Part shown: positions 1 to 64,000 of the stretch, piece after piece
Position numbering within the stretch: position 1 is the first letter of the stretch
Layout: each line of letters starts with the position of its first letter
Source: Hydrogenobacter thermophilus TK-6
GTDB lineage: Bacteria > Aquificota > Aquificia > Aquificales > Aquificaceae
NCBI RefSeq assembly: GCF_000010785.1
Contig: NC_013799.1
Location: 620,001 to 684,000, forward strand
Reading direction: 5' to 3'
DNA length: 64,000 nucleotides
Translations under genes and position numbers: made by a program
The notes under the pieces: model-generated
The model's database searches: none
What the model was told of the DNA's origin: nothing
The model's input: only the letters and a program-made list of their open reading frames with translations

Positions 1-1089
1 GACAACGCCGAGGTGGTTCTCTTTAAGTTTGAAGAAGGCTACCAGTACACGCCTTATGTGGAAAAGGGTAATGGTGAGCTTTATATATTTGCTTGGAGGC
101 TTCCAAAAAACAACCCCGCAGATGTTTATGGGACTTACAAGCTCACCTTTTTGGCTTTCAAAGACCCCTTTGAAAAGCCCGTGGCAAAGCTGGAAAAAGA
201 CTACCAGAGGGTATACACCTACATTCAGCCGGCGGTCCTTAAGGGAGATAAACCTCTCTTCTTTTCGGTAAACCTTCCTCCCAAGGGTGAGGATGTTTAC
301 AAAGCAGATGGAGAACAGCTCAGCAAGCGTATAAACCTTGTCTATTCGTGGAACGGCGAGGACCTCAAAAAGGCTGTAGAAGACAAAGCCAACGACTACC
401 TCTACGCTCAGCTTTTTTCTTCAGTTGCCACCTCCGATGAAGGCGCTTTGGAGGTCTTTAGGGACTCCAGATACCTGATTCCTCAGCTCTGGGCTGTCTA
501 TGTGAAGGATGGCAAAACAAGAGCTTTTGGACCTTTGGAAGAACCTTGGGTGGAGACCTCTTTCATGAGCAAGACCCTTTACTTAGGTGATGGCATCTTT
601 AGGGTTTACTACCTGGTGAGAGATGACAAGAAGAACGTCTGGTTTTTGAGGGCAAGGGACATAAAGGCTGAGGCTCTGAGCAACCCTTACAAGCTCCCCA
701 GCAGGAGGGAAAAGCAGGAAAAGCTGGAGGAGGCTCTCAAGAAGTTTTCCGAGTGCCAGATCAAAAACGACCTTGACTGCGTCTACTCTTTCTTTGACCC
801 AGTAGGTCAAAGGCAGTATCCAATTGAGGCTTTCAAGCGCAACGCGGAGGTTTTGAAGATCACCTTTAAGGACTACAAGTGCAGGGGTAAAGTGGTAGGA
901 GACACCAACATAGCCGTATCTTACTGCACTTATACCTACACGCTTCCACCCGTCATAGGCACAGTGCCTGTCCCAGAAAACAAGAGGCAGATAACCGACA
1001 AAGATGTTAGGAACTACTGGGTCTTCATAAAAGGTCAGTGGAGATGGGCTATAGAAACAATGCCTGGGCGCACCGCCATTCAGTGGTGA
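1..1089 (+). CDS. Hypothetical protein, 5' end missing, upstream of type II secretion pseudopilins
   Basis: The reading frame is open from the first base of the window, so the true start lies upstream; the first internal start codon is GTG at 13. The visible 362 residues match no family I can name. They are soluble, rich in aromatic and charged residues, with no membrane segment. Roughly the last 120 residues (a helix, then a Cys-containing strand region ending in WVFIKGQWRWA) have the look of an NTF2/SnoaL-like domain, which is only an impression. The stop codon overlaps the start of a gspI-like pseudopilin gene by four bases, so it is the first visible member of the gspI-gspK-gspJ operon and may be an envelope protein tied to secretion or pilus assembly. 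Confidence 0.75.
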   Translation, partial: DNAEVVLFKFEEGYQYTPYVEKGNGELYIFAWRLPKNNPADVYGTYKLTFLAFKDPFEKPVAKLEKDYQRVYTYIQPAVLKGDKPLFFSVNLPPKGEDVYKADGEQLSKRINLVYSWNGEDLKKAVEDKANDYLYAQLFSSVATSDEGALEVFRDSRYLIPQLWAVYVKDGKTRAFGPLEEPWVETSFMSKTLYLGDGIFRVYYLVRDDKKNVWFLRARDIKAEALSNPYKLPSRREKQEKLEEALKKFSECQIKNDLDCVYSFFDPVGQRQYPIEAFKRNAEVLKITFKDYKCRGKVVGDTNIAVSYCTYTYTLPPVIGTVPVPENKRQITDKDVRNYWVFIKGQWRWAIETMPGRTAIQW

Positions 1090-1418
1090 GGGGCTTTACG
1101 TTGGTGGAGGTGGTTATAGCTTTTACCATAGCAGTACTGGCTATAGCCTTTATTCAGCAGAGCCTTTCCCTCATAGCAAAACGGCTCTACGTTATGAAAA
1201 AGCAGGAGAGAGACCTGCAGACGGTGGCGCAGGTTCAGGAGATCTTCACAGCTCAGGTGCAGGGCTCGGCAAAGGTCTTGGAGAGTAAAAATGTGGACGG
1301 TAAAAACTGCAACCTTATGGAGTACAAGAGTTTTAACTACTACGCGTGTTGGCAGGACTTTGGCATCCAGCGTATATATCTCATAAACGGCTATGACTTT
1401 CTCATACTCCCCAGATGA
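1086..1418 (+). CDS. gspI: Type II secretion minor pseudopilin, GspI-like
   Basis: A short prepilin leader with the methylation motif GFTLVEVVIAF is followed by a hydrophobic helix of about 20 residues and a small globular domain with three Cys. Glu at +5 after the processing Gly is present, as needed for prepilin peptidase cleavage and N-methylation. I start it at GTG 1086, which overlaps the upstream stop as GTGA and gives the leader MRG; GTG 1083 is equally possible, and a GTG at 1038 would give an unusually long leader. The assignment to GspI rather than GspH rests on its size (110 residues) and its place before gspK and gspJ. It is inferred to form part of the pseudopilus tip. Confidence 0.75.
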   Translation: MRGFTLVEVVIAFTIAVLAIAFIQQSLSLIAKRLYVMKKQERDLQTVAQVQEIFTAQVQGSAKVLESKNVDGKNCNLMEYKSFNYYACWQDFGIQRIYLINGYDFLILPR

Positions 1419-2209
1419 GGGGAAGCGTATTTATTTATGTACTTTGGCTTTTGACTCTCATCTCCGGGCTTGTGTTTTTTACCCTCTATCAGCTAAGGTA
1501 CAGCTATAGCAGAAGCTCCCACTTTGTGGAAAACTGGACTTTTCTTTACGAATCTCGGGCTCTGGCTTTTGTTGGTGTAAACCTCGCTCTCAAAGACCCC
1601 AGCCTTCTGAGGCTAAAAAGTCCCCTTCCCTATTACATAGGCAACCGCAAGTACAGGATATACGTATCTGCAGAGGAAGCCAAAATTAGCCTACCCCTCG
1701 CCAACAAGGAGATCCTAAGAAGCCTCATGCAAAATATAGGGATGGAGGAAAAGAGAGCTGACGAGCTATCCGAGAGCATCATGGCTTTTTTGGGCAGGGG
1801 GACAGAGTATTACGATGCTCCGGCGCCTCACGAGAACATCCACACCATAACCGAGCTTCTCTATGTGAAAGGTATGGATGAGCAAACTTACCGCAAGCTC
1901 CAGCAGTACCTTACCCCGGTGGCAACCCTCACCAACATAAATTACGCACCTAAGGAGGTGCTTTTGGCTCTTGGCTTGACAGACAGTGAGGTAAGGTCCG
2001 TGGAGGAGCAGATAAAGGTGGCTGGATATGTGGACTTTAACTGGCTTCAGGCTCTTCTTGGTCCCTCAAGGTCTTACATAGCCCTCAGGTTTGTTTATGT
2101 CCCCATTCCTCTCTACTACAGGGTGAAGGTGGTCAAGTACGAGCCCTCTTACGATGAGATGGATTTTATAGTCTCCGGTGGAGCTGTGCTGGATGCGTGG
2201 CAAGAGTAA
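1415..2209 (+). CDS. gspK: Type II secretion protein GspK
   Basis: GspK caps the pseudopilus of the type II secretion system. The protein begins with a short positively charged leader and one hydrophobic segment (about residues 5-25, starting RGSVFIYVLWLL), lacking the usual Glu5, as is typical of GspK. The body contains the helix-rich region characteristic of the family, with an Asn/Ile-rich turn (TNINYAPKEVLLALG) corresponding to the T2SSK helix-hairpin-helix part. At 264 residues it is slightly shorter than enterobacterial GspK (about 320). Its ATG overlaps the preceding stop as ATGA, and gspJ starts inside its 3' end, so translation is likely coupled. Confidence 0.85.
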   Translation: MRGSVFIYVLWLLTLISGLVFFTLYQLRYSYSRSSHFVENWTFLYESRALAFVGVNLALKDPSLLRLKSPLPYYIGNRKYRIYVSAEEAKISLPLANKEILRSLMQNIGMEEKRADELSESIMAFLGRGTEYYDAPAPHENIHTITELLYVKGMDEQTYRKLQQYLTPVATLTNINYAPKEVLLALGLTDSEVRSVEEQIKVAGYVDFNWLQALLGPSRSYIALRFVYVPIPLYYRVKVVKYEPSYDEMDFIVSGGAVLDAWQE

Positions 2210-2681
2210 GGGTTTTACTCTTATTGAGCTTCTCATAGCGGTGGTGATATCCACTCTTGTGGTGCTGGCTCTTGGCAGCGTCTACAGAGCTGTGCAGGAT
2301 GTACGAAAGCGCTTTATTGATTACGAGCAGAGCAGGAAGTTTTACGACCTTGTCTACCTACTTCAAAAGCAGCTGATGAGCTGCAGAGACCTCAGGCTGG
2401 AAAATGGCACGCTTTCGTACTACACCACCTTTGGCATGAGCGCTCCTTATGTTATGGTGATGCTAAGGTTAGAAGACCAAAAAATTTACTACTCGGAATC
2501 TAACCCTTACGATGCTTCTGTGGTTTATCTCAAGAGAGAGTGGCGCGTTCCTTATAGACTCAAGTTGAGCTTGAGGGCTGATGGGAAGGCTCTGAGCATT
2601 TCCTACGGCGCTGATGAGCTTGAGCTTTACATAAACTACAACGCGGTGCCCACATCCAACATATTTCTTAAACCTTTTTGA
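2193..2681 (+). CDS. gspJ: Type II secretion minor pseudopilin, GspJ-like
   Basis: The protein starts MRGKSKGFTLIELLIA, a perfect prepilin peptidase site with Glu at +5, followed by a 20-residue hydrophobic helix and a globular beta-rich domain of about 130 residues. I choose ATG 2193 because the leader is then six residues long; a frame start at GTG 2178 would give an improbable extra stretch. The gene overlaps the end of gspK by 17 bases. Size and position after gspK indicate GspJ, which with GspI and GspK forms the tip complex. The outer membrane secretin and ATPase genes are not in this window. Confidence 0.78.
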   Translation: MRGKSKGFTLIELLIAVVISTLVVLALGSVYRAVQDVRKRFIDYEQSRKFYDLVYLLQKQLMSCRDLRLENGTLSYYTTFGMSAPYVMVMLRLEDQKIYYSESNPYDASVVYLKREWRVPYRLKLSLRADGKALSISYGADELELYINYNAVPTSNIFLKPF

Positions 2682-2700
2682 GGCATAAATTATTTATACT

Positions 2701-3642
2701 ATGCCCACAGCTGAGAAAGCTTTATACTACTCCCTGAAGGACTACCTAAAAGAGCGCTACGGTAGGAGGGTGCAAAAGATCACAGTGGCACTTCCCTTTA
2801 CCTGTCCCAACATAGATGGCACCAAGGCAAGGGGTGGATGCACCTACTGCTTTTCCGGCACAAGACCTGCCCACTTGGATGCTTACATCCCACTGAGAGA
2901 CCAGATAGAGGATGGCATAAGAAGAGCGAAGGAGCGCTACGGCAAAAACATACTCTTTTTTGTTTACTACCAGTCTTACTCCAACACCTACGGAGAGTAT
3001 GAGTATCTCAAGTCTGTTTATGACACCGCTCTTGAGTTTGAGGAGGTGGTGGGTATAGATGTGGGGACGCGCCCGGATTGTGCTCCCGAGTGGGTGCTGG
3101 AGCTTCTGGAGAGCTACACGCGCATGGGTCTTGAGGTGTGGGTAGAATACGGCCTTCAGAGCGCCAACTTTAAAACCTTGAGGCTCATAAACAGGGCTCA
3201 CGGAGTTTCTGACTTTGTGGATGCGGTGCTAAGGACCAAAAGGAGAAACCTCAAAGTCTGCGCTCACATAATACTGGGACTTCCCCACGAGGACGAAGAG
3301 GATATGTTAGAAACTGGTAAGCTCCTTGCCAGCCTTCCCATAGATGGCGTGAAAATACATCCATTGCATGTTATAAAAAACACCAAGATGGCAGAGCAGT
3401 ACCTGAGGGGTGAGTTTGAGGTTTTGAGCCTGGAAGAATACGCCAAAAGAGCGGTGGATGTGCTGGAGATACTCCCCCCTCATGTGGTGGTCCACAGGCT
3501 CACTGGTGAGGTAGAACCAGAGAGGCTCATAGCTCCTGACTACTGCACCTACGCAAAAAAGCAGGAAGTGATAAATGCTATAGTAGAGGAGCTCATCAGG
3601 CGAAAAACTCACCAGGGTGCTAAAATACCTTTTAACAGATGA
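2701..3642 (+). CDS. Radical SAM protein, TIGR01212/YhcC family
   Basis: This is a radical S-adenosylmethionine enzyme of the YhcC type, whose substrate is not established. The [4Fe-4S] cluster ligands follow the family's spaced pattern: a Cys in FTCPNIDGT, then GGCTYC about ten residues later. Further family blocks are FVYYQSYSNTY, VGIDVGTRPDC, VWVEYGLQSAN and HIILGLPHE. The length of 313 residues is normal. ATG 2701 is preceded by no ribosome binding site but by TAAATT nine bases upstream, so it may be read from a leaderless transcript. The stop overlaps the CDF transporter start as ATGA. Confidence 0.88.
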   Translation: MPTAEKALYYSLKDYLKERYGRRVQKITVALPFTCPNIDGTKARGGCTYCFSGTRPAHLDAYIPLRDQIEDGIRRAKERYGKNILFFVYYQSYSNTYGEYEYLKSVYDTALEFEEVVGIDVGTRPDCAPEWVLELLESYTRMGLEVWVEYGLQSANFKTLRLINRAHGVSDFVDAVLRTKRRNLKVCAHIILGLPHEDEEDMLETGKLLASLPIDGVKIHPLHVIKNTKMAEQYLRGEFEVLSLEEYAKRAVDVLEILPPHVVVHRLTGEVEPERLIAPDYCTYAKKQEVINAIVEELIRRKTHQGAKIPFNR

Positions 3643-4838
3643 AAAAAGAGCATTGGGCTTTGGTGTCTCTGAGCGTCAATCTCCTTCAGTCTGGTGCCAA
3701 GCTTCTGGCTGGCGTATTTACTGGCAGTCTCTCCATGCTGGGAGAATCCTTTCACTCCCTTTCCGACTCCTTTGCCTCTCTGGTGGCATATCTTACTCTG
3801 AGATTCTCCGACAGAAAAAGCCAAAAGTTCCCCTACGGACTTTACAAGCTGGAAAACATAGGCTCTATTAGCATAGCCATATTTCTCTTTATTGCTTCCT
3901 ATGAGATACTCCAGAGGGCTTTCCAGCGCGAGGTTATCATAAAAGAGGAGTATTTGGCTTTGGGTATTGGTGTGGTTCTCTTTTCCCTCTTTAGCTCCCT
4001 CACACTTTCCTTCTTGGAAAGAAGGGCTGGCAAAAGGCTAAATTCTCCCGTGCTGGTGGCGGACTCTTACCATACGCTGACGGATACCTTTGGCTCTTCA
4101 CTGGTTTTGATGAGCTTTCTGAGTTCTTACATGGGATATCAGGTGGACAGATACTTTGCCATGGGTGTGTCTGCGCTTATAGCCTATACGGCGCTGAGTA
4201 TAGTAAAGAGGGAGGTTTCAGTCCTTCTTGATATCTCCGTTGATGAGAAAACTCTTGACCATATAAGGCAGGTTATACTGAGCTTTGAAGAAGTCCTTGA
4301 GATAAGGCATCTGTTTGTGAGGTCCTCGGGTGGAAAGCTCTTTGCGGACATTACGCTGATGGTAGCAGGCAGGGACTTTTTGAGGATACACAGCTTGGTG
4401 GACAAGATAGAGGAGAGTCTCAGGAAGGAAATACCCGAGCTGGAGATGGTATTTATACACTACGAACCTGCTCAAAGCTCAAAAGCAAGCCTGGGAGTGC
4501 TTATAGATAATGAGGGGAATGTTAGCGAGAGTTTTGAAAAAGCTGAGGCGGTTATGGTTTTTGGAGATAAAGAAAAGCCAAAGCTCATAAAAGACCTTCC
4601 TCAAAGGGAGGAGGACATGGCAAAAGCTCTCATGGAGATGGGAATTTCCATCATCATATGCGGACAGCATCCTGAGAGTAGCAGAGCCAAGTGGGTCATA
4701 AGCAAGTACGGTGGTTTTGTGTGGGAAACCCACCAGAAGAATCCCTACTTGGCTCTTTCTGAGGTGGCTTATAATTTTACGGATGTCAAAACTGCTGATA
4801 AAGAGAGGCAGGATAATAGACCCTTCCCAGAAGCTTGA
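3639..4838 (+). CDS. Cation diffusion facilitator transporter with C-terminal NifX-like domain
   Basis: Residues 1-280 form a CDF metal/proton antiporter with six membrane segments. The metal-site motifs are visible in TM2 (GESFHSLSDSF) and TM5 (ADSYHTLTDTF), both HxxxD, which fits Zn, Fe or Mn export. The usual cytoplasmic domain ends near FIHYEP. A further 100 residues follow that resemble the dinitrogenase iron-molybdenum cofactor (NifX/NafY) fold: VSESFEKAEAVMVFG, then MEMGISIIICGQHPES, then a short GGFVWE strand. The domain may sense or hand over a metal or Fe-S species. The 3' end overlaps pyrC by 56 bases, an unusually long overlap. Transporter identity is firm; metal and role of the extra domain are inferred. 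Confidence 0.85.
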   Translation: MKKEHWALVSLSVNLLQSGAKLLAGVFTGSLSMLGESFHSLSDSFASLVAYLTLRFSDRKSQKFPYGLYKLENIGSISIAIFLFIASYEILQRAFQREVIIKEEYLALGIGVVLFSLFSSLTLSFLERRAGKRLNSPVLVADSYHTLTDTFGSSLVLMSFLSSYMGYQVDRYFAMGVSALIAYTALSIVKREVSVLLDISVDEKTLDHIRQVILSFEEVLEIRHLFVRSSGGKLFADITLMVAGRDFLRIHSLVDKIEESLRKEIPELEMVFIHYEPAQSSKASLGVLIDNEGNVSESFEKAEAVMVFGDKEKPKLIKDLPQREEDMAKALMEMGISIIICGQHPESSRAKWVISKYGGFVWETHQKNPYLALSEVAYNFTDVKTADKERQDNRPFPEA

Positions 4839-6057
4839 CACCGTTGGAGACATCCTCATAGAGAAAGGTAGAATAAAGACAGTGGGTGAGAACCTCTTTG
4901 AGCTTGAGACCCAGATAATAGACGCAAAGGGTCTTGTGGTGTGTCCGGCTTTTGTAGACCTTCATGCGCATCTGAGGGACCCGGGAGAGACCTACAAGGA
5001 GGACATAGAGAGCGCAAGCAGGTGCGCGGTGGCTGGCGGTTTTACCACGGTGGTGTGCATGCCCAACACAAAACCCCCCGTAGACAGCCCCCATGTAGCC
5101 CAGTACATAATAGACAAGGCAAGGAGGGTAGGACTCTGTCAGGTGATTCCTTCTGGCACTCTCACCAAAGGCAGAGAAGGTAAAGAGCTATCTGACTTTT
5201 ACGCTCTCAAACAGGCTGGCTGTCTTACCCTAACTGACGATGGAAGCCCTCTTATGGATGCAAGGCTCATGCAAAGAGCTCTTGAGCTGGCAGGACAGCT
5301 GGGACTTTTGGTTATGAACCACTGCGAGGATGACTCTCTCGCCTACGGACACATAAACGAGGGGTATGTGAGCAGTCTCCTCGGTGTGTCATCAAGACCC
5401 GCAGAGGCTGAGGACATTCTGGTAGCCAGAGACCTCATACTCTCTTACAAAACTGGAAGTCCCATACACATACAGCACCTTAGCTCAGCCCTGAGTGTGG
5501 AGCTGATAAGGTACTTTAAAGAAAAGGGAGCAAGGGTCTCATGTGAGGTAAACCCCTACCACCTTCTTTTTAGCGAAAGGGAGCTTTTAAAGTCGGGTGC
5601 TAACGCAAAGGTAAACCCACCTCTGAGGAGAGAAGAGGACAGGCTGGCTCTTCTGGAGGCTGTAAAGGACGGCACCATAGACTGCATAGCAACGGACCAC
5701 GCACCCCATGCCGGTTGGGAGAAAGGTCAGATAGAAAAGGCAAAAGCTGGTATGATAGGGCTTCAGACCGCTCTTCCTTTGGCTCTGGAGCTGGTAAGAC
5801 AGGGACACATAAGCCTCATGCGGATGATAGACCTTATGTCCTGCAAGCCTGCAAGCATCTTAGGTCTTGAAGGATGCGCAACCCTGAAGGTAGGCTCAAA
5901 AGCCAACATAACCATATTTGACCCTGAAAAGGTCTGGACGCTCAACGAAAGCACCAACCTCTCCAGGTCTCGCAACACCCCACTCTGGAACAGGGAGCTT
6001 AGGGGAAAGGTGGTTTATACCATATTTGAGGGAAAGGTGGTCTACCGGGATGTTTGA
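4783..6057 (+). CDS. pyrC: Dihydroorotase (type I)
   Basis: PyrC interconverts carbamoyl aspartate and dihydroorotate in pyrimidine synthesis. The 424 residues contain the amidohydrolase zinc motifs in order: DLHAHLRDPGE (HxH), the MPNT loop, NHCED, a His in IHIQHLSS and the Asp in ATDHAPHA. In Aquifex this class of dihydroorotase is active as a complex with aspartate transcarbamoylase (established for that family). I start at ATG 4783 rather than the longer open frame because the product then begins MSKLLIKRGRIIDP, as in relatives. A TATAAT at 4770-4775 lies seven bases before the ATG inside the upstream gene, suggesting its own leaderless promoter. It overlaps tyrA by eight bases. Confidence 0.93.
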   Translation: MSKLLIKRGRIIDPSQKLDTVGDILIEKGRIKTVGENLFELETQIIDAKGLVVCPAFVDLHAHLRDPGETYKEDIESASRCAVAGGFTTVVCMPNTKPPVDSPHVAQYIIDKARRVGLCQVIPSGTLTKGREGKELSDFYALKQAGCLTLTDDGSPLMDARLMQRALELAGQLGLLVMNHCEDDSLAYGHINEGYVSSLLGVSSRPAEAEDILVARDLILSYKTGSPIHIQHLSSALSVELIRYFKEKGARVSCEVNPYHLLFSERELLKSGANAKVNPPLRREEDRLALLEAVKDGTIDCIATDHAPHAGWEKGQIEKAKAGMIGLQTALPLALELVRQGHISLMRMIDLMSCKPASILGLEGCATLKVGSKANITIFDPEKVWTLNESTNLSRSRNTPLWNRELRGKVVYTIFEGKVVYRDV

Positions 6058-6898
6058 GAGAGTCTGTATAGTAGGCGTGGGTTTTATGGGAGGCTCTTTT
6101 GCCCTCGCTCTAAAAGAGCGCTATCCTCAGTGCCAAATCTTTGGCATAGACATAAACCATAGTGCTATAAGCAAGGCACTTGAGCTCAAAACCATTGACG
6201 GGGGAAGCACGCAGATAAAAGATACACTGCGCTTTGACCCTCAGCTGGTGGTAATTGCCACACCTGTGGGGACCTTTGAAGAAATAGCAAAGGCTCTGGC
6301 ACAGCTTGACATAAAATGTGTCATAACCGACCTGGGAAGCGTAAAGGGGCGCATAGTTTATATGATGGAAGAGCATCTGGGTGGGAACTTTGTGGGGGGG
6401 CATCCCATAGCAGGCACGGAAAAGTCCGGCGTAGAAAACAGCCTAAAAGACCTCTTTAAAGGCAAAAGGTGTGTCATCACACCCACCGAGAAGACTTCCC
6501 CTCAAGCTAAAAAGATGGTAAAAGACCTCTGGCAGAGTCTGGATGCGCTGGTGGAGGAGATGGACCCCTACCTTCATGATTACATATTTGGCGCGGTCTC
6601 CCACATGCCCCACGCGGTTGCCTTTGCTCTCATAGATGCCATAGCAAGGCTCAGCAAGGATGGTGTAAACCTCTTTGAGTATCCCGGTGGTGGCTTTAAG
6701 GACTTTACGCGCATTGCTTCCTCTGACCCCATCATGTGGAGAGACATATTCCTGGAAAACGCCGAGAACATAGTTAAAGCCATAGAAGTCTTTCAGGAGT
6801 CCTTGGATACCCTAAAGAGTCTAATAGTCAGCGGTAAGGCTTATGAGATCACCCAGTATCTGAGCAAAGCTAAAGAGCTAAGAGACAGGATAGTATAG
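6050..6898 (+). CDS. tyrA: Prephenate dehydrogenase
   Basis: TyrA oxidatively decarboxylates prephenate to 4-hydroxyphenylpyruvate for tyrosine synthesis. The N-terminal Rossmann nucleotide-binding motif VGVGFMGGS is at residues 7-15. The active-site block HPIAGTEKSGVENS carries the catalytic His and the Ser of the family, and SHMPHAVAF holds the substrate-binding His. At 282 residues it is a monofunctional enzyme without chorismate mutase or ACT domain. ATG 6050 overlaps the pyrC stop by eight bases, so the two are co-transcribed. Its stop is directly followed by the 3' end of a convergent tRNA gene, leaving no room for a terminator. Confidence 0.93.
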   Translation: MFERVCIVGVGFMGGSFALALKERYPQCQIFGIDINHSAISKALELKTIDGGSTQIKDTLRFDPQLVVIATPVGTFEEIAKALAQLDIKCVITDLGSVKGRIVYMMEEHLGGNFVGGHPIAGTEKSGVENSLKDLFKGKRCVITPTEKTSPQAKKMVKDLWQSLDALVEEMDPYLHDYIFGAVSHMPHAVAFALIDAIARLSKDGVNLFEYPGGGFKDFTRIASSDPIMWRDIFLENAENIVKAIEVFQESLDTLKSLIVSGKAYEITQYLSKAKELRDRIV

Positions 6899-6974
6899 TG
6901 GTGGAGCGGAGGGGACTTGAACCCCCGACCTCCTACACGCCAAGCAGGCGCTCTCCCAACTGAGCTACCGCCCC
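6899..6974 (-). tRNA. tRNA-Ala (anticodon GGC)
   Basis: On the minus strand a complete 76-base cloverleaf can be folded: acceptor GGGGCGG pairing with CCGCTCC, D stem GCTC/GAGC, anticodon stem CCTGC/GTAGG with loop TTGGCGT (anticodon GGC, Ala), a five-base variable region, T stem GGGGG/CCCCT with loop TTCAAGT, and an encoded CCA end. It reads GCC and GCT codons. Its 3' end abuts the tyrA stop codon on the other strand. Confidence 0.96.
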
Positions 6975-6989
6975 TACCAGCAGTATATT

Positions 6990-7133
6990 TTAATTTATGA
7001 ACCTCCTTCTGTGCAAGTCCTTACTCTGCAGATAAAACCTGAGCCTTAGACCTTCTCTTCTCTTTGCACGCTCCTTTTTTAGCATCTGGAGGCATTCCTC
7101 CTTTAGCACCTTTACCAGGCTTATCATACTCAT
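6990..7133 (-). CDS. Possible small basic protein (47 residues)
   Basis: An open frame of 47 codons runs from ATG 7133 to a TAA ending at 6990. The predicted peptide is strongly basic and helical, with a Lys/Arg cluster KKERAKRRE in the middle and HRRR near the end. GAGGT overlaps the stop codon of the upstream permease, 12 bases before the ATG, so translation could be coupled to it. A second in-frame ATG lies at 7127. I recognise no family and the reading rests only on frame, spacing and composition; it could instead be the untranslated 3' tail of the permease transcript. Confidence 0.4.
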   Translation of the reverse strand: MSMISLVKVLKEECLQMLKKERAKRREGLRLRFYLQSKDLHRRRFIN

Positions 7134-7148
7134 ACTATATAATATACC

Positions 7149-8126
7149 TCATCTGCCTATTATTTCCCTTTCCCTTATGCGCGGATCTATAAGAGCCAGA
7201 AGGATGTCTGCAATGAGATTGCCCAGCAGAAGCATTATGGTGCCTATGTATAGCCCTCCCATTACCAAAAAGAGGTCCTGAGAGAGAACAGCGTCCAGCA
7301 TCAAAAGTCCAAGCCCAGGCCAGCCCACGATAATCTCTATGAGAGCAGCACCAGATAAAAGCCCTGCTATCTCGTAGCCTATGAGGGTGGTAAAGGGGTT
7401 CATGGCATTTTTTAAAACATGCTTTACAATGACCCTCTGAGGAACTCCCTTTGCCCTCAAAAAGGTGGTGATAGGACTGTGAAGCACCTCAATGACGCTA
7501 CTTCTTACTAGTCTGAGCATACCTGCGGTTGATACCAGGGTGAGAGTAAGGACAGGCACCACCATGTGCTTGGCAATGTCAAGCAGCTTTTCAAAGGTAG
7601 TCATACTCTCAAAGCCAGCACTCCGCATACCACCCACAGGCAAAGCGCCCGTTTTGGAAGCTATAAGCAGGAGCAAAAAAGCCAAGAAGAAGGAGGGGAA
7701 GGACATAAAAGTGTAAGCGTAAGCTTTTATAAGCTTGTCTGTGAAAGTCCCCTCTTTAAAGCCTGCCAAAAGCCCCAAAAGCACAGCCAAAAACCATGAA
7801 AGCACCGCAGAAGTCAGAGTCAAAAGCAGGGTGTTGCCAACCCTCTCCTTTATAAGCTTTATCACAGGTGCGTGATACTGAAAGGAATAGCCAAGGTCAA
7901 ACATCACCGCAGATTTTAGCCATTTTATATACTGAACCATAACAGGTTTGTCAAGTCCATACTGCTTTTTTAAAGTCTCTATGGTTTCTGGTGATATCTG
8001 GGGATTGAGCCTCAGCTGGTCCAAGTAATCTCCCGGTGCCATTTTTATTATCAAAAAGGACAGAAAGGTAACACCCAAAAGGGTTATAACAGCCTGCCCA
8101 AGTCTTACAAGAAGGAATGTAAACAT
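7149..8126 (-). CDS. ABC transporter permease, DppB/OppB family
   Basis: This is an inner-membrane subunit of a peptide/nickel-type ABC importer. Six membrane segments are visible, with the N-terminal family signature FLSFLIIKMAPGD, the LKKQYGLDKP block and the cytoplasmic EAA loop ending in GWPGLGLLMLDAV that docks to the ATPase. The length of 325 residues is normal. The start ATG overlaps the stop of the upstream DUF1232 gene as ATGA. No substrate-binding protein, second permease or ATPase gene is beside it, so partners must be encoded elsewhere. The substrate cannot be told from this subunit. Confidence 0.85.
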   Translation of the reverse strand: MFTFLLVRLGQAVITLLGVTFLSFLIIKMAPGDYLDQLRLNPQISPETIETLKKQYGLDKPVMVQYIKWLKSAVMFDLGYSFQYHAPVIKLIKERVGNTLLLTLTSAVLSWFLAVLLGLLAGFKEGTFTDKLIKAYAYTFMSFPSFFLAFLLLLIASKTGALPVGGMRSAGFESMTTFEKLLDIAKHMVVPVLTLTLVSTAGMLRLVRSSVIEVLHSPITTFLRAKGVPQRVIVKHVLKNAMNPFTTLIGYEIAGLLSGAALIEIIVGWPGLGLLMLDAVLSQDLFLVMGGLYIGTIMLLLGNLIADILLALIDPRIREREIIGR

Positions 8127-8503
8127 CAGAAGTAATTGGCAACAAAGTGCCTGACCTGAGCAAAGTATCTCTCTATCTCTTGACTGTGCTTTTGTTTGAC
8201 ATACCTTGCCAGCTTGTAGTCATCCCAAAGACCCAGCATAGGTATCCAGTCGGGGATGGCATCCCTGCTCTCTATAAAGTAGAGGAGAACCGCCACAAAA
8301 TCTCTCCTTGTTTCCTCTCTCAGGTCAAAGTTGGGGTCGCTCAGCATCCTAAAAAACAGCTTTACATCCAGAATGAGATTCCTCACATACTCCATAGTAG
8401 GGGGTACAGAAGAAAGTTTATCAAAAAACGCCCTTCTTAGGTCCTCCATCTTAACTTCCCTGTAGTACTTTTTGAGGATTTTTTCCTTTTTGCTGTCCTG
8501 CAT
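8126..8503 (-). CDS. DUF1232 protein
   Basis: The 125-residue protein carries the DUF1232 core near residues 65-92: AVLLYFIESRDAIPDWIP followed by GLWDD, the conserved pattern of that family (Y-F-x-P-x-D-x-I-P-D-x-I-P-x-x-G-x-x-D-D). Function of the family is unknown; members are often membrane associated and helical. It is the first gene of a minus-strand operon with the ABC permease. TATAAT (8511-8516 complement) lies seven bases before the ATG with no ribosome binding site, suggesting a leaderless message. Confidence 0.82.
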   Translation of the reverse strand: MQDSKKEKILKKYYREVKMEDLRRAFFDKLSSVPPTMEYVRNLILDVKLFFRMLSDPNFDLREETRRDFVAVLLYFIESRDAIPDWIPMLGLWDDYKLARYVKQKHSQEIERYFAQVRHFVANYF

Positions 8504-8532
8504 AACTCTTATTATACAATTAAGTTTCGGAT
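8504..8532. promoter_or_regulatory. Divergent promoter region, DUF1232 operon and sugar-phosphate transferase
   Basis: This 29-base gap separates two divergent genes. On the minus strand TATAAT at 8516-8511 is seven bases from the DUF1232 ATG. On the plus strand TATACA at 8514-8519 overlaps it and is 13 bases from the ATG at 8533. Neither gene has a Shine-Dalgarno match. The -35 regions are poor and would lie inside the opposite genes. Confidence 0.55.
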
Positions 8533-9972
8533 ATGGACAAAAGATGGCAGGCTCTAACCCTTCTTATAGCGCTTCTGACCGCAGACCTTGTGGCTTATTA
8601 TACATCCCTTGCTTTAGCTTACCTTACGCGCACGGCTTTAAATCCCCTCCTTTATATGTACGCAGAGTTTAACTTCCCCCTCTCCCACTTTTTTAAGATG
8701 TGGTGGATACCTGTGATATTTGTATTCTTTAATTTCTACGAAGGGTTATACCAGAAGAGGTTTCCCCTTCCTGAAGAGCTAAGAAGAATGGTAAAAGCCA
8801 CCTTTTTTGGTCTTTTCACCCTCTTCTTTCTGGTGGGGCTTACCAAAAAGTCCGAGCAATTTTCAAGGCTCATGCTCTTAATCTTAGGGCTTTACATGCC
8901 ACTGATGCTTTTACTGCTAAGACCACTCTCAAAAAAACTGCTGTTTGAAAGAGGTATAGGACTAAGAAGGTTTGCTGTGGTGGGCACCGACGATATGGTC
9001 AAAAAGGCTGCCTCCTTTCTGGAGGCGGACGGCTACATGGGCTACTCTCTTTTGGGCTTTTTCAGCGACAAAGATGCTTTAAAGAGCGTAATTCTGAATG
9101 GGAGAATCTTCAGGGTAAAAAAGCTAAGGCGCTTGAAAACCCTTGCCGAAAAGGGATTTGTAGACTGCCTTGTTGTTTCCACCGGCCACTTTGAAGAGGA
9201 GGAGCTTGCCAGCTTTGTTTATAGATATCACGGGAAAGTGCAGGAGCTTATCCTGGTTCCTCCCCTCAAAGGTCTCAGCTTAATAAACTCTCATCCTCTG
9301 CCTGTTTATATGCTGGATGTTTTTATGCTGAGCTTTAAGGACAACCTCAAGACCTTTCCAAACCTTCACATAAAGAGGGCTTTTGATTTAGTACTTTCCT
9401 TTACTTTGCTCCCCTTGGTGCTTTTCCTGGCACTTATCTTTTCTGCTCTCATAAAGCTGGAGACGGGGGGTCCTGTCTTTTTCTCTCACACGCGGGTAGG
9501 TCAGGGCGGAAGGCTTATAAAGGTATACAAGTTTAGAACCATGCATAAGAATGCACAGGAAAGGCTAAACAAGCTTCTTGAAGAGAGACAAGACCTGAGG
9601 GAGGAGTGGGAAAGGTATAGAAAACTCAAAGATGACCCCCGCATCACCAGAGTGGGAAGGTTCTTAAGAAAGACCTCCCTTGATGAGCTTCCTCAGATAT
9701 TCAATGTCATAAGGGGAGATATGAGTTTGGTGGGTCCCAGACCTGTGACTCAGGAGGAGCTGGAAAAATACTATGGAGAGTTTGCACAGGTTTATATGAT
9801 GGTAAAGCCAGGCATCACAGGCTACTGGCAGGTGAGCGGAAGGAGCGAGGTGGATTATAATGTGCGTGTTGCAATGGACACTTTTTATGTAGTCAACTGG
9901 TCCCTGTGGTTAGATATATACATACTTGCCAAAACTCTTTGGGTAGTTTTAAAAGGAAAGGGAGCTTACTGA
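8533..9972 (+). CDS. Undecaprenyl-phosphate sugar phosphotransferase (WbaP/exopolysaccharide initiating family)
   Basis: Enzymes of this family move a hexose 1-phosphate from a nucleotide sugar onto undecaprenyl phosphate, starting O-antigen or capsule repeat units at the inner membrane. The protein has four N-terminal membrane segments (to about residue 130), a Rossmann-like CoA-binding-type domain (GLRRFAVVGTDDM onward) and a C-terminal transferase domain beginning KRAFDLVLSFTLLPLVLF. Family motifs there include KVYKFRTM, RKTSLDELPQ, DMSLVGPRP, KPGITGYWQVSGRS and a Tyr-rich tail. The 479 residues match the TIGR03022/03025 families. Sugar specificity cannot be told; manC elsewhere in the window supplies GDP-mannose to surface polysaccharides. 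Confidence 0.88.
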   Translation: MDKRWQALTLLIALLTADLVAYYTSLALAYLTRTALNPLLYMYAEFNFPLSHFFKMWWIPVIFVFFNFYEGLYQKRFPLPEELRRMVKATFFGLFTLFFLVGLTKKSEQFSRLMLLILGLYMPLMLLLLRPLSKKLLFERGIGLRRFAVVGTDDMVKKAASFLEADGYMGYSLLGFFSDKDALKSVILNGRIFRVKKLRRLKTLAEKGFVDCLVVSTGHFEEEELASFVYRYHGKVQELILVPPLKGLSLINSHPLPVYMLDVFMLSFKDNLKTFPNLHIKRAFDLVLSFTLLPLVLFLALIFSALIKLETGGPVFFSHTRVGQGGRLIKVYKFRTMHKNAQERLNKLLEERQDLREEWERYRKLKDDPRITRVGRFLRKTSLDELPQIFNVIRGDMSLVGPRPVTQEELEKYYGEFAQVYMMVKPGITGYWQVSGRSEVDYNVRVAMDTFYVVNWSLWLDIYILAKTLWVVLKGKGAY

Positions 9973-9983
9973 GGGATTATCTT

Positions 9984-9989
9984 TATAAT
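9984..9989 (+). promoter_or_regulatory. Possible -10 box for panD
   Basis: TATAAT lies 20 bases before the panD ATG, with the GGAGG ribosome binding site between them. No clear -35 box is seen at the right distance, so a promoter is only possible; panD may also be read from the upstream gene. Confidence 0.4.
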
Positions 9990-10009
9990 TATTAGCTTTG
10001 GAGGTTAGC

Positions 10010-10393
10010 ATGCAGAGGTTTGTGCTAAAGTCCAAGATACACAGGTTAAAGATAACCGGTAAAGAGCTTCACTATGAGGGTAGTCTATCCTTAGACTCGG
10101 CGCTTATGGAGTCTGCCAACCTTGTACCTTTTGAAAAGATAGATGTGTATAATGTTAACAACGGTGCGAGGTTTTCCACATATGTTATTCCCGCACCTAC
10201 TGGCTCTGGAGAGGTCAGGTTAAACGGTGCTGCCTCAAGACTCGGTGAGGTAGGGGATATCATCATAATCGCTTCCTACGCTCTGATGGAGGAAAGAGAG
10301 CTGGATAGCTTCAAGCCTGTTCTTGTCTATGTAAATGAGGAAAACAGAATTTTAGAGATAAAAAGGGATATGGTGGTGGTGCATGATTGGTAG
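10010..10393 (+). CDS. panD: Aspartate 1-decarboxylase
   Basis: PanD makes beta-alanine from aspartate for pantothenate and coenzyme A. The proenzyme cleaves itself between Gly24 and Ser25 to give a pyruvoyl group; both residues are here in the motif YEGS at exactly those positions. Other conserved elements are the N-terminal Lys9, the [12 protein letters not shown] loop with Tyr and Asn, and the GAASR segment. The 127-residue length is standard. Start ATG 10010 is preceded by TTGGAGG and yields the family N-terminus [12 protein letters not shown]. The 3' end overlaps the next gene by 11 bases. Confidence 0.96.
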
Positions 10394-10994
10394 AGTTTTT
10401 AGGATATTCAGGGAGAAGGGAGGAATTTTAAAAGCGCTTGACCTGTGGGATTGGTACGAAAACTTGGACCCAAAAAAGCAAAAGGTGGTTAAGTATTACT
10501 TTTCCCTCAAAAGCATAAAGAACTTGAGGTTTCCATACAAGGCAAAGCACTTTGACAGCGGACACATAGAACAAACACCTTACACCAAAAGGACTTTTTT
10601 GGGAAGCATAGCTCAGATGGCTCTGCTAGAGGGAGACATAAAAAGCGCAGAGTGGCTCTACTTGGAAGCCCTTAAGATGGAAGGCACACCTATTGAGGCT
10701 CACATGATACTAAACGACCTTCTGCTCCTTGCCCAAAAGGAGAAAGACTTTGAGAAGATGGAAACTTATGCCAGGTGGGATGTGGAAATGTTTGAAGATT
10801 ATAAGGAAACCCTCAAAGATAAGAACGGTGGAAGCTTGCCCCACATAAACTCCTTTGATGTGCTTCTGTACCTGCTGGAGAGAAAGGGAAGGTATGAAGA
10901 AGCTCTTAAGCTAATATCCTTTATGGAAAAAGAGTCCGTTCCATATTACCAAGAGGCTAAGGAGAGGATTGTTCAAAAAGCTTTAAGCTCATAG
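10383..10994 (+). CDS. Hypothetical helical-repeat protein
   Basis: A 203-residue soluble protein I do not recognise. It is almost entirely helical by composition, with segments such as [18 protein letters not shown] and [18 protein letters not shown] that resemble TPR-type helix pairs, so a protein-protein contact role is possible. It starts inside panD (ATG 10383, 11-base overlap) and therefore is co-translated with it. Its 3' end overlaps the convergent ROK kinase gene by 38 bases. Confidence 0.8.
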
Positions 10995-11832
10995 CAAGAG
11001 CTCCCCTTGCCATGCAAAACTCCTCACAGCTGGAAAATGCCACAGAAAGACAAGAGGCTGGAAGCTTCTCCACCGATGCCAGAAGCCTCTCTTTTACATC
11101 ACCCAGAAACTCCCTCATACTGTCCAAAAGCCCACCACCAAGAACCAGCACATCCGGATTGAGTATATGCACCGCATTAACAAGTCCCGCTATCAGGTAT
11201 TCTTTGAAAACTTCCACTGCACTCAGAGCCGTCTGGTCCCCCTGTTTGGCTTTTTCTACCACTTGGTAATCTCTCAAGTATTCCTGCGAGATGCTCTTGT
11301 ATATCCTTTCAAAGCCGTAAGAGGAACAGTAAGCTTCCCAGCACCCAGCCCTTCCGCAGTTGCAAAGCTCCCCACCCACCTTTATGATGTGATGCCCCAG
11401 CTCTAAACTGCTTCCGCAGGCTCCAAGGTAAGGCTCCCCGTTGATGACAAACCCCGCTCCCAATCCTGTACCTATAGCTATAAAGAGGAGACTTTTGCTC
11501 TCTCTGTGGTCATAATACCACTCACCAAAGGCTCCAAAGCTAACATCGTTGCCCACAATGCACTTTATACCCTCGGAGGTTATAATCTCTTTCAGGTTCA
11601 GCCCGTCAAGAGCTGGTATGTTGGGAGACTTGTAAACTACGCCTTCAAGAGACGTAAAACCCGCCACAGCAATCCCCACAGCCTCAGGCTCTCCCTCCTT
11701 TACCACACTTACGATGGTCTTTATAAACTTCTCCCCATCTCTTGAAATGTCCTTAACATAAAACTTCTGCCTCCTCCCATCTTCCCAGAGCACCTTTATA
11801 AAGGTGCCTCCTATGTCAACCCCCTTTCTCAT
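10957..11832 (-). CDS. ROK-family sugar kinase (glucokinase-like)
   Basis: ROK kinases phosphorylate glucose, N-acetylmannosamine or related sugars. The phosphate-binding motif VDIGGTFIK is at the N-terminus, the catalytic Asp is in GNDVSFGAFGE, the sugar-binding His/Glu block is SLELGHH, and the ROK zinc motif CNCGRAGCWEA follows. ATP-binding glycines are in AIGTGLGAG and VLGGGLLDS. ATG 11832 gives the usual N-terminus MRKGVDIGG; a longer frame start at 11862 would add an unlikely tail. The gene overlaps the upstream ORF by 17 bases. Glucokinase is the likeliest role but the substrate is not certain. Confidence 0.87.
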   Translation of the reverse strand: MRKGVDIGGTFIKVLWEDGRRQKFYVKDISRDGEKFIKTIVSVVKEGEPEAVGIAVAGFTSLEGVVYKSPNIPALDGLNLKEIITSEGIKCIVGNDVSFGAFGEWYYDHRESKSLLFIAIGTGLGAGFVINGEPYLGACGSSLELGHHIIKVGGELCNCGRAGCWEAYCSSYGFERIYKSISQEYLRDYQVVEKAKQGDQTALSAVEVFKEYLIAGLVNAVHILNPDVLVLGGGLLDSMREFLGDVKERLLASVEKLPASCLSVAFSSCEEFCMARGALAMSLKLFEQSSP

Positions 11833-12250
11833 AAGAGAACTCCCTAACTGTAATGCCTTCACCTTCTAACCGAGCCTTCAGGCGCAAAACCACCGAGCCA
11901 TTTTCCCCCTCATAGATGCCATAAAATTCCAGCTGGTTGTTAAAGAGCCTGGCAGACTCCTTTTTGAGCTTCAAGCCTTCCTTTTTGCTTTGCTCACAAA
12001 GTCTTTTAAAACCCTCTTCACCATATGCTTGCAAAAGGTCAGGACTAATTAAAACCTTTAAACGCTCAAAATTTCTCTCGGAGCAATCCTCAGACCCAAC
12101 AAGAAAGGATAAAAGGGGACTCAGGCTTTCTAACACTCTTTTCTTGTTGCTATAGTCCTCATGCCAGATAAGGAAAGCTATAAAAAAAGGATAAACAACC
12201 GCAAGCGCTATGAAGGAACCAATGATGAGGTCTTCTCTCTTTAGAGCCAC
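11816..12250 (-). CDS. Hypothetical single-pass membrane protein
   Basis: A 144-residue protein with one membrane segment near the N-terminus (IIGSFIALAVVYPFFIAFL) and a Glu/Lys-rich domain of about 110 residues that would face the periplasm. I see no known family. The start is GTG 12250: AGGAGGAAAGG sits directly upstream, inside the end of corA, and the product then begins VALKRED before the membrane segment. It overlaps corA by 10 bases and the ROK kinase gene by 17, so all three form one operon. Confidence 0.75.
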   Translation of the reverse strand: MALKREDLIIGSFIALAVVYPFFIAFLIWHEDYSNKKRVLESLSPLLSFLVGSEDCSERNFERLKVLISPDLLQAYGEEGFKRLCEQSKKEGLKLKKESARLFNNQLEFYGIYEGENGSVVLRLKARLEGEGITVREFSYEKGG

Positions 12251-13182
12251 CCTTTCCTCCTCACCCAGTAAAGGAGCGATGCAGTGACGGCTATCATAAG
12301 CAAAAGTGAATAAACATAACCGTACTTCCATTCCAGCTCTGGCATGTGTTTGAAGTTCATACCGAATATGCTGGCAATGAGTGTGGCAGGCAAAAATATG
12401 GTTGCCAGAACTGTAAAGACTTTGACACCTTCGTTCTGCCTTATGGATATAAGCCCCAAGAGAGAACTCTGGATACTGTCAATCCTGTCCATGTAAAGGG
12501 TGGTATAGTCCAGCAAAGTGTAAAGGTCGTCAAGAGCCACCTTTATATCTCTCTTAGTCTGGGCATTCACCTTGGGGCTTTTTACAAAGTGGCTAAGGAT
12601 TCTGAGCTTTTCGTTTATGGTCTCTCTCAGGGTGATGTTTAGCTCATCGTAGTAAGAGATGTCTCTTATTATCTCCTGAGACTGTTCGGCAAAAACCTCC
12701 TTCCTGAGGTTTCTTATCCTCCTTCCCAGTATTTCAAGCCTATCTCCTATGCGATCCACCTCTATGTTTACTATCTGAGCAAAGATGGCTTCGGGAAATT
12801 GGAAGGACAGGTCCTGAGCCATCACCCGCTTTTGAAAGATCATCAGAGTGGGTATGTCTCTGTATCGTAAGCTCACAAAGTACCTGCCTCTTATGAAGAA
12901 TACGACAGGCTCCACCAGCACATCCTCCTTTTGCTGTATTACAAAGGAGAAATTCATGTATATAAAGTCTGCCTCTTCTTTGTATTTGCTACTTATCTCT
13001 ATGTCTCCAAAAACTTCCCTCGGTGGCATCTCAAAGCCAACGGCACTTTTTAGCCAATCTATCTCCTCTTCTGTGGGTTTTTCCACATCAAGCCACACCA
13101 CCTTATCCCTTGGTATCTCCCCTATCTGGTCTATTCCAAACCCGGTAAACCCCCTGTTTATGTTGGCATACACGAATATCAT
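12241..13182 (-). CDS. corA: CorA-family magnesium/cobalt transporter
   Basis: CorA is a pentameric Mg2+ (or Co2+/Ni2+) channel. The signature FGMNF with the GMN selectivity motif lies between two C-terminal membrane helices (starting VLATIFLPATLIASI), followed by the acidic MPELEW loop and a basic tail WVRRKG. The N-terminal 240 residues are the cytoplasmic funnel with its long helices. The length of 313 residues is normal. TAAAAT at 13197-13192 on the minus strand is nine bases before the ATG without a ribosome binding site, so this may be another leaderless start. A second Mg2+ transporter gene (mgtA type, broken) lies at 17745. Confidence 0.92.
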   Translation of the reverse strand: MIFVYANINRGFTGFGIDQIGEIPRDKVVWLDVEKPTEEEIDWLKSAVGFEMPPREVFGDIEISSKYKEEADFIYMNFSFVIQQKEDVLVEPVVFFIRGRYFVSLRYRDIPTLMIFQKRVMAQDLSFQFPEAIFAQIVNIEVDRIGDRLEILGRRIRNLRKEVFAEQSQEIIRDISYYDELNITLRETINEKLRILSHFVKSPKVNAQTKRDIKVALDDLYTLLDYTTLYMDRIDSIQSSLLGLISIRQNEGVKVFTVLATIFLPATLIASIFGMNFKHMPELEWKYGYVYSLLLMIAVTASLLYWVRRKGWL

Positions 13183-13204
13183 AACATAACTATTTTAATC
13201 AAAT

Positions 13205-14452
13205 TTATGGGCATCTAAGTAGCACATACTTGCCGTCAAACTCTATTCCTTCTGTTAACAAACTGCATTCAGGCAGCTCTTTTGTATACTTTTCCTTGGT
13301 TATCACCAGTCCTGAAAGCTTTTGGGTGTTTTCCTCCCTGGGTATGCATCTTTTTGAATAAAAGACTAAGGCTGAGTCCTCGCTTTTGTAAAAGTAAGCG
13401 GGAGCTTCTTGGGATTCAAGAAAAGGGTAAGCTTTTGGTGTAAATCTCAGCCCTTCATAAAAGCCAAGAGCCAAAACTATTAGCAAAAGCACACCCGCGG
13501 ATAAAAGGAGGACTTTCTTTATGTATCTCTCTTCTATGGTGCTTGCTAAAATTACGCTCATGGGAGGATAGGCAAAGAGTATGTAGTGGTGGAGCTTGTT
13601 TTTGGCAAGGCTGAAAAAGACTATCACGGCAAGGAACCAAGTCAGGTAAGGCAAAAGCTCTCTCTTGAAGTTTTTTATCACCTTCAAGTACATGGGAATG
13701 TAAAAGATGGTGGTGGCAAAAACTACCAGAAGGTAATAGTAAAAGGGTGAAGGATGGGTTAATCTCTGTCCTGTGTATCTCATCACATTCTCATAAACAA
13801 AAAACCTGAAAAAGTAGTCATATCCAAACTCATAAAACATGTAAAAGTACCAGCTTCCGCCAACTGCTAAAAAGATGGCAAGCCCTCTCCAAGAAAAGAC
13901 CTTTAAATCCTTCCTCCAGAGAAGATAAACCAGAAGAGTTAAGAAGACACCAACCGGACCCTTTGTCAAAAAAGCCAGAGACAAAAAGAGCCACCCCAAA
14001 AGAATTCTCTCTGAGAGGAAAAGGTAAAGACTTACCATCATAAAGAAGGTGTTTAGCATCTCTGGAGTTAAGGCTCTGGATTCTATCCACAGATGTGGGA
14101 GCGTGAGAAGGACAAGAAAGCTCTTTTTTGCAGTCTTCTCATCCGTGTATCTTTTTGCTATAAGATAAGCCATGATGGCGGTGCCAAGAGCGGAAAGTCC
14201 AGATACCATCCTTGCAATAAGTTCGTTAAATCCCAAAAGGCCGGAAAAAAGCACTACCACCCAGTAAAGCATAGGAGGCTTTTCAAATCTTGGCTGACAG
14301 TTATAATAAGGCACCAAGAAGTTATGGCTCTTTAGCATGTTTAAGATGGCAGAGGCGTTTCTGCCTTCATCAAGGGAAGTAAAGCTAAGCACCCAGCTTC
14401 CAAAAATAAAAAAGTAAAAAGATAGGAGAAGTGCCCAGAAGACTCTCACCAT
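13205..14452 (-). CDS. Glycosyltransferase family 39 membrane protein (ArnT/PMT-like)
   Basis: This is a polytopic GT-C glycosyltransferase that uses a polyprenyl-linked sugar donor. It has about ten membrane segments; the catalytic acidic motif in the first periplasmic loop is LDEGRNASAILNM, followed by RFEKPPMLYW, both typical of ArnT and related sugar transferases to lipid A or glycans. I start it at ATG 14452 with GAAGGTA upstream; the ATG follows the TAA of the small lipoprotein ORF with a one-base gap. The acceptor is unknown; lipid A modification is possible given the nearby waaA. Confidence 0.82.
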   Translation of the reverse strand: MVRVFWALLLSFYFFIFGSWVLSFTSLDEGRNASAILNMLKSHNFLVPYYNCQPRFEKPPMLYWVVVLFSGLLGFNELIARMVSGLSALGTAIMAYLIAKRYTDEKTAKKSFLVLLTLPHLWIESRALTPEMLNTFFMMVSLYLFLSERILLGWLFLSLAFLTKGPVGVFLTLLVYLLWRKDLKVFSWRGLAIFLAVGGSWYFYMFYEFGYDYFFRFFVYENVMRYTGQRLTHPSPFYYYLLVVFATTIFYIPMYLKVIKNFKRELLPYLTWFLAVIVFFSLAKNKLHHYILFAYPPMSVILASTIEERYIKKVLLLSAGVLLLIVLALGFYEGLRFTPKAYPFLESQEAPAYFYKSEDSALVFYSKRCIPREENTQKLSGLVITKEKYTKELPECSLLTEGIEFDGKYVLLRCP

Positions 14453-14453
14453 A

Positions 14454-14570
14454 TTACCTTCTGTGCTGTAGGTGTATCTGCACTCCTCCACCCACATCCA
14501 CCTGTGGTTTTTCATCAACTTTCAGTGCGCAAGAAGATAAGAAAATAACCAGCAGGCTAATCCAGAACAT
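14454..14570 (-). CDS. Small lipoprotein (38 residues)
   Basis: An open frame of 38 codons begins at ATG 14570, 14 bases before the maf stop, and ends one base before the start of the glycosyltransferase gene. The peptide has a hydrophobic signal segment (FWISLLVIFL) followed by the lipobox LSSC at residues 11-14, so it should be lipidated at Cys14 and leave a mature lipopeptide of 25 residues ending in basic HRR. Residue +2 is Ala, consistent with outer membrane sorting under the E. coli rule. Tiny lipoproteins of this plan include E. coli LptM, which matures the LPS transporter LptD; whether this is related cannot be told. Tight coupling on both sides supports a real gene. Confidence 0.68.
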   Translation of the reverse strand: MFWISLLVIFLSSCALKVDEKPQVDVGGGVQIHLQHRR

Positions 14571-15114
14571 CTTTAAGCACCTTGTAGGTTTTGGAAGCTG
14601 GCAGACCCATCACCGTGTAGTAATCACCGCATATTTTTTCTATAAAAGTGGCACCAAAGCCTTGCACAGCATAGGCTCCTGCCTTGTCCATAGGCTCTTG
14701 GGTTTTTATGTAATCTTCTATCTCCTCTTTTTCTATATGCCTAAACTTTACCAGAGCTATGTCGTGAAAGAGTACCCTCCTTCTGGGGGAGATTACGCTC
14801 ACTGCGGTGATCACCTTGTGCCATCTTCCAGAAAGGGCAGTTAGCATACGCTTTGCCTCCTCTTGGTTTTTAGGTTTTCCCAGCGCTCTGTTTCCCAGCA
14901 CCACCAGAGTGTCTGCACCTATAACGGTAGCGTATTTATACTCTCTCCATACGGTAAAGCTCTTTTTAAAGGCTAAGCTTCTGGCAGTCAAAAGGGGGCT
15001 AACGACTTGTTTGTCCTCCCTCACTCTTGAGGGTATCACCAAAAACTTAAAACCCAGCATGCGCAGTATATCAACCCGCCTTTTGGATTCTGAAGCAAGT
15101 ATAAGAAGCCTCAC
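14557..15114 (-). CDS. maf: Maf-family nucleoside triphosphate pyrophosphatase
   Basis: Maf proteins hydrolyse dTTP/UTP or modified nucleotides such as m7GTP to monophosphates, cleaning the nucleotide pool. Motifs visible are the N-terminal LASESKRRVDIL (family S/T-x-S-x-R-R), GADTLVVLG with the catalytic Asp, GKPKNQEEAKRML and the Gly-rich C-terminal GAYAVQGFGA. The 185-residue length is normal. It lies 12 bases downstream of secD on the same strand and overlaps the small lipoprotein ORF. Confidence 0.92.
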   Translation of the reverse strand: MRLLILASESKRRVDILRMLGFKFLVIPSRVREDKQVVSPLLTARSLAFKKSFTVWREYKYATVIGADTLVVLGNRALGKPKNQEEAKRMLTALSGRWHKVITAVSVISPRRRVLFHDIALVKFRHIEKEEIEDYIKTQEPMDKAGAYAVQGFGATFIEKICGDYYTVMGLPASKTYKVLKDVLD

Positions 15115-15126
15115 CTTAGGTTTATA

Positions 15127-16620
15127 TTATATCTTCAGCGCTCCTATTTTTGTAAGAACATCAAGGAAGAACTTAGTAAAATACACATTGGATACGAAAG
15201 AGGCTATACTGCCTATGGTGAGGGTGGTGGCAAATCCTTTTACTGGTCCGCTTCCAAACTGAAAGAGGATGAGAGCAGCAATGAGAAGAGTAATGTGGGT
15301 ATCCCATACTACGCTCAGGGACCTTCTGTAGCCCAGCTCCACGGCCTTTTTTGGGCTGCTGCCAGACCTTAGCTCTTCTTTAACCCTTTCAAAGATAAGC
15401 ACATTGGAGTCAACCGCTATGCCCATGTTTAGGAGTATACCAGCTATACCAGGTAGAGTGAGTGTAGCACCAAGGAGTACCAGACCTGCCCACAGAAATA
15501 GAGCATTGAGCAGTATAGCCAAGTTGGCGGTGATACCTGCCACCTTATACCTTCCCAGAAGCAATGCCACCAGGAGGATAAAGCCCACTATGCCGGCTTT
15601 TATACTCTGATTTATGGCATCCCTTCCCAAGGAGGGACCCACCACCGTTTCTTGGAGGAACTTTACATTGGTAGGCAAAGCACCAGCCCTGAGAACTATG
15701 GCAAGCTCCTTTGCCTCTTCTGGAGTGAACTGTCCAGTTATCTGCCCCCTGTCAGTTATCCTACTCCTTATAACAGGAGCGGACATGACTTTTTTGTCAA
15801 GAACTATGGCAAGGCGTCTACCTATGTTTTTCTCTGTAGCATCACCAAAAGCTCTTGCACCTCTGTCTGTCAGCTCAAAGGTAACTGCTGGCGCACCAAA
15901 CTCATCGGTGCTGGTATAGGCAGTCTTTAGGTCAGCACCCGTTATAACGGGCAGCTTCTCTACCAGAAACCACTCCTGCGGATTTCTTGAAGGCAAAAGC
16001 TCCGTATCCTTGTTTAGCTTCTGCTCAAGAACTTCCTTGGGACCGCTGCCCACCACCAACTTTAGCTCAAGAAGAGCGGTTTTTCCAATTATGGACTTTG
16101 CCTTATCTATGTCTAAAACACCTGGAAGCTCCACAAGCACCCTGTCCCCGCTCACCTTAGTTATAACCGGCTGAACTACGCCAAGCTCGTCTATCCTCCT
16201 TCTTAGCACCTCTACCGTCTGACCTGCTATGCTGTCTTTGAGCTTTTTTATCTCATCATCCTTTAACTTTATAAGCACCTGTCCCTTTTCTCTACTTACA
16301 ACTTCAAATCTTGGAAAGTCTTTACTCACCATCTGGGATATGCTGTCTATATCCTTTTTGTCAAGCACTTCCACCTTTATGCCACTTTTATCCGATGTTA
16401 CATCCAGCACATTTATCCCAGCGTCTCTTAACTTTCTTTCTATATCCTTTGCATACCTTTCGTACTCCTGGGTTAGGGCATAATCCATGTCTGGCTCTAA
16501 AAGCATAGATATGCCACCTTTCAAGTCAAGCCCGAGGTTGACAGGTTTAAAAAGGGATATACCCACAGAAAGAGCCACCAAAGCCAAAAGCAAGGAAAGA
16601 TTCAGGTAAATGTTCTTCAT
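15127..16620 (-). CDS. secD: Protein translocase subunit SecD
   Basis: SecD, with SecF, uses the proton gradient to help draw proteins through SecYEG and release them in the periplasm. The N-terminal membrane helix is followed by GLDLKGG, the P1 domain and then six-helix RND-type membrane part at about residues 315-490, with GIAGILLNMGIAVDSNVLIFERV holding the conserved Asp and Arg. At 497 residues it matches the compact SecD of other Aquificales. secF is not adjacent; maf follows instead. It starts nine bases after the waaA stop. Confidence 0.95.
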   Translation of the reverse strand: MKNIYLNLSLLLALVALSVGISLFKPVNLGLDLKGGISMLLEPDMDYALTQEYERYAKDIERKLRDAGINVLDVTSDKSGIKVEVLDKKDIDSISQMVSKDFPRFEVVSREKGQVLIKLKDDEIKKLKDSIAGQTVEVLRRRIDELGVVQPVITKVSGDRVLVELPGVLDIDKAKSIIGKTALLELKLVVGSGPKEVLEQKLNKDTELLPSRNPQEWFLVEKLPVITGADLKTAYTSTDEFGAPAVTFELTDRGARAFGDATEKNIGRRLAIVLDKKVMSAPVIRSRITDRGQITGQFTPEEAKELAIVLRAGALPTNVKFLQETVVGPSLGRDAINQSIKAGIVGFILLVALLLGRYKVAGITANLAILLNALFLWAGLVLLGATLTLPGIAGILLNMGIAVDSNVLIFERVKEELRSGSSPKKAVELGYRRSLSVVWDTHITLLIAALILFQFGSGPVKGFATTLTIGSIASFVSNVYFTKFFLDVLTKIGALKI

Positions 16621-16629
16621 ACATCAGCA

Positions 16630-17649
16630 TTATAGCATATCTCTTATGTTGCTATAATAACAGGACATTATCCTCTCTGATTCTTGGCTTATATCCACCC
16701 TGTTGTAGCTTATCCTTTTGCTCAAAATACCGTCCACTACCCTAATAATGTCCTCCGCTCTGGAAACCACAAAGCCAGCACCTTTTTGGAGCAGGTACTC
16801 AGCCATGTCTCTTACCTTTTGTGTGAAGGGTCCAAAAAGTACAGGTTTGCCATGATAGGCAGGCTCCAGAAGGTTATGTCCACCAACAGGCACAAGCGTC
16901 CCACCCACAAAAGCCACATCAGCAAGAGCATAAACATCAAAAAGCTCTCCCAGCGTATCAAGTATCAGGATATCCCACTCTTCCCCCCTTTGCCGACTCC
17001 TCAAGAAACACCTGAAACCTTTTACCTTATTTGCTATCTCTTGCGACCTTGAAATGTGGCGTGGAGCTATGAGGAGTCTCAGGTCAGGATGGCGTTTTTT
17101 TAACTCTCCAAAAGCTTCTATTAGGATTTTTTCCTCACCATTGTGCGTGCTTCCTGCCACAAAAAGCTTAAAATCCCCCTTTTTCATCTCTTTTATCTGT
17201 CTTTCCTCAAAAAGGAATTTTAGATTGCCACAACTTACCACCTTTTTGCATCCGTAAGATTCGTATCTTTCTCTGTCCTTGTCGCTTTTTGTGATTATAA
17301 GATCAAACTTTCTGCTTATGAATCTCTCGTAAAGACCTCCCTTTGCGTAAGCATTGAGAAGAACTTTCTTAGCCTTCGTAAAAAGGATAAAAGACGGCCA
17401 AAACTCCCTCTCCATTATGAAGATGGCGTGAGCTTCTATTTTTCTCTCAAAGCTCCTGACTGTAAAAGGTGTATCCAGAGGTAGCCTCTCCAAACTGTGG
17501 TAGTATTCGGGATGCCTTTTGATGTAGTCCTTGGCTCTTGGTGAGAAGTAGGTTAGAACTATGCGGTAGTCTTTTATAAGCTTTTTCAAGAGTGGCTTTG
17601 CCGTGTTGAACTCTCCCACACTGGCAGTATGGAACCAAATGGTTTTCAT
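16630..17649 (-). CDS. waaA: 3-deoxy-D-manno-octulosonic acid transferase (KDO transferase)
   Basis: WaaA adds KDO from CMP-KDO to lipid IVA at the inner membrane, the first step of LPS core assembly. The catalytic Glu is in HTASVGEFN; further GT30 motifs are REFWPSF, AGSTHNGEE, APRHISR and GGTLVPVGGHNLLEP. The Aquifex aeolicus enzyme has the same short N-terminus before HTAS. I choose ATG 17649 (MKTIWFHTAS) because TATAAT at 17670-17665 lies 15 bases upstream; ATG 17673 would overlap that promoter, and the full frame would reach into the divergent ATPase gene. The start is uncertain by up to 40 residues. Confidence 0.9.
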   Translation of the reverse strand: MKTIWFHTASVGEFNTAKPLLKKLIKDYRIVLTYFSPRAKDYIKRHPEYYHSLERLPLDTPFTVRSFERKIEAHAIFIMEREFWPSFILFTKAKKVLLNAYAKGGLYERFISRKFDLIITKSDKDRERYESYGCKKVVSCGNLKFLFEERQIKEMKKGDFKLFVAGSTHNGEEKILIEAFGELKKRHPDLRLLIAPRHISRSQEIANKVKGFRCFLRSRQRGEEWDILILDTLGELFDVYALADVAFVGGTLVPVGGHNLLEPAYHGKPVLFGPFTQKVRDMAEYLLQKGAGFVVSRAEDIIRVVDGILSKRISYNRVDISQESERIMSCYYSNIRDML

Positions 17650-17744
17650 ACGGTGAGTAGGTAAATTATACATGAATTTTTTATAAAATCCGACAACCCC
17701 CTTTAACGAAATTTTCAAAGTGTGGAAGTATAATAGGCGCACAA
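17650..17744. promoter_or_regulatory. Divergent promoters of waaA and the P-type ATPase
   Basis: On the minus strand TATAAT (17670-17665) serves waaA. On the plus strand TATAAT at 17729-17734 is ten bases before the ATPase ATG at 17745. Neither message would contain a ribosome binding site. The stretch between is AT-rich; -35 boxes are weak. Confidence 0.55.
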
Positions 17745-20431
17745 ATGAAGAAGAATAGGTCAAAGGGTATAGAGAAGCTTGCTGAGTTTGCCAAAAAGGA
17801 TATTGCGGAGGTGCTCACTATATTGGAAAGCTCCATTGATGGCATCACCAATCAAGAGGCAAAGAGAAGGCTTGAGATATTTGGTGCTAACGAGATAGTT
17901 CATGAAAAACCTCCACCTTGGTATGTAGAGCTGTTAAAAGCCTTCGTCAATCCCTTTATAGGCATCCTTATCTTCTTAGCGGTAGCGTCTTACATAACAG
18001 ATGTGCTTTTTGCACCCCCAGGCGAAGGGGATTGGAGCACCATAATCATCATATGTATTATGGTAGGTGTAAGTGGTGTCCTCCGCTTTGTGCAAGAGTA
18101 TAAATCCAAGACAGAAGCTCAGAAGCTAAAAGCTATGATACGCACCACCGCACTCGTCAGGAGAAAAGATGTAGGTACCATAGAGATAAACATTGATGAG
18201 GTAGTTCCGGGGGATATTGTTTATCTCTCCGCAGGGGATCTCGTTCCGGGAGACCTGAGGATCATACGCTCAAAGGACCTGTTCGTAAATCAGGCAGTTC
18301 TCACAGGTGAGTCGGAGCCAGTTGAAAAGTACGCAGAGCTGCCTGAAGATAAAAAACTTTCAAAAAGGCTCAGTCTGACAGACCTTGAAAACATGTGCTT
18401 TATGGGCACCAGCGTGGTGAGCGGTTCTGGTGTGGGAATAGTTGTAGCAACTGGCGAAAACACATATCTGGGTTCTGTGGCTGAGAGTTTGATGGGTCAG
18501 AGAGCTTTAACGAGTTTTGAGAAAGGCATCAATGAAGTAAGCAAACTCCTAATAAAGTTTATAGCCTTAGTATTTCCCATAGTTTTTGTTATAAACGGCT
18601 TAACAAAAGGTAACTGGTTTGATGCGCTCCTGTTTGCCTTGGCTGTTGCTGTAGGGATAACACCTGAGATGCTTCCCATGATAGTAACCGCAAATCTTGC
18701 CAGAGGTGCTGTTGCCATGGCAAGGCGCAAAACCATAGTTAAAAGGCTTGACTCTATACAGAATTTTGGGGCTATGGATGTGCTATGCACAGATAAAACT
18801 GGCACATTAACCCTTAACAAGGTAATCTTAGTAAAACATATGGATGTCCACGGGAACGAGGATGAAAGAGTGCTCCGGCACGCCTTTTTAAACAGTTACT
18901 ATCAGACGGGACTGAGAAACTTACTGGACATAGCCATCTTAGAGTATGGCAAAGAAAGAGGAATGGATGAGAGCATACTGGAGAGGGTTTATAGGAAGGT
19001 AGACGAAATACCCTTTGACTTTACCAGAAGGAGAATGTCTGTAGTTTTAGAGAGTGGAGTTGCGGGCAGTAAAAAGAGACAGCTCATCACAAAAGGTGCA
19101 GTAGAAGAAGTGGTATCTGTGTGCAGTTTTGTTGAGTACAGAGGGCGCGTCATTCCCCTCACAGAAGAGATAAAAGCCGAAGTTTTTAGGATGGTGGAGA
19201 AGTTGAACGAGGATGGTATGAGGGTGCTTGCAGTTGCTCAGAAAAACGACGTTTCACCTGAAGGTGTATTGGGGTCAAAGACGAAAATCATATGGTACTT
19301 ATGGGTTTTTTGGCTTTCTTGGATCCACCAAAAGAAACAGCTCCTTATGCCATCCATGCTCTAAAGACGCACGGTGTTGAGATAAAGATCCTAACAGGTG
19401 ACAACCCGGTGGTGACTAAAAAGATATGTAAGGAGGTTGGTATAGAGGTAAAGGGTGTTCTTTTAGGTGAGCAGATAGATAGCATGACGGATGAAGAGCT
19501 TATGGTAGTAGTAGACAGTACCACCATATTTGCCAAGCTTGCACCCACGCAAAAGGCAAGAATAATAAAAGTCCTAAGGAGAAAAGGGCATGTGGTGGGG
19601 TTTCTTGGAGACGGTATAAACGATGCTCCGGCTATGAGAGAAGCGGATGTAGCCATATCTGTGGACAACGCTGTTGACATAGCAAAGGAATCCGCAGACA
19701 TCATCCTGTTGGAAAAGAACCTTATGGTATTAAAAGATGGTGTTGTGGAAGGAAGGAAAACTTTTGCCAATATAGTAAAGTACATAGCTATTACAGCAAG
19801 CTCAAACTTTGGGAATGTTTTTTCCGTATTAATTGCCAGCGCTTTCTTACCTTTCCTGCCTATGACTCCTCTTCAACTCCTCTTTTTGAACCTAACCTAT
19901 GACCTTTCCATGACTTCCATGCCCTTTGATAGAGTAGATAGGGATTATGTAGAAAAGCCTAAGAAATGGAATGCGGAGAAAATAAAACACTTTATGCTGT
20001 GGTTTGGACCTGCAAGCTCTATCTTTGACATTTTCACTTACCTTATGCTGTTTTTCTTAGTAGGACCAGCAGTGTTAGGAGGCTCGTATTATAGCCTTCC
20101 CGCAGAGTTAAAGACGCAATTTGCATCTCTGTTTCAAACAGGATGGTTTGTTGAAAGCTTGTGGACCCAAACTATGGTAGTTTACATGCTGAGAACCAAG
20201 AGAATACCCTTCTTGGGGAGCTTCCCAGGTCTTCCTCTTTTCTTTTTGACGATGACAGCCCTTCTGGTAGACACCTTTGTGCCTTTTACAGTATTTGGCG
20301 AAAAGCTCGGTATGAGAGCTCTTCCACCCTTCTACTTTTTGCTGATACTTGTGCCCGCAATAGTAGGTTATCTGACATTAGCCCACTTCCTGAAAGGTAA
20401 GTTCTTAAAGCGCTACGGCGACCTGTTTTAA
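17745..20431 (+). pseudogene. mgtA: Mg2+-importing P-type ATPase (MgtA/MgtB type) interrupted by one frameshift
   Basis: Read in two frames, this is one full-length P3B-type ATPase of about 895 residues. The first frame (17745 to 19364) has the N-terminal cation-ATPase domain, TGES in the actuator, membrane helices and the phosphorylation motif DKTGTLT. Similarity stops at about 19277. It resumes in the -1 frame from 19280 (DENHMVLMGFLAFLDPPKET), with TGDNP, the hinge GDGINDAPAM and four C-terminal membrane helices to 20431. Adding one A to the run at 19277-19279 restores the whole frame. Either the gene is recently inactivated or the base was lost in sequencing; both halves show no further damage. 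Confidence 0.8.
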
Positions 20432-20475
20432 TTCCCCATCCTGCGCCCATCCTTTTTTTGATGAAAATATGTAAG

Positions 20476-20487
20476 TGATTACTATCA
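20476..20487 (+). promoter_or_regulatory. FNR/DNR-type operator
   Basis: The perfect inverted repeat TGAT-TACT-ATCA matches the core of the CRP/FNR-family site TTGAT-N4-ATCAA (8 of 10 positions). Its centre at 20481.5 is exactly 41.5 bases before a start point at about 20523 predicted from the -10 box TATACT at 20511-20516, the standard class II activator position. It controls the cytochrome c' operon. FNR, DNR or NnrR type regulators cannot be told apart from the site. Confidence 0.65.
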
Positions 20488-20510
20488 TAATTGAAGTCAG
20501 AGAAGAGGTT

Positions 20511-20524
20511 TATACTTATAAGGT
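20511..20524 (+). promoter_or_regulatory. -10 box of the cytochrome c' operon, leaderless start
   Basis: TATACT (20511-20516) is eight bases before ATG 20525 and no -35 box of normal type precedes it, as expected for an activator-dependent promoter. The message would begin at or one or two bases before the start codon. Confidence 0.5.
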
Positions 20525-20923
20525 ATGAGGAAAGTTTTTTTGTTGATGGTCTTCACCTTTCTGTGGGCGCATGCTGAGGAGGAACTCACCTTTAGACAGG
20601 TTATGCAGGTAGTCAACAGTGCGACTTTGCGCATGCTTGAAGGTTTTTTGATGAACAACGATGAGCTTATAATCCGTGGTGCTCAGGAGATAGCTCACCA
20701 TCCCATGCCAAAGGGTGGACCTCTGGCTTACATAGACCCATCCAAGAGGGAAGAGTTTGCAAAAGCTATGCCCACCTTTGAAAGGCAGGTACACGACTCT
20801 GCGGAGGAGGTCTTAAGGCTCATAAAGGAGAAAAGAAGGGATGAAGCTTACGAAAAGTTCAACTATATGGTAAAAGGTTGTATGGGATGCCACAGCTTAT
20901 TTAGGGATTACGGAAAGAGATGA
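20525..20923 (+). CDS. Cytochrome c'/c-556-like class II c-type cytochrome
   Basis: A cleavable signal peptide (about residues 1-17, ending AHA) is followed by a helical domain whose single heme-binding motif, CMGCH, lies near the C-terminus (about residue 119). That position is the mark of class II cytochromes, a four-helix bundle. Relatives bind NO and CO at a five-coordinate heme and help in NO tolerance; others (c-556) only carry electrons. The mature protein is periplasmic. It is first in a four-gene operon behind an FNR-type site, overlapping the DUF59 gene by four bases. NO binding is inferred from family and context. Confidence 0.8.
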   Translation: MRKVFLLMVFTFLWAHAEEELTFRQVMQVVNSATLRMLEGFLMNNDELIIRGAQEIAHHPMPKGGPLAYIDPSKREEFAKAMPTFERQVHDSAEEVLRLIKEKRRDEAYEKFNYMVKGCMGCHSLFRDYGKR

Positions 20924-21180
20924 GCAAAGAGAGGCTTCTGGAAGAATTAAAGAAAGTCATAGACCCACACACGGGAATGGATATAGTATCCATGGGGTTA
21001 GTAAAGAGTCTGGATGAGAGGGAAGGGAAGGTCAGAATCACCATAAAGCCCACAAGTCCCTTCTGTCCCGTAGGGGAGTACTTACTCAAAGCGGTTAGGG
21101 ACATTATTACCTCCATCGGTTATGAGGCGGATGTAAAGCTTGAGGATTATGCGTTTGGGGAGGATGCACATGAGGATTGA
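20920..21180 (+). CDS. DUF59/MIP18-family metal-sulfur cluster assembly factor
   Basis: The 86 residues match the MIP18/PaaD-like fold: an N-terminal helix, VIDPHTGMDIVSMGLVKSL, and the conserved motif TSPFCPVGEYL with the single reactive Cys. Family members (SufT, PaaD, MIP18) help to build or repair Fe-S clusters in particular proteins. It overlaps the cytochrome gene as ATGA and the next gene by 11 bases. No suf or isc genes are nearby, so here it probably serves partners encoded in this stress operon. Confidence 0.85.
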   Translation: MSKERLLEELKKVIDPHTGMDIVSMGLVKSLDEREGKVRITIKPTSPFCPVGEYLLKAVRDIITSIGYEADVKLEDYAFGEDAHED

Positions 21181-21637
21181 TGTAAGAGACCTTGAACCAC
21201 CACAGCCTATGATAAGGGTAGTTCAGGCTCTTGAGAAGCTCCAAGAAGGTGAGGTTCTTGAGGTTCTCGGCTCCAGACCCTTTACCCACCTTTTACCCAG
21301 GCTGTCCGAGATGGGATACGAATACCAGCTGGAAGAGACGGAGGAGGGGTACCTTCTGAAGGTATGGCACAGCGGAAAAGCTAAAGAAGAGAAATTATCT
21401 TTTGAGGAGCCAGAGTTTGAAATAAACGAGGATACGAATGTGGGTAAGCTCTTGGAAAGATTTCCACAAGCTCTTGAAATCCTCATAAGGTACGGCTTTA
21501 CTCCCCTTAAGAATCCTATTCTTAGGAAGATATTACCCTATACGGTTAGCCTTAAGCAGGCTAAGAAGATAAGAAGGATGTCAGACGAGAAGTTTCAGGA
21601 GATGCTCAGAGAGTTAAAGAAGTTAACGGAGAGATGA
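21170..21637 (+). CDS. DUF2249-DUF1858 protein
   Basis: The N-terminal 70 residues start with DVRDLEPPQPM and continue GEVLEVLGSRPFTHLLPRL, the DUF2249 pattern (TusA-like fold). A second domain at about residues 85-150, INEDTNVGKLLERFPQALEILIRYGF, is DUF1858, the fold also found at the N-terminus of ScdA/RIC proteins that repair Fe-S clusters after NO damage. The usual hemerythrin-like di-iron domain is absent, as is the DUF1858 Cys-Cys motif. ATG 21170 is chosen because GGGGAGG precedes it; a frame start at 21140 adds nothing conserved. It overlaps both neighbours. Confidence 0.8.
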   Translation: MRIDVRDLEPPQPMIRVVQALEKLQEGEVLEVLGSRPFTHLLPRLSEMGYEYQLEETEEGYLLKVWHSGKAKEEKLSFEEPEFEINEDTNVGKLLERFPQALEILIRYGFTPLKNPILRKILPYTVSLKQAKKIRRMSDEKFQEMLRELKKLTER

Positions 21638-22761
21638 TAAGACCTGCATCCTTTATAAAAACTACACCCCTTTACATACTCATCTTTTTCCTCCTTCTCC
21701 TGGCTTCGCTTTTGCAAAAGACTCTGGGCAAAAACTACACAGATACGCTCATATTCTTTGCATTTCCGGGGCTAATCTCTGGCACGCTCTTCCAGATATA
21801 CCCTACACTTCAGGGACATCCCTTCAGGGGTGAGCCATTAATTTATGTGCACTTGGCTGTGTGGTTTATTAACTTGCTCTTCTACTTCCTAAAGGGCAGT
21901 GTAAATCCCTACGCCTATTTGCTCCTTAGCTCTATACATACCGTGCTTGTACTTCTTAACACTAGGAAGATAAAGGACTCTGTTGTGCTTTTCTTCCTTA
22001 CGGGTAGCCTTTTTTACCTGCTTGCAGGTGTTTTGATAAAAGAAAACCCCATATTTGTGAAGCATCTTATCACCGTTGGGTACTTTATGCCCATAATAGT
22101 AGGCTCTTACTATGTGTTTGTACCCATGCTTCAAATAGAGGAACTAACAAAAAGGGGTTTAATCTGGTTAAATTTTCTTCTCCAGGTTGCCAGCTCTGTG
22201 CTGGTTCCCCTGTTCTGGTATATTTCTGATTACACGCTCCTGTCTTACTCCGGCACACTACTGCTTCTGTCCGTAGGTACGCTTTCTTACAGCGTTTACC
22301 ATATGCTGAGCCAGAGGAAAAGCCCCTTAAAGGGTCTTGATGTGTCAGTTCAATTTTTCATACTTGGTCTCTTTATGTGCTGGTTTTTTCTGCTGGTAGG
22401 TGTTCTCACTGCCGGTAGTGGAAACTTTGGTTTTTTCCAACTGCATTCCGATGGTATGCTCTACGGCTTTTTAACCGCCATAAGCGTAGGTGCATCTTAC
22501 CACATAATCCCCTTCCTACTCTGGTGGAGAAGGTACGCACCAAGAATGGGCAAGGAAAAAGTGCCTACCCTGAAGGAAGTGTTAAACATAAGCGTGGTAA
22601 AGAAGCTCCTTATACTCCTTCCTCCTCTAACAACGGGACTTTTCTTCGGAGACATGGTAAATCCCTATGTGGAAAAAGCCTTCTCCTTAGCTCTTTTCCT
22701 CTTGCTTGGCTATTACACAGTTAAGATTTTTCCTCTTGTTTTAAAAACCCTCAAAAGTTAG
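21634..22761 (+). CDS. Heme-copper oxidase/NnrS-like polytopic membrane protein
   Basis: A 375-residue protein with about ten to twelve membrane helices. Conserved-looking His residues sit in helices: His144 (KHLITVGYFMPI), His271 (LHSDGMLYGFLT) and His290 (GASYHIIPFLLWW). The H-x-YGFLT...YHIIP pattern resembles the subunit I fold of NO reductase and cbb3 oxidases and the NnrS heme/copper protein. Missing catalytic subunits and the operon partners suggest an NnrS-like role in resisting nitric oxide, or a quinol/NO-reactive protein, rather than a respiratory oxidase. It overlaps the DUF2249 gene by four bases. Confidence 0.7.
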   Translation: MIRPASFIKTTPLYILIFFLLLLASLLQKTLGKNYTDTLIFFAFPGLISGTLFQIYPTLQGHPFRGEPLIYVHLAVWFINLLFYFLKGSVNPYAYLLLSSIHTVLVLLNTRKIKDSVVLFFLTGSLFYLLAGVLIKENPIFVKHLITVGYFMPIIVGSYYVFVPMLQIEELTKRGLIWLNFLLQVASSVLVPLFWYISDYTLLSYSGTLLLLSVGTLSYSVYHMLSQRKSPLKGLDVSVQFFILGLFMCWFFLLVGVLTAGSGNFGFFQLHSDGMLYGFLTAISVGASYHIIPFLLWWRRYAPRMGKEKVPTLKEVLNISVVKKLLILLPPLTTGLFFGDMVNPYVEKAFSLALFLLLGYYTVKIFPLVLKTLKS

Positions 22762-23153
22762 ACTTTCAGCAATGTACTTCGGAACTCTAAATCCTCGGAC
22801 TCTCCCACTATACCCCTCTCAAAAACCTGTTTGTCCACCCTTGTGGGCTCGAGGGAAGATACGATATAATCCATGCACCTGTAAGCCTTGTTGGGGTCAC
22901 CGCAGGTATAGACATCAACGGTGGCAAGTCCGTGCTCTGGCCAAGTGTGGATGGACAGGTGGCTCTCCGCAAGCAGGACAACGCCAGTGGCTCCATGAGG
23001 GTGGAACTGGTAGTAGTGGGAGGAAATTTTGGTAAGACCTGCAACTTTGACGGCACTTTCCAACAAGTGCCTTATGTCCTCGACCTTATCAATAAGGTCG
23101 GGGTTCACACCGTACAGGTCCGCTAAGATATGCAGTCCGAGGGTCTTTGCCAT
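22758..23153 (-). CDS. speD: S-adenosylmethionine decarboxylase proenzyme
   Basis: SpeD (SpeH class 1B) makes decarboxylated SAM, the aminopropyl donor for spermidine and the long or branched polyamines of thermophiles. The self-cleavage site is in ESHLSIHTWPE, giving a pyruvoyl group from the Ser, with the His and the catalytic Cys in VDVYTCGD. The 131-residue length is standard for this class. GGAGGAGAG precedes ATG 23153; that site lies inside a 25-codon upstream ORF. Its 3' end overlaps the convergent membrane protein gene by four bases. Confidence 0.95.
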   Translation of the reverse strand: MAKTLGLHILADLYGVNPDLIDKVEDIRHLLESAVKVAGLTKISSHYYQFHPHGATGVVLLAESHLSIHTWPEHGLATVDVYTCGDPNKAYRCMDYIVSSLEPTRVDKQVFERGIVGESEDLEFRSTLLKV

Positions 23154-23200
23154 TTTCTCTCCTCCTGGTCAAAGTTTTTGAGCAGGGCAAAAAGCCTCAT
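23123..23200 (-). CDS. Possible upstream ORF / leader peptide of speD (25 residues)
   Basis: Between the promoter and speD an ATG at 23200 has an excellent ribosome binding site (AAAGGAGGTG, seven bases upstream) and opens a 25-codon frame that ends TAG at 23123, 31 bases inside speD and in another frame. The ribosome binding site of speD lies within it. The peptide has no recognised motif. It may be a leader peptide that couples or tunes speD translation, or a small gene in its own right. Confidence 0.45.
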   Translation of the reverse strand: MRLFALLKNFDQEERKWQRPSDCIS

Positions 23201-23232
23201 CACAAAACACCTCCTTTAAAACAGAATCTTAA

Positions 23233-23240
23233 ATTATAAT
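23233..23240. promoter_or_regulatory. Shared palindromic -10 element between speD and rsmD
   Basis: ATTATAAT is its own reverse complement and gives TATAAT on both strands. On the plus strand (23235-23240) it is seven bases before the rsmD ATG; on the minus strand (23238-23233) it would start the speD message about ten bases later, leaving room for the upstream ORF and ribosome binding site. Confidence 0.55.
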
Positions 23241-23247
23241 ACTTTTT

Positions 23248-23709
23248 ATGGAAAAATCAAGAAGAAAAACGAAAATTAGACCCACCTCTTCTGTGGTAAA
23301 GCAAGCAGTTTTTAACATACTGGGAAACATAAACGGTTGCCTGTTCATAGACCTCTTTGCAGGGACTGGGCAGATGGGATTTGAAGCAGAAGAAAGGGGA
23401 GCCAAAGTTATTTTTGTAGAGAAAAACCTTAAGCTTGCTAAAGAGATTATCAAGAAAACCAAGAGCAAAGTGGTGATATCGGATGCACTAAAATTTCTGA
23501 TGAGCTTTGAAGACAGGGCAGATGTGATTTTTGCAGACCCCCCTTATGACTATGAAAATTACGAAAAACTCATAGAACTTTCTTTAAAAGTCCTCAATAA
23601 AGGTGGAATTTTCATATTAGAACACAGTAAAAAAGTGGACTTTAATTCAAGCAAGAAGAAAGTTTACGGTGATACGGTGCTGTCCGTATGGAGGAGAGAG
23701 GATGACTAA
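23248..23709 (+). CDS. rsmD: 16S rRNA (guanine966-N2)-methyltransferase
   Basis: RsmD methylates G966 of 16S rRNA. The SAM site is in FIDLFAGTGQMGFEA, and the N-methyltransferase motif is FADPPYDYENY. The protein has 153 residues, about 30 fewer than E. coli RsmD, because it begins at the RPTSSVVKQAVFNIL block without the usual N-terminal strand. The short start is supported by TATAAT seven bases before ATG 23248 (no ribosome binding site). It overlaps coaD by eight bases, the common rsmD-coaD pairing. Confidence 0.92.
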   Translation: MEKSRRKTKIRPTSSVVKQAVFNILGNINGCLFIDLFAGTGQMGFEAEERGAKVIFVEKNLKLAKEIIKKTKSKVVISDALKFLMSFEDRADVIFADPPYDYENYEKLIELSLKVLNKGGIFILEHSKKVDFNSSKKKVYGDTVLSVWRREDD

Positions 23710-24190
23710 GGTGGTATATCCGGGAACCTTTGACCCTCCTCATCTTGGGCATCTTGACATAGTCAAAAGGAGCTGTGAGATATTTGACCGCGTAATGGTG
23801 GCTGTGGCAAAAAATCCAAGGAGAAACTTGCTTTTTAGCATGGAGGAGAGGGTGGACATGTTTAAAAAGATGGTAGAATGCCTGGGCGATAAGGTGGAAG
23901 TCAAGGGATTTGACGGACTTTTGGTGGACTTTATGGCTCAGGAGGGAGTAAGGCTGATAGTGAGGGGTGTCAGGCTCTTTACCGACTTTGAGTACGAGCT
24001 TCAGATAGCTATGAACAACTACAAACTTGCAAAGGTGGAGACTATTTTCATGATGCCTTCACAGGACTACATACACATAAGTTCCACCATAGTCAGGGAC
24101 ATAGCCTCTTACTGCGGAAACATAAGCGGTCTTGTGCATCCTTATGTGGAAAAAAGGCTAAGAGAGAAGTTCAATTGCCATCAACCTTGA
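23702..24190 (+). CDS. coaD: Phosphopantetheine adenylyltransferase
   Basis: CoaD joins AMP to 4'-phosphopantetheine, the fourth step of coenzyme A synthesis. The nucleotidyltransferase motif is YPGTFDPPHLGHLD (HxGH), with RGVRLFTDFEYE and the ISSTIVRD loop (usually ISST.VRE) further on. The 162-residue size is typical. ATG 23702 is eight bases before the rsmD stop; the longer frame start is rejected because the family N-terminus is MTKVVYPGTF. The 3' end overlaps the convergent membrane protein gene by 20 bases. Confidence 0.96.
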   Translation: MTKVVYPGTFDPPHLGHLDIVKRSCEIFDRVMVAVAKNPRRNLLFSMEERVDMFKKMVECLGDKVEVKGFDGLLVDFMAQEGVRLIVRGVRLFTDFEYELQIAMNNYKLAKVETIFMMPSQDYIHISSTIVRDIASYCGNISGLVHPYVEKRLREKFNCHQP

Positions 24191-25271
24191 TGCTAAGCTT
24201 TTGGTAATACCACTCTACACCTAAGAAACCTCTTTTGGTTATATACTCCACAGTATCTCCTACTTGTACTCTCTCGTAAAATTTTTTTGAAACCTGTAGG
24301 TGGTCGCACCAATCCTTTTGGGAATGCAGATGGGCAAGGACTATACGGTACTTTACACTACCTCCCTTCCCAGTGCTTGTGTATTTTTCTACCACCTTAT
24401 CGGTTTTGACCTCTGGTAAAGACCTATCAAGCTTTCCGTTTATGTACATAAGAAAAAACAGGCTTATGAAGGGAATAGCCAGAAGCCAGGCGGTTAGTGA
24501 GTAAACCAGCACCCTAAATCCTAACCTAAAACTTCCCGCTAAAAGCATTCCTACAAGAGCATACAAAAACGCAGAAGGAAGCAATAACTTAAAACCAACT
24601 CCGAAAATTTCAAGAGAGCAAACCGGGTCGTACCTATAAAACCCCCCAACTATCCCCACAGCACAAAGCACAACAGTGATAACTACGGGAAGTTTAATGG
24701 ACATCCAGCTCCTAACATGCTCCCTGTAGTGTGTAGCATCAGGAAGCTTAGAGAGCAGGCTCAAAAACTCTTTCATTATGGGTAAAGCTTTCAGTACCTT
24801 CTCTCTGTCCCCTTCGCGGGGATGATTTCTTATCTTCCAGCTAAGGCTCAATTTGTCTTTTTCTATGCGTACCTCATTAACCTGTCCCTCTTGAAAAAGC
24901 TTTTCCACCAACTCCCTAAAATTTTTGTAGTTAATAACCCTGTTAAACCAGCGTTCGTCCTCGTACTCTGCCCCCAAACCACCAAAAATCTCCTGGGAGA
25001 AAAGCCTGTTCCATATGCTTCTCTTGTAAAGCTTAAGAAAACCTGTAAGGTTTGTCTTAGCTCTCAGCGTCAGGCGTTGATTGGATTTAGCTCCCTCTGT
25101 GAATATATCCATCCTTATTCCATCTAAGTCTATTTTGCCGACAGGGTTCAGGAGAAACTTTATCTGTATCTCCTCTGCGCCCAAAGACTTGTAAAAGCTT
25201 ACCCTCTTTTTCCAGAAGTCCCAGAAGAGGAGAGCCACCAATAAAAAAACCAGCAGGTATACAAAAATCAT
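24171..25271 (-). CDS. Hypothetical multi-pass membrane protein downstream of a two-component system
   Basis: A 366-residue protein I do not recognise. An N-terminal membrane helix (FVYLLVFLLVALLFWDFW) is followed by about 170 mostly charged residues, then three or four membrane helices at about 195-285, and a C-terminal 80-residue domain that looks soluble and contains VQVGDTVEYITKRGFLGVEWYY. It follows the histidine kinase by one base, with AGGAG upstream of its ATG, so it belongs to the same operon and may be its target or sensor partner. This is inference from position only. Confidence 0.75.
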   Translation of the reverse strand: MIFVYLLVFLLVALLFWDFWKKRVSFYKSLGAEEIQIKFLLNPVGKIDLDGIRMDIFTEGAKSNQRLTLRAKTNLTGFLKLYKRSIWNRLFSQEIFGGLGAEYEDERWFNRVINYKNFRELVEKLFQEGQVNEVRIEKDKLSLSWKIRNHPREGDREKVLKALPIMKEFLSLLSKLPDATHYREHVRSWMSIKLPVVITVVLCAVGIVGGFYRYDPVCSLEIFGVGFKLLLPSAFLYALVGMLLAGSFRLGFRVLVYSLTAWLLAIPFISLFFLMYINGKLDRSLPEVKTDKVVEKYTSTGKGGSVKYRIVLAHLHSQKDWCDHLQVSKKFYERVQVGDTVEYITKRGFLGVEWYYQKLSIKVDGN

Positions 25272-25272
25272 C

Positions 25273-26256
25273 TCACCTACTCCTGAGCTTTAGTAGTACC
25301 GTGTAATGCTTTTTTATACGTGTACGAAGAGTGCCCTTCTGTCTTTTTACAACCCTCTCAAGCAAAGTAGCGCCTACACCTAAACCCTTTCCCGCTGAGT
25401 TGCTTATATCGTTTCTGAAGATAAGGCTCACCGTCTTATTGGTCTTACACATCTTTATGTGCAGAAAGCTCTTTGAGTGTTTTATGCCGTTGCTTATAAT
25501 GTTGTAAAGTATATCTCTGAGGTCTGTTTCATCCGCGTAAATATAAGCCTCCTTTAGCCTTACCATCATCCTTTTCCCTTTGGCTTCTTCCTCCAAGTAG
25601 TTTAGGGTTTCTAGTATAAGACTATCCAGCCTCACCCACTCTCTTTTTATGTGCCTTTCTTCTCTGAGAACATTTAGTATAAGGTTCATGTCCCTTTCTA
25701 CCCTTATAAGGCTCCTTTCAAGTCTCTTTAAGACCTCCTCATCTTTCATCTTAGCTTTTAAAAGAGCCAAATTTACCTTCTGTACAGACAGGAAGTTTCC
25801 AAATTTATGAGCGACCGAAGCCACCAAGCTTTTAGTCCATTCCTCTTGTTCTTCTATCTTTCTAAATAAACCTTCGGTTAAAGCTTGGTAAAGCAAAGCT
25901 AATAGAAATACGACAAAGAACTCCACCGCCAGTATTCGTCTGAAAAGTTCTTTTACAGAGCTGTCTGCATATTCAGGGTTTATATTCACGTATATATTAC
26001 GGTCTATGTACCTGGGGTCTTTGAATACATAACTAAGGTGCTTCTCCTGATAGTTTTCACTTACTCTAAAGTTTTCATCACCTTTGTATGAACCTCCGGA
26101 AAGCACATAAGCCATGTAGTGCATGTATGCCTGGCTGTATATGTTTTGCTCTACGAACCTGTTTATCTCGTAAAGCATTACGGTGTTTATAGCTCCCAAA
26201 GATACGAGCATGGATACGAAAAAGTACAGAAGATGGAGCTTGCTCCTAAGCTTCAA
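25273..26256 (-). CDS. Sensor histidine kinase, atypical
   Basis: Two membrane helices (about 8-28 and 107-127) flank an 80-residue periplasmic sensor region. The phosphoacceptor is probably His in VAHKFGNFLS (about residue 150), followed by a dimerisation helix. The ATP-binding domain has an N box (DILYNIISNGIKHS) and a G2-like box GKGLGVG, but no DxGxG G1 box. This is a compact kinase form of 327 residues. It starts at TTG 26256, overlapping the response regulator by 11 bases, with GAGGG upstream. Its cue is unknown; the ZIP transporter in the same operon hints at metal ions. Confidence 0.8.
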   Translation of the reverse strand: MKLRSKLHLLYFFVSMLVSLGAINTVMLYEINRFVEQNIYSQAYMHYMAYVLSGGSYKGDENFRVSENYQEKHLSYVFKDPRYIDRNIYVNINPEYADSSVKELFRRILAVEFFVVFLLALLYQALTEGLFRKIEEQEEWTKSLVASVAHKFGNFLSVQKVNLALLKAKMKDEEVLKRLERSLIRVERDMNLILNVLREERHIKREWVRLDSLILETLNYLEEEAKGKRMMVRLKEAYIYADETDLRDILYNIISNGIKHSKSFLHIKMCKTNKTVSLIFRNDISNSAGKGLGVGATLLERVVKRQKGTLRTRIKKHYTVLLKLRSR

Positions 26257-26896
26257 TTTTATACCCTCTACCCTTCATGGTGGTTATAAAGCCCTCTGGG
26301 AGGAGCTTCCTGAGATTTTTTATGTGTGCCCTTACCACCTCGTCCCCTACAGGAGCATCCCCCCATACATAGTTTAGTATCTCTTCTGAGGATACAAACC
26401 TTCCACGGTTTTCTACAAGGCACTTGAGGATTAGCCAATCTTTTCTGGTTAGGTTTATGACCTTCCCGTCAACGCTCACCAGCTCCCTTTCTAAGTCTAC
26501 CTCCACACCACCCAAATTTACGATAACATTCCCCCCAAGCTTTCTTCTATAAAGAGCCTTAAGCCTCAAAAGAAGCTCCTTGGGTTCAAAAGGTTTTGTT
26601 ATGTAGTCATCAGCTCCTGCCAGAAAGCACTTCTCTTTGTCATCAAGCCTGCTTTTGGCTGTAAGTACCAAAACGGGAGTTTTTTTATCTCCTTGCCTTA
26701 TTTTCAGGAGTAGCTCCTCACCGGATATATGAGGCATCATAAGGTCCAACACTATAATGTCATAGCTTGAGACAGTAAGCAAATTAGGAACTTCTCTTGG
26801 GTCGCTCACATGGTCTATGTGCATCCCTTCCCTCTCAAGGTACTCTTTTAGCGACTCCCCCAGAAGTTTGTCATCCTCCACCAAAAGCACCTTCAC
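26246..26896 (-). CDS. OmpR-family response regulator
   Basis: The receiver domain starts KVLLVEDDKLLGESL with the acidic pair, carries the phosphoacceptor Asp in IVLDLMMPHISG, Thr in VLVLTAKS and Lys in KPFEPKELLLR. The C-terminal 100 residues form a winged-helix DNA-binding domain ending GRGYKIEA. I start at GTG 26896, which gives the usual short N-terminus; TTG 26920 would add eight residues. It lies ten bases after the ZIP gene and overlaps the kinase gene, so it is surely the kinase partner. Confidence 0.92.
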   Translation of the reverse strand: MKVLLVEDDKLLGESLKEYLEREGMHIDHVSDPREVPNLLTVSSYDIIVLDLMMPHISGEELLLKIRQGDKKTPVLVLTAKSRLDDKEKCFLAGADDYITKPFEPKELLLRLKALYRRKLGGNVIVNLGGVEVDLERELVSVDGKVINLTRKDWLILKCLVENRGRFVSSEEILNYVWGDAPVGDEVVRAHIKNLRKLLPEGFITTMKGRGYKIEA

Positions 26897-26906
26897 AAAT
26901 AATATT

Positions 26907-27635
26907 TTAAATAGTATCAAGGAAAAGCATTAGCAAAAAGCCTGCCAGAAAGCCCAGAGTGGAGACCGTGTGAGAGCCTTCCGAGTAAACCTCCGGGAAA
27001 ACCTCCTTTACGGTTATGTATATCATAGCGCCTCCACCTATGCCTAAGCCCAAGGCAAGAAAATTCCTGAAAGTATCAAAGGTGTAAAAGCCAAGCAGAC
27101 AAAAGAGGGACTCAACTATCCCACTCAGAACACCGGTTACAATGGGGACCATGATTCTGTCGTTTGCCACCATAAGAGCCAAAGTCACTATAAGACCCTC
27201 CGGTATATCCTGAATGGCTATAGCTATGGCTGTTGCGGTGCCAGTTTCTAAAGAGTAGGCTGATGATACGCCTACTCCAAAGCCTTCTGGTATGTTGTGA
27301 ATGGCTACACCCGCAACAATCAAGTAGAGTTTTTTAAGCTTTTGGCTTTTTATGGCACCTTCTGCACCTTTTATCACATGCTGGTGAGGGAAAAGATGCT
27401 CAATGATGCCTATAAGGGCAAAACCCATAAGTATGCCCAACGAAGTTTGCGCAAAGCCTCCTTTTTGTATGCCGGGAATTATGAGACTTGTAAAGCTAGC
27501 CACCAGCATGACCCCTCCGGCGAAGGAGAGGTTCAGGTTAACGCTCATGGGAACTTTCTTAAACATCACAGCCATAAGGCTGCCGGCAGAGGTACCCAAA
27601 AGCAAAAGCAACGAACTAAACCATATATTACTCAT
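26907..27635 (-). CDS. ZIP-family metal transporter
   Basis: ZIP proteins import Zn2+, Fe2+ or Mn2+ into the cytoplasm. Eight membrane helices are visible. The binuclear metal site is in helix IV (VAIHNIPEGFGVG) and helix V (IAIQDIPEGLIVT), where His is replaced by Gln in the second motif as in some family members. A His-containing loop EHLFPHQH lies before helix IV. Start at ATG 27635, four bases after the pyrE stop (GTG 27638 is also possible). It is followed by the two-component pair, which may regulate it. Confidence 0.87.
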   Translation of the reverse strand: MSNIWFSSLLLLLGTSAGSLMAVMFKKVPMSVNLNLSFAGGVMLVASFTSLIIPGIQKGGFAQTSLGILMGFALIGIIEHLFPHQHVIKGAEGAIKSQKLKKLYLIVAGVAIHNIPEGFGVGVSSAYSLETGTATAIAIAIQDIPEGLIVTLALMVANDRIMVPIVTGVLSGIVESLFCLLGFYTFDTFRNFLALGLGIGGGAMIYITVKEVFPEVYSEGSHTVSTLGFLAGFLLMLFLDTI

Positions 27636-27639
27636 CACA

Positions 27640-28182
27640 TCAAAGAAGCTCGGAGAGCCTGAAGATGGAGTATAGCTCTATGCCTTCCCTGCGTATGTTT
27701 TCCCTTCCTCCCTCTTCCCTGTCCACTATGGCAAAAACTCCTAAAACTTCTAAGTTAGCTTCTCTGCAAGCCTTTACCGCTTTTAAAGAAGAGCTGGCTG
27801 TGGTGACCACATCTTCAAGAACTACCACTTTATCCCCGGACTTTAAAAGTCCCTCCACCTGTCTTCCAAGTCCGTGCTCCTTCTTTTCCTTTCTGACTAC
27901 AAAGGGTTTTATAGGGTTGCCATCCATGTAAGACACAAAAGCCACAGCGTAGGCTATAGGGTCGGCACCAAGTGTCATACCACCTGCACCCTGTGGATGA
28001 AGAGGCTTTATAGCATCATAAACAAGCTTTCCCACCATGTAGGCACCTTCAGGGTCAAGGGTTATCTGCTTGAGGTCTATGTAATACCTGCTTAACTTTC
28101 CAGAAGAGAGTCTAAATATGGGTTCCTGCGCTACTTTCAGGCACTTTTTTATTATCATAGCCTTTAGCCTATCTTTAAGCAT
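27640..28182 (-). CDS. pyrE: Orotate phosphoribosyltransferase
   Basis: PyrE joins orotate to PRPP, giving OMP. The PRPP-binding motif VVVLEDVVTTASSS is present with the flexible loop RKEKKEHGLGRQVEG and the N-terminal FRLSSGKLSRYYIDLK (orotate contact). Length 180 residues fits the family. It overlaps the leuD 3' end by eight bases and is four bases before the ZIP transporter. Confidence 0.95.
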   Translation of the reverse strand: MLKDRLKAMIIKKCLKVAQEPIFRLSSGKLSRYYIDLKQITLDPEGAYMVGKLVYDAIKPLHPQGAGGMTLGADPIAYAVAFVSYMDGNPIKPFVVRKEKKEHGLGRQVEGLLKSGDKVVVLEDVVTTASSSLKAVKACREANLEVLGVFAIVDREEGGRENIRREGIELYSIFRLSELL

Positions 28183-28678
28183 TGCCTTTTAGTTTCTGCT
28201 TTGCATACTCCATAAGCCCACCAGCTTTCAGAATAGCTTGAAGTTCTTGTGGAAACCTGGTAGCCTGGTATTCCTTTCCAGTAGTTATGTTTTTTATTAT
28301 GCCTTTCTCAAGGTCAACTTCCACCTCATCACCGTGGTTTATCTCGTCCACAGCTTGGGGAGCTTCAACTATAGGAAGACCTATGTTTATGGCATTTCTG
28401 AAGAAGATCCTCGCAAAAGACTTGGCTATCACCACAGGCACACCTGCATACTTTATGGCTATGGGTGCGTGCTCCCTTGAGGAACCAGAACCAAAATTTT
28501 TACCTGCAACAATGATATCCCCCTTCTGGTGATCCTTGGCAAAGTTTGTATGCTCAGAGTCTTCCATCACATGCTGGGCAAGCTCATAAGGGTCTGATGT
28601 GTTTAAGTACCTGGCAGGTATTATCTGGTCTGTATCTACATTATCTCCAAACTTCCACACCTTTCCTCTTATGACCAT
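28175..28678 (-). CDS. leuD: 3-isopropylmalate dehydratase small subunit
   Basis: LeuD pairs with LeuC to isomerise 2-isopropylmalate to 3-isopropylmalate in leucine synthesis. Typical blocks are GDNVDTDQIIPARYL, GKNFGSGSSREHAP and AKSFARIFFRNAINIGLP. It has 167 residues, the short form seen in thermophiles. I start at ATG 28678: TATAAT at 28690-28685 lies six bases upstream and there is no ribosome binding site, so the message is probably leaderless. leuC is not in the window. Confidence 0.95.
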   Translation of the reverse strand: MVIRGKVWKFGDNVDTDQIIPARYLNTSDPYELAQHVMEDSEHTNFAKDHQKGDIIVAGKNFGSGSSREHAPIAIKYAGVPVVIAKSFARIFFRNAINIGLPIVEAPQAVDEINHGDEVEVDLEKGIIKNITTGKEYQATRFPQELQAILKAGGLMEYAKQKLKGNA

Positions 28679-28697
28679 GTGAAAATTATACACCTGT

Positions 28698-29243
28698 TTA
28701 TAGTTCCATTATTTCTTTTTCTTTTGTCTCCACCAGATGATTTATCTGGTCTATGTATCTGTCAGTGAGTTTTTGTAGTCTGTCTAAAGCTCTCTTTATT
28801 TCATCTTCAGACACACCTTCAAGCTCCTCTATCATCTCTTTGGCGTCTCTGCGTATATTTCTGATGGCAACCCTGGCTTCTTCTGCCATTTTGTGAAGTA
28901 GCCTAACCAATTCCTTTCTTCTCTCCTCTGTAAGAGGAGGCAAGATTATTCTGAGGGTGTTTCCCTGCCTCTGTGGATTTAGACCTAACTCTTCCATAAT
29001 AACTTTCTCCACGTTTGGCACAGCGTTGCTGTCCCACAGCTGCAGCACTATTTGGTTAGCTTCTGGAACTGATATGCTACCAAGCTGCTTGATGGGGACC
29101 TTTGAACCGTAATATTCTACCTTTAGCTCCTCCACTAAAGCTGTGCTTGCCCTTCCTGTCCTCAGCCCACCTATTTCGTTCTTAAAGTGATTTACCGCTT
29201 TTTTCATGTCCTCTTCTGCACTTTTAAAAATATCTTCCATCAT
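28698..29243 (-). CDS. frr: Ribosome recycling factor
   Basis: RRF works with EF-G to split the ribosome after termination. The protein shows the RRF blocks GGLRTGRAS, GSKVPIKQLGSI, the turn GNTLRIILPPLTEERRKELV and a long C-terminal helix. Length is about 181 residues. GGAGG lies eight bases before ATG 29243 (ATG 29240 follows directly). It is last in rpsB-tsf-pyrH-frr, a widely conserved order. Confidence 0.96.
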   Translation of the reverse strand: MMEDIFKSAEEDMKKAVNHFKNEIGGLRTGRASTALVEELKVEYYGSKVPIKQLGSISVPEANQIVLQLWDSNAVPNVEKVIMEELGLNPQRQGNTLRIILPPLTEERRKELVRLLHKMAEEARVAIRNIRRDAKEMIEELEGVSEDEIKRALDRLQKLTDRYIDQINHLVETKEKEIMEL

Positions 29244-29257
29244 GCATTCATCCTCCT

Positions 29258-29980
29258 CTATTTGACTAAGGATCCTACCTTCTGACCCATAACTGCCTTT
29301 AGCAGGTTTCCCGGCTTTTTTATGTTCAAAACCAGTATGGGTATTTTGTTTTCCATACACATGGTCATGGCTGTATGGTCCATAACTCTTATATCTCTTG
29401 TTATGGCTTCCAGGTAAGTGATCTCCTCTATGAACTCCGCTTTGGGATTTTTTAAGGGATCCTCTGTGTATATACCGTCCACCTTTGTAGCCTTTATAAG
29501 AAGCTGGGCTGATATTTCAGCAGCTCTGAGTGCAGATGCGGTATCAGTGGAAAAGAAGGGATTGCCTGTGCCTGCTGCAAAAATGACAACTCTTCCCTTC
29601 TCCAGGTGTCTTATAGCCCTCCTCCTTATATAAGGTTCAGCTACCTGTCTCATCTCTATGGCAGAAAGGACTCTGGTGGGTATCTGAGCAACCCTCTCTA
29701 AGGCGGACTGCAAAGCAAGCGCATTTATAACCGTTGCCAGCATTCCCATGTAATCACCTGTTGCCCTGTCTATACCTATTTCAAGTCCTTCCACACCTCT
29801 GAAAATGTTCCCCCCACCTATCACTATAGCTATCTGCACCCCGTGTTGGTACAGTGACTTTATCTCTCTGGATATGTACTCAAGAAAATCTGGACTTATA
29901 CCATAGTCCTCATCGCCTGCAAAAGCTTCACCCGAGAGTTTTATAAGCACCCTTTGGTATTCGGGCTTCTCAGCATCCAT
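29258..29980 (-). CDS. pyrH: Uridylate kinase
   Basis: PyrH phosphorylates UMP to UDP and is a hexameric amino-acid-kinase-fold enzyme. Motifs are LIKLSGEAFAG, VIGGGNIFRG, the UMP-binding TGDYMGMLATVINA and AAGTGNPFFSTDTA. Length 240 residues is standard. The start codon overlaps the tsf stop by one base and frr follows 14 bases later. Confidence 0.97.
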   Translation of the reverse strand: MDAEKPEYQRVLIKLSGEAFAGDEDYGISPDFLEYISREIKSLYQHGVQIAIVIGGGNIFRGVEGLEIGIDRATGDYMGMLATVINALALQSALERVAQIPTRVLSAIEMRQVAEPYIRRRAIRHLEKGRVVIFAAGTGNPFFSTDTASALRAAEISAQLLIKATKVDGIYTEDPLKNPKAEFIEEITYLEAITRDIRVMDHTAMTMCMENKIPILVLNIKKPGNLLKAVMGQKVGSLVK

Positions 29981-30843
29981 CAGGCGCCACCAAGCTCGTA
30001 CCTTACGAACCTCTTTATAACTACCCCTGGAGCGCTTTCTCTCAGGTACTGACCGACAGTTTTTTTATCATCCTTTATGAAGGGCTGTTCAAGAAGCACC
30101 TTCTCCTGGTAGAACTTTTTTATCCTGCCTTCTACCACCTTATCTATTATATTCTCAGGTTTGCCTTCTTGTCTTGCCTGCTCAGAAAGAATTCTCTTTT
30201 CCCTCTGTATAACCTCTGCGGGTATAGAACTTACATCCACAAATTCCGCCTTCATGGCTGCTATCTGCATAGCTATGTCCTGAATTACCCTAAGGACTTG
30301 TGGATTTATAGCCTCAGCTTGATAGTCTATAAGTACGCCAACTCTTCCTATGCCGTGGACATATGCATGGAGAAAGCCATCCGTGTCAAACCTTGTAAAT
30401 CTCCTAAGCTGTATGTTCTCACCTATCTTCGCTATGGCAGACTTTATAACATCCTCCAGTGTTTGAGAAGGGTCCTGAAAGTATGGTTGCTTTAGCACAT
30501 CCTCTCCAGTGCCTTCTTTGTTTGCATTTTCGGGAATTTGGGCTATGTGTTTGGCAATGTTTAGGGCAAGCTCACTAAAGTGTTCGTTTCTGGCAACAAA
30601 ATCCGTCTCACAGTTGAGCTCTATTATCACCCCTACCTTTCTGTCTTCCGAGATATAGGTTTGCACTATCCCCTCCTTTGTCTCTCTACCTGCCTTTTTC
30701 TCAGCTTTTGCAAGCCCCCTGATCCTGAGTATTTCTTTTGCCTTTTCCAGGTCGCCACCTGCTTCTTCTAAAGCTTTTTTACATTCCAGCATGCCTGCCC
30801 CGGTCATCTCTCTAAGAGTTTTTACCATCTCTGCACTTATCAT
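29980..30843 (-). CDS. tsf: Elongation factor Ts
   Basis: EF-Ts exchanges GDP for GTP on EF-Tu. It starts with the UBA-like domain containing VKTLREMTGAGMLECKKAL, then the core motif ELNCETDFVARN, and ends in the C-terminal region found in the long bacterial form. Length is 287 residues. It lies 13 bases after rpsB. Confidence 0.97.
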   Translation of the reverse strand: MISAEMVKTLREMTGAGMLECKKALEEAGGDLEKAKEILRIRGLAKAEKKAGRETKEGIVQTYISEDRKVGVIIELNCETDFVARNEHFSELALNIAKHIAQIPENANKEGTGEDVLKQPYFQDPSQTLEDVIKSAIAKIGENIQLRRFTRFDTDGFLHAYVHGIGRVGVLIDYQAEAINPQVLRVIQDIAMQIAAMKAEFVDVSSIPAEVIQREKRILSEQARQEGKPENIIDKVVEGRIKKFYQEKVLLEQPFIKDDKKTVGQYLRESAPGVVIKRFVRYELGGA

Positions 30844-30856
30844 CTCTTTACCTCCA

Positions 30857-31687
30857 TCATTCTATCTCTTCCGCACCTTTATCAATGTATTCGTACTTTT
30901 CAGACATCTCCATGGCTTTCTCAAAGAGCGCTTTCTCTTCCTCTTCCACGGTAACCACCTTTCTTTTTACCGCTTCAGCAGGCACCTCCTCTCCAAGTCT
31001 CTCCCTCCTTTGCTTACCCTCTATAACAGCATCTGCTATCTTGGCAGTAAGTAGCTTTATGGACTTTATGGCGTCGTCATTGCCAGGGACAGGATAATCT
31101 ATCACATCGGGGTCACAGTTGGAATCCGCTATTGCCACAATAGTCACTCCCAGTTTTCTTGCTTCCTGCACCGCTATGTGCTCCCTAACTGTATCAACGA
31201 TCCACACCATATCGGGCACCCTCTCCAGGTTGAGTATGCCAGCGTAGAGTTTGCGCAGGTGTTCCATCTTTCTCCTCATCATTCTCACTTCCTTCTTGGG
31301 AAGCACTTCAAATACACCTTCCGCTTCCATCCTCTCAAGGGTTTTGAGCTTCAGCATACTCTTCTTTACAGTTCTAAAATTGGTAAGCAGTCCCCCCACC
31401 CATCTTTCGTTTATATATGGCACTCCTGCCCTTTCTGCCTCTTCCTTTATAACATCCTTTGCCTGCTTCTTTGTGCCTACAAACAGTATCTCTGCACCCT
31501 CTGCTATTCTGTCCGCAACAAAGTTGTATGCTTGCTCCAAGTACACCACCGTCTTGTTAAGGTCAATGATGTGAATACCATTTCTGACACCGTACAAAAA
31601 GGGTGCCATTTTGGGGTTCCACCTACCTTTTGAGTGGCCAAAATGTACGCCTGCTTCCAGCAGATCCCTCATAGAAATCACTGCCAT
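30857..31687 (-). CDS. rpsB: 30S ribosomal protein S2
   Basis: S2 sits on the back of the small subunit and is added late in assembly. Motifs are [19 protein letters not shown], the GTKKQAKD segment, WVGGLLTNF and [19 protein letters not shown]. The 276 residues include an acidic C-terminal tail. An AGGAGGTATATT ribosome binding site precedes the ATG, just behind a structured leader that probably binds S2 itself. Confidence 0.97.
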
Positions 31688-31689
31688 AA

Positions 31690-31764
31690 TATACCTCCTT
31701 GGGTTTTGCCACCCTTTTCCTTGACCCTTTCGGGCAACCCAAGCGGAAAAGGTGCGGTCTTGGT
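31690..31764 (-). ncRNA. S2 (rpsB) autoregulatory leader with pseudoknot
   Basis: The rpsB 5' leader folds into a long hairpin: arm 31754-31745 pairs with 31720-31710 (ten pairs, one bulged base), enclosing a smaller stem closed by a GAAA loop. The hairpin strand segment at 31743-31736 (CTTGGGTT) pairs perfectly over eight bases with 31705-31698 (AACCCAAG), which runs into the ribosome binding site, forming a pseudoknot. This is the plan of the known S2 leader that represses rpsB-tsf translation when free S2 is in excess. A promoter -10 box TATAAT lies at 31776-31771. Confidence 0.72.
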
Positions 31765-31770
31765 AAGTTT

Positions 31771-31800
31771 ATTATAACATATCTTTGGTAAATCGGTAAA
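31771..31800 (-). promoter_or_regulatory. rpsB operon promoter
   Basis: On the minus strand TTTACC is followed after 18 bases by TATAAT (31776-31771). The start point would be near 31764, at the foot of the S2 leader. The -35 part lies inside the end of hslO. Confidence 0.6.
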
Positions 31801-32605
31801 TCCTGCCACAGAACTTGCACACCACCTCTGCAGGACCTTCGCTCAGGATCTCCTCCAGCTGGCTCTCCTCAAGGAGAGATAGGCTTGACCTGGCTATCTC
31901 TTCATTGCACGGACAGTAATACTCCACCTCTTTGAGTCCTACGAGCCTTGGCTCTTTGTCTTTAAGTATCAAACGGGCTATGTCTTCTGGGCGTGACCCT
32001 CTCATCAGTAGCTTCTCAAGGCTTATATCTATATTACTGAATGCATCTCCCATCACCTGAAGAAGATAACCACTGGCCACCAGCACCTTACCTTCAGCAT
32101 CAAGTAATACAGATAAATCTACGGTAGTTTTCACCTGCTCGGATTGCTCAAAGTAGTAGGCGAGATTTTCTTTCATGCTATCGCTTACCACTGGGACTAT
32201 GCTGGTGTAGGGTGTGCCAAGTCTGAGCTCTTTTATAACAGTAAGTGTGCCCTCCCAAGGTCTTTTTACTTGTCCTTCAATAAATCCCCTCACTCTTCCC
32301 ATTCCGTCAGCTTCTGCAACGACTACTCCATCTTGCAGGCTCAATTTTAGTAGCACCTTCTGTTTTGTAGCGTGTTTTATGGATGAGGTAAGCAAGAGAA
32401 CGGATAACAGCGCTTCTCCTAAGATCTTGGTCCTTTCTTCATCAAGGGCGTGTATTCTTCTTGCAGTTTCCACACTTTTTGAAGCTCTGAGAGCATAAAC
32501 CCTCATGAGCTCAAGCTTTGGAACAGCTATAACCATGTAATCCCTTTCCTGAAAGTAATCTTTCAGCTCTTCCCGAGTTTTTTCATTTAGATCTTTGTAT
32601 AGCAT
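31772..32605 (-). CDS. hslO: Hsp33 redox-regulated chaperone
   Basis: Hsp33 is a holdase switched on by oxidation and heat through its zinc site. The four zinc Cys are at the C-terminus: YYCPCNEE and, about 30 residues on, CKFCGR. The N-terminal domain shows VYALRASKSVETARRIHAL and the GRVRGFIEGQV segment. I start at ATG 32605 (277 residues), where TATATT is eight bases upstream; a longer GTG frame begins at 32674, one base from the divergent ctaA start, and seems unlikely. It precedes rpsB by 84 bases. Confidence 0.9.
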   Translation of the reverse strand: MLYKDLNEKTREELKDYFQERDYMVIAVPKLELMRVYALRASKSVETARRIHALDEERTKILGEALLSVLLLTSSIKHATKQKVLLKLSLQDGVVVAEADGMGRVRGFIEGQVKRPWEGTLTVIKELRLGTPYTSIVPVVSDSMKENLAYYFEQSEQVKTTVDLSVLLDAEGKVLVASGYLLQVMGDAFSNIDISLEKLLMRGSRPEDIARLILKDKEPRLVGLKEVEYYCPCNEEIARSSLSLLEESQLEEILSEGPAEVVCKFCGRIYRFTKDML

Positions 32606-32674
32606 AGTTTTTAAATATATCTTCTTTGAGCCATCAAAAACAAGCTTATAATTTATCCTTATGGAGGTTTCCAC
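32606..32674. promoter_or_regulatory. Divergent promoters of hslO and ctaA
   Basis: Minus strand: TATATT (32619-32614) eight bases before the hslO ATG, no ribosome binding site. Plus strand: TATAAT at 32647-32652, then GGAGG at 32663-32667 seven bases before the ctaA ATG. The two promoters thus use opposite strategies, leaderless against led. Confidence 0.5.
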
Positions 32675-33532
32675 ATGCTAAGAGCATTCCTCATCTTGGC
32701 TATTGTCTTCACATATGTAGCTATGGTGTGGGGAGGGTTGGTGAGGTCTTCGGACTCGGGACTTGCCTGTCCAAGCTGGCCTCTATGCTATGGAAGCTTT
32801 GAGCCTCCCAAAGATACAGCGGCAAAGCTTGAGATGGGGCACAGAACGGTAAGCAGCCTTGCTGGCATATTTACCCTTTTGAGCTTTGTGTATGTATGGA
32901 AAAAGACAAGAGGTCTTCCAAAGCTCACTTCCACCATAGCCCTTGCCTTTACCTTCAGCGCAGCACTTACAGGTATGAAAATGATAAAGGCTGAAACACC
33001 ACACCTTAAGTACCTTTCCCATATGCTCTTAGAATCCGTGCATATATACGAGTCTATGATAATATTAGGCTTTTTAATACTGACTTACAGGCTTATTTAC
33101 AAAAGAAGTATGGAAGAAGGTGTCCCTCTTTACGCATACATCTTTGCTCTTATAACCATGATAACCGGTGTACTTGTAAGATATACGGGATCTGGTGAGG
33201 CTTGTGGGCATGAATGGCCTACCTGCAACGGGAGTCTGATTCCGGACTTCACCAGCTGGAAGGTAACTTTGCAGTTCCTTCACAGAAATCTGGCTTACAC
33301 CACCTGGCTTGCCTTTCTTTTGGCTCTCGTTAGTAGCTTTAACAGAACTACCCTTTTATCTTTTGTATTCGTAAACTTACAGTTTGTGTTTGCCATATCT
33401 ATGGTGCTTACCGGATTTTTCCTGCCCCTTAGCTTTATGGACACGGCTATGGGATTTTTCTTTTTTGCCTGGCTCACTTATAATGTGCAAATAAAACCCA
33501 CAATAAATCTCAAGGTGAAAGAGGTATGGTAG
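32675..33532 (+). CDS. ctaA: Heme A synthase
   Basis: CtaA (COX15 family) oxidises the C8 methyl of heme O to the formyl of heme A, for aa3-type or ba3-type oxidases. Eight membrane helices form two repeats of four. Heme-ligand His residues are in MGHRTVSS, SHMLLESVHIYES and LHRNLAYT. Each half has the paired loop Cys of the family: CPSWPLC and CGHEWPTC. Length 285 residues. It overlaps ctaB by seven bases. Confidence 0.94.
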   Translation: MLRAFLILAIVFTYVAMVWGGLVRSSDSGLACPSWPLCYGSFEPPKDTAAKLEMGHRTVSSLAGIFTLLSFVYVWKKTRGLPKLTSTIALAFTFSAALTGMKMIKAETPHLKYLSHMLLESVHIYESMIILGFLILTYRLIYKRSMEEGVPLYAYIFALITMITGVLVRYTGSGEACGHEWPTCNGSLIPDFTSWKVTLQFLHRNLAYTTWLAFLLALVSSFNRTTLLSFVFVNLQFVFAISMVLTGFFLPLSFMDTAMGFFFFAWLTYNVQIKPTINLKVKEVW

Positions 33533-34407
33533 CAAAGGCGGTAGCAACTTATACTAATGTGGTAAGAGACTACATCCTGCTCACAAAGCCTGGCATAGTT
33601 ATGCTGGTGCTTATAACTGCGCTCACAGGTATGTATTTGGCTAAAAGAGGCTTTCCGGACAGCTGGCTCATATTTTGGTCTCTGCTGGGTACAGGCTTAG
33701 CGTCTGCAGGCTCTGCGGTGTTAAACCAATTCTTTGACAGAGACATAGATGCTGTTATGTCAAGGACAAAAAACAGACCCATACCCTCTGGAAGCGTTAG
33801 TTCCGTCAATGCCCTCCTATTTGGTGTAATACTGCTCACTCTATCCCTTTACATTATGTTAGCCTTTGTAAACCCAGTTGCCACCTTCTTTACCGTCATG
33901 GCATCCTTCTTTTATGTGGTGGTTTACACTTTAGCCCTAAAAAGGAGGAGTCCTTTAGCTACTGAAATAGGTGGCATTTCCGGTGCGCTTCCGCCCGTTA
34001 TAGGATACACTTCAGTGACTGGACAGTTTGGGATTGAACCTTTAATACTGTTTTTAATTATGTTTGTGTGGCAACCTCCCCACTTTTGGGTGCTTGCTGT
34101 AAAATACGCAGAGGACTACAGAAAGGCAGGTGTGCCAACTTTGCCCGTCGTAAAGGGTATATTTCAAACCAAGGTGAGAACTCTTCTGTATACTGCAGCG
34201 CTCTTTCCCATAAGTTTGCTCCCCACCCTCTACGGCATAACCGGTAAGATATACTTTTTTACAGCCTTTGCCCTGAGCTTGGTATATCTCATACTCACTC
34301 TGAGATTCTTTTTCTCCAAAAGCTCCAGAGGAATGTCTCTCTTCTTTTACTCCATCATATACCTTGCCCTTCTTTTCTCCGTCATGGTGTTTGATATGGT
34401 AAGATGA
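33526..34407 (+). CDS. ctaB: Protoheme IX farnesyltransferase (heme O synthase)
   Basis: CtaB adds a farnesyl group to heme B to make heme O. It is a UbiA-fold enzyme with nine helices. The prenyl diphosphate site is NQFFDRDIDAVMSRTKNRP (two Asp-rich motifs NxxxDxxxD), and the second site is VWQPPHFWVLAVKYAEDY. Length 293 residues. Coupled to ctaA by overlap; a heme-copper subunit I homologue follows after six bases. Confidence 0.95.
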   Translation: MVAKAVATYTNVVRDYILLTKPGIVMLVLITALTGMYLAKRGFPDSWLIFWSLLGTGLASAGSAVLNQFFDRDIDAVMSRTKNRPIPSGSVSSVNALLFGVILLTLSLYIMLAFVNPVATFFTVMASFFYVVVYTLALKRRSPLATEIGGISGALPPVIGYTSVTGQFGIEPLILFLIMFVWQPPHFWVLAVKYAEDYRKAGVPTLPVVKGIFQTKVRTLLYTAALFPISLLPTLYGITGKIYFFTAFALSLVYLILTLRFFFSKSSRGMSLFFYSIIYLALLFSVMVFDMVR

Positions 34408-34413
34408 ATAGAC

Positions 34414-35703
34414 ATGGAAAAGAGGTGGTTTCTGCTCTCTGTAGTTTCTTTGGGTCTTGGTGGGTTTTTAGCCTTCGTGGTGGCAATGGCAAGAACGCCG
34501 GGAGTTTATCAGTACTTCCCCCCTGGATACTTTTATTACGCTCTTATAGGGCATGTGGACCTGGCTATAGTCATATTCCTCCTCTCCTTCACACTTTTAG
34601 TATGGAACAGGGTATACCGTGCTGATACAAGAATAGCTTTTTATCTTTCTCTCTTGGGTTTTTTGGGTGTAGCGCTGTCCGCCTTTCTCGGTAAAGGCAC
34701 TGCAGTTTCCAACAACTACCTGCCGACCATAGTTCATCCTATCTTTTTTGGCGGTATCATCCTCTTCTTCTGCGGCTTTACCTTGGGAGCTTTTAGTGTT
34801 TTAAAGTCATCTATCAGGGATATTATCTCCCCTGACCCCGTAAAGAATGCAGTAAGTGTTAGCGTTATGCTTGGTATTTTGATGATGCTTGCGGTGATCC
34901 CATCTTATCTGCGTGCGGGGGACCCGTCCAATGTGTACATATTTTACGAGAGGCTCTTTTGGGCGCCAGGGCACATACACCAGTTTTTAAACGGTGCAAT
35001 GCTTCTCTACGCTTGGTACTATCTTCTTGCTCTCTTAGGAAGTGAGAAGAGGCTAAATTTTTTGAGGTTTATAAATCTATCTTTTTTAATCTTTGGCTTT
35101 TTGTTATTCTTAGTGCCAGTCCTCTATGCAGACCCCATATCAATGCCTGCAAAGATCTTTACAGAAGTTAGCTACGCAGTTGGGCTTGGCATTCCCATGT
35201 TCCTACATGCCTTTAATGTGATAAAAGGTTTTAAACCAGATGTAAAAAACCCCTTCTCGTCCGCTCTATTGCTTTCCCTGAGCCTTTACTTTCTTGGCGT
35301 GCTTATAGCCTATGCAGGCATAAAGGCTGATTTGCGCGTGCCTGCTCACTATCACGGAACTGTAACCAGTCTCACCTTGGCTCTCATGGTGATCTCTTAC
35401 AAGCTTGTGCAGGAGTATGGTTATACTCAAAGACTGAGTGCGCTTAGCAGAGTCCAGCCTTACCTTTATGGCGTTGGTATGATACTCTTCATACTGGGTC
35501 TTTACTTTGCAGGAAGGGGAGGGGCGCCCAGAAAAACCTATGGCACAGGCTATACTCAGGACCCTGTGGTTTTGTTCTCTCTTGTTATCATGGGCATAGG
35601 AACACTGATGGCAGTCATAGGCGGTGTCATGTTCGTTCTATACATTTTAAGGTTGTTACTAAGAGGACAAGTTTATCATGGGCTACAGGAAGATAAAGGA
35701 TGA
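34414..35703 (+). CDS. Heme-copper oxidase subunit I-like protein
   Basis: A 429-residue protein of 12 membrane helices. His residues fall where subunit I of heme-copper oxidases binds its hemes: His47 in ALIGHVDLAI (helix II), His187/189 in APGHIHQFLNG (helix VI, copper site) and His312/314 in PAHYHGTVTSL (helix X, compare AHFHY). The Tyr-His crosslink and second copper His pair of helix VII are not evident (only FLHAFN). It is shorter than typical CcoN or CtaD (about 480-550). Position behind ctaA-ctaB makes an oxidase role likely, yet no subunit II is beside it. Confidence 0.75.
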   Translation: MEKRWFLLSVVSLGLGGFLAFVVAMARTPGVYQYFPPGYFYYALIGHVDLAIVIFLLSFTLLVWNRVYRADTRIAFYLSLLGFLGVALSAFLGKGTAVSNNYLPTIVHPIFFGGIILFFCGFTLGAFSVLKSSIRDIISPDPVKNAVSVSVMLGILMMLAVIPSYLRAGDPSNVYIFYERLFWAPGHIHQFLNGAMLLYAWYYLLALLGSEKRLNFLRFINLSFLIFGFLLFLVPVLYADPISMPAKIFTEVSYAVGLGIPMFLHAFNVIKGFKPDVKNPFSSALLLSLSLYFLGVLIAYAGIKADLRVPAHYHGTVTSLTLALMVISYKLVQEYGYTQRLSALSRVQPYLYGVGMILFILGLYFAGRGGAPRKTYGTGYTQDPVVLFSLVIMGIGTLMAVIGGVMFVLYILRLLLRGQVYHGLQEDKG

Positions 35704-35800
35704 TAAAGCGCTGGCAGTTGCCATATCCCTCTTTGCCATAGTGCTCATCACTTACTTAATCACCATAATAGTAGCTTACGTAATGACAAATCATCGCTGA
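35678..35800 (+). CDS. Small single-pass membrane protein of the oxidase operon (40 residues)
   Basis: A 40-codon frame starts at ATG 35678, 26 bases before the end of the oxidase-like gene, and ends TGA at 35800, overlapping tadA tail to tail by ten bases. A short basic head (GYRKIKDDK) precedes one helix of about 25 hydrophobic residues (AVAISLFAIVLITYLITIIVA) and a polar end. GAGG lies upstream. Size and plan resemble accessory subunits such as subunit IIa of ba3 oxidase or CcoQ. No homology can be shown from the sequence alone. Confidence 0.68.
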   Translation: MGYRKIKDDKALAVAISLFAIVLITYLITIIVAYVMTNHR

Positions 35801-36240
35801 CGCAGTCTGAGGTTTCTAAAAAAGTCCCTGAGGAGTTTCTGCGCCTCCTCTACAGGCATATACTCCCATCTTACTCTGTGATGGAACCTCATGTCATCCA
35901 GCAAGCTATACATACTCATAACACCTCCGTGTCTGTAATCCTGTGCTAAAAAGATGAGCCTTTCCACTCTTTTGAGTATCATGGCATAAGTGCACATAAC
36001 ACAAGGCTCTAAGCTCACATAAATCTCGCATCCATAGAGGTACTTTCCGCCCATGCTTTCGGATGCTTCACGGAGGGCTAACATTTCCGCGTGAGCGGTA
36101 GGGTCTTTTAGCTCTTCAACGCGATTGTGTGCCTTAGCTATAACTTTTCCATCCTTTACCACTACGCATCCTACAGGGGTCTCCCCACGCTCATAGGCTC
36201 TCCTGGCTAAGTTAAGACACAGCTCAATAAATTTTTCCAT
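35791..36240 (-). CDS. tadA: tRNA-specific adenosine deaminase
   Basis: TadA converts A34 of tRNA-Arg to inosine. The zinc and catalytic motif HAEMLALREA and the second zinc motif SLEPCVMCTYAMI are present, with RVERLIFLAQDY after them. The Aquifex enzyme of this family has been structurally characterised. Length 149 residues is normal. It stands alone on the minus strand between two plus-strand operons. Confidence 0.93.
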   Translation of the reverse strand: MEKFIELCLNLARRAYERGETPVGCVVVKDGKVIAKAHNRVEELKDPTAHAEMLALREASESMGGKYLYGCEIYVSLEPCVMCTYAMILKRVERLIFLAQDYRHGGVMSMYSLLDDMRFHHRVRWEYMPVEEAQKLLRDFFRNLRLRQR

Positions 36241-36326
36241 CAGTATATGATTTTAGTGCATATTGAAAGGGGTCATGGAAAGGCAGTTTTTGAGGAGTAT
36301 CCTTTAATGAATAGAGGAGGTGAAAA

Positions 36327-36536
36327 ATGAAGAATTTATATACAAGGGAAGAGCTTGCGGGAAAAGGCATTTATATACAAAGTGATTTGCCCGACAGCAT
36401 AGAGATAACCGACCAGGCAATAGTGGTCAAAAAGGGTAGCCATACGGTGGAGATACCCTTAAACTCACTGCGTGCAAAAGCCCTTCTTGATAGACTTTCT
36501 TATAAGGGAGAGCTTGTTCAGGAGATATACTTATAA
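36327..36536 (+). CDS. Hypothetical small protein
   Basis: A 69-residue protein without recognised domain, mostly beta by composition ([20 protein letters not shown]). It has a very strong ribosome binding site, GAGGAGGTG, seven bases before the ATG, and lipA follows after four bases, so the pair are one operon. A role linked to lipoate is only a guess from position. The 86 bases upstream contain a weak TATCCT box and no ORF. Confidence 0.8.
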
Positions 36537-36540
36537 GTTA

Positions 36541-37368
36541 ATGAGTAAGCCCAAACTGATCTTTTCTGAGACGCATGCGGTAAAAAAACTGCTAAGAGGA
36601 TTAAAGTTAAACACGGTATGCGAAGAATCACATTGTCCCAATATTTCTGAATGCTTTGGTGCCAAGACAGCCACCTTTATGATATTGGGGGATGTCTGCA
36701 CAAGAGGTTGCACTTTTTGCAATGTATCCAAAGGCAAACCGGGATATTTGGACCAAGAGGAGCCTTACAGACTTCTTGACGCAGTTAAAAAGCTGGGACT
36801 TAAGTATGTGGTGATAACATCTGTGACAAGGGACGACCTTCCCGACGGTGGAGCAGAGCAGTTTGCCAGATGTATAAGGGTGCTCAAAGACCATCTTAAA
36901 GATGTCAAGGTGGAAGTGTTGGTGCCTGACTTTAAGGGTTCGGTGCGGGCTCTTGAAAGAGTGCTGAGCGAAGGACCTGATGTTTTAAATCACAACATTG
37001 AAACTGTGCCAAGACTTTACAGCAAAGTGAGAAAGGGTGCCAATTACTCAAGAAGCCTACATATACTGAAGAAAGCTAAGGAGCTTTCCCCCTCCATTTT
37101 TACCAAATCTGCCATTATCTTAGGTTTTGGAGAAAAAAAGGAGGAAGTAATATCTGTTATGAGGGATTTAAGGGAAGTTCACTGCGACTTTCTAACCATA
37201 GGACAGTATTACCAGCCTTCCCTTAACCACCATCCCGTAGTTAAGTATTACACACGGGAGGAGTTTGAGGAACTGCGCCATATTGCCCTTTCTTTGGGAT
37301 TCAGATATGTGGCAAGCGGTCCTAATGTCAGAAGCTCTTACAGAGCTTTTGAGGCTATTGGGGAATAA
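36541..37368 (+). CDS. lipA: Lipoyl synthase
   Basis: LipA inserts two sulfurs into octanoyl groups on lipoyl domains. Two Fe-S cluster motifs are present: the auxiliary one [12 protein letters not shown] (C-x4-C-x5-C) and the radical SAM one CTRGCTFC (C-x3-C-x2-C), plus the C-terminal Ser in VRSSYRA that ligates the auxiliary cluster. ATG 36541 gives 275 residues and a family-like N-terminus; no ribosome binding site is obvious. The 3' end overlaps manC by 14 bases. Confidence 0.96.
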
Positions 37369-38725
37369 CATCGTCATCTTCCAGGTATTCGCCTACTCTT
37401 ACCTCTATAAGTTCTGCAGGTATAAATCCGCTGTTTCTTATCAGGTATGGAGTCGCTTTGTTAACAAAACGGCTATCACCTACGCTAACAAAAGACTCTT
37501 CACCTTTGGAGTTAAACAGAAGAGTTCCCTTAAGGACCATCCAGGTTCTTGTGCTGTGCATGTGCATATGCGGACCTATCTCCCTATTTGGATAGATGGT
37601 TAGCTTGTATATCTTGTATGCATTTCCTTCATCAAGCAAAAGTCTTTTCCCCCACCTTTCGTGCAACTCTACATGATACTTGGCTTCTCTCCTGCCCATA
37701 CTTATAAGATGGTTAACAAGGTCTTTTACTTTGTGGGAGGCATCTCTGCTTAGGACAAGCACAGCATCCCTCTCTTCCACCACTGCCACATCCCTGACAC
37801 CAATCAATGCCACCAATCTATCAGTGCTATATGCTAAGGTATTCTCCGAGTCCAAGCACAAGGTATCCCCCACATGGACATTGCCTTTATGGTTAGAAGG
37901 AAGCACCCTGTAGAGCCCTTCAAAGGAACCTACATCGCTCCAGACAATGTCCATAGGTATAACTGCCCCCCTTTTTGTTTTCTCCATCTGCATGTAATCA
38001 AAGGCTATCTCGGGAAGCTTTGAGTAATTTTCTATCATAACCCCAAAACTCTCGCCTGAGAGTTCCCACATATGAGAAGCGTTAATCTTTATCTCTTCGA
38101 GCCCTACCTTTATGGTGAAAGCAAAGTTGCCCGAGTTCCACATATAAGACCCATCTCTTAAAAAATCCTGTGCCAGCTGGTAAGAAGGTTTTTCTACAAA
38201 GCGTTCCATATTATAAGCAACAGCCTCTCCCTCTGAAAGCAGTTTCTCTCCAAGTTTTATGTAGCCAAAGTTGGTGTCTGGATGGGAAGGCTTTATACCA
38301 AAGGCTACCACATAACCCATCTTGGCTACCTTCTGAGCAAACCTAAGATAATCCAAGTATCTCTCTTCTGGCTGGATGTAGTGGTCTGATGGAATAACAA
38401 AGAAAACCTCATCTTCGGAAGAGGAGAGCTTCTCAAGTGCAAAAAGTAGTCCCAGCAAAACTGTGGGTCCCGTATTCTTTCTTTCAGGTTCAAGGATCAG
38501 AGAGTAGCCATCATAAGGATAAAGGTCGTTCCTAACATGGTATTCATACTCCTTTGATGTGGCAATTATTATATCCCTGTGGTCCAAAAGCCTTAGGAGT
38601 CTCTCGTAGGTAAGTCTCAGAAGTGATTTTTCCTCAAATATCTTAAGAAACTGCTTGGGATACTTCTCTCTTGAGAGGGGCCAAAGGCGTGTCCCGCTCC
38701 CACCTGCCATTATGAGGGCTTTCAT
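37355..38725 (-). CDS. manC: Mannose-1-phosphate guanylyltransferase / mannose-6-phosphate isomerase
   Basis: The N-terminal two thirds make GDP-mannose: pyrophosphorylase signature [29 protein letters not shown] and the FVEKPS block. The C-terminal cupin (about residues 350-450) has [20 protein letters not shown], the type II phosphomannose isomerase metal motif. The 456-residue bifunctional form is usual in Gram-negative bacteria. TATAAT at 38739-38734 is eight bases from the ATG, with no ribosome binding site. GDP-mannose probably serves surface glycans built by the transferases in this window. Confidence 0.95.
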
Positions 38726-38743
38726 AGTATAGAATTATACTTT
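38726..38743. promoter_or_regulatory. Minimal divergent promoter, manC and PTPS gene
   Basis: Only 18 bases separate two divergent start codons. The minus strand has TATAAT eight bases from the manC ATG; the plus strand has TAGAAT (38730-38735) eight bases from the ATG at 38744. Both -35 regions would be inside the opposite coding sequences, and neither message can hold a ribosome binding site. Confidence 0.58.
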
Positions 38744-39088
38744 ATGCCTTGGACTGTTATAGTAAAAAGAGAGTTTCAGGCAGCTCACTTTCTTACTGAC
38801 TATCACGGCGCACCTGAGCCTCTTCACGGGCACACTTGGAAGGTAGAAGTTTATATAAGGGCGGATAGCTTAGACAGTGGAGGAATGGGCTTTGACTTTG
38901 TAGAGATTGATGGGTTTTTGAAGGAGATCCTTCCAGATTATACGCTTTTAAACGATATTTTTGACTTCTCCCCCAGTGCGGAAAATGTTGCCAAGTGGCT
39001 GTATCATAAGGTAAAGGATAGATACCCCACAGTCCAGAAGGTGGTGGTTTGGGAAACGCAATACTGTGGTGCCGAGTATTGGGAGTAA
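38744..39088 (+). CDS. 6-pyruvoyltetrahydropterin synthase family protein, PTPS-III type
   Basis: This COG0720 protein has the three zinc His (AAHFL and LHGHTW). In QueD the HGH motif is preceded by a catalytic Cys (CxxxHGH); here the sequence is EPLHGH, that is ExxHGH with Glu and no Cys, the known mark of PTPS-III. Such enzymes release 6-hydroxymethyl-dihydropterin from dihydroneopterin triphosphate and replace FolB in folate synthesis. The C-terminal Glu of the family is in VWETQYCGAEYW. The folate role is therefore more likely than queuosine, but not proven. Length 114 residues. Confidence 0.82.
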   Translation: MPWTVIVKREFQAAHFLTDYHGAPEPLHGHTWKVEVYIRADSLDSGGMGFDFVEIDGFLKEILPDYTLLNDIFDFSPSAENVAKWLYHKVKDRYPTVQKVVVWETQYCGAEYWE

Positions 39089-39091
39089 TGC

Positions 39092-39103
39092 TATAATATA
39101 AGA
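39092..39103 (+). promoter_or_regulatory. -10 box before GTG start at 39104
   Basis: TATAAT (39092-39097) is six bases before GTG 39104 and nothing resembling a ribosome binding site lies between. This points to a leaderless message beginning at or near a GTG codon. Confidence 0.5.
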
Positions 39104-39517
39104 GTGCCTATAGAGGAAAGTTACAAAAGGGCTTGTCTTGAAAAACTCAAAAAGGTGGAGGAGTATATAAAAAACTTTCTTCAGGAGATTTTAAGTCAGG
39201 TGGATGAGGAAGACCTTGAGTACGGAGTGAGTCAGGAAGCTACCCTAAGCGGTCTTGGTGAGCTGTGGGAAGAGGGTGTTGAGAAGAACAACTACATGGA
39301 GGTGGTTTTTACAGAAATTATGGAGCATCACGACGGTGCTTATTTGAAAGCTACTTTTAGAAACTCTACAGAGGATGCTTCTGCAGAGAGGTATATAAGC
39401 GTGTGGAGTTCTGGAAGGGTTGAAATGTCGTATGCCCTATTTTTAAGCTTAAATTCTGTCTCTGCAAGGGTTGAGAGGGTAAAAGGAGACACTTTTAGGT
39501 TCTTTTTCAAAAAGTAG
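39104..39517 (+). CDS. Hypothetical protein upstream of lpxB
   Basis: A 137-residue soluble protein, acidic in its first half (EEDLEYGVSQEATLSGLGELWEEGVE) and basic at its end (FRFFFKK). I recognise no family. The TAG stop directly abuts the lpxB start (39518), so the two are co-transcribed and probably translationally coupled. The start is GTG behind a TATAAT. Confidence 0.75.
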   Translation: MPIEESYKRACLEKLKKVEEYIKNFLQEILSQVDEEDLEYGVSQEATLSGLGELWEEGVEKNNYMEVVFTEIMEHHDGAYLKATFRNSTEDASAERYISVWSSGRVEMSYALFLSLNSVSARVERVKGDTFRFFFKK

Positions 39518-40630
39518 ATGCGCGTATTTTTCTCTTTGGGAGAGAGGTCTGCCAGCAATTACATTTACCACATATTCAAGGATGTAAAGGGGATAGAGGC
39601 ATGGGGGATAACTGATGAGAGGCTGGAAAGCATAGGCTTCAAAAGTGTAGCCAAAATAGAGGACCTGTCAGTTGTGGGTATAATGGAGGCTCTACCCAAG
39701 ATACCTTTTGTACTCAAGCTATACAGGAAAATAGAAAACTTACTACCTTATATGGATGTTCTGGTACTTTGCGATGCACCTGCCTTTAATCTGCCACTCC
39801 TCAAAAGGGCAAAGGGTAAGGTAAAGAAGGTCGTCTACTTTATATCTCCTCAGGTGTGGGCTTGGAAGGAAGGTAGGGCAAAGCTTATAGCGGAATATGC
39901 TGATCACCTCGTGGTGATACTTCCCTTTGAAGTAAACTTTTATGAAAGATACAAAAGGGAGAGCCTTAAAATCCATTATGTTGGGCATCCTCTGTTGGAT
40001 ATAGCAAAGCCTTCCCAGAGCAAGGAGGATTTTTTAAAGTTTTTGGGTATTGAGAGGTTTGTGGGTCTTTTCCCCGGAAGCAGGTGGAATGAGATAAAAA
40101 GGCACTCACACTATTTGAGGCGTGTATTTTTAGAGCTTGTCAGAAGATACCAACTTTTTGGCGTCATTCCCACCTTTGAAAGCTTTAGGGAGTATTTGGA
40201 AGATGTGTTTAAAGACCTACCTGTCAGGATCATAACACACAGAGATACACCAAGTCCTTCCTACGATACTATGGCTTATTCGGTCATTTCCCTGGTAGCC
40301 AGCGGGACTGCTGAGCTTGAAGCGAGCCTGCTTTTGAACCCTCACATAGTCTTCTACAGAGTCCATCCTCTTACATATCTTATGGGAAAGGGACTTGTAA
40401 AGGTAAAGTGGGTGTCTCTTACCAACTTGGTACTGGGCAGAGAAGCTGTGCCTGAGATAATTCAAAGGGATTGGAAACATCTATACAGAGCTTCGGAAGA
40501 GCTTCTAAAGTTTGAGCATCTAAAGGAGAGTATGACGCAGGATTTTATTAAACTTCGTCACCTTTTGGGAGATGAGGGAGTAATCAATAGATTAAGAAGC
40601 CTGTTTCTCAGCATCTTCCAAGAAGTTTAA
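39518..40630 (+). CDS. lpxB: Lipid-A-disaccharide synthase
   Basis: LpxB (GT19) joins UDP-diacylglucosamine and lipid X to form the lipid A disaccharide. Motifs visible are GERSASNYIY (usually GExSGD, so Gly-Asp is replaced here), DAPAFNLPLLK, FISPQVWAWKEGR, YVGHPLLD, LFPGSRWNEIKRH, SGTAELEASLL and VSLTNLVLGREAVPE. Length 370 residues. With waaA it confirms an LPS outer membrane. Its 3' end overlaps rluD by 39 bases. Confidence 0.93.
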   Translation: MRVFFSLGERSASNYIYHIFKDVKGIEAWGITDERLESIGFKSVAKIEDLSVVGIMEALPKIPFVLKLYRKIENLLPYMDVLVLCDAPAFNLPLLKRAKGKVKKVVYFISPQVWAWKEGRAKLIAEYADHLVVILPFEVNFYERYKRESLKIHYVGHPLLDIAKPSQSKEDFLKFLGIERFVGLFPGSRWNEIKRHSHYLRRVFLELVRRYQLFGVIPTFESFREYLEDVFKDLPVRIITHRDTPSPSYDTMAYSVISLVASGTAELEASLLLNPHIVFYRVHPLTYLMGKGLVKVKWVSLTNLVLGREAVPEIIQRDWKHLYRASEELLKFEHLKESMTQDFIKLRHLLGDEGVINRLRSLFLSIFQEV

Positions 40631-41572
40631 AACATCTCTAAAGGGCTTTGGGTCCTCTATCTGAAAGTCCATCCACTTTTTGGTAATAGGATGATAAAAA
40701 CCCAGTTGGTAGCTCACCAACATATGGCATTCACCCATAAGGTTCAGAATTTTTCTATCTACCGAAGAGGTCTTAAAGCCGTAAGTTTTATCTCCCAGTA
40801 CAGGATGTCCTATAAAAGAGAGATGCACCCTGATCTGATGAGTTCTGCCTGTGTGTATGCGCACATCTAAAAAAGTTATCCTGTGTTTTTCAAACCTCTT
40901 TATCACCTCATACTCCGTCTTTGCTGGCTTCCCATCTTCTACTACGGAAAACTTTTTTCTGTCAACAGGATGCCTACCTATAGATTTTTCTACTGTGCCC
41001 GAATCCTCTCTTAAAAGTCCGCTCACTAAAGCATGATAGCGCTTTAGCACCCTTCTTTGCATAAACTCCTCCACAAGACTCCTGTGAGCCTTATCGCTTT
41101 TTGCAACCACCATAAGCCCTGCAGTGTTTTTGTCCAATCTGTGGACTATGCCCGGTCTTTCTTTCCCCCCAATACCGGAAAGCTCCTTTATCCTAAAAAG
41201 CAGAGCATTTACCAGCGTTCCTGAGGAGTAGCCGGGTGAAGGATGCACCACAAGACCGCAGGGCTTTATAAGCACCAGTATATCCTCATCCTCATAAACC
41301 ACATCAAAGGGTATGTCCTCAGGAAGCACCTCTAAGGGTTCCACCTGCGGTATATAGAAAGTGATCTTTTGTCCCGCTTTGAGCCTCCTGGAAGGTTTTT
41401 TAATTTCTTTGTCATCTACCAGCACAAAACCATCCTCTATGAGTTTTTGCACATAACTCCTTGAAAACTCTCCGTAAGCTTCAGTTAAAAAGAGATCCAA
41501 CCTTTTGCCTTGAGCTTCTTGATCAACTACAAAATCAAGGACCTCCACTATTCTCTTGGTTGATCCTGACAT
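40592..41572 (-). CDS. rluD: RluA-family pseudouridine synthase (RluD-like)
   Basis: The N-terminal S4 RNA-binding domain (RLDLFLTEAYGEFSRSYVQKLI) is followed by the synthase domain with the catalytic Asp in RPGIVHRLDKNTAGLMVVAK, and the family blocks VHPSPGYSSGTLVNALL and IHTGRTHQIRVHLSFIGHPVLGD. The S4 domain and 326-residue length fit RluD, which makes pseudouridines in helix 69 of 23S rRNA; RluC-like specificity is possible. The start overlaps a 57-codon ORF by 38 bases. Confidence 0.9.
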   Translation of the reverse strand: MSGSTKRIVEVLDFVVDQEAQGKRLDLFLTEAYGEFSRSYVQKLIEDGFVLVDDKEIKKPSRRLKAGQKITFYIPQVEPLEVLPEDIPFDVVYEDEDILVLIKPCGLVVHPSPGYSSGTLVNALLFRIKELSGIGGKERPGIVHRLDKNTAGLMVVAKSDKAHRSLVEEFMQRRVLKRYHALVSGLLREDSGTVEKSIGRHPVDRKKFSVVEDGKPAKTEYEVIKRFEKHRITFLDVRIHTGRTHQIRVHLSFIGHPVLGDKTYGFKTSSVDRKILNLMGECHMLVSYQLGFYHPITKKWMDFQIEDPKPFRDVLNFLEDAEKQAS

Positions 41573-41708
41573 GGATTACAATTTCCCGCGGTTCCTCCTC
41601 AAGATTTAGGCTCTTTACAAGCCCCACCACCACATTGTGAGTTACTCTTTTGGGAAAGTCTTTAAGTCTTATGTCCTTCCCATTTATTTTTATCACCACC
41701 TCTTCCAT
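41535..41708 (-). CDS. Conserved-looking small protein (57 residues)
   Basis: An open frame from ATG 41708 to TGA at 41535 fills the gap between sbcC and rluD and overlaps the rluD start. The product is 57 residues, with alternating hydrophobic strands (EVVIKINGKDIRL, EIVIHVRIN) around a helix (NVVVGLVKSLNLEEE), a plausible small beta-alpha-beta fold. I know no family for it. TAAAAT lies seven bases before its ATG. It is too well placed in the sbcD-sbcC-rluD run to be chance, but the frame is short. Confidence 0.65.
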   Translation of the reverse strand: MEEVVIKINGKDIRLKDFPKRVTHNVVVGLVKSLNLEEEPREIVIHVRINQENSGGP

Positions 41709-41718
41709 AAGGAATATT

Positions 41719-44610
41719 TTACATCACCTTAACTTTCACAACAGAATAATCGCCATGTTTTTCTACCAGCACCCTCTGATCAAACTTTTCTGCAAGGTCT
41801 TCCAGGTGGCTAATTATGCCTACCATCCTACCAGCGTTGAGTTTTATAAGCTCAAAGAACTCTCCAAGGGACTCCCTCGTTTCCCTGTCAAGGGAGCCAA
41901 AGCCCTCGTCTATGAAAATGCTCTCCAAAGGTGCGTTGTGAGAAACTATGTCGCTGACTGCAAAGGCAAGTGAGAGACTCGCCAAAAATGTCTCACCCCC
42001 ACTGAGAGTAAAAACACTTCTTTCGTGTCCCGAACTTCTATCTATCACCAAAAGGTCACCTTCGTTTAGTTTAAACTCGTATGTGCCAGAGCTGAACTTA
42101 AGAAGGTAAAAGCTTGCCCTGTCAGTTATAGTTTGCAACATCTGCCTGCTTACAAACTCAGGAAAGTTCTCGCTTCTCATATCTCTTTGTAAAGTTTCGT
42201 ATTTCCACAGCTCCCTGCTGATATTTTGTAATTGCTTCTCTATATGCTCCCTTCTTTGTATCTTATGCTTTATATCCACCAACTCTCTGCTTAAGAAGCC
42301 TATCTCCTCATTTATCTTGTACATGATTTGCTCTAAACCTTTGACCTTTCTTTCTAAATCCTCTTTACTAATGTGCTTTGGATAGCCGGCAATCCGCTCT
42401 TGTAAAAGACTTATATCTCGTTTGAGGCTTTCCATGTCTCTCTCGTAGTTATTTATCTCCTTGTCAAGTTTTTGTATCTCATCTTCAGGAAGGTAAAAAG
42501 ACTTTAAAGTTTCCAAGTCTCCAAACTCCTGAAAAGCTGGATATAGCTCACATGCAAGCTGATTGAGCCTTTCTTTAAGCTCCTCTTCTTGCCTTTCCTT
42601 TCCCTCCATTTGCACCTTTATACGCTCAAAGTCTGCCGAAAGCTCTTTTAAATACCTACTCACTTCTTCGTATCTTTTTTGTATTGAATTGATCTCTTCT
42701 TTTAAGTTTTTTAACTCATCTTCCAGCCGTCTTACACTTCTGGCTGGGTCTATAACTGGCTCTCCTATCTCCTTTAAAAGTCTTTCTTCTTCCTCCTGAA
42801 GCTGGGCAAGAAGTCTTTGACTATGCTTTATGCTTGTTTCTAACTTAGATAGTTCCACCTCTTTGGAAGATTTTTCCTCTTTTAGCTTTTGAAGTTTCTC
42901 CCTACATGCTTTTTCTTTCTCTCTCAAGCTTAGAAAGGTTTTATAATTTTCCTCCAGAGTTCTGTATCTTTTTTGAAACTCTTGAAAATCAAGCTTAGTG
43001 TAAGATATTATCTCCTCTTTTTTCTGTATAAGACTGTTCTTTTGTGTCCTTTTCTCACTCAAAAGCTCCACCAGTTTATGCTCTTTTTGTCTTAAGTTTT
43101 GAATCTCCTCTTTTACATTTTCAACGCTTGTGCGCATCTCTAAAGAAACCATGTAAACATTTTCCACCTTATTCCCACATACAGGACATGTATCCCCCGG
43201 AGATAGCTTGAGCCTAATTTGGTGGATGTATTCTTCAAAGAGCTTGTCTTCCAACTGCCTTATCTTTGATTGAACCTCGCTAAGCTCTATCTCCTTTTGC
43301 TGTATATCCTTATCTATCCTTTTAATATACTCATCTATCTTGGGAATGCTATCATACATAGGCTTTAACTGCTGAGCTTTGGCGTATTTTGCTTCTATAC
43401 CTTCAAGATTTTTTAGCTTTTCCTCCAAATCCGACAGATAATTGTTTTGCTGTTGGAGCTTCTCATTCAGGTCTGTGAGAGAATTGCTTATGTTCTGAAG
43501 TTCTTCTTCACTCTTGGAAATTTCCATGTTTGTTTCGTAAATCTTTCTTTTGATACTCTCAAGGTTGTTTAATTTTTCTTTCTTTATCTCCAGATGGTTT
43601 ATTTTCTCTCTCATCTTGTCAAGTTTTTTGTATTTTTCTTCAATTTTCTCGTATTCCTCTTGGACTGATTTTATCTCTTCAGAATATTTAATTAACTCGT
43701 GCTGAAGTTCTTTTTTCTCTTTGATAATTCTGTCCTTCTGATTAAGTATGCTTTCGTACTCTCTAACAAGAGGCCAATAAATGATGACTCGTTTTGCCTT
43801 TTCAAGCTTTTCCTTCTTTTGGTTTATCTCCCCATGTTTGTTTAAAAGTTGTGAAAGCTGAAAAGTTTTTTGACTAAGTTCATTTTCCAGTCTCTCTTTT
43901 TCTATAGCTTTTTGCAGTTCATCACTTAACCTTTCCTTTTGGTCTCTTATACTTTTGAACTCTTCCTGCTTCCTTTTTAACTCTTTTTCCTTCTGCTCAA
44001 GCATTGTTTGGTTGATACTTTTGAGGGATTCATACTCAGCCTCCAGAATTCCTTTCTCTCTTTCCAGCTCCTTTAGAGTTTCCTTTATTATGCTGCTGAT
44101 TCTTTCAAATATCTCATCGTAGCCCAAGAGTCTGTTGAGTATTTCTCGGCGTTCCGCTGGTCTTTGAGGTTTTAAAAACCTGTCAAACTGTCCCTGAGGT
44201 AGCACCAGCACTTTGGTGAAGGTTTCGTAATCCATGCCAAGGAGCTTAGACACATAATCCTCCACCTCCCTTACCTTTAGGTTGAGAAGCCTTGATCCTT
44301 CGTAAAACCTTACCATGGGTGGTTTTGAAGGTTCGTACTGTCTGTCCACAGCGTACCTTTTGCCTTTGACGGAAAACTCAAAATATACTCTCATACGCTT
44401 TTGTCCTTTTGAGAGAAGGTGTTCGTGAATACTTGTGCCTTTGTATCTTGGCACCTTTCCATACAGGGCATAACACATGGCATCTATTATGCTTGTCTTT
44501 CCTGCTCCGGTCCTTCCCTGTATTATGAAAAAGTTAAGGTCAGAAAAGTCTATTTCCTGAAGTTTTTTGTAAGTGGTGAAGTTTTCCAGCTTAAGCAGTA
44601 TGGGCTTCAT
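41719..44610 (-). CDS. sbcC: SbcC/Rad50-type ATPase subunit of the SbcCD nuclease
   Basis: SbcC holds DNA ends and drives SbcD to cut hairpins and blocked ends. The Walker A motif is GRTGAGKTSIIDAM; coiled coils of about 300 residues each flank a zinc hook CPVCG near residue 475; the C-terminus has the ABC signature FTLSGGETF and Walker B ESIFIDEGFGSLD. Length is about 963 residues. ATG 44610 is used because a TTG at 44625 would add only five residues; the start lies 20 bases inside sbcD. Confidence 0.95.
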   Translation of the reverse strand: MKPILLKLENFTTYKKLQEIDFSDLNFFIIQGRTGAGKTSIIDAMCYALYGKVPRYKGTSIHEHLLSKGQKRMRVYFEFSVKGKRYAVDRQYEPSKPPMVRFYEGSRLLNLKVREVEDYVSKLLGMDYETFTKVLVLPQGQFDRFLKPQRPAERREILNRLLGYDEIFERISSIIKETLKELEREKGILEAEYESLKSINQTMLEQKEKELKRKQEEFKSIRDQKERLSDELQKAIEKERLENELSQKTFQLSQLLNKHGEINQKKEKLEKAKRVIIYWPLVREYESILNQKDRIIKEKKELQHELIKYSEEIKSVQEEYEKIEEKYKKLDKMREKINHLEIKKEKLNNLESIKRKIYETNMEISKSEEELQNISNSLTDLNEKLQQQNNYLSDLEEKLKNLEGIEAKYAKAQQLKPMYDSIPKIDEYIKRIDKDIQQKEIELSEVQSKIRQLEDKLFEEYIHQIRLKLSPGDTCPVCGNKVENVYMVSLEMRTSVENVKEEIQNLRQKEHKLVELLSEKRTQKNSLIQKKEEIISYTKLDFQEFQKRYRTLEENYKTFLSLREKEKACREKLQKLKEEKSSKEVELSKLETSIKHSQRLLAQLQEEEERLLKEIGEPVIDPARSVRRLEDELKNLKEEINSIQKRYEEVSRYLKELSADFERIKVQMEGKERQEEELKERLNQLACELYPAFQEFGDLETLKSFYLPEDEIQKLDKEINNYERDMESLKRDISLLQERIAGYPKHISKEDLERKVKGLEQIMYKINEEIGFLSRELVDIKHKIQRREHIEKQLQNISRELWKYETLQRDMRSENFPEFVSRQMLQTITDRASFYLLKFSSGTYEFKLNEGDLLVIDRSSGHERSVFTLSGGETFLASLSLAFAVSDIVSHNAPLESIFIDEGFGSLDRETRESLGEFFELIKLNAGRMVGIISHLEDLAEKFDQRVLVEKHGDYSVVKVKVM

Positions 44611-45730
44611 GCTCTGCTTTCCCAAGTATGTTTATAAATTCCTTTTTTATATCTTCGGGCAGTTGGCATCTGTAAGTTTTTCTATAATAAGTTTCATAAG
44701 CAGAGACAAGGTCCAGCTTCTCGCTCTTATAACTCTCTTCTGCGTTGTTTTCTGCTATGGGTTCAATTTCAAACCTGACAAGTCTCTCTCCCAACACATC
44801 TTCCAAATTCTTCTTTTTAATGGATATGGTGCTATCCCTCATATCCGTTTCTAAGACTACCTTCACAAGACCTTTAAGTCCTTTAAGATGGCTTAGCACG
44901 GCGTTAAAATTATCCTTCACCCCTATCCTGACCTCGTAAAGCTCCCTCTTTAGGTCCAGCTTTATGGGTCTTACCTCCTGCTCTTCAAGAAGCACCAAAT
45001 TTACATACTTTTCCATACCCTTTTCGGAAAAGTCTATTTGGTATAGACTACCCGAGTAATAAATTCTTGAACTAATTATCTGTTGGTGTCTGTGTACATG
45101 CCCGAGCGCTACATAATTGAACGCCGTGGGTATGTGCTCTGGCTTTATGGCGTAAAACTCTCCTATGCTGGCTTGTCTTTCTGTCCCAGACACTTTTGCC
45201 TTCTCTATCATGATGTGAGCCAGAAGCACGCTCTGCTGGGCGTCTTCTACTTCTTTGGCCAATGCCTTCAGGTAATTAGCCACTTTTTCGGTATAACTCC
45301 TCTGCGTATGCTCCTCTATGTGAGTGATAACCCTTTCGCTGGGGTAGGGGAGGCACGCAATGGTAATGTTTCCCAATTTTATGATGCAGTCTTTGGGATT
45401 TTTGCAAGGTCTGTCAAAGGCATGTATGTTGGCAACTCTTCCAAGATTTTTGTAAGACTTTATAAAGTCATAGCTATCGTGATTGCCAGCTATTAGCACC
45501 GTGTGTATGCCTGTCGTATGTATCCTTGTAAGAAAGTCCATGATGAGATTATGTGATTCGTGGTCTGGATGTGATTTGTCGTATATATCTCCTGCAATTA
45601 AAAGCACATCCACCTTCTCCTCATGGCATATGCTTATTACCTGCTCAAGGGCATAGTGGAGGTCCTCGTTTCTGTTGGTCCTTCCAAGGGTTTTACCGGC
45701 GTGCAAATCAGATATGTGCAAAAGCCTCAT
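44591..45730 (-). CDS. sbcD: SbcD/Mre11-type nuclease
   Basis: SbcD is the Mn2+-dependent exo- and endonuclease of the SbcCD complex. The five phosphoesterase motifs are visible: ISDLHAGKTLG, LLIAGDIYDKSHPD, IAGNHDSYDF, LLAHIMIE and ALGHVHRHQ. The C-terminal 150 residues form the capping and SbcC-binding region. Length 379 residues. It overlaps the LOG gene by four bases and sbcC by 20. Confidence 0.95.
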   Translation of the reverse strand: MRLLHISDLHAGKTLGRTNRNEDLHYALEQVISICHEEKVDVLLIAGDIYDKSHPDHESHNLIMDFLTRIHTTGIHTVLIAGNHDSYDFIKSYKNLGRVANIHAFDRPCKNPKDCIIKLGNITIACLPYPSERVITHIEEHTQRSYTEKVANYLKALAKEVEDAQQSVLLAHIMIEKAKVSGTERQASIGEFYAIKPEHIPTAFNYVALGHVHRHQQIISSRIYYSGSLYQIDFSEKGMEKYVNLVLLEEQEVRPIKLDLKRELYEVRIGVKDNFNAVLSHLKGLKGLVKVVLETDMRDSTISIKKKNLEDVLGERLVRFEIEPIAENNAEESYKSEKLDLVSAYETYYRKTYRCQLPEDIKKEFINILGKAEHEAHTA

Positions 45731-46473
45731 CTTAAACTGCTCCTTTTGAGAATGTTCTCCAGTTTTTCTACGAGGGGATTCATAGGCTCTTCTTCCATCA
45801 GATAAGCATACTGACGCTCCACCTCAGAGAGTACCTGGGATATAACCGCCTCTGGGTCATCCACCAGCGTTAAAAGTTTCGTATCTTCCTGGCTTATAGT
45901 ACGGTGAGGTACCATTACCTCTCGCATAAAATCAAGGAGAGGTCCCCAGTACTTGCTACCAAAGAGTATTACAGGAAATCTATGGCTTTTGCCTGTCTGT
46001 ATAAGGGTAAGAGCTTCAAAAAGCTCATCAAGAGTGCCAAAGCCCCCGGGAAATATCACATACGCAAAGGAGTACTTGATGAGCATAACTTTTCTTACAA
46101 AAAAGTAATCAAATTGAAGGGACTTATTCTGATATCTGTTGGGCACTTGCTCTTTGGGTATCTCTATGTTTAATCCTACAGATAAAGCACCAGCGTCGTA
46201 GGCTCCCCTGTTGGCAGCCTCCATTACGCCAGGTCCACCTCCCGTTATTATACAAAAACCCATCTGTCCCAGTCTGAAGGCAGTCCTGTAGGCAAACTTA
46301 TAATATTTGTCCTCTTCTCCAAGTCTTGAGCTACCAAAGAAGGTTACCGCAGGTCCCACATTAGAAAGCTCATCAAACCCGCGAACGAACTCACTCATTA
46401 TCTTGAGGACACGCCATGTGTCCCCCTGCTTTATTTTTAGCTCTTCTATAAGCCTAAGTTCCTTACTGTTCAT
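45727..46473 (-). CDS. LOG-family protein (TIGR00730, possible nucleotide phosphoribohydrolase)
   Basis: The family signature GGGPGVMEAANRGA and FPGGFGTLDELFEALT (PGGxGTxxE) are both present, so this belongs to the lysine-decarboxylase-like LOG/YgdH group. Members cleave cytokinin or purine nucleotide 5'-monophosphates to base and ribose 5-phosphate; several old records call them lysine decarboxylases wrongly. Length 248 residues, with an N-terminal helical extension. It overlaps the upstream secreted protein gene by 11 bases and sbcD by four. Confidence 0.88.
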   Translation of the reverse strand: MNSKELRLIEELKIKQGDTWRVLKIMSEFVRGFDELSNVGPAVTFFGSSRLGEEDKYYKFAYRTAFRLGQMGFCIITGGGPGVMEAANRGAYDAGALSVGLNIEIPKEQVPNRYQNKSLQFDYFFVRKVMLIKYSFAYVIFPGGFGTLDELFEALTLIQTGKSHRFPVILFGSKYWGPLLDFMREVMVPHRTISQEDTKLLTLVDDPEAVISQVLSEVERQYAYLMEEEPMNPLVEKLENILKRSSLR

Positions 46474-46705
46474 TAATGTCCTTTACCATACCCTCAAGTT
46501 TTAATAGCTGACCTTCCTGAGGACTGTTTATATTCCTGGAGGGTTTAACTACAACCTTCTTCCTCTTTATCTTGTGCTTTGCCTTGTGCTTCTTTTTATG
46601 TATGCTCACTTTCTTGTGCTGTGCTTTTGCATAGGCTTGGTGGCAAACAGGCTCCAAAAGACTTACTCCCAAAAACACAAGCAGTACAAAGCTTATCCAT
46701 CTCAT
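46463..46705 (-). CDS. Small secreted Lys/His-rich protein
   Basis: A signal peptide (MRWISFVLLVFLGVSLLEPVCHQAYA) precedes a mature part of about 54 residues with a tract of Lys and His (KKKHKAKHKIKRKK) and an acidic end. No family is known to me. The tract could bind nucleic acid, LPS phosphate or metal at the envelope, all of which are guesses. ATG 46705 follows AGGAGGTG. The leader before it contains a short GTCCC/GGGAC hairpin at 46721-46735, and a consensus promoter lies further up. Confidence 0.72.
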   Translation of the reverse strand: MRWISFVLLVFLGVSLLEPVCHQAYAKAQHKKVSIHKKKHKAKHKIKRKKVVVKPSRNINSPQEGQLLKLEGMVKDINEQ

Positions 46706-46744
46706 ACTGAGCACCTCCTTTGTCCCCCTCAGGGACCACTCAGA

Positions 46745-46774
46745 AATATAAACCAACAACTTTTTATATGTCAA
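46745..46774 (-). promoter_or_regulatory. Promoter of the Lys-rich protein/LOG/sbcDC operon
   Basis: On the minus strand TTGACA (46774-46769) is separated by 18 bases from TATATT (46750-46745), a near-consensus housekeeping promoter and the best -35 box in the window. The start would be near 46738. Confidence 0.72.
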
Positions 46775-46790
46775 GCAAAAATGAGTTATC

Positions 46791-46819
46791 TTGCACTTGA
46801 CCAGAAAATTTTGTATAAT
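46791..46819 (+). promoter_or_regulatory. Promoter of the spc-alpha ribosomal operon
   Basis: TTGCAC (46791-46796), a 17-base spacer and TATAAT (46814-46819) form a strong housekeeping promoter. The leader of about 30 bases contains GAGGTG before the rplN ATG. It lies back to back with the minus-strand promoter at 46745-46774. Confidence 0.75.
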
Positions 46820-46856
46820 AACTTGGCTTAATGGAGTAGAAAAGAGGTGAAGCGCT

Positions 46857-47222
46857 ATGATACAGAGGCAGAGTTATGCGAATGTGGCTGATAACTCGGG
46901 TGCCAAGAGGGTTCAGATTATAGGTATACCCTATGCACCCAGGAAATATGCAACACTGGGAGATGTAGTTACTGTCACGGTTAAAGATGCGGCGCCTAAC
47001 AGCTCCGCCAAGAAGGGAAAAGTGTACAGAGCAGTGGTTGTAAGGACTAAGAAGGAAGTGAGGCGCCCTGATGGAAGCTACATCAAGTTTGACGACAATG
47101 CGGTTGTTTTGCTCAATCAGTACGGTGAGCCTCTGGGGACGCGCATACTGGGTCCTATAGCGAGAGAGGTAAGGAACAGAGGTTTTACCAAACTGGCATC
47201 TTTGGCTCCGGAGGTGGTCTAA
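46857..47222 (+). CDS. rplN: 50S ribosomal protein L14
   Basis: L14 binds 23S rRNA at the subunit interface and contacts 16S helix 14. The sequence opens [19 protein letters not shown] and contains [14 protein letters not shown] and [13 protein letters not shown], as in all bacteria. Length 121 residues. First gene of the operon here: the genes that usually precede it (rpmC, rpsQ) are absent and a promoter stands instead. Confidence 0.97.
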
Positions 47223-47223
47223 T

Positions 47224-47580
47224 ATGGCATCAAAGATAAAGAAAGGTGATACGGTTGTAGTTCTCAGGGGCAGAGAAAGAGGAAAAACCGGAGAGGTGAT
47301 AAAAGTGCTAAGGGATGAAAACAAGGTTATTGTGAAAGACGTGAATATAGTTAAGAAGCATGTAAAGGGCATACCCAATGTTAGGGAAGGTGGTATATAT
47401 GAGATGGAGGCACCTCTGCACATAAGCAATGTGATGCTTTTGTGTCCTAAGTGTAACAAGCCTACGCGCGTAGGCTTTAGAATAGAGCGTGATGGTGATA
47501 CCTTGAAAAAGTACAGGTACTGTAAAAAGTGCCATCAAAATATAGATTTAGTGAGAACCAAAGAGAGGGTAAAGGTATGA
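47224..47580 (+). CDS. rplX: 50S ribosomal protein L24 (with zinc ribbon)
   Basis: L24 starts 50S assembly by binding domain I of 23S rRNA. The KOW motif is [20 protein letters not shown]. Unlike the E. coli protein, the C-terminal part has CPKC and CKKC, a four-Cys zinc ribbon. At 118 residues it is slightly long. It begins one base after the rplN stop and overlaps rplE as ATGA. Confidence 0.96.
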
Positions 47581-48140
47581 GTGTAGAGACTAAGTATGTG
47601 CCAAGGCTATACATCAAGTACAGGGATGAGGTAGTGCCTAAGCTTATAAACAGGTTTGGCTACAAGAATCCCATGGAAGTTCCAAAGATAATCAAAATAG
47701 TGGTAAACATGGGTGTGGGAGAAGCGGTACAGGACATAAAACACCTGGAGAGGGCTATAGAGGACATAAAGCTCATAACTGGTCAACATCCTACCGTAAG
47801 AAGAGCCAAAAAATCCGAAGCTGGTTTTAAGCTTAGAAAGGGGATGCCGGTAGGTCTAAAGGTAACTCTCAGAAAGGAGAGGATGTGGGACTTTTTGGAC
47901 AAGCTCATATCCATTGCCTTACCAAGGGTAAAGGACTTTAAGGGTCTGAATCCCAGGTCTTTTGATGGAAGAGGTAACTACGCCTTTGGAGTTTCTGAGC
48001 AGATAGTGTTTCCCGAAATAGATTACGAAAAGGTGGATGCAATAAGGGGTATGGATATCATCGTACATACATCCGCCAAGACGGACGAAGAAGCTCTTTG
48101 GCTCCTGTCCCTGTTGGGGCTACCTATAAGAAGTTCTTAG
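47577..48140 (+). CDS. rplE: 50S ribosomal protein L5
   Basis: L5 binds 5S rRNA and the P-site tRNA region. Family blocks are [62 protein letters not shown] and [17 protein letters not shown] 47577 ([12 protein letters not shown]) overlaps the rplX stop and gives 187 residues; a longer frame start at 47529 lies inside rplX. Confidence 0.97.
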
Positions 48141-48151
48141 AGGAGGAAGTT

Positions 48152-48340
48152 ATGGCAAGAAAGGCTAAGGTAGCTAAAGATATTAAGCACTTTCCCAAGT
48201 ACCAAGTAAGGCAAAAGAACAGGTGCCCGCTCTGCGGAAGACCGAGGGGATTTATAAGATACTTTGGCATGTGCAGGCTTTGCTTTAGGGAGCTGGCACT
48301 AAAAGGTGAACTGCCAGGAGTTAGGAAGGCAAGCTGGTAA
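48152..48340 (+). CDS. rpsN: 30S ribosomal protein S14, zinc-binding type
   Basis: A 62-residue S14 of the short zinc form, with CPLCGR and CRLCFRELA supplying the four Cys ligands and the C-terminus [11 protein letters not shown]. The start ATG 48152 follows AGGAGGAAG; an upstream ATG at 48098 lies inside rplE. Confidence 0.97.
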
Positions 48341-48352
48341 GGAGGTAATAAA

Positions 48353-48763
48353 ATGGACACTATTGCAGACATGTTTTCAGCCATTAAAAACGCCATAAGC
48401 AGGAGGAAAGACTATGTAGATGTGCCTTCCTCAAAAATTAAGGAAGCTATACTTGAGCTCCTAAAGAAGGAAGGCTATATAAGAGACTGGGAAAGGCTTG
48501 AAGGTGAAGGCTATAAAAAAGGCACTCAGTACACCCTTAGGATACACCTAAAATACCTTGATTCAAGAAAACAGGAGAGTGCCATAAAGGGGATGGTAAA
48601 GGTTTCAAAGCCTGGAAGACGCATCTATGTTCCTAAGCACTCCATGCCATATGTTCAAAAGGGTTTGGGAGTTGCTATACTCTCCACGGATGCGGGTGTA
48701 TTGACGGACCATCAGGCAAGAAAGATAGGAAAGGGTGGTGAAGTTATAGCTTACATTTGGTGA
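48353..48763 (+). CDS. rpsH: 30S ribosomal protein S8
   Basis: S8 binds the central domain of 16S rRNA and in E. coli also represses the spc operon. The start DTIADMFSAIKNA, the SKIKEAILELLKKEGYI block and the C-terminal GVAILSTDAGVLTDHQAR are diagnostic. Length 136 residues. AGGAGGTAA lies upstream of the ATG. Confidence 0.97.
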   Translation: MDTIADMFSAIKNAISRRKDYVDVPSSKIKEAILELLKKEGYIRDWERLEGEGYKKGTQYTLRIHLKYLDSRKQESAIKGMVKVSKPGRRIYVPKHSMPYVQKGLGVAILSTDAGVLTDHQARKIGKGGEVIAYIW

Positions 48764-48772
48764 GGTGAAGCC

Positions 48773-49318
48773 ATGTCAAGGATAGGTAAAAAACCCATTG
48801 AGATACCAAAGAATGTAAAAGTAAGCTTGCAGGATGGTGTAATAACCGTTGAAGGACCAAAAGGGAAGCTTTCCATGAAACACCATCCAGACATGAAGGT
48901 TTATCTGGAAGAGAGCTTTATAAAGGTGGAGAGGCCTTCAGATGATCCATTTCATAGGGCTATGCACGGAACTACCGCAGCGCTTATAAGGAACATGATA
49001 AAAGGCGTCACAGAAGGATACACAGTAGTCCTTGAAGTGTTTGGACTTGGATACAGAGCGGCAGTAAAGGGGACAAACCTTGAACTAAACCTGGGACTAT
49101 CTCATCCTGTAGTCTTTCCCATACCTCCCGATGTGAAGATAGAGGTAAAGGAGAATAAAATATATGTGAGCGGTATTGATAAGCAAAGGGTAGGTCAGGT
49201 GGCGGCGCAGATAAGAGCCTTCAGAGAGCCAGATGCTTACAAAGGCAAGGGTATAAGGTACGAAGGTGAGGTCCTAAAACTAAAGCCGGGTAAGGCGGCA
49301 GGAAAGGGTAAGAAGTAA
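48773..49318 (+). CDS. rplF: 50S ribosomal protein L6
   Basis: L6 lies near the factor-binding centre of the 50S subunit. The N-terminus [16 protein letters not shown], the middle [18 protein letters not shown] and the C-terminal [25 protein letters not shown] match. Length 181 residues. Confidence 0.97.
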
Positions 49319-49328
49319 GGAGGTAAAC

Positions 49329-49700
49329 ATGGCAAAGCTCAGCAGTCATGCAAGGAGAGAAAGGAGGCACAAAAGAATAAGAAAGAAGGTTTTTGGTACT
49401 CCAGAAAGACCAAGGCTCTGTGTTTATAGAAGCCTTCACAGCTTTTATGCGCAGATAGTGGATGATACAAAAGCCCACACCATTGTGTCCGCTTCTACGA
49501 TAGACCCAGAATTTACAAAGCTCACAGGTAAGAGAGGTGGAAAGTCCATAGAAGATGTAAGAAAGCTGGCTGAGATACTGGTCCAGAAGGCAAAGGAGAA
49601 GGGTATAAGCAAAGTGGTTTTTGATAGAGGTGGATTTTTGTATCACGGTAAGATAAAGGCTTTTGCCGACAGGTGTAGAGAATTAGGACTTGAGTTTTAA
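49329..49700 (+). CDS. rplR: 50S ribosomal protein L18
   Basis: L18 helps to dock 5S rRNA. Family features are the basic N-terminus (RRERRHKRIRKKVFG), RPRLCVYRSLHSFYAQIVDD and VVFDRGGFLYHGKIKAFADRCRE. Length 123 residues. A GGAGG precedes the ATG, as before each gene of this run that does not overlap its neighbour. Confidence 0.97.
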   Translation: MAKLSSHARRERRHKRIRKKVFGTPERPRLCVYRSLHSFYAQIVDDTKAHTIVSASTIDPEFTKLTGKRGGKSIEDVRKLAEILVQKAKEKGISKVVFDRGGFLYHGKIKAFADRCRELGLEF

Positions 49701-49712
49701 AGGAGGTTATTT

Positions 49713-50285
49713 ATGGGTGGTGTAGACCTTGGAAGGTTAATTGACGAAAGGAGGAAGATGCAAGGCATAGTAGGTATGGAGGACGATTTGCAGATAGAGG
49801 AGAGGCTCATATACGCCAAGAGAACTACGAGGGTAACAAAGGGTGGTAAAAGGTTTTCCTTTGGTGCTTTAGTCATAGTTGGTGACAAGAGAGGTTTTGT
49901 AGGTTTCGGTCTGGGTAAAGCAAGAGAGGTGCCCATAGCTATAGCAAAGGCTATAGAGGACGGTAAAAAGCACCTTATTAAAGTGCCCATAATAAACGGT
50001 ACAGTACCGCACGATGTGATAGGTGAGTATGGACCTACGCAGATAAAGGTAATACCTGCAAGAAGAGGTACAGGTATAGTGGCAGGAGGTGCAGCTAAAC
50101 CCATCTTTGAGCTTGCCGGTTATACGGATGTGCTCACAAAGCTCCAGGGAAGCACCAATCCCAACAATGTAGTAAGGGCTGTCTTTGATGCGCTTCTGAA
50201 GCTCAGATCCTTAGAGGATGTTTCAAGGGAAAGAGGCATAGACCTTGAAGAACTTCAAAGGAGGTATCACATATATGCAAGGTAA
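49713..50285 (+). CDS. rpsE: 30S ribosomal protein S5
   Basis: S5 sits at the mRNA entry and affects decoding accuracy. The double-stranded RNA-binding motif LIYAKRTTRVTKGGKRFSFG and VPARRGTGIVAGGAAKPIFELAG (here IPARRG) are conserved. Length 190 residues, with an N-terminal extension of about 30. It overlaps rpmD by 11 bases. Confidence 0.97.
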   Translation: MGGVDLGRLIDERRKMQGIVGMEDDLQIEERLIYAKRTTRVTKGGKRFSFGALVIVGDKRGFVGFGLGKAREVPIAIAKAIEDGKKHLIKVPIINGTVPHDVIGEYGPTQIKVIPARRGTGIVAGGAAKPIFELAGYTDVLTKLQGSTNPNNVVRAVFDALLKLRSLEDVSRERGIDLEELQRRYHIYAR

Positions 50286-50478
50286 AGGCATGATAAAAGT
50301 CACTCTCTTAAGAGGGCTTGCAGGCAAACCAGAAGATCACATAAAAGCGGTGAAGAGTTTGGGGCTTAAAAAGGTAGGTCAGTCAAGGATGCTTCCGGAC
50401 AGTCCGGTAGTATGGGGCAACATAAAAAAAGCCTCTTACCTTATAAGGGTGGAGAGAGTTGAAGGAGGTCAGGCATGA
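50275..50478 (+). CDS. rpmD: 50S ribosomal protein L30
   Basis: L30 begins [20 protein letters not shown] at an internal Met (50290); the start at ATG 50275 adds five residues and is preceded by GGAGG ten bases away. Either start is possible. Other features are [22 protein letters not shown]. It has 62-67 residues, as usual, and overlaps rplO as ATGA. Confidence 0.93.
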
Positions 50479-50917
50479 AGCTTCATGAGCTTGCACCCAA
50501 CGAAGGTGCTACAAAGGAAAAGAAGAGAGTAGGTAGAGGTATAGGTTCTGGACTTGGTAAAACCTGCGGTAAAGGACACAAAGGACAGAAGACAAGGTCC
50601 GGAGACAGAAATCTACCTTCTTGGTTTGAAGGCGGTCAGACACCCCTTCACAAAAGAATACCCAAGAGAGGCTTTAGAAGTGTAAACAGGGTAGTTTATT
50701 CAGTTGTGAATGTAAAGACCCTTGATAAGTACTTTTCGGAAGGGCAAGAAATAACTCCAGAGTTGCTTTACGAAAAAGGGCTTGTAAAAAAAGGCATGCC
50801 TGTTAAGGTCCTCGGTGATGGAGAGCTTAGCAAAAGGCTCTCTGTTAAAGCTCATGCCTTTTCCTCAAGCGCAAAAGAGAAGATAGAAGCAGCGGGCGGG
50901 TCCTGCGAGGTTCTAAA

Positions 50918-50924
<7 letters not shown>
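50475..50924 (+). CDS. rplO: 50S ribosomal protein L15
   Basis: L15 is a late 50S assembly protein. It shows the Gly-rich N-terminal tail [19 protein letters not shown], the [17 protein letters not shown] block and the C-terminal [19 protein letters not shown]. Length 149 residues. It overlaps secY by seven bases. Confidence 0.97.
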
Positions 50925-53621
<2,697 letters not shown>

Positions 53622-53629
<8 letters not shown>

Positions 53630-53861
53630 GAAAAAGGACCAAGAGCAGTACAAAGAAAAAGGTATAGTGCTTGAAGGCACGGTGACGGAAGCTCTTCCCA
53701 ATGCCATGTTTAGAGTAAAATTAGATACAGGTCATGAAGTACTTGCCCATGTCTCCGGAAAGATGCGCGTGCATTTTATAAGGATACTTCCCGGAGACAG
53801 GGTAAAAGTGGAGCTATCACCTTATGACCTTACCAGGGGCAGGATAGTTTATAGAGCATGA
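53622..53861 (+). CDS. infA: Translation initiation factor IF-1
   Basis: IF-1 is a one-domain OB-fold protein binding the ribosomal A site. The sequence [22 protein letters not shown] and [26 protein letters not shown] is diagnostic. ATG 53622 lies inside the map stop region and gives 79 residues with a charged head ([13 protein letters not shown]). Confidence 0.96.
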
Positions 53862-53875
53862 AAAGGAGGTAAAAG

Positions 53876-53992
53876 ATGAAGGTAAAGCCGTCAGTAAAAC
53901 CTATGTGTGCCAAGTGCAAGATCATAAGAAGGAAAGGAAGAGTGATGGTAATATGTGAAAACCCAAAGCACAAACAGAGACAGGGTTCTTAA
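53876..53992 (+). CDS. rpmJ: 50S ribosomal protein L36, zinc-binding type
   Basis: A 38-residue protein with [19 protein letters not shown] and [11 protein letters not shown]: the C-x2-C, Cys and His of the zinc-binding L36. AAAGGAGGTAA precedes the ATG. It lies in the usual place between infA and rpsM. Confidence 0.97.
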
Positions 53993-54003
53993 GGAGGTAA
54001 GAG

Positions 54004-54384
54004 ATGGCAAGGATAGCAGGTGTTGACCTTCCCGATCACAAAAAGTTGGAGGTAGCACTTACTTACCTTTACGGTATAGGTTGGTCAAGGTCAAGAGAGA
54101 TATGCCAAAAGACAGGCATACCATGCACCAAAAGGCTCGGTGAGCTTACACCTGATGAGCTAAACACTATAAGGAGATACATAGAGCAGAATTATAAGGT
54201 GGAAGGTGACCTCAGAAGGGAAGTGCAGATGAACATAAAGAGGCTCATGGATATGGGCTCTTACAGAGGTATCAGGCATTCCAGAGGTCTTCCTGTGAGA
54301 GGACAGCAAACCAGAACCAACTCAAGAACCAGGAAGGGCAAAAGAAAGACAGTAGGTGGTACCAAAAAGAAGATAGCTAAGTAG
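54004..54384 (+). CDS. rpsM: 30S ribosomal protein S13
   Basis: S13 lies in the 30S head and touches the P-site tRNA and L5. Blocks: [20 protein letters not shown], the helix-two-turn-helix [15 protein letters not shown] and the basic tail [19 protein letters not shown]. Length 126 residues. Confidence 0.97.
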
Positions 54385-54394
54385 GAGGTTTCTC

Positions 54395-54784
54395 ATGGCT
54401 AAGAAGAAAGGACAGGCTAAAAAGCAAAAGAGGACGGTAACTCAAGGCATAGTCAATATCCTCAGCACCTTCAACAACACCATAATAAACATAACAGACC
54501 CTCAGGGAAATACGCTAACCTGGGAGAGCGGAGGAACAGTGGGCTTTAAAGGCACAAGAAAAAGCACACCTTATGCTGCGCAGCTTGCGGCACAAAAAGC
54601 TGCCAGAAGAGCTATTCAGGAGTATGGACTTCAGGAAGTGGAAGTGAGAATAAAGGGTGCAGGAGCAGGTAGAGAATCCGCTTTGAGAGCCATATACGCA
54701 TCTGGATTAAAGATAAAGCTCATAAGGGATGTTACTCCAATACCTCACAATGGGTGCAGACCACCTTCAAAGAGGAGGGTATAA
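54395..54784 (+). CDS. rpsK: 30S ribosomal protein S11
   Basis: S11 lines the mRNA exit of the platform. Blocks: [37 protein letters not shown], and the C-terminal [18 protein letters not shown]. Length 129 residues. It ends one base before rpsD. Confidence 0.97.
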
Positions 54785-54785
54785 G

Positions 54786-55415
54786 ATGAGCAGATACATA
54801 GGTCCCTGGTCCAAAGTAGACAGAAGGTTTGGAGCTGTCCTATCCAATAGAAAAAGCGCAGGAAAGGTGCTATCAAGAAGAAACTTTCCACCTGGACAGC
54901 ATGGGAGAGTCAAGGGAAGAAAGAGGAAGCTAACTGAGTTTGGCTTGCGTCTAATGGAAAAGCAAAAGCTGAAGTTTCTATACGGCGGTTTGAGGGAAAA
55001 ACAGTTTAGAAGATACTTTGAGGAAGCGTCAAAGGCAAAGGGTAATACTGGGCAGGTACTTTTGCAGCTTCTTGAAAGAAGGCTGGATAATGTAGTTTAC
55101 AGGCTTGGCATGGCTGTCACCAGAAGGCAGGCAAGGCAAATGATAGCTCACGGCCACATACTGGTAAACGGCAAAAAAGTGGACATACCCTCCTATCGCG
55201 TGCAGGTGGGCGACATAATAGAGTTAAAACCTGCCTCAAGAGATGTGCCGCAGTTTATAGAAAACATACAGAGCATAGACCCCAGGAGCATACCACCTTG
55301 GCTAGAGCTGGATAAAGAAAACTTCCGAGGTAAGGTGATAGACCTTCCCAAAGAAGTAGAGCTGGAAGTTCCTGTAAATGTGCAGTACGTTATTGAGTTC
55401 TATTCAAGAGTTTAA
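54786..55415 (+). CDS. rpsD: 30S ribosomal protein S4
   Basis: S4 starts 30S assembly at the five-way junction of 16S rRNA and in E. coli represses the alpha operon. The N-terminal block RRNFPPGQHG and the S4 domain (ERRLDNVVYRLGMAVTRRQ, IAHGHILVNGKKVDIPSY) are present. ATG 54786 gives 209 residues; the longer frame begins inside rpsK. The N-terminal zinc Cys are absent. Confidence 0.96.
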   Translation: MSRYIGPWSKVDRRFGAVLSNRKSAGKVLSRRNFPPGQHGRVKGRKRKLTEFGLRLMEKQKLKFLYGGLREKQFRRYFEEASKAKGNTGQVLLQLLERRLDNVVYRLGMAVTRRQARQMIAHGHILVNGKKVDIPSYRVQVGDIIELKPASRDVPQFIENIQSIDPRSIPPWLELDKENFRGKVIDLPKEVELEVPVNVQYVIEFYSRV

Positions 55416-55427
55416 GGAGGTTTTGGT

Positions 55428-56378
55428 ATGCAGAGAGAGTTTCTCTTTCCTTCTAAAGTTTATTGGGAGGAGAGAGGTAAAACTTATGGGAGATTTGTAG
55501 TAGAACCCTTAGAGAGAGGGTTTGGTATCACGCTTGGAAACTCTTTAAGGAGAACGCTTCTTTCTTCCATCCAAGGCACAGCTATCACCGCAGTGAAGAT
55601 ATACGGTATATATCACGAGTTTTCTCCCATAGAAGGTGTCCAAGAGGATGTACTTGAAGTCATAGCCAATCTAAAGAAGATAAGGTTTAACCTTAAAAGC
55701 TCTGATGTGGAGACCCTTTACCTGAAAAAGAAAGGTGAAGGTACGGTGACTGCAAAAGACATAACATGCCCACCCAATGTGGACATAATAAACCCTGACC
55801 AAAAAATAGCTACTATTACGGACCCCAATAAGGAATTAAACATGGAGATAAGGATAGAGAGGGGATTTGGATACATGACCACCGAAGAGATGGAAGTCAT
55901 CGGTGAGGTGGGTTGGATACTGGTGGATGCGGACTTTTCCCCAGTGCGTCAGGTGAGCTTTAGGGTGGAAAAGACCAGAGTGGAAAAGAGGAGCGATTAC
56001 GACAGGCTCATTATGGAAATATACACCAACGGCACAAAGACGCCCGAAGAGGTGGTAAAAGAAGCTATATCTATACTTGTTAAGTACTTCTCAAGCTTAG
56101 AACACATATCTTACGAACTACCTGTGGTGGAAGAGCCTGTGATAGTGGACGAGTTTGCGGAAAAGCTCAGCCTCCCTGTAGAGGAGCTTGATGTATCCCA
56201 AAGAGCATTAAACTCTATAAAGAGAATGGGTATAAACACTATAGGAGATTTGGTAAGGCTTTCCGAAGAGGACCTGAAAGGCACAAAGAATGTGGGAAGG
56301 AAAGCCATAAACGAGATAAAGGAAGCTCTCAAACAGATGGGTCTTTATCTTGGTATGGATATAGAAAGCAGGAGGTAA
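55428..56378 (+). CDS. rpoA: RNA polymerase alpha subunit
   Basis: The N-terminal assembly domain has FVVEPLERGFGITLGNSLRRTLLSS; the C-terminal domain (from about residue 245) with LNSIKRMGINTIGDLVRLSEEDL and GRKAINEIKEALKQMGL binds UP elements and activators. Length 316 residues. Activators of CRP/FNR type, suggested upstream of the cytochrome c' operon, contact this domain. Confidence 0.97.
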   Translation: MQREFLFPSKVYWEERGKTYGRFVVEPLERGFGITLGNSLRRTLLSSIQGTAITAVKIYGIYHEFSPIEGVQEDVLEVIANLKKIRFNLKSSDVETLYLKKKGEGTVTAKDITCPPNVDIINPDQKIATITDPNKELNMEIRIERGFGYMTTEEMEVIGEVGWILVDADFSPVRQVSFRVEKTRVEKRSDYDRLIMEIYTNGTKTPEEVVKEAISILVKYFSSLEHISYELPVVEEPVIVDEFAEKLSLPVEELDVSQRALNSIKRMGINTIGDLVRLSEEDLKGTKNVGRKAINEIKEALKQMGLYLGMDIESRR

Positions 56379-56381
56379 GCA

Positions 56382-56738
56382 ATGAGACACAGGGTAAAAA
56401 AGAAACACTTTGATAGGACAAAGGAGCAGCGAATGGCACTATACAGATCACTTTTGCTGGCTCTCATAAGAGAAGAGAGGATAGAAACATCTCTTCAAAG
56501 AGCAAAGGCAGTAAGATCCATGGCGGAGAGGCTCATAACTTTGGCTAAGAAGGGCGATCTGGCTTCAAGAAGGAGAGCTCTGGCTATACTTCCCAATAGG
56601 TCAGCCATAAAAAAGCTCTTTGAGGATATAGCGCCAAGGTACGAAGGAAGAAATGGGGGATACACCAGAATCCTAAAACTACCCAGCAGGCGCATAGGTG
56701 ATGGTTGTGAGCTTGCCATACTTGAGCTGGTAGAGTGA
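56382..56738 (+). CDS. rplQ: 50S ribosomal protein L17
   Basis: L17 lies near the peptide exit tunnel. Start [17 protein letters not shown], middle [30 protein letters not shown] and end [16 protein letters not shown] match the family. Length 118 residues. Last gene of the alpha operon; yggT begins inside it. Confidence 0.97.
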
Positions 56739-56974
56739 TAAAGGGCATCCTTTCACTGATCCTTAACCTGCTTATCCTGCTGATAATATTTCACGCCGTT
56801 GCATCTTGGTTTCCTTCCTTGAGAGGTAGCAAGCTATACCAGCGGGTTGATGGTATAGTTTCTCCCATGCTGGAACCCATAAGGTCTGTGGTAAAGCCCA
56901 TCAACGGTTTGGATTTTTCGCCTATGATACTTCTGTTTTTACTATACCTTATAAAGCACCTTTTTAGGCTTTGA
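56735..56974 (+). CDS. yggT: YggT-family membrane protein
   Basis: A 79-residue protein with two membrane helices (about 2-22 and 60-78). The loop between them, [22 protein letters not shown], is the YggT family signature. Its role is not settled; members are linked to osmotic tolerance and cell division. It starts at GTG 56735, overlapping rplQ as GTGA, and its stop overlaps tlyA by one base. Confidence 0.88.
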
Positions 56975-57759
56975 TGCCTCGCCAGAGGCTGGATAAAAAG
57001 CTCGTTGAATTAGGATTTGCCCCTACGCGTGAAAAAGCACAAGCTCTAATAATGGCTGGTATGGTGACAGTTGATGGCCTTCTGGTAGACAAACCTGGCT
57101 TTTTAGTGAAGGAAGGTCAGAAAATAGATGTGAAAGAACCCGTAAGGTATGTCTCAAGAGGAGGCTACAAGCTGGAGCATGCTCTTGAAGGCTTTGGTAT
57201 AGATGTGAGGGGTTTTGTAGCTCTTGATGTGGGCTCATCAACGGGTGGCTTTACGGATTGTTTGTTGCAAAGAGGTGTCATCAAGGTTTACGCCGTGGAT
57301 GTAGGCAGAGCCCAGATGGATATAAAACTTCGCCAAGATCCCAGAGTGATCCTTTACGAAGAGACGGATGCAAGAAGTCTTACCGAGAGCCATGTGCCCG
57401 AAAAGGCGGACATAATAACGGTGGATGTGTCCTTTATATCCGTAACAAAAGTTTTGCCCCATGTGGTAAAATTCCTCAAGGAAGGAGGTATATTGCTGGT
57501 ACTTGTGAAACCGCAGTTTGAACTAACACCGGATAAGGTTAAGAAGGGTATAGTTAGAAGCTCTGAGGACAAATTTCAGGCGGTGCTAAAGGTTTGCCAA
57601 AAGCTAAAGGACTTAGGTTTTCAAATTGGTGGAGTTCTTAAGGCAAAGCCCAGAGGGTCTAAGGGAAACGAAGAGTTTTTCCTTTTGGCTGGTAAAAAGC
57701 TAACTCCGGTGGAAAACATAGAAAAAGCGGTGAAAGATGCCATTAAAGAGCCTCTTTGA
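56974..57759 (+). CDS. tlyA: TlyA-family rRNA (cytidine-2'-O)-methyltransferase
   Basis: TlyA adds 2'-O-methyl groups to cytidines of rRNA. The N-terminal S4 domain (QRLDKKLVELGFAPTREKAQ) is followed by an FtsJ-like domain with VALDVGSSTGGFTDCLLQRG, the second motif VYAVDVGRAQ and the catalytic Lys in LVKPQFEL. Length 261 residues. ATG 56974 is used; TTG 56971 would add one residue. It overlaps the next gene by 23 bases. Confidence 0.92.
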   Translation: MPRQRLDKKLVELGFAPTREKAQALIMAGMVTVDGLLVDKPGFLVKEGQKIDVKEPVRYVSRGGYKLEHALEGFGIDVRGFVALDVGSSTGGFTDCLLQRGVIKVYAVDVGRAQMDIKLRQDPRVILYEETDARSLTESHVPEKADIITVDVSFISVTKVLPHVVKFLKEGGILLVLVKPQFELTPDKVKKGIVRSSEDKFQAVLKVCQKLKDLGFQIGGVLKAKPRGSKGNEEFFLLAGKKLTPVENIEKAVKDAIKEPL

Positions 57760-58141
57760 AGAAAACAAGCTGATAGGTAAGAGGGGGGTTTATCCCCTAA
57801 CTGCGGAGAACTTGCTTCGCACAGGGCTTGCCCTCTGTACTCTTTTGAAGATAGAAAAGCAAAGAGAAAAACCTGCCATGTGCATCAGTGAACTTAACTT
57901 TTTAAGTATGGCACTGAGCGTAGGCTTTATGGTTGGTGGTGGGGAAGTTTATGCTTTTGAAAAAGAGGCGGATGTGTGTGTAAGGTATGAGAAAGTGGGA
58001 AATATTGATGTGCTTGTGTTTAGTGGACTTGAACCCTTAGACTTTAAAAAGCTTGAATCCATACTCTTTAGCAGGTATAATATGCCAAGAAAGGAAGGAG
58101 AGGAGATAGGAAACATATGGATAGGAAGGGAGAAGCTCTAA
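57737..58141 (+). CDS. Standalone phosphohexomutase-like domain I, catalytic Ser missing
   Basis: A 134-residue protein without named family. Its order of segments resembles domain I of phosphomannomutase/phosphoglucosamine mutase: LIGKRGVYPLTAENLLRTGLALCTLLK (compare G-x-RG...LT-x-E-x-A-x-x-LG-x-AL), ALSVGFMVGGGEVY (compare the GL-x-x-GxxV), then FSGLEPLDFKKLESILF and EGEEIGNI, close to the mutase end segment EGEEIGR. The active-site block T/SASHNP is lost, replaced by sequence around VRYEKVGNIDVL. No domains II-IV follow. I infer a catalytically dead or repurposed sugar-phosphate-binding domain. It overlaps tlyA by 23 bases and the next gene by 25. Confidence 0.65.
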   Translation: MPLKSLFEENKLIGKRGVYPLTAENLLRTGLALCTLLKIEKQREKPAMCISELNFLSMALSVGFMVGGGEVYAFEKEADVCVRYEKVGNIDVLVFSGLEPLDFKKLESILFSRYNMPRKEGEEIGNIWIGREKL

Positions 58142-58365
58142 AGCTCTCAAGGGATATGCAGAAAAAGATCTTAGACTTTGGCACAGAAATTGATGAGTAC
58201 TACAGGAAGTTTAGGGAGCTTAGAGTCCTCACCGACGACCTTTCCTTTCAGGGCGCACTTATAAATGTGGAACACGCCTTCTTTATGGTGGTCCAATCCT
58301 TAAACATACTCAAAGAACAGCTAAAACTTCTTGAGGTAGCATCCAAGAAGGGGGAGATATACTGA
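58117..58365 (+). CDS. Small helical protein
   Basis: An 82-residue protein, helical throughout with coiled-coil character (MQKKILDFGTEIDEYYRKFREL and VVQSLNILKEQLKLLEVASKKG). No family is recognised. It overlaps both neighbours: 25 bases with the mutase-like gene and one base with the pseudo-receiver gene. Strict coupling and size suggest a bridging or adaptor subunit; this is inference. Confidence 0.75.
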   Translation: MDRKGEALKLSRDMQKKILDFGTEIDEYYRKFRELRVLTDDLSFQGALINVEHAFFMVVQSLNILKEQLKLLEVASKKGEIY

Positions 58366-60062
58366 TGGGTATAAAGTTCCTTATGCTGGACGAAGAGAGG
58401 AAGTACTTTTCTTTAGTAAGTGATATCTTTGATGTGACAGGGCACAAACTGCTTGTGGCACTAGATGAGCAGAAGGCTAAGGAGCTTCTAAACGCAACCT
58501 CCTTTGATGTGTTTCTTGCAGATATTAAGCATTTTAATTTTTGGGTAAGCATCATTAAGGAAGGAAAATACGCGCTTCCCATCTTTTTTTTAGAAGATTA
58601 TGAAGATGCTCAAAAACTAAAAGCCTTGGGCTTTACTGACCTGAATTTTGTGCCTTTACCCTTTAATCCCCTTGACCTGCTCACAAAGGCTGTGTGGTTA
58701 AACAAGGAAGAATACGACCCCAATATGCTTTCCTCCATTGGTCCTGTAAATCTGCTTGTACAGCTTCTCAGGCGGAGTGCATCCTCCATAATCACCCTAA
58801 ATAGTGGCACTAAAAAGTGTGGCATTTTTATGAAGGAAGGTCGTGTATTGGGAAGCACCTGCCAGATGGAAACCCTTAAGGAAGTTCTTGCTTATCAAGA
58901 GGTAAAGATAGAGCTATTTCCTTATACGGGTGAGGATTACCTTGAGGAGAGCTTTACAGGAAACGAGGAGTTCTTCTCAGGGATTTTCTCTGCTTTCTCT
59001 CCCTCTTTGCAAGAGAGAGAGGAGTTTGTGGCTATTCCAAAGGTTGCTAATCTGGCTGAGCCTATAGAGCTTTACAGAGGACTCTTTTGGGTGGGTGTGT
59101 GCGACAGCAAATCTCTTACTCACTTAAATTGCTACCTGCGCATTTACGAAAAAGGCGATGTAAAGATTCCAATTTTGATAAATGCCGGCACTTCCAGAGA
59201 TTATGCCCAGATAAGGATAAAGATAGAGCAAATCCTGAGTACTGTGGAGATAATCAAAGCATTATTTTTACTCGGTTCTGGACCTTATGAACACGCCAAT
59301 GTTCTTAGCATGCTTCAAAATAATCCTAAGCTTCAGGTTATAACCTCCTTAAGCGTTGCTAAGGAGCTAAACCAATTGGGTGTTCCCATGTCCCGCATAA
59401 GATTGGTAGAAAGCTTACAGGATATGAAACTTAAGCTATCCACGGGTGATACTCTCCGCATCATACCAACACCTTTTGCACCAGAAAGGGGAAGCTTTAT
59501 GGTCTACGAAGAGGAAAGTGGCTTTTTGTTCACATCTCAGCTTTTTAGCTCACTGTGTACGCCTGATGAGTTTTCTCTCTTTGAGGACCCAAAGGTGGAG
59601 GATGTGATGCTTTATGCATCTCTTCGTATGCCTTGTTCAAGAGTAGTTTACAAAGCCCTTGATACTCTAAAAGACCTTCGCATAAGTAAGGTTTTCCCAA
59701 TTTATGGAAATCCTATAAATCAAGAAGCCTTAGGTGAGATAATAAAATCCCTGCGCACCGCCGATATGGGTATAGACCTACCTTCTACAGCCGATGAAAG
59801 TTTCTACCTGCAAGCTATAAACAGGGTTATTGCAAAGCTCAAAGAAAACATGGAGGAAGATGAATTCTCAAGTTTAAAAGCGGAGCTTGAAAAGTATGTT
59901 TACCTTGAGAATGATGCAGTAAAGGAAGCTTTTGTATCCTACAGTGCCCTTCCTGAGATTTTGGTGGTAAGTATGCAGTATGCAGGTATAAACCCTCGCT
60001 TTATAAAGCAAGCATTAAAGGAGCTTTTCTACCAAGGTGTTGTAAGCTTTACCATATTATAG
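58365..60062 (+). CDS. Pseudo-receiver / PATAN (DUF4388) / degenerate ODP-type metallo-beta-lactamase-fold protein
   Basis: Three domains can be read. Residues 1-120: receiver-like, with the acidic cluster near residue 9-11 and Asp53 in FLADI, but the essential Lys is Leu98 (VPLPF for x-KPF). Residues 121-190: PATAN/DUF4388 pattern (NLLVQLLRRSASSIITLNSG, KKCGIFMKEGRVLGST). Residues 235-408: the oxygen-binding di-iron (ODP) flavo-diiron-like MBL fold, with LYRGLFWVGV, THLNCYLRI, then GSGPYEHAN where ODP has HxDPD, PTPFAPERG where it has tPxxHxPG, and FTSQLFSS where it has SSDLFG. All metal ligands are thus replaced. The last 100 residues are helical. A signal or scaffold protein is likely, not an enzyme. 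Confidence 0.72.
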   Translation: MGIKFLMLDEERKYFSLVSDIFDVTGHKLLVALDEQKAKELLNATSFDVFLADIKHFNFWVSIIKEGKYALPIFFLEDYEDAQKLKALGFTDLNFVPLPFNPLDLLTKAVWLNKEEYDPNMLSSIGPVNLLVQLLRRSASSIITLNSGTKKCGIFMKEGRVLGSTCQMETLKEVLAYQEVKIELFPYTGEDYLEESFTGNEEFFSGIFSAFSPSLQEREEFVAIPKVANLAEPIELYRGLFWVGVCDSKSLTHLNCYLRIYEKGDVKIPILINAGTSRDYAQIRIKIEQILSTVEIIKALFLLGSGPYEHANVLSMLQNNPKLQVITSLSVAKELNQLGVPMSRIRLVESLQDMKLKLSTGDTLRIIPTPFAPERGSFMVYEEESGFLFTSQLFSSLCTPDEFSLFEDPKVEDVMLYASLRMPCSRVVYKALDTLKDLRISKVFPIYGNPINQEALGEIIKSLRTADMGIDLPSTADESFYLQAINRVIAKLKENMEEDEFSSLKAELEKYVYLENDAVKEAFVSYSALPEILVVSMQYAGINPRFIKQALKELFYQGVVSFTIL

Positions 60063-60735
60063 GTTTACCTATGCGGTCTAATCGTGGGTGTAAAACTGCT
60101 AAAAAGAGTTGTCTAAAACCTGTGAAAATGTTCACATCCGTGCTCTCAAGGGGTGGTATATCTCCCGAAAAGTAAATCACAAAGGCTTTCCCTTCTATAT
60201 TTTCCCTTGGCACAAAACCCCAGTACCTGCTGTCCTCGCTGTTATCGCGATTGTCCCCCATCACAAAGTAGCTGTTGGGTGGCACTACTGTAGCCGGCAC
60301 ATCCCTTCTTGGGATTATAGGATTCTCATAAAGGGCTATTTTATGCTTTACTCCGTTGGGCAATGTCTCCTCGTAGATGAGCTTTCTGTTGCCAGCCTCG
60401 TACTCCTCACCTATTAGCTTTATAGGGAGAGGTTTACCGTTTACATAAACCTGATAGTCTTTTACCTGCACCACATCACCAGGCACACCTATTATCCTCT
60501 TTATAAAGTCTATTCTGGGGTCTACAGGCCACTTAAACACTATTATGTCACCCCTCTGAGGCTCAGAAAACCTGTAAACAAGCTTGTTTACAAGAATAAA
60601 GTCTCCCACCAGCAGGGTGGGTTTCATGGAGCCCGAAGGTATGTTGTAAGCCTGAACTACAAAAGCCCTCAAAAGAAGCACTATTACTACAACCGCTATA
60701 AGCTCTGTAAGCCAGCTCTTTCCCCTTTTTTCCAT
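60049..60735 (-). CDS. lepB: Signal peptidase I
   Basis: LepB cleaves signal peptides at the inner membrane. One N-terminal membrane helix (ELIAVVVIVLLLRAFVV), the catalytic Ser in PSGSMKPTL, the catalytic Lys in DFIKRIIGVPGD, and GDNRDNSEDSRYWGFVP are present. I use ATG 60735 (GGAAAG upstream); ATG 60744 is also possible. The 5' end overlaps rlmN by 40 bases and the 3' end overlaps the convergent gene by 14. Confidence 0.94.
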   Translation of the reverse strand: MEKRGKSWLTELIAVVVIVLLLRAFVVQAYNIPSGSMKPTLLVGDFILVNKLVYRFSEPQRGDIIVFKWPVDPRIDFIKRIIGVPGDVVQVKDYQVYVNGKPLPIKLIGEEYEAGNRKLIYEETLPNGVKHKIALYENPIIPRRDVPATVVPPNSYFVMGDNRDNSEDSRYWGFVPRENIEGKAFVIYFSGDIPPLESTDVNIFTGFRQLFLAVLHPRLDRIGKPIIW

Positions 60736-61778
60736 TCTTTCCATTTTACCACATCTCTCTGTCTGAGCTGTCCGCAGGCTCCAAATATGTTTATGCCCTT
60801 ACTAAGCCTTACAAAGGTGGAGATACCAGTCTGCCACAGCACCTTTTGGAACTCATAAACCTCCTCTATGGAGGGTCTCTCGTAAGGAAGCTCCGGGTCT
60901 GGATTGTAGGGAATCAGGTTTACCTTAAACTTGTTTTTATACTTTCCTATTAACTGAGCCAGAGAAAGGGCATCTTCTTTTTTGTCGTTTAAACCTTTTA
61001 TGAGCACATACTCAAGCATGATCCTTCTGCCCTTTGGATACGGATACTCTTTCAAAACCTGCATAAGCTCAGAAAGGTTGTTAGTTTTTGATATGGGCAT
61101 GATAAGCTCCCTGAGCTTTTGCGATGGAGCGTTCAAAGAGACCGCCAGATTTACTTCCCGCATGATGGGATCCTCTGACATTCTCTTTATCTGAGCTATC
61201 AGACCGCTGGTGGAGACGCTTATCCTTCTCTTTGAGAGGTCTATACCCCATGGGCTTACCATCACCTCAACAGCCTTTCTGACATTTTCATAGTTGGCAA
61301 GAGGCTCTCCCATACCCATGAACACCACATTTCTTATCCTTTGGGGAAGGATTTTTTTCTGGATTTGAAGCAGCTGGTCTATTATCTCGTCGGTACGAAG
61401 ATTTCTTGTAAGACCGTCTATGGCTGTGGCACAGAATTTACAACCCACAGCGCAACCTATCTGAGAAGATACACACAGCGTCAGGTGATCCCTTTCCCTT
61501 ATCAGGACGCTTTCTATAGTGTGCCCGTCCAGAGTTTTAAAAAGGTACTTTACAGAATCCTCTGCATGTACCTCATCCGTCAGTTCTAGCGTATGCACAC
61601 GGTAGTTCTCTTTAAGGAGCTTCCTGTCCTCCTTTGAGATATCGGTCATAGCATCAAAGTCCGTTTGGAACTTTTTATATACCCATCCCAGCACCTGCAC
61701 AGCCCTATATTTTGGCATACCCATTTTTGAAAGACTCTCTTTTAGCTCTTCAAGGTTATACCTTAAAATGCACTCCAT
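60696..61778 (-). CDS. rlmN: 23S rRNA (adenine2503-C2)-methyltransferase
   Basis: RlmN is a radical SAM enzyme that methylates A2503 of 23S rRNA and A37 of some tRNAs. The cluster motif is CAVGCKFCATA; the mechanistic Cys is in FGACGQL near the end; GMGEPLANYENV and ISVSTSGLI are also typical. ATG 61778 gives 360 residues; TATTAT lies six bases upstream, so the message may be leaderless. A longer frame extends into the divergent gene and is rejected. Confidence 0.95.
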   Translation of the reverse strand: MECILRYNLEELKESLSKMGMPKYRAVQVLGWVYKKFQTDFDAMTDISKEDRKLLKENYRVHTLELTDEVHAEDSVKYLFKTLDGHTIESVLIRERDHLTLCVSSQIGCAVGCKFCATAIDGLTRNLRTDEIIDQLLQIQKKILPQRIRNVVFMGMGEPLANYENVRKAVEVMVSPWGIDLSKRRISVSTSGLIAQIKRMSEDPIMREVNLAVSLNAPSQKLRELIMPISKTNNLSELMQVLKEYPYPKGRRIMLEYVLIKGLNDKKEDALSLAQLIGKYKNKFKVNLIPYNPDPELPYERPSIEEVYEFQKVLWQTGISTFVRLSKGINIFGACGQLRQRDVVKWKEWKKGERAGLQSL

Positions 61779-61809
61779 CTGGTTATAATATAATAAAAGG
61801 AGGTAAGAT
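61779..61809. promoter_or_regulatory. Divergent promoters of rlmN and the MoaD-like gene
   Basis: Minus strand: TATTAT (61790-61785) six bases before the rlmN ATG. Plus strand: TATAAT at 61784-61789 followed by AAAGGAGGT and the ATG at 61810. Thus one side is leaderless and the other has a normal ribosome binding site within 31 bases. Confidence 0.52.
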
Positions 61810-62097
61810 ATGGCAGTTGTGGTGAGAATACCTACACCCTTAAGGAGAGTGGCTAACGGACAGGGAGAGGTGCAGGTGGAAGCCAAGACGGTAAGAGATG
61901 CCATAGAGAAGCTGGAGGAGATGTTTCCTGGCTTTAAGGAAAGGCTTGTTGACGAGAATGGTGAACTAAGGAGATTTGTAAACCTTTATCTCAATGACGA
62001 GGACATAAGATTTCTAAAAGGGATAGACAGCGAGCTCAAGGATGGAGATGTCCTATCTATAGTCCCTGCTATAGCAGGCGGCTTATCTGATATATAG
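61810..62097 (+). CDS. MoaD/ThiS-family sulfur-carrier-like protein with C-terminal extension
   Basis: A 95-residue ubiquitin-fold protein: RIPTPLRRVANGQGEVQVEAKTVRDAIEKLEEMFPGFKERL, then FVNLYLNDEDIRFLKG and DGDVLSIVPAIAGG, all typical of MoaD/CysO-type carriers. The terminal Gly-Gly that is normally adenylated and thiolated is followed here by four residues (LSDI), so the protein would need trimming by a protease before it could carry sulfur. It may serve cysteine, molybdopterin, tungsten cofactor or tRNA thiolation; no partner gene is adjacent. AGGAGG precedes the ATG. Confidence 0.86.
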   Translation: MAVVVRIPTPLRRVANGQGEVQVEAKTVRDAIEKLEEMFPGFKERLVDENGELRRFVNLYLNDEDIRFLKGIDSELKDGDVLSIVPAIAGGLSDI

Positions 62098-62517
62098 TCT
62101 TTCAATGTTCAGAAGTATCTGGTCAAAGAGGGATCTTGCTGTTTCCTCGTCTTTTAAAGGTATAGTGATCCTCTCTATTCCCCCCGTGTAGATGACTACC
62201 GTCTTTCCTTTTAGTTCCAGAGTCCTTATATGGGAGTAAGGTACTGCGTAAGTGCTGTCCTTTACCCTATAAAGAAGGTATCTGTCTTCCAAAAGAACTC
62301 CTTCGTCAATGAGTATGTCTTTGGTTTTTACATCCTCTTGGGACATGAGAAGATCCTGCGAGAACTCAAGAGCTTCGTCTTCCGACATTATGCCTTTTCT
62401 GACCAAAAAGAGCAGTATACTCTCGTCCTTATTCTTTTCCCTGAGGAAAGTCTCCACATCCTCCTTCCTTATCTTGTTCCTCCTTATAAGTTCTTTTATT
62501 ATATCTGCGTCCTTCAT
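62083..62517 (-). CDS. Hypothetical protein
   Basis: A 144-residue soluble protein, acidic in the first half. The N-terminal 70 residues (DIIKELIRRNKIRKEDVETFLREKN, then LFLVRKGIMSEDEALEFS) look like the small helical domain found at the front of GspE/PilB ATPases, though no ATPase follows. The last 75 residues read as beta strands (YLLYRVKDSTYAVPYSHIRTLEL), perhaps a PH-like fold. It overlaps the methyltransferase gene as ATGA and the MoaD-like gene by 15 bases. Function unknown. Confidence 0.75.
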   Translation of the reverse strand: MKDADIIKELIRRNKIRKEDVETFLREKNKDESILLFLVRKGIMSEDEALEFSQDLLMSQEDVKTKDILIDEGVLLEDRYLLYRVKDSTYAVPYSHIRTLELKGKTVVIYTGGIERITIPLKDEETARSLFDQILLNIERLYIR

Positions 62518-63101
62518 ACCATTTCCTTAGTAAATAACGCATAAACACCGTAAGCGTATCTGCCAAGGTCCACTATCCTCCCCACCTTTACCCCTGCTTC
62601 TTCTAATATAAGCCCCACCTCCCACTCGGAGTAAACCTCTTGAGCGGGAGGTCCTTTGTCCCTCTCTTCCTTTTTCCAATCTATTATAGCAAGGTAGGTA
62701 TATCTTTTTGAAACTCTTCTGAGTTCTTTCAAAAACTCTACGGGATTGCTAAGCTCGTGAAACACAAAAGCCATAAAGATAAAGTCAATACTATCATCAG
62801 CAAGTGGAATGCTATTCTCCTCCGACTTTAGCACATAAACATTTTTGAGTCCCATACTTTCTACTTTACGCTTTGCATATTCAACTGCGGATGGTTCTAC
62901 ATCAACTGCGTAAACTTTCCCCTCCTCTCCTACGGCCTCTGAAAGATAAGGAAGATAAAAGCCTGCACCAGTGCCAACATCCAGCACGCTCATACCCCTT
63001 TTTAGCCCAAACTCCTTGAGAACTCTCTTAGGGTCAAAAAGTTCAAGCCTTGAAGGGTCGTCCAGCTTTTCCAACTTGGAAGGGTCAAACTTGTGAGCCA
63101 T
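62514..63101 (-). CDS. Class I SAM-dependent methyltransferase
   Basis: The SAM-binding motif VLDVGTGAGFYLPYL, the acidic loop VYAVDVEPSAVEYAK and the DSIDFIFMAFVFHEL motif place this among UbiE/Methyltransf_11-type enzymes; the substrate cannot be told. Length 195 residues. It lies 12 bases after uvrB and overlaps the next gene as ATGA. Confidence 0.87.
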   Translation of the reverse strand: MAHKFDPSKLEKLDDPSRLELFDPKRVLKEFGLKRGMSVLDVGTGAGFYLPYLSEAVGEEGKVYAVDVEPSAVEYAKRKVESMGLKNVYVLKSEENSIPLADDSIDFIFMAFVFHELSNPVEFLKELRRVSKRYTYLAIIDWKKEERDKGPPAQEVYSEWEVGLILEEAGVKVGRIVDLGRYAYGVYALFTKEMV

Positions 63102-63113
63102 AGCTTTCCCACC

Positions 63114-64000
63114 TCATAATAGATTTAAAAGCTCTCTGAGTTTTTTAATCTCATCCCTAAGTTTAGCAGCCTTTTCAAACTCCCACTTTTTGGCGCACTC
63201 CAGCATTTCCCTTTCCAACTTCTCAATTCGGCGGATGATATCCTCCTCGCTTTTTATCCCCTTGGGAATCTCGGAAGGTACCTTAACATAATCCAGCTCC
63301 TCAATAGAGAGGAGGTCTTTGACAGGTTTGACTATGCTTCTGGGGGTTATTCCGTGAAGATGGTTGTGTTTTCTTTGCTTTTCTCTTCTTCTTCTGGTTT
63401 CCTCTATGGCTCTCTTCATAGATTCTGTCATCCTGTCTGCGTAAAGAATAGCCTTTCCGTTTATGTTCCTTGCAGCTCTGCCTATGATTTGTATGAGGGA
63501 TGTGTAGCTTCTCAGAAAGCCTTCCTTGTCTGCATCCAGTATGGCAACCAGAGAAACCTCTGGAAGGTCAAGCCCCTCCCTGAGCAGGTTTACACCTACT
63601 ATAACATCTATGCTTCCTTCTCTGAGGTCTTTTATGATCCTCGCCCTCTCTATGGCATCCAAGTCCGAGTGCATGTATTTGGCAGAGACTCCTCTCTCCG
63701 TAAGGTAGTCTGCCACTTCTTCCGCGAGTCTTTTGGTGGTGGTAAGCACAATTGCTCTCTCGTTTCTTTTCTTTCTTATTTGAATTTCCCTGAGCAGGTC
63801 CTCCAGCTGTCCTCTCGTAGGTCTTACTTCCACCTCCGGGTCTAAAAGACCAGTAGGCCTGACTATCTGCTCCACTATGATGCCTCTGCTCCTCTGAATT
63901 TCCCAATCGCCGGGCGTTGCGGATACATAGATAACTTGGTTTATCCTCTCTAAAAATTCCTCAAACTTTAGAGGTCTGTTGTCCAAAGCTGATGGCAATC
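63114..64000 (-). CDS. uvrB: UvrABC excinuclease subunit B, C-terminal part
   Basis: The gene runs off the right edge; about the last 295 residues of the usual 660-670 are present. Helicase motifs visible include [65 protein letters not shown] and [10 protein letters not shown]. The end has the UVR domain ([27 protein letters not shown]) that binds UvrC. UvrB verifies damage in nucleotide excision repair. Confidence 0.96.

Follow-up and report, generated by a model that had tools for sequence, protein, structure and literature searches.

In denitrifying Proteobacteria the DNR, NnrR and NsrR regulons combine CRP/FNR-type boxes with separate NO-responsive operators, which precede nir, nor, nnrS and dnrN/ytfE genes; both nnrS and dnrN/ytfE belong to the usual content of NO regulons (PMC1274295). 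Work on Thermus tied the DUF2249 proteins DrpA and DrpB, which are induced in denitrification, to that process; DrpB has the domain order DUF1858-DUF2249-DUF2249 and depends on the regulator DnrT, and drp double mutants no longer grow on nitrate without oxygen and have little activity of nitrate reductase (PMC6282519). DUF2249 genes of Haloferax mediterranei lie beside nirK, nor and nar, share a regulatory motif with these neighbours and are likewise induced in denitrification (PMC11218638). With DUF2249 placed in the denitrification of Thermus and Haloferax, and nnrS and dnrN/ytfE in NO regulons, the kind of system to which the present locus belongs is therefore already known. Pei et al. in 2014 reportedly treated DUF2249 together with homologues of the heme-copper oxidases (HCO), in connection with the heme-copper oxidase homology (HCOH) proteins and NnrS. 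DUF2249, DUF1858 and HCO-like membrane proteins go with denitrification genes in both bacteria and archaea, and we know of no biochemistry for them.

The operon and how it compares with described systems

The hot-spring hydrogen bacterium Hydrogenobacter thermophilus TK-6 respires nitrate and has a nitrite reductase of the cd1 type (PMC3111988). The window, meaning the whole 64-kb stretch of DNA that was analysed, covers positions 620001-684000 of its single-contig genome of 1,743,135 bases. Open reading frames and Pfam matches define four genes in it, for a cytochrome, a DUF59 protein, a DUF2249-DUF1858 protein and a 12-helix membrane protein, and since these overlap by a few bases at ATGA-type junctions they very probably form a single operon. 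The rest of the genome carries nirS, oxidase/NOR-like and nitrate-reductase-like genes together with CRP/FNR regulators, in line with an earlier, sequence-only reading of this locus. The features, all on the + strand and numbered within the window, are as follows.

20468..20489, +, composite element TATGTAAGTGATTACTATCATA, with 0 mismatches to TATGTAANTGATTACNATCATA
20471..20482, +, overlapping dyad GTAA-N4-TTAC, proposed second operator, shared with NO-type promoters
20476..20487 (centre 20481.5), +, CRP/FNR-type box TGAT-N4-ATCA, TGATTACTATCA, from the sequence and genome-wide geometry
20511..20516, +, -10 element TATACT, 29.5 bp past the box centre (at the same offset TACCTT in the relative G025, TACATT in G051)
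20523, +, predicted transcription start, placed 7 nt after the -10 element
20525..20923, +, 132-aa exported cytochrome c of class II, similar to cytochrome c', with a signal-peptide-like N-terminus and a C-terminal CxxCH
20920..21180, +, DUF59/FeS_assembly_P protein, 86 aa (PF01883, E 1.9e-15)
21170..21637, +, DUF2249 (TusA-like)-DUF1858 protein, 155 aa, no cysteine (PF10006, E 1e-11; PF08984, E 5e-15)
21634..22761, +, 12-TM membrane protein of heme-copper-oxidase fold, 375 aa (AF2 model; invariant H144, H271 and H290)

Thermus drpAB, also from a thermophile, shares with this operon its domains and the dependence on a nitrate-respiration regulator, but is bicistronic, has no cytochrome, DUF59 or membrane protein gene and has been given a proposed role in nitrate sensing (PMC6282519). 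In Haloferax mediterranei the motif is the archaeal CGAAYATDKTYG and the partners are other than those found here (PMC11218638). Compared with the DNR, NnrR and NsrR regulons the present arrangement differs in that ATGAT-N4-ATCAT overlaps GTAA-N4-TTAC in one 22-bp element, and in that the parts of ScdA are spread over several genes. The literature searched held no description of an Aquificales NO regulon or of such a motif, nor of this set of genes together, of the changed box, of a 22-bp element with two fused sites or of the dispersal of ScdA parts in the Aquificaceae. The gene set, which the earlier reading did not know as a named system, is nevertheless not wholly without a name, given the ties of DUF2249 to denitrification in Thermus (PMC6282519) and Haloferax (PMC11218638) and its reported link with HCO homologues.

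The promoter and its CRP/FNR-type box

The sequence-only reading had centred TGAT-N4-ATCA 41.5 bases before the start predicted from TATACT, and the coordinates (20481.5 against 20523) bear this out; with the -10 element about 29.5 bp downstream of the box centre this is the class II arrangement of CRP/FNR-type promoters. A generic promoter scan of the operon region gave no more matches than shuffled sequence. The geometry became apparent on the scale of the genome. TGAT-N4-ATCA occurs 37 times in the 1.743 Mb, and 25 of these sites are intergenic against about 1.6 expected from the 4.4% non-coding share (coding 95.6%) of the published Hydrogenobacter thermophilus genome (PMC3111988, Table 3). 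A TAnnnT -10 element peaks 28.5-30.5 bp after the box centre, where it is found in 13 of 24 site-gene pairs, the background across all 3-bp offset windows having a mean of 3.3 and an sd of 2.9. Class II geometry is therefore a property of the genome rather than a quirk of a single promoter, and the spacing of box and -10 element in the operon promoter is not due to chance.

The cytochrome ATG at 20525 leaves a predicted leader of just 2 nt, which is odd; the same promoter in G025 and G051 has a longer leader, with the start codon farther downstream behind a good Shine-Dalgarno sequence.

The label of an FNR site fared less well than the geometry. A consensus built from the 25 intergenic sites reads TATGAT-N4-ATCATA. 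The outer base of the half-site is A in 32 of 50 cases and T in only 4, so that the box of this genome is ATGAT-N4-ATCAT and not the canonical FNR box TTGAT-N4-ATCAA. The copy before the operon has outer bases G/T rather than T/A (gTGAT...ATCAt), because of which a TTGAT-N4-ATCAA scan matches it only at 2 mismatches. Such a scan, which had been proposed as a check of the genome, gave no excess in the 64-kb window (31 matches against 38 expected), whereas the shorter core is the one enriched between genes genome-wide.

Four proteins with a cNMP domain are encoded in the genome. Orthologues of L002 (239 aa) are present in all 42 of the high-quality Aquificaceae genomes, and from this distribution L002 is the most likely candidate for the box. 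Cysteines are missing from its N-terminus: L002 and five orthologues that were compared each have only one Cys, at position 140. Its recognition helix, VETTIR, does not vary among the six orthologues examined. The helix has Ile at what we take to be the position of Ser in FNR, and this could fit the changed outer base of the box. A second protein, L003 (224 aa), has an FNR-like recognition helix, and no FNR-type N-terminal cysteine cluster was seen in its sequence by eye; neither protein thus has the [4Fe-4S] cysteines of the canonical FNR class. L003 was rejected as sole regulator of the 22-bp element because it has no match in G051, where the element is perfect.

A 22-bp composite element in the Aquificaceae

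Comparison of promoters of the same operon across relatives revealed that the box forms part of a 22-bp element, TATGTAAATGATTACWATCATA. Allowing up to 3 mismatches, the element was found in 27 of 64 Aquificaceae genomes, with 0 for a reversed-pattern control, and under a stricter pattern in none of 72 other Aquificota genomes. Twelve copies among the 22-mer copies listed have 0 mismatches, and their flanks differ. The identical 22-mer precedes the operon or variants of it in G025, G051, G028, G036, G038, G045 and G046, and an operon-type copy with 2 mismatches is found in G057, making eight other Aquificaceae genomes; the element was not found upstream of the operon genes in G007, G014, G015 and G024. 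Its orientation is sometimes reversed, and since most of the orthologous and co-regulated promoters have 28.5 or 29.5 bp between box and TAnnnT whichever way the 22-mer faces, the CRP/FNR box is the fixed part of it.

Other targets of the 22-mer are a 161-aa DUF2249 gene, bacteriohemerythrins, an HHE hemerythrin, and a 132-aa HCO-like gene followed by a cupin gene and then a 66-aa ScdA_N (DUF542) gene. Before hemerythrin genes of G058 and G061 the element adjoins the Shine-Dalgarno sequence, a position that does not fit class II activation there.

A general low-oxygen operon that answers to a global regulator of the CRP/FNR type and is not specifically tied to NO would account for the fact that ATGAT-N4-ATCAT also lies before NuoB-like, IscU/NifU-like, peroxiredoxin, ArsR-type and other genes (named by eye). 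The 22-bp extension, however, is present at only 3 of the 37 TGAT-N4-ATCA sites (one of them with two mismatches), all with NO-type genes, and GTAA-N4-TTAC recurs at nirS and putative nor genes, which makes this explanation improbable.

The second dyad

The scan for GTAA-N4-TTAC covered about 322 kb of the genome and yielded 15 copies, five of them intergenic, and each of these five stands before NO-type genes: one before the operon, the others before nirS, the putative nor genes, the gene of the 161-aa DUF2249 protein and that of a membrane-protein paralogue with 28% identity. A caveat is that NO genes guided part of the choice of sample, so that the confinement of the dyad to NO-type genes is only suggestive. 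The background of 31 exact matches in 437 upstream regions is inflated for the same kind of reason, most loci having been taken around these very genes, and the four within-gene matches in the 64-kb window are a fairer guide. By eye no compensating changes of the arms were seen among the 22-mer copies, and the reading as a dyad consequently rests on the copies at nirS, the putative nor genes and the HCO paralogue.

The nirS promoter has perfect TTGACA and TATAAT hexamers, and the dyad sits in the spacer of 17 bp between them. The dyad is exact and in the same place in G025, G036 and G045, with an N4 that varies between lineages, and has one mismatch in G038 and G046; over six genomes both arms are kept in four and one mismatch is found in the other two. 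Before the HCO paralogue it lies close to the start codon in many relatives. Both placements are typical of repressors, and the sole Rrf2-family protein of the genome, which has three cysteines and is encoded near 213 kb, is a candidate for the factor. Through GTAA-N4-TTAC the operon shares a proposed operator with nirS and putative nor genes, as in NO-responsive regulons of the DNR/NnrR/NsrR type.

It might instead be that the dyad has no regulator of its own, that where it is reversed it serves as a -35 hexamer, TTTACA, and that elsewhere it occurs by chance. Reverse-oriented promoters do have TTTACA 16-17 bp before a TAnnnT -10 element. Yet the dyad is equally conserved in the forward orientation (G000, G025, G051), where it can provide no -35 element for the operon, and neither the retention of its arms within the nirS spacer while the N4 varies nor its position next to the start codon of the HCO paralogue is explained in this way; such an origin is rather unlikely.

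Proteins of the operon and regulon

The cytochrome has CMGCH at 119-123, near its C-terminus, and its AF2 model (mean pLDDT 79) found cytochromes c' as best PDB matches, with a TM of about 0.63 and an E value of only 0.018. The four-helix fold and C-terminal CxxCH of cytochrome c' are thus both found, and Pfam Cytochrom_C_2 stays under its gathering score in all 10 homologues (best E 0.005, window protein 0.016). The protein resembles cytochrome c' and may bind NO. Met27 is invariant and might be a sixth heme ligand, in which case a c556-like six-coordinate heme would be possible, against NO binding of the c' type.

The membrane protein, which has no Pfam match, gave a confident AF2 model (pLDDT 89, pTM 0.89), and fold searches placed it in the 12-TM heme-copper-oxidase superfamily, closest to the cbb3 oxidase (TMq 0.77, probability 1.00; cNOR 0.57). 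Only the histidines H144, H271 and H290 are invariant, where an HCO or NO reductase enzyme has six conserved metal-binding histidines, and from the alignment it is therefore unlikely to be an oxidase or NO reductase. It is like HCOH and NnrS in having a 12-TM HCO fold with an incomplete set of metal ligands and a link to DUF2249 and denitrification, and unlike them in that the 375-aa protein has no Pfam NnrS match and that its invariant histidines are just these three. PF05940 matched none of 13 homologues, and the 132-aa relative reached just E 0.03. Of the gene content read from the sequence alone, the class II cytochrome c, DUF59 and DUF2249-DUF1858 proteins were confirmed, as was the HCO fold, but not the NnrS assignment.

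The DUF2249-DUF1858 protein is 68-75% identical in 12 relatives. It had been described as a ScdA/RIC-type module, a label that is wrong because ScdA_N is encoded by the separate 66-aa gene, near 1.12 Mb. The regulon does recall the ScdA/YtfE (RIC) di-iron repair proteins in its ScdA_N (DUF542) and hemerythrin domains, but here these are separate genes and the operon in this genome has neither of them (PMC9268430, PMC12412097). Overall the sequence-only reading was partly supported: for the most part it pointed the right way, but the box, the class of regulator, the family of the membrane protein and the ScdA label had to be corrected.

Gene neighbourhood and proposed function

Four genomes, G036, G038, G045 and G046, have a divergent cytochrome-nosZ-nosL-nosD cluster on the other side of the element from the operon, the nos domains having been tested in G036, and nirS is about 15 kb away in the same four. 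In G024 and G014 the DUF2249 and membrane protein genes adjoin nar-like molybdopterin/ferredoxin subunits. The operon occurs together with nirS to a moderate degree (in 9-11 of the 14 genomes that have it, P 0.04-0.004), and G028, G051 and G057 have the operon without nirS. The nosZ and nar-like neighbours and the shared elements support a role of the operon in denitrification or NO stress, the function first suggested by the sequence, and the operator at hemerythrin, DUF2249, HCO-like and ScdA_N genes points the same way.

The operon probably helps a cell that respires nitrate to cope with NO and further reactive nitrogen species, under the control of box and dyad. An activator of the CRP/FNR family, most likely L002, would bring about class II activation of the promoter when oxygen falls, and a second factor at GTAA-N4-TTAC, most simply an NO-responsive repressor, would link its expression with that of nirS and putative nor. 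The exported cytochrome c'-like protein would carry electrons or bind NO, while the HCO-like membrane protein, with most catalytic ligands lost, may bind one heme, which is a guess. In the cytoplasm the DUF59 and DUF2249-DUF1858 proteins may help to mend or protect iron-sulfur proteins, and ScdA_N and DUF2249 proteins from other genes of this regulon could join in this.

A sensory or maturation accessory for denitrification, rather than a defence, would have the DUF2249 proteins act like DrpA and DrpB in nitrate signalling or in the maturation of nitrate reductase, while electrons would reach the denitrification enzymes through the HCO-like protein and the cytochrome. The domains of Thermus DrpB, its dependence on DnrT and the nitrate phenotype of the double mutant (PMC6282519) agree with this, as does the position of the DUF2249-membrane pair beside nar-like genes in G024 and G014. 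The regulon, however, includes hemerythrins and ScdA_N, which are proteins of the repair or NO type, and GTAA-N4-TTAC lies at nirS and the putative nor genes, whereas at the nar-like locus examined there is a TGAT-N4-ATCA-like site with one mismatch before the large subunit and no GTAA-N4-TTAC was found. An accessory of this sort is on balance doubtful.

A further and more tentative step beyond the reading as an operon against NO is that the Aquificaceae possess an NO regulon of their own, in which the site of a CRP/FNR-family activator other than FNR and the operator of a separate NO-responsive repressor are fused in the 22-bp element, and the ScdA/RIC repair machinery is dispersed over several small genes whose products act together with HCO-like membrane proteins and a cytochrome c'. 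If true, CRP/FNR-type NO regulons would extend to the deep-branching Aquificaceae, and the motif could be used to search for new members. A compact operon of a thermophile with a defined operator should also offer stable proteins and a testable promoter. Hemerythrin is found within the operon itself in G009 and G016, and in G009 there is a protoglobin fusion too.

CRP/FNR-type sites

About 25 intergenic ATGAT-N4-ATCAT sites were found in the TK-6 genome (loci L055-L086), a number that suggests, from sequence, a large CRP/FNR regulon. Five sites are located exactly 43.5 bp upstream of the predicted start codon, and this distance hints that the leaders are very short or absent. A 113-aa protein with a cNMP-binding domain and without a DNA-binding domain is encoded within a nitrogenase-like gene cluster (L004, 1447-1788).

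Related genes and operon variants

In several relatives the operon begins with the gene for a homologue of a 161-aa DUF2249 protein of TK-6. In this protein and its homologues an N-terminal domain without a Pfam match precedes DUF2249, in which the motif NDHDPLPLYFQ is invariant.

L142, 4686-5171: 161-aa DUF2249 protein, with homologues in relatives
L043, 7289-12078: enlarged version of the operon in the relative G009

The genes of the enlarged operon include one for a protoglobin-PsiE fusion, one for a hemerythrin and a pair resembling 2-oxoacid:ferredoxin oxidoreductase. At two further loci (L045, L046) anaerobic ribonucleotide reductase-like and activase-like genes adjoin DUF2249-membrane and nar-like genes.

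Other loci in TK-6

L136, 13594-17072 (genome about 158.6-162.1 kb): putative nor cluster adjoining nirS
Window 17745-19364: magnesium-type P-type ATPase (NCBIfam PRK15122), first part
Window 19292-20431: the same ATPase gene, second part, in another frame

Beside nirS, a COX2-like protein and a pair of COX1-like proteins of 555 and 432 aa putatively constitute an unusual nor cluster, headed by a 58-aa ORF with GTAA-N4-TTAC upstream. The ATPase upstream of the operon (17745-20431) is split into two overlapping ORFs close to a T run, which may represent a frameshift, a sequencing error or a broken gene.
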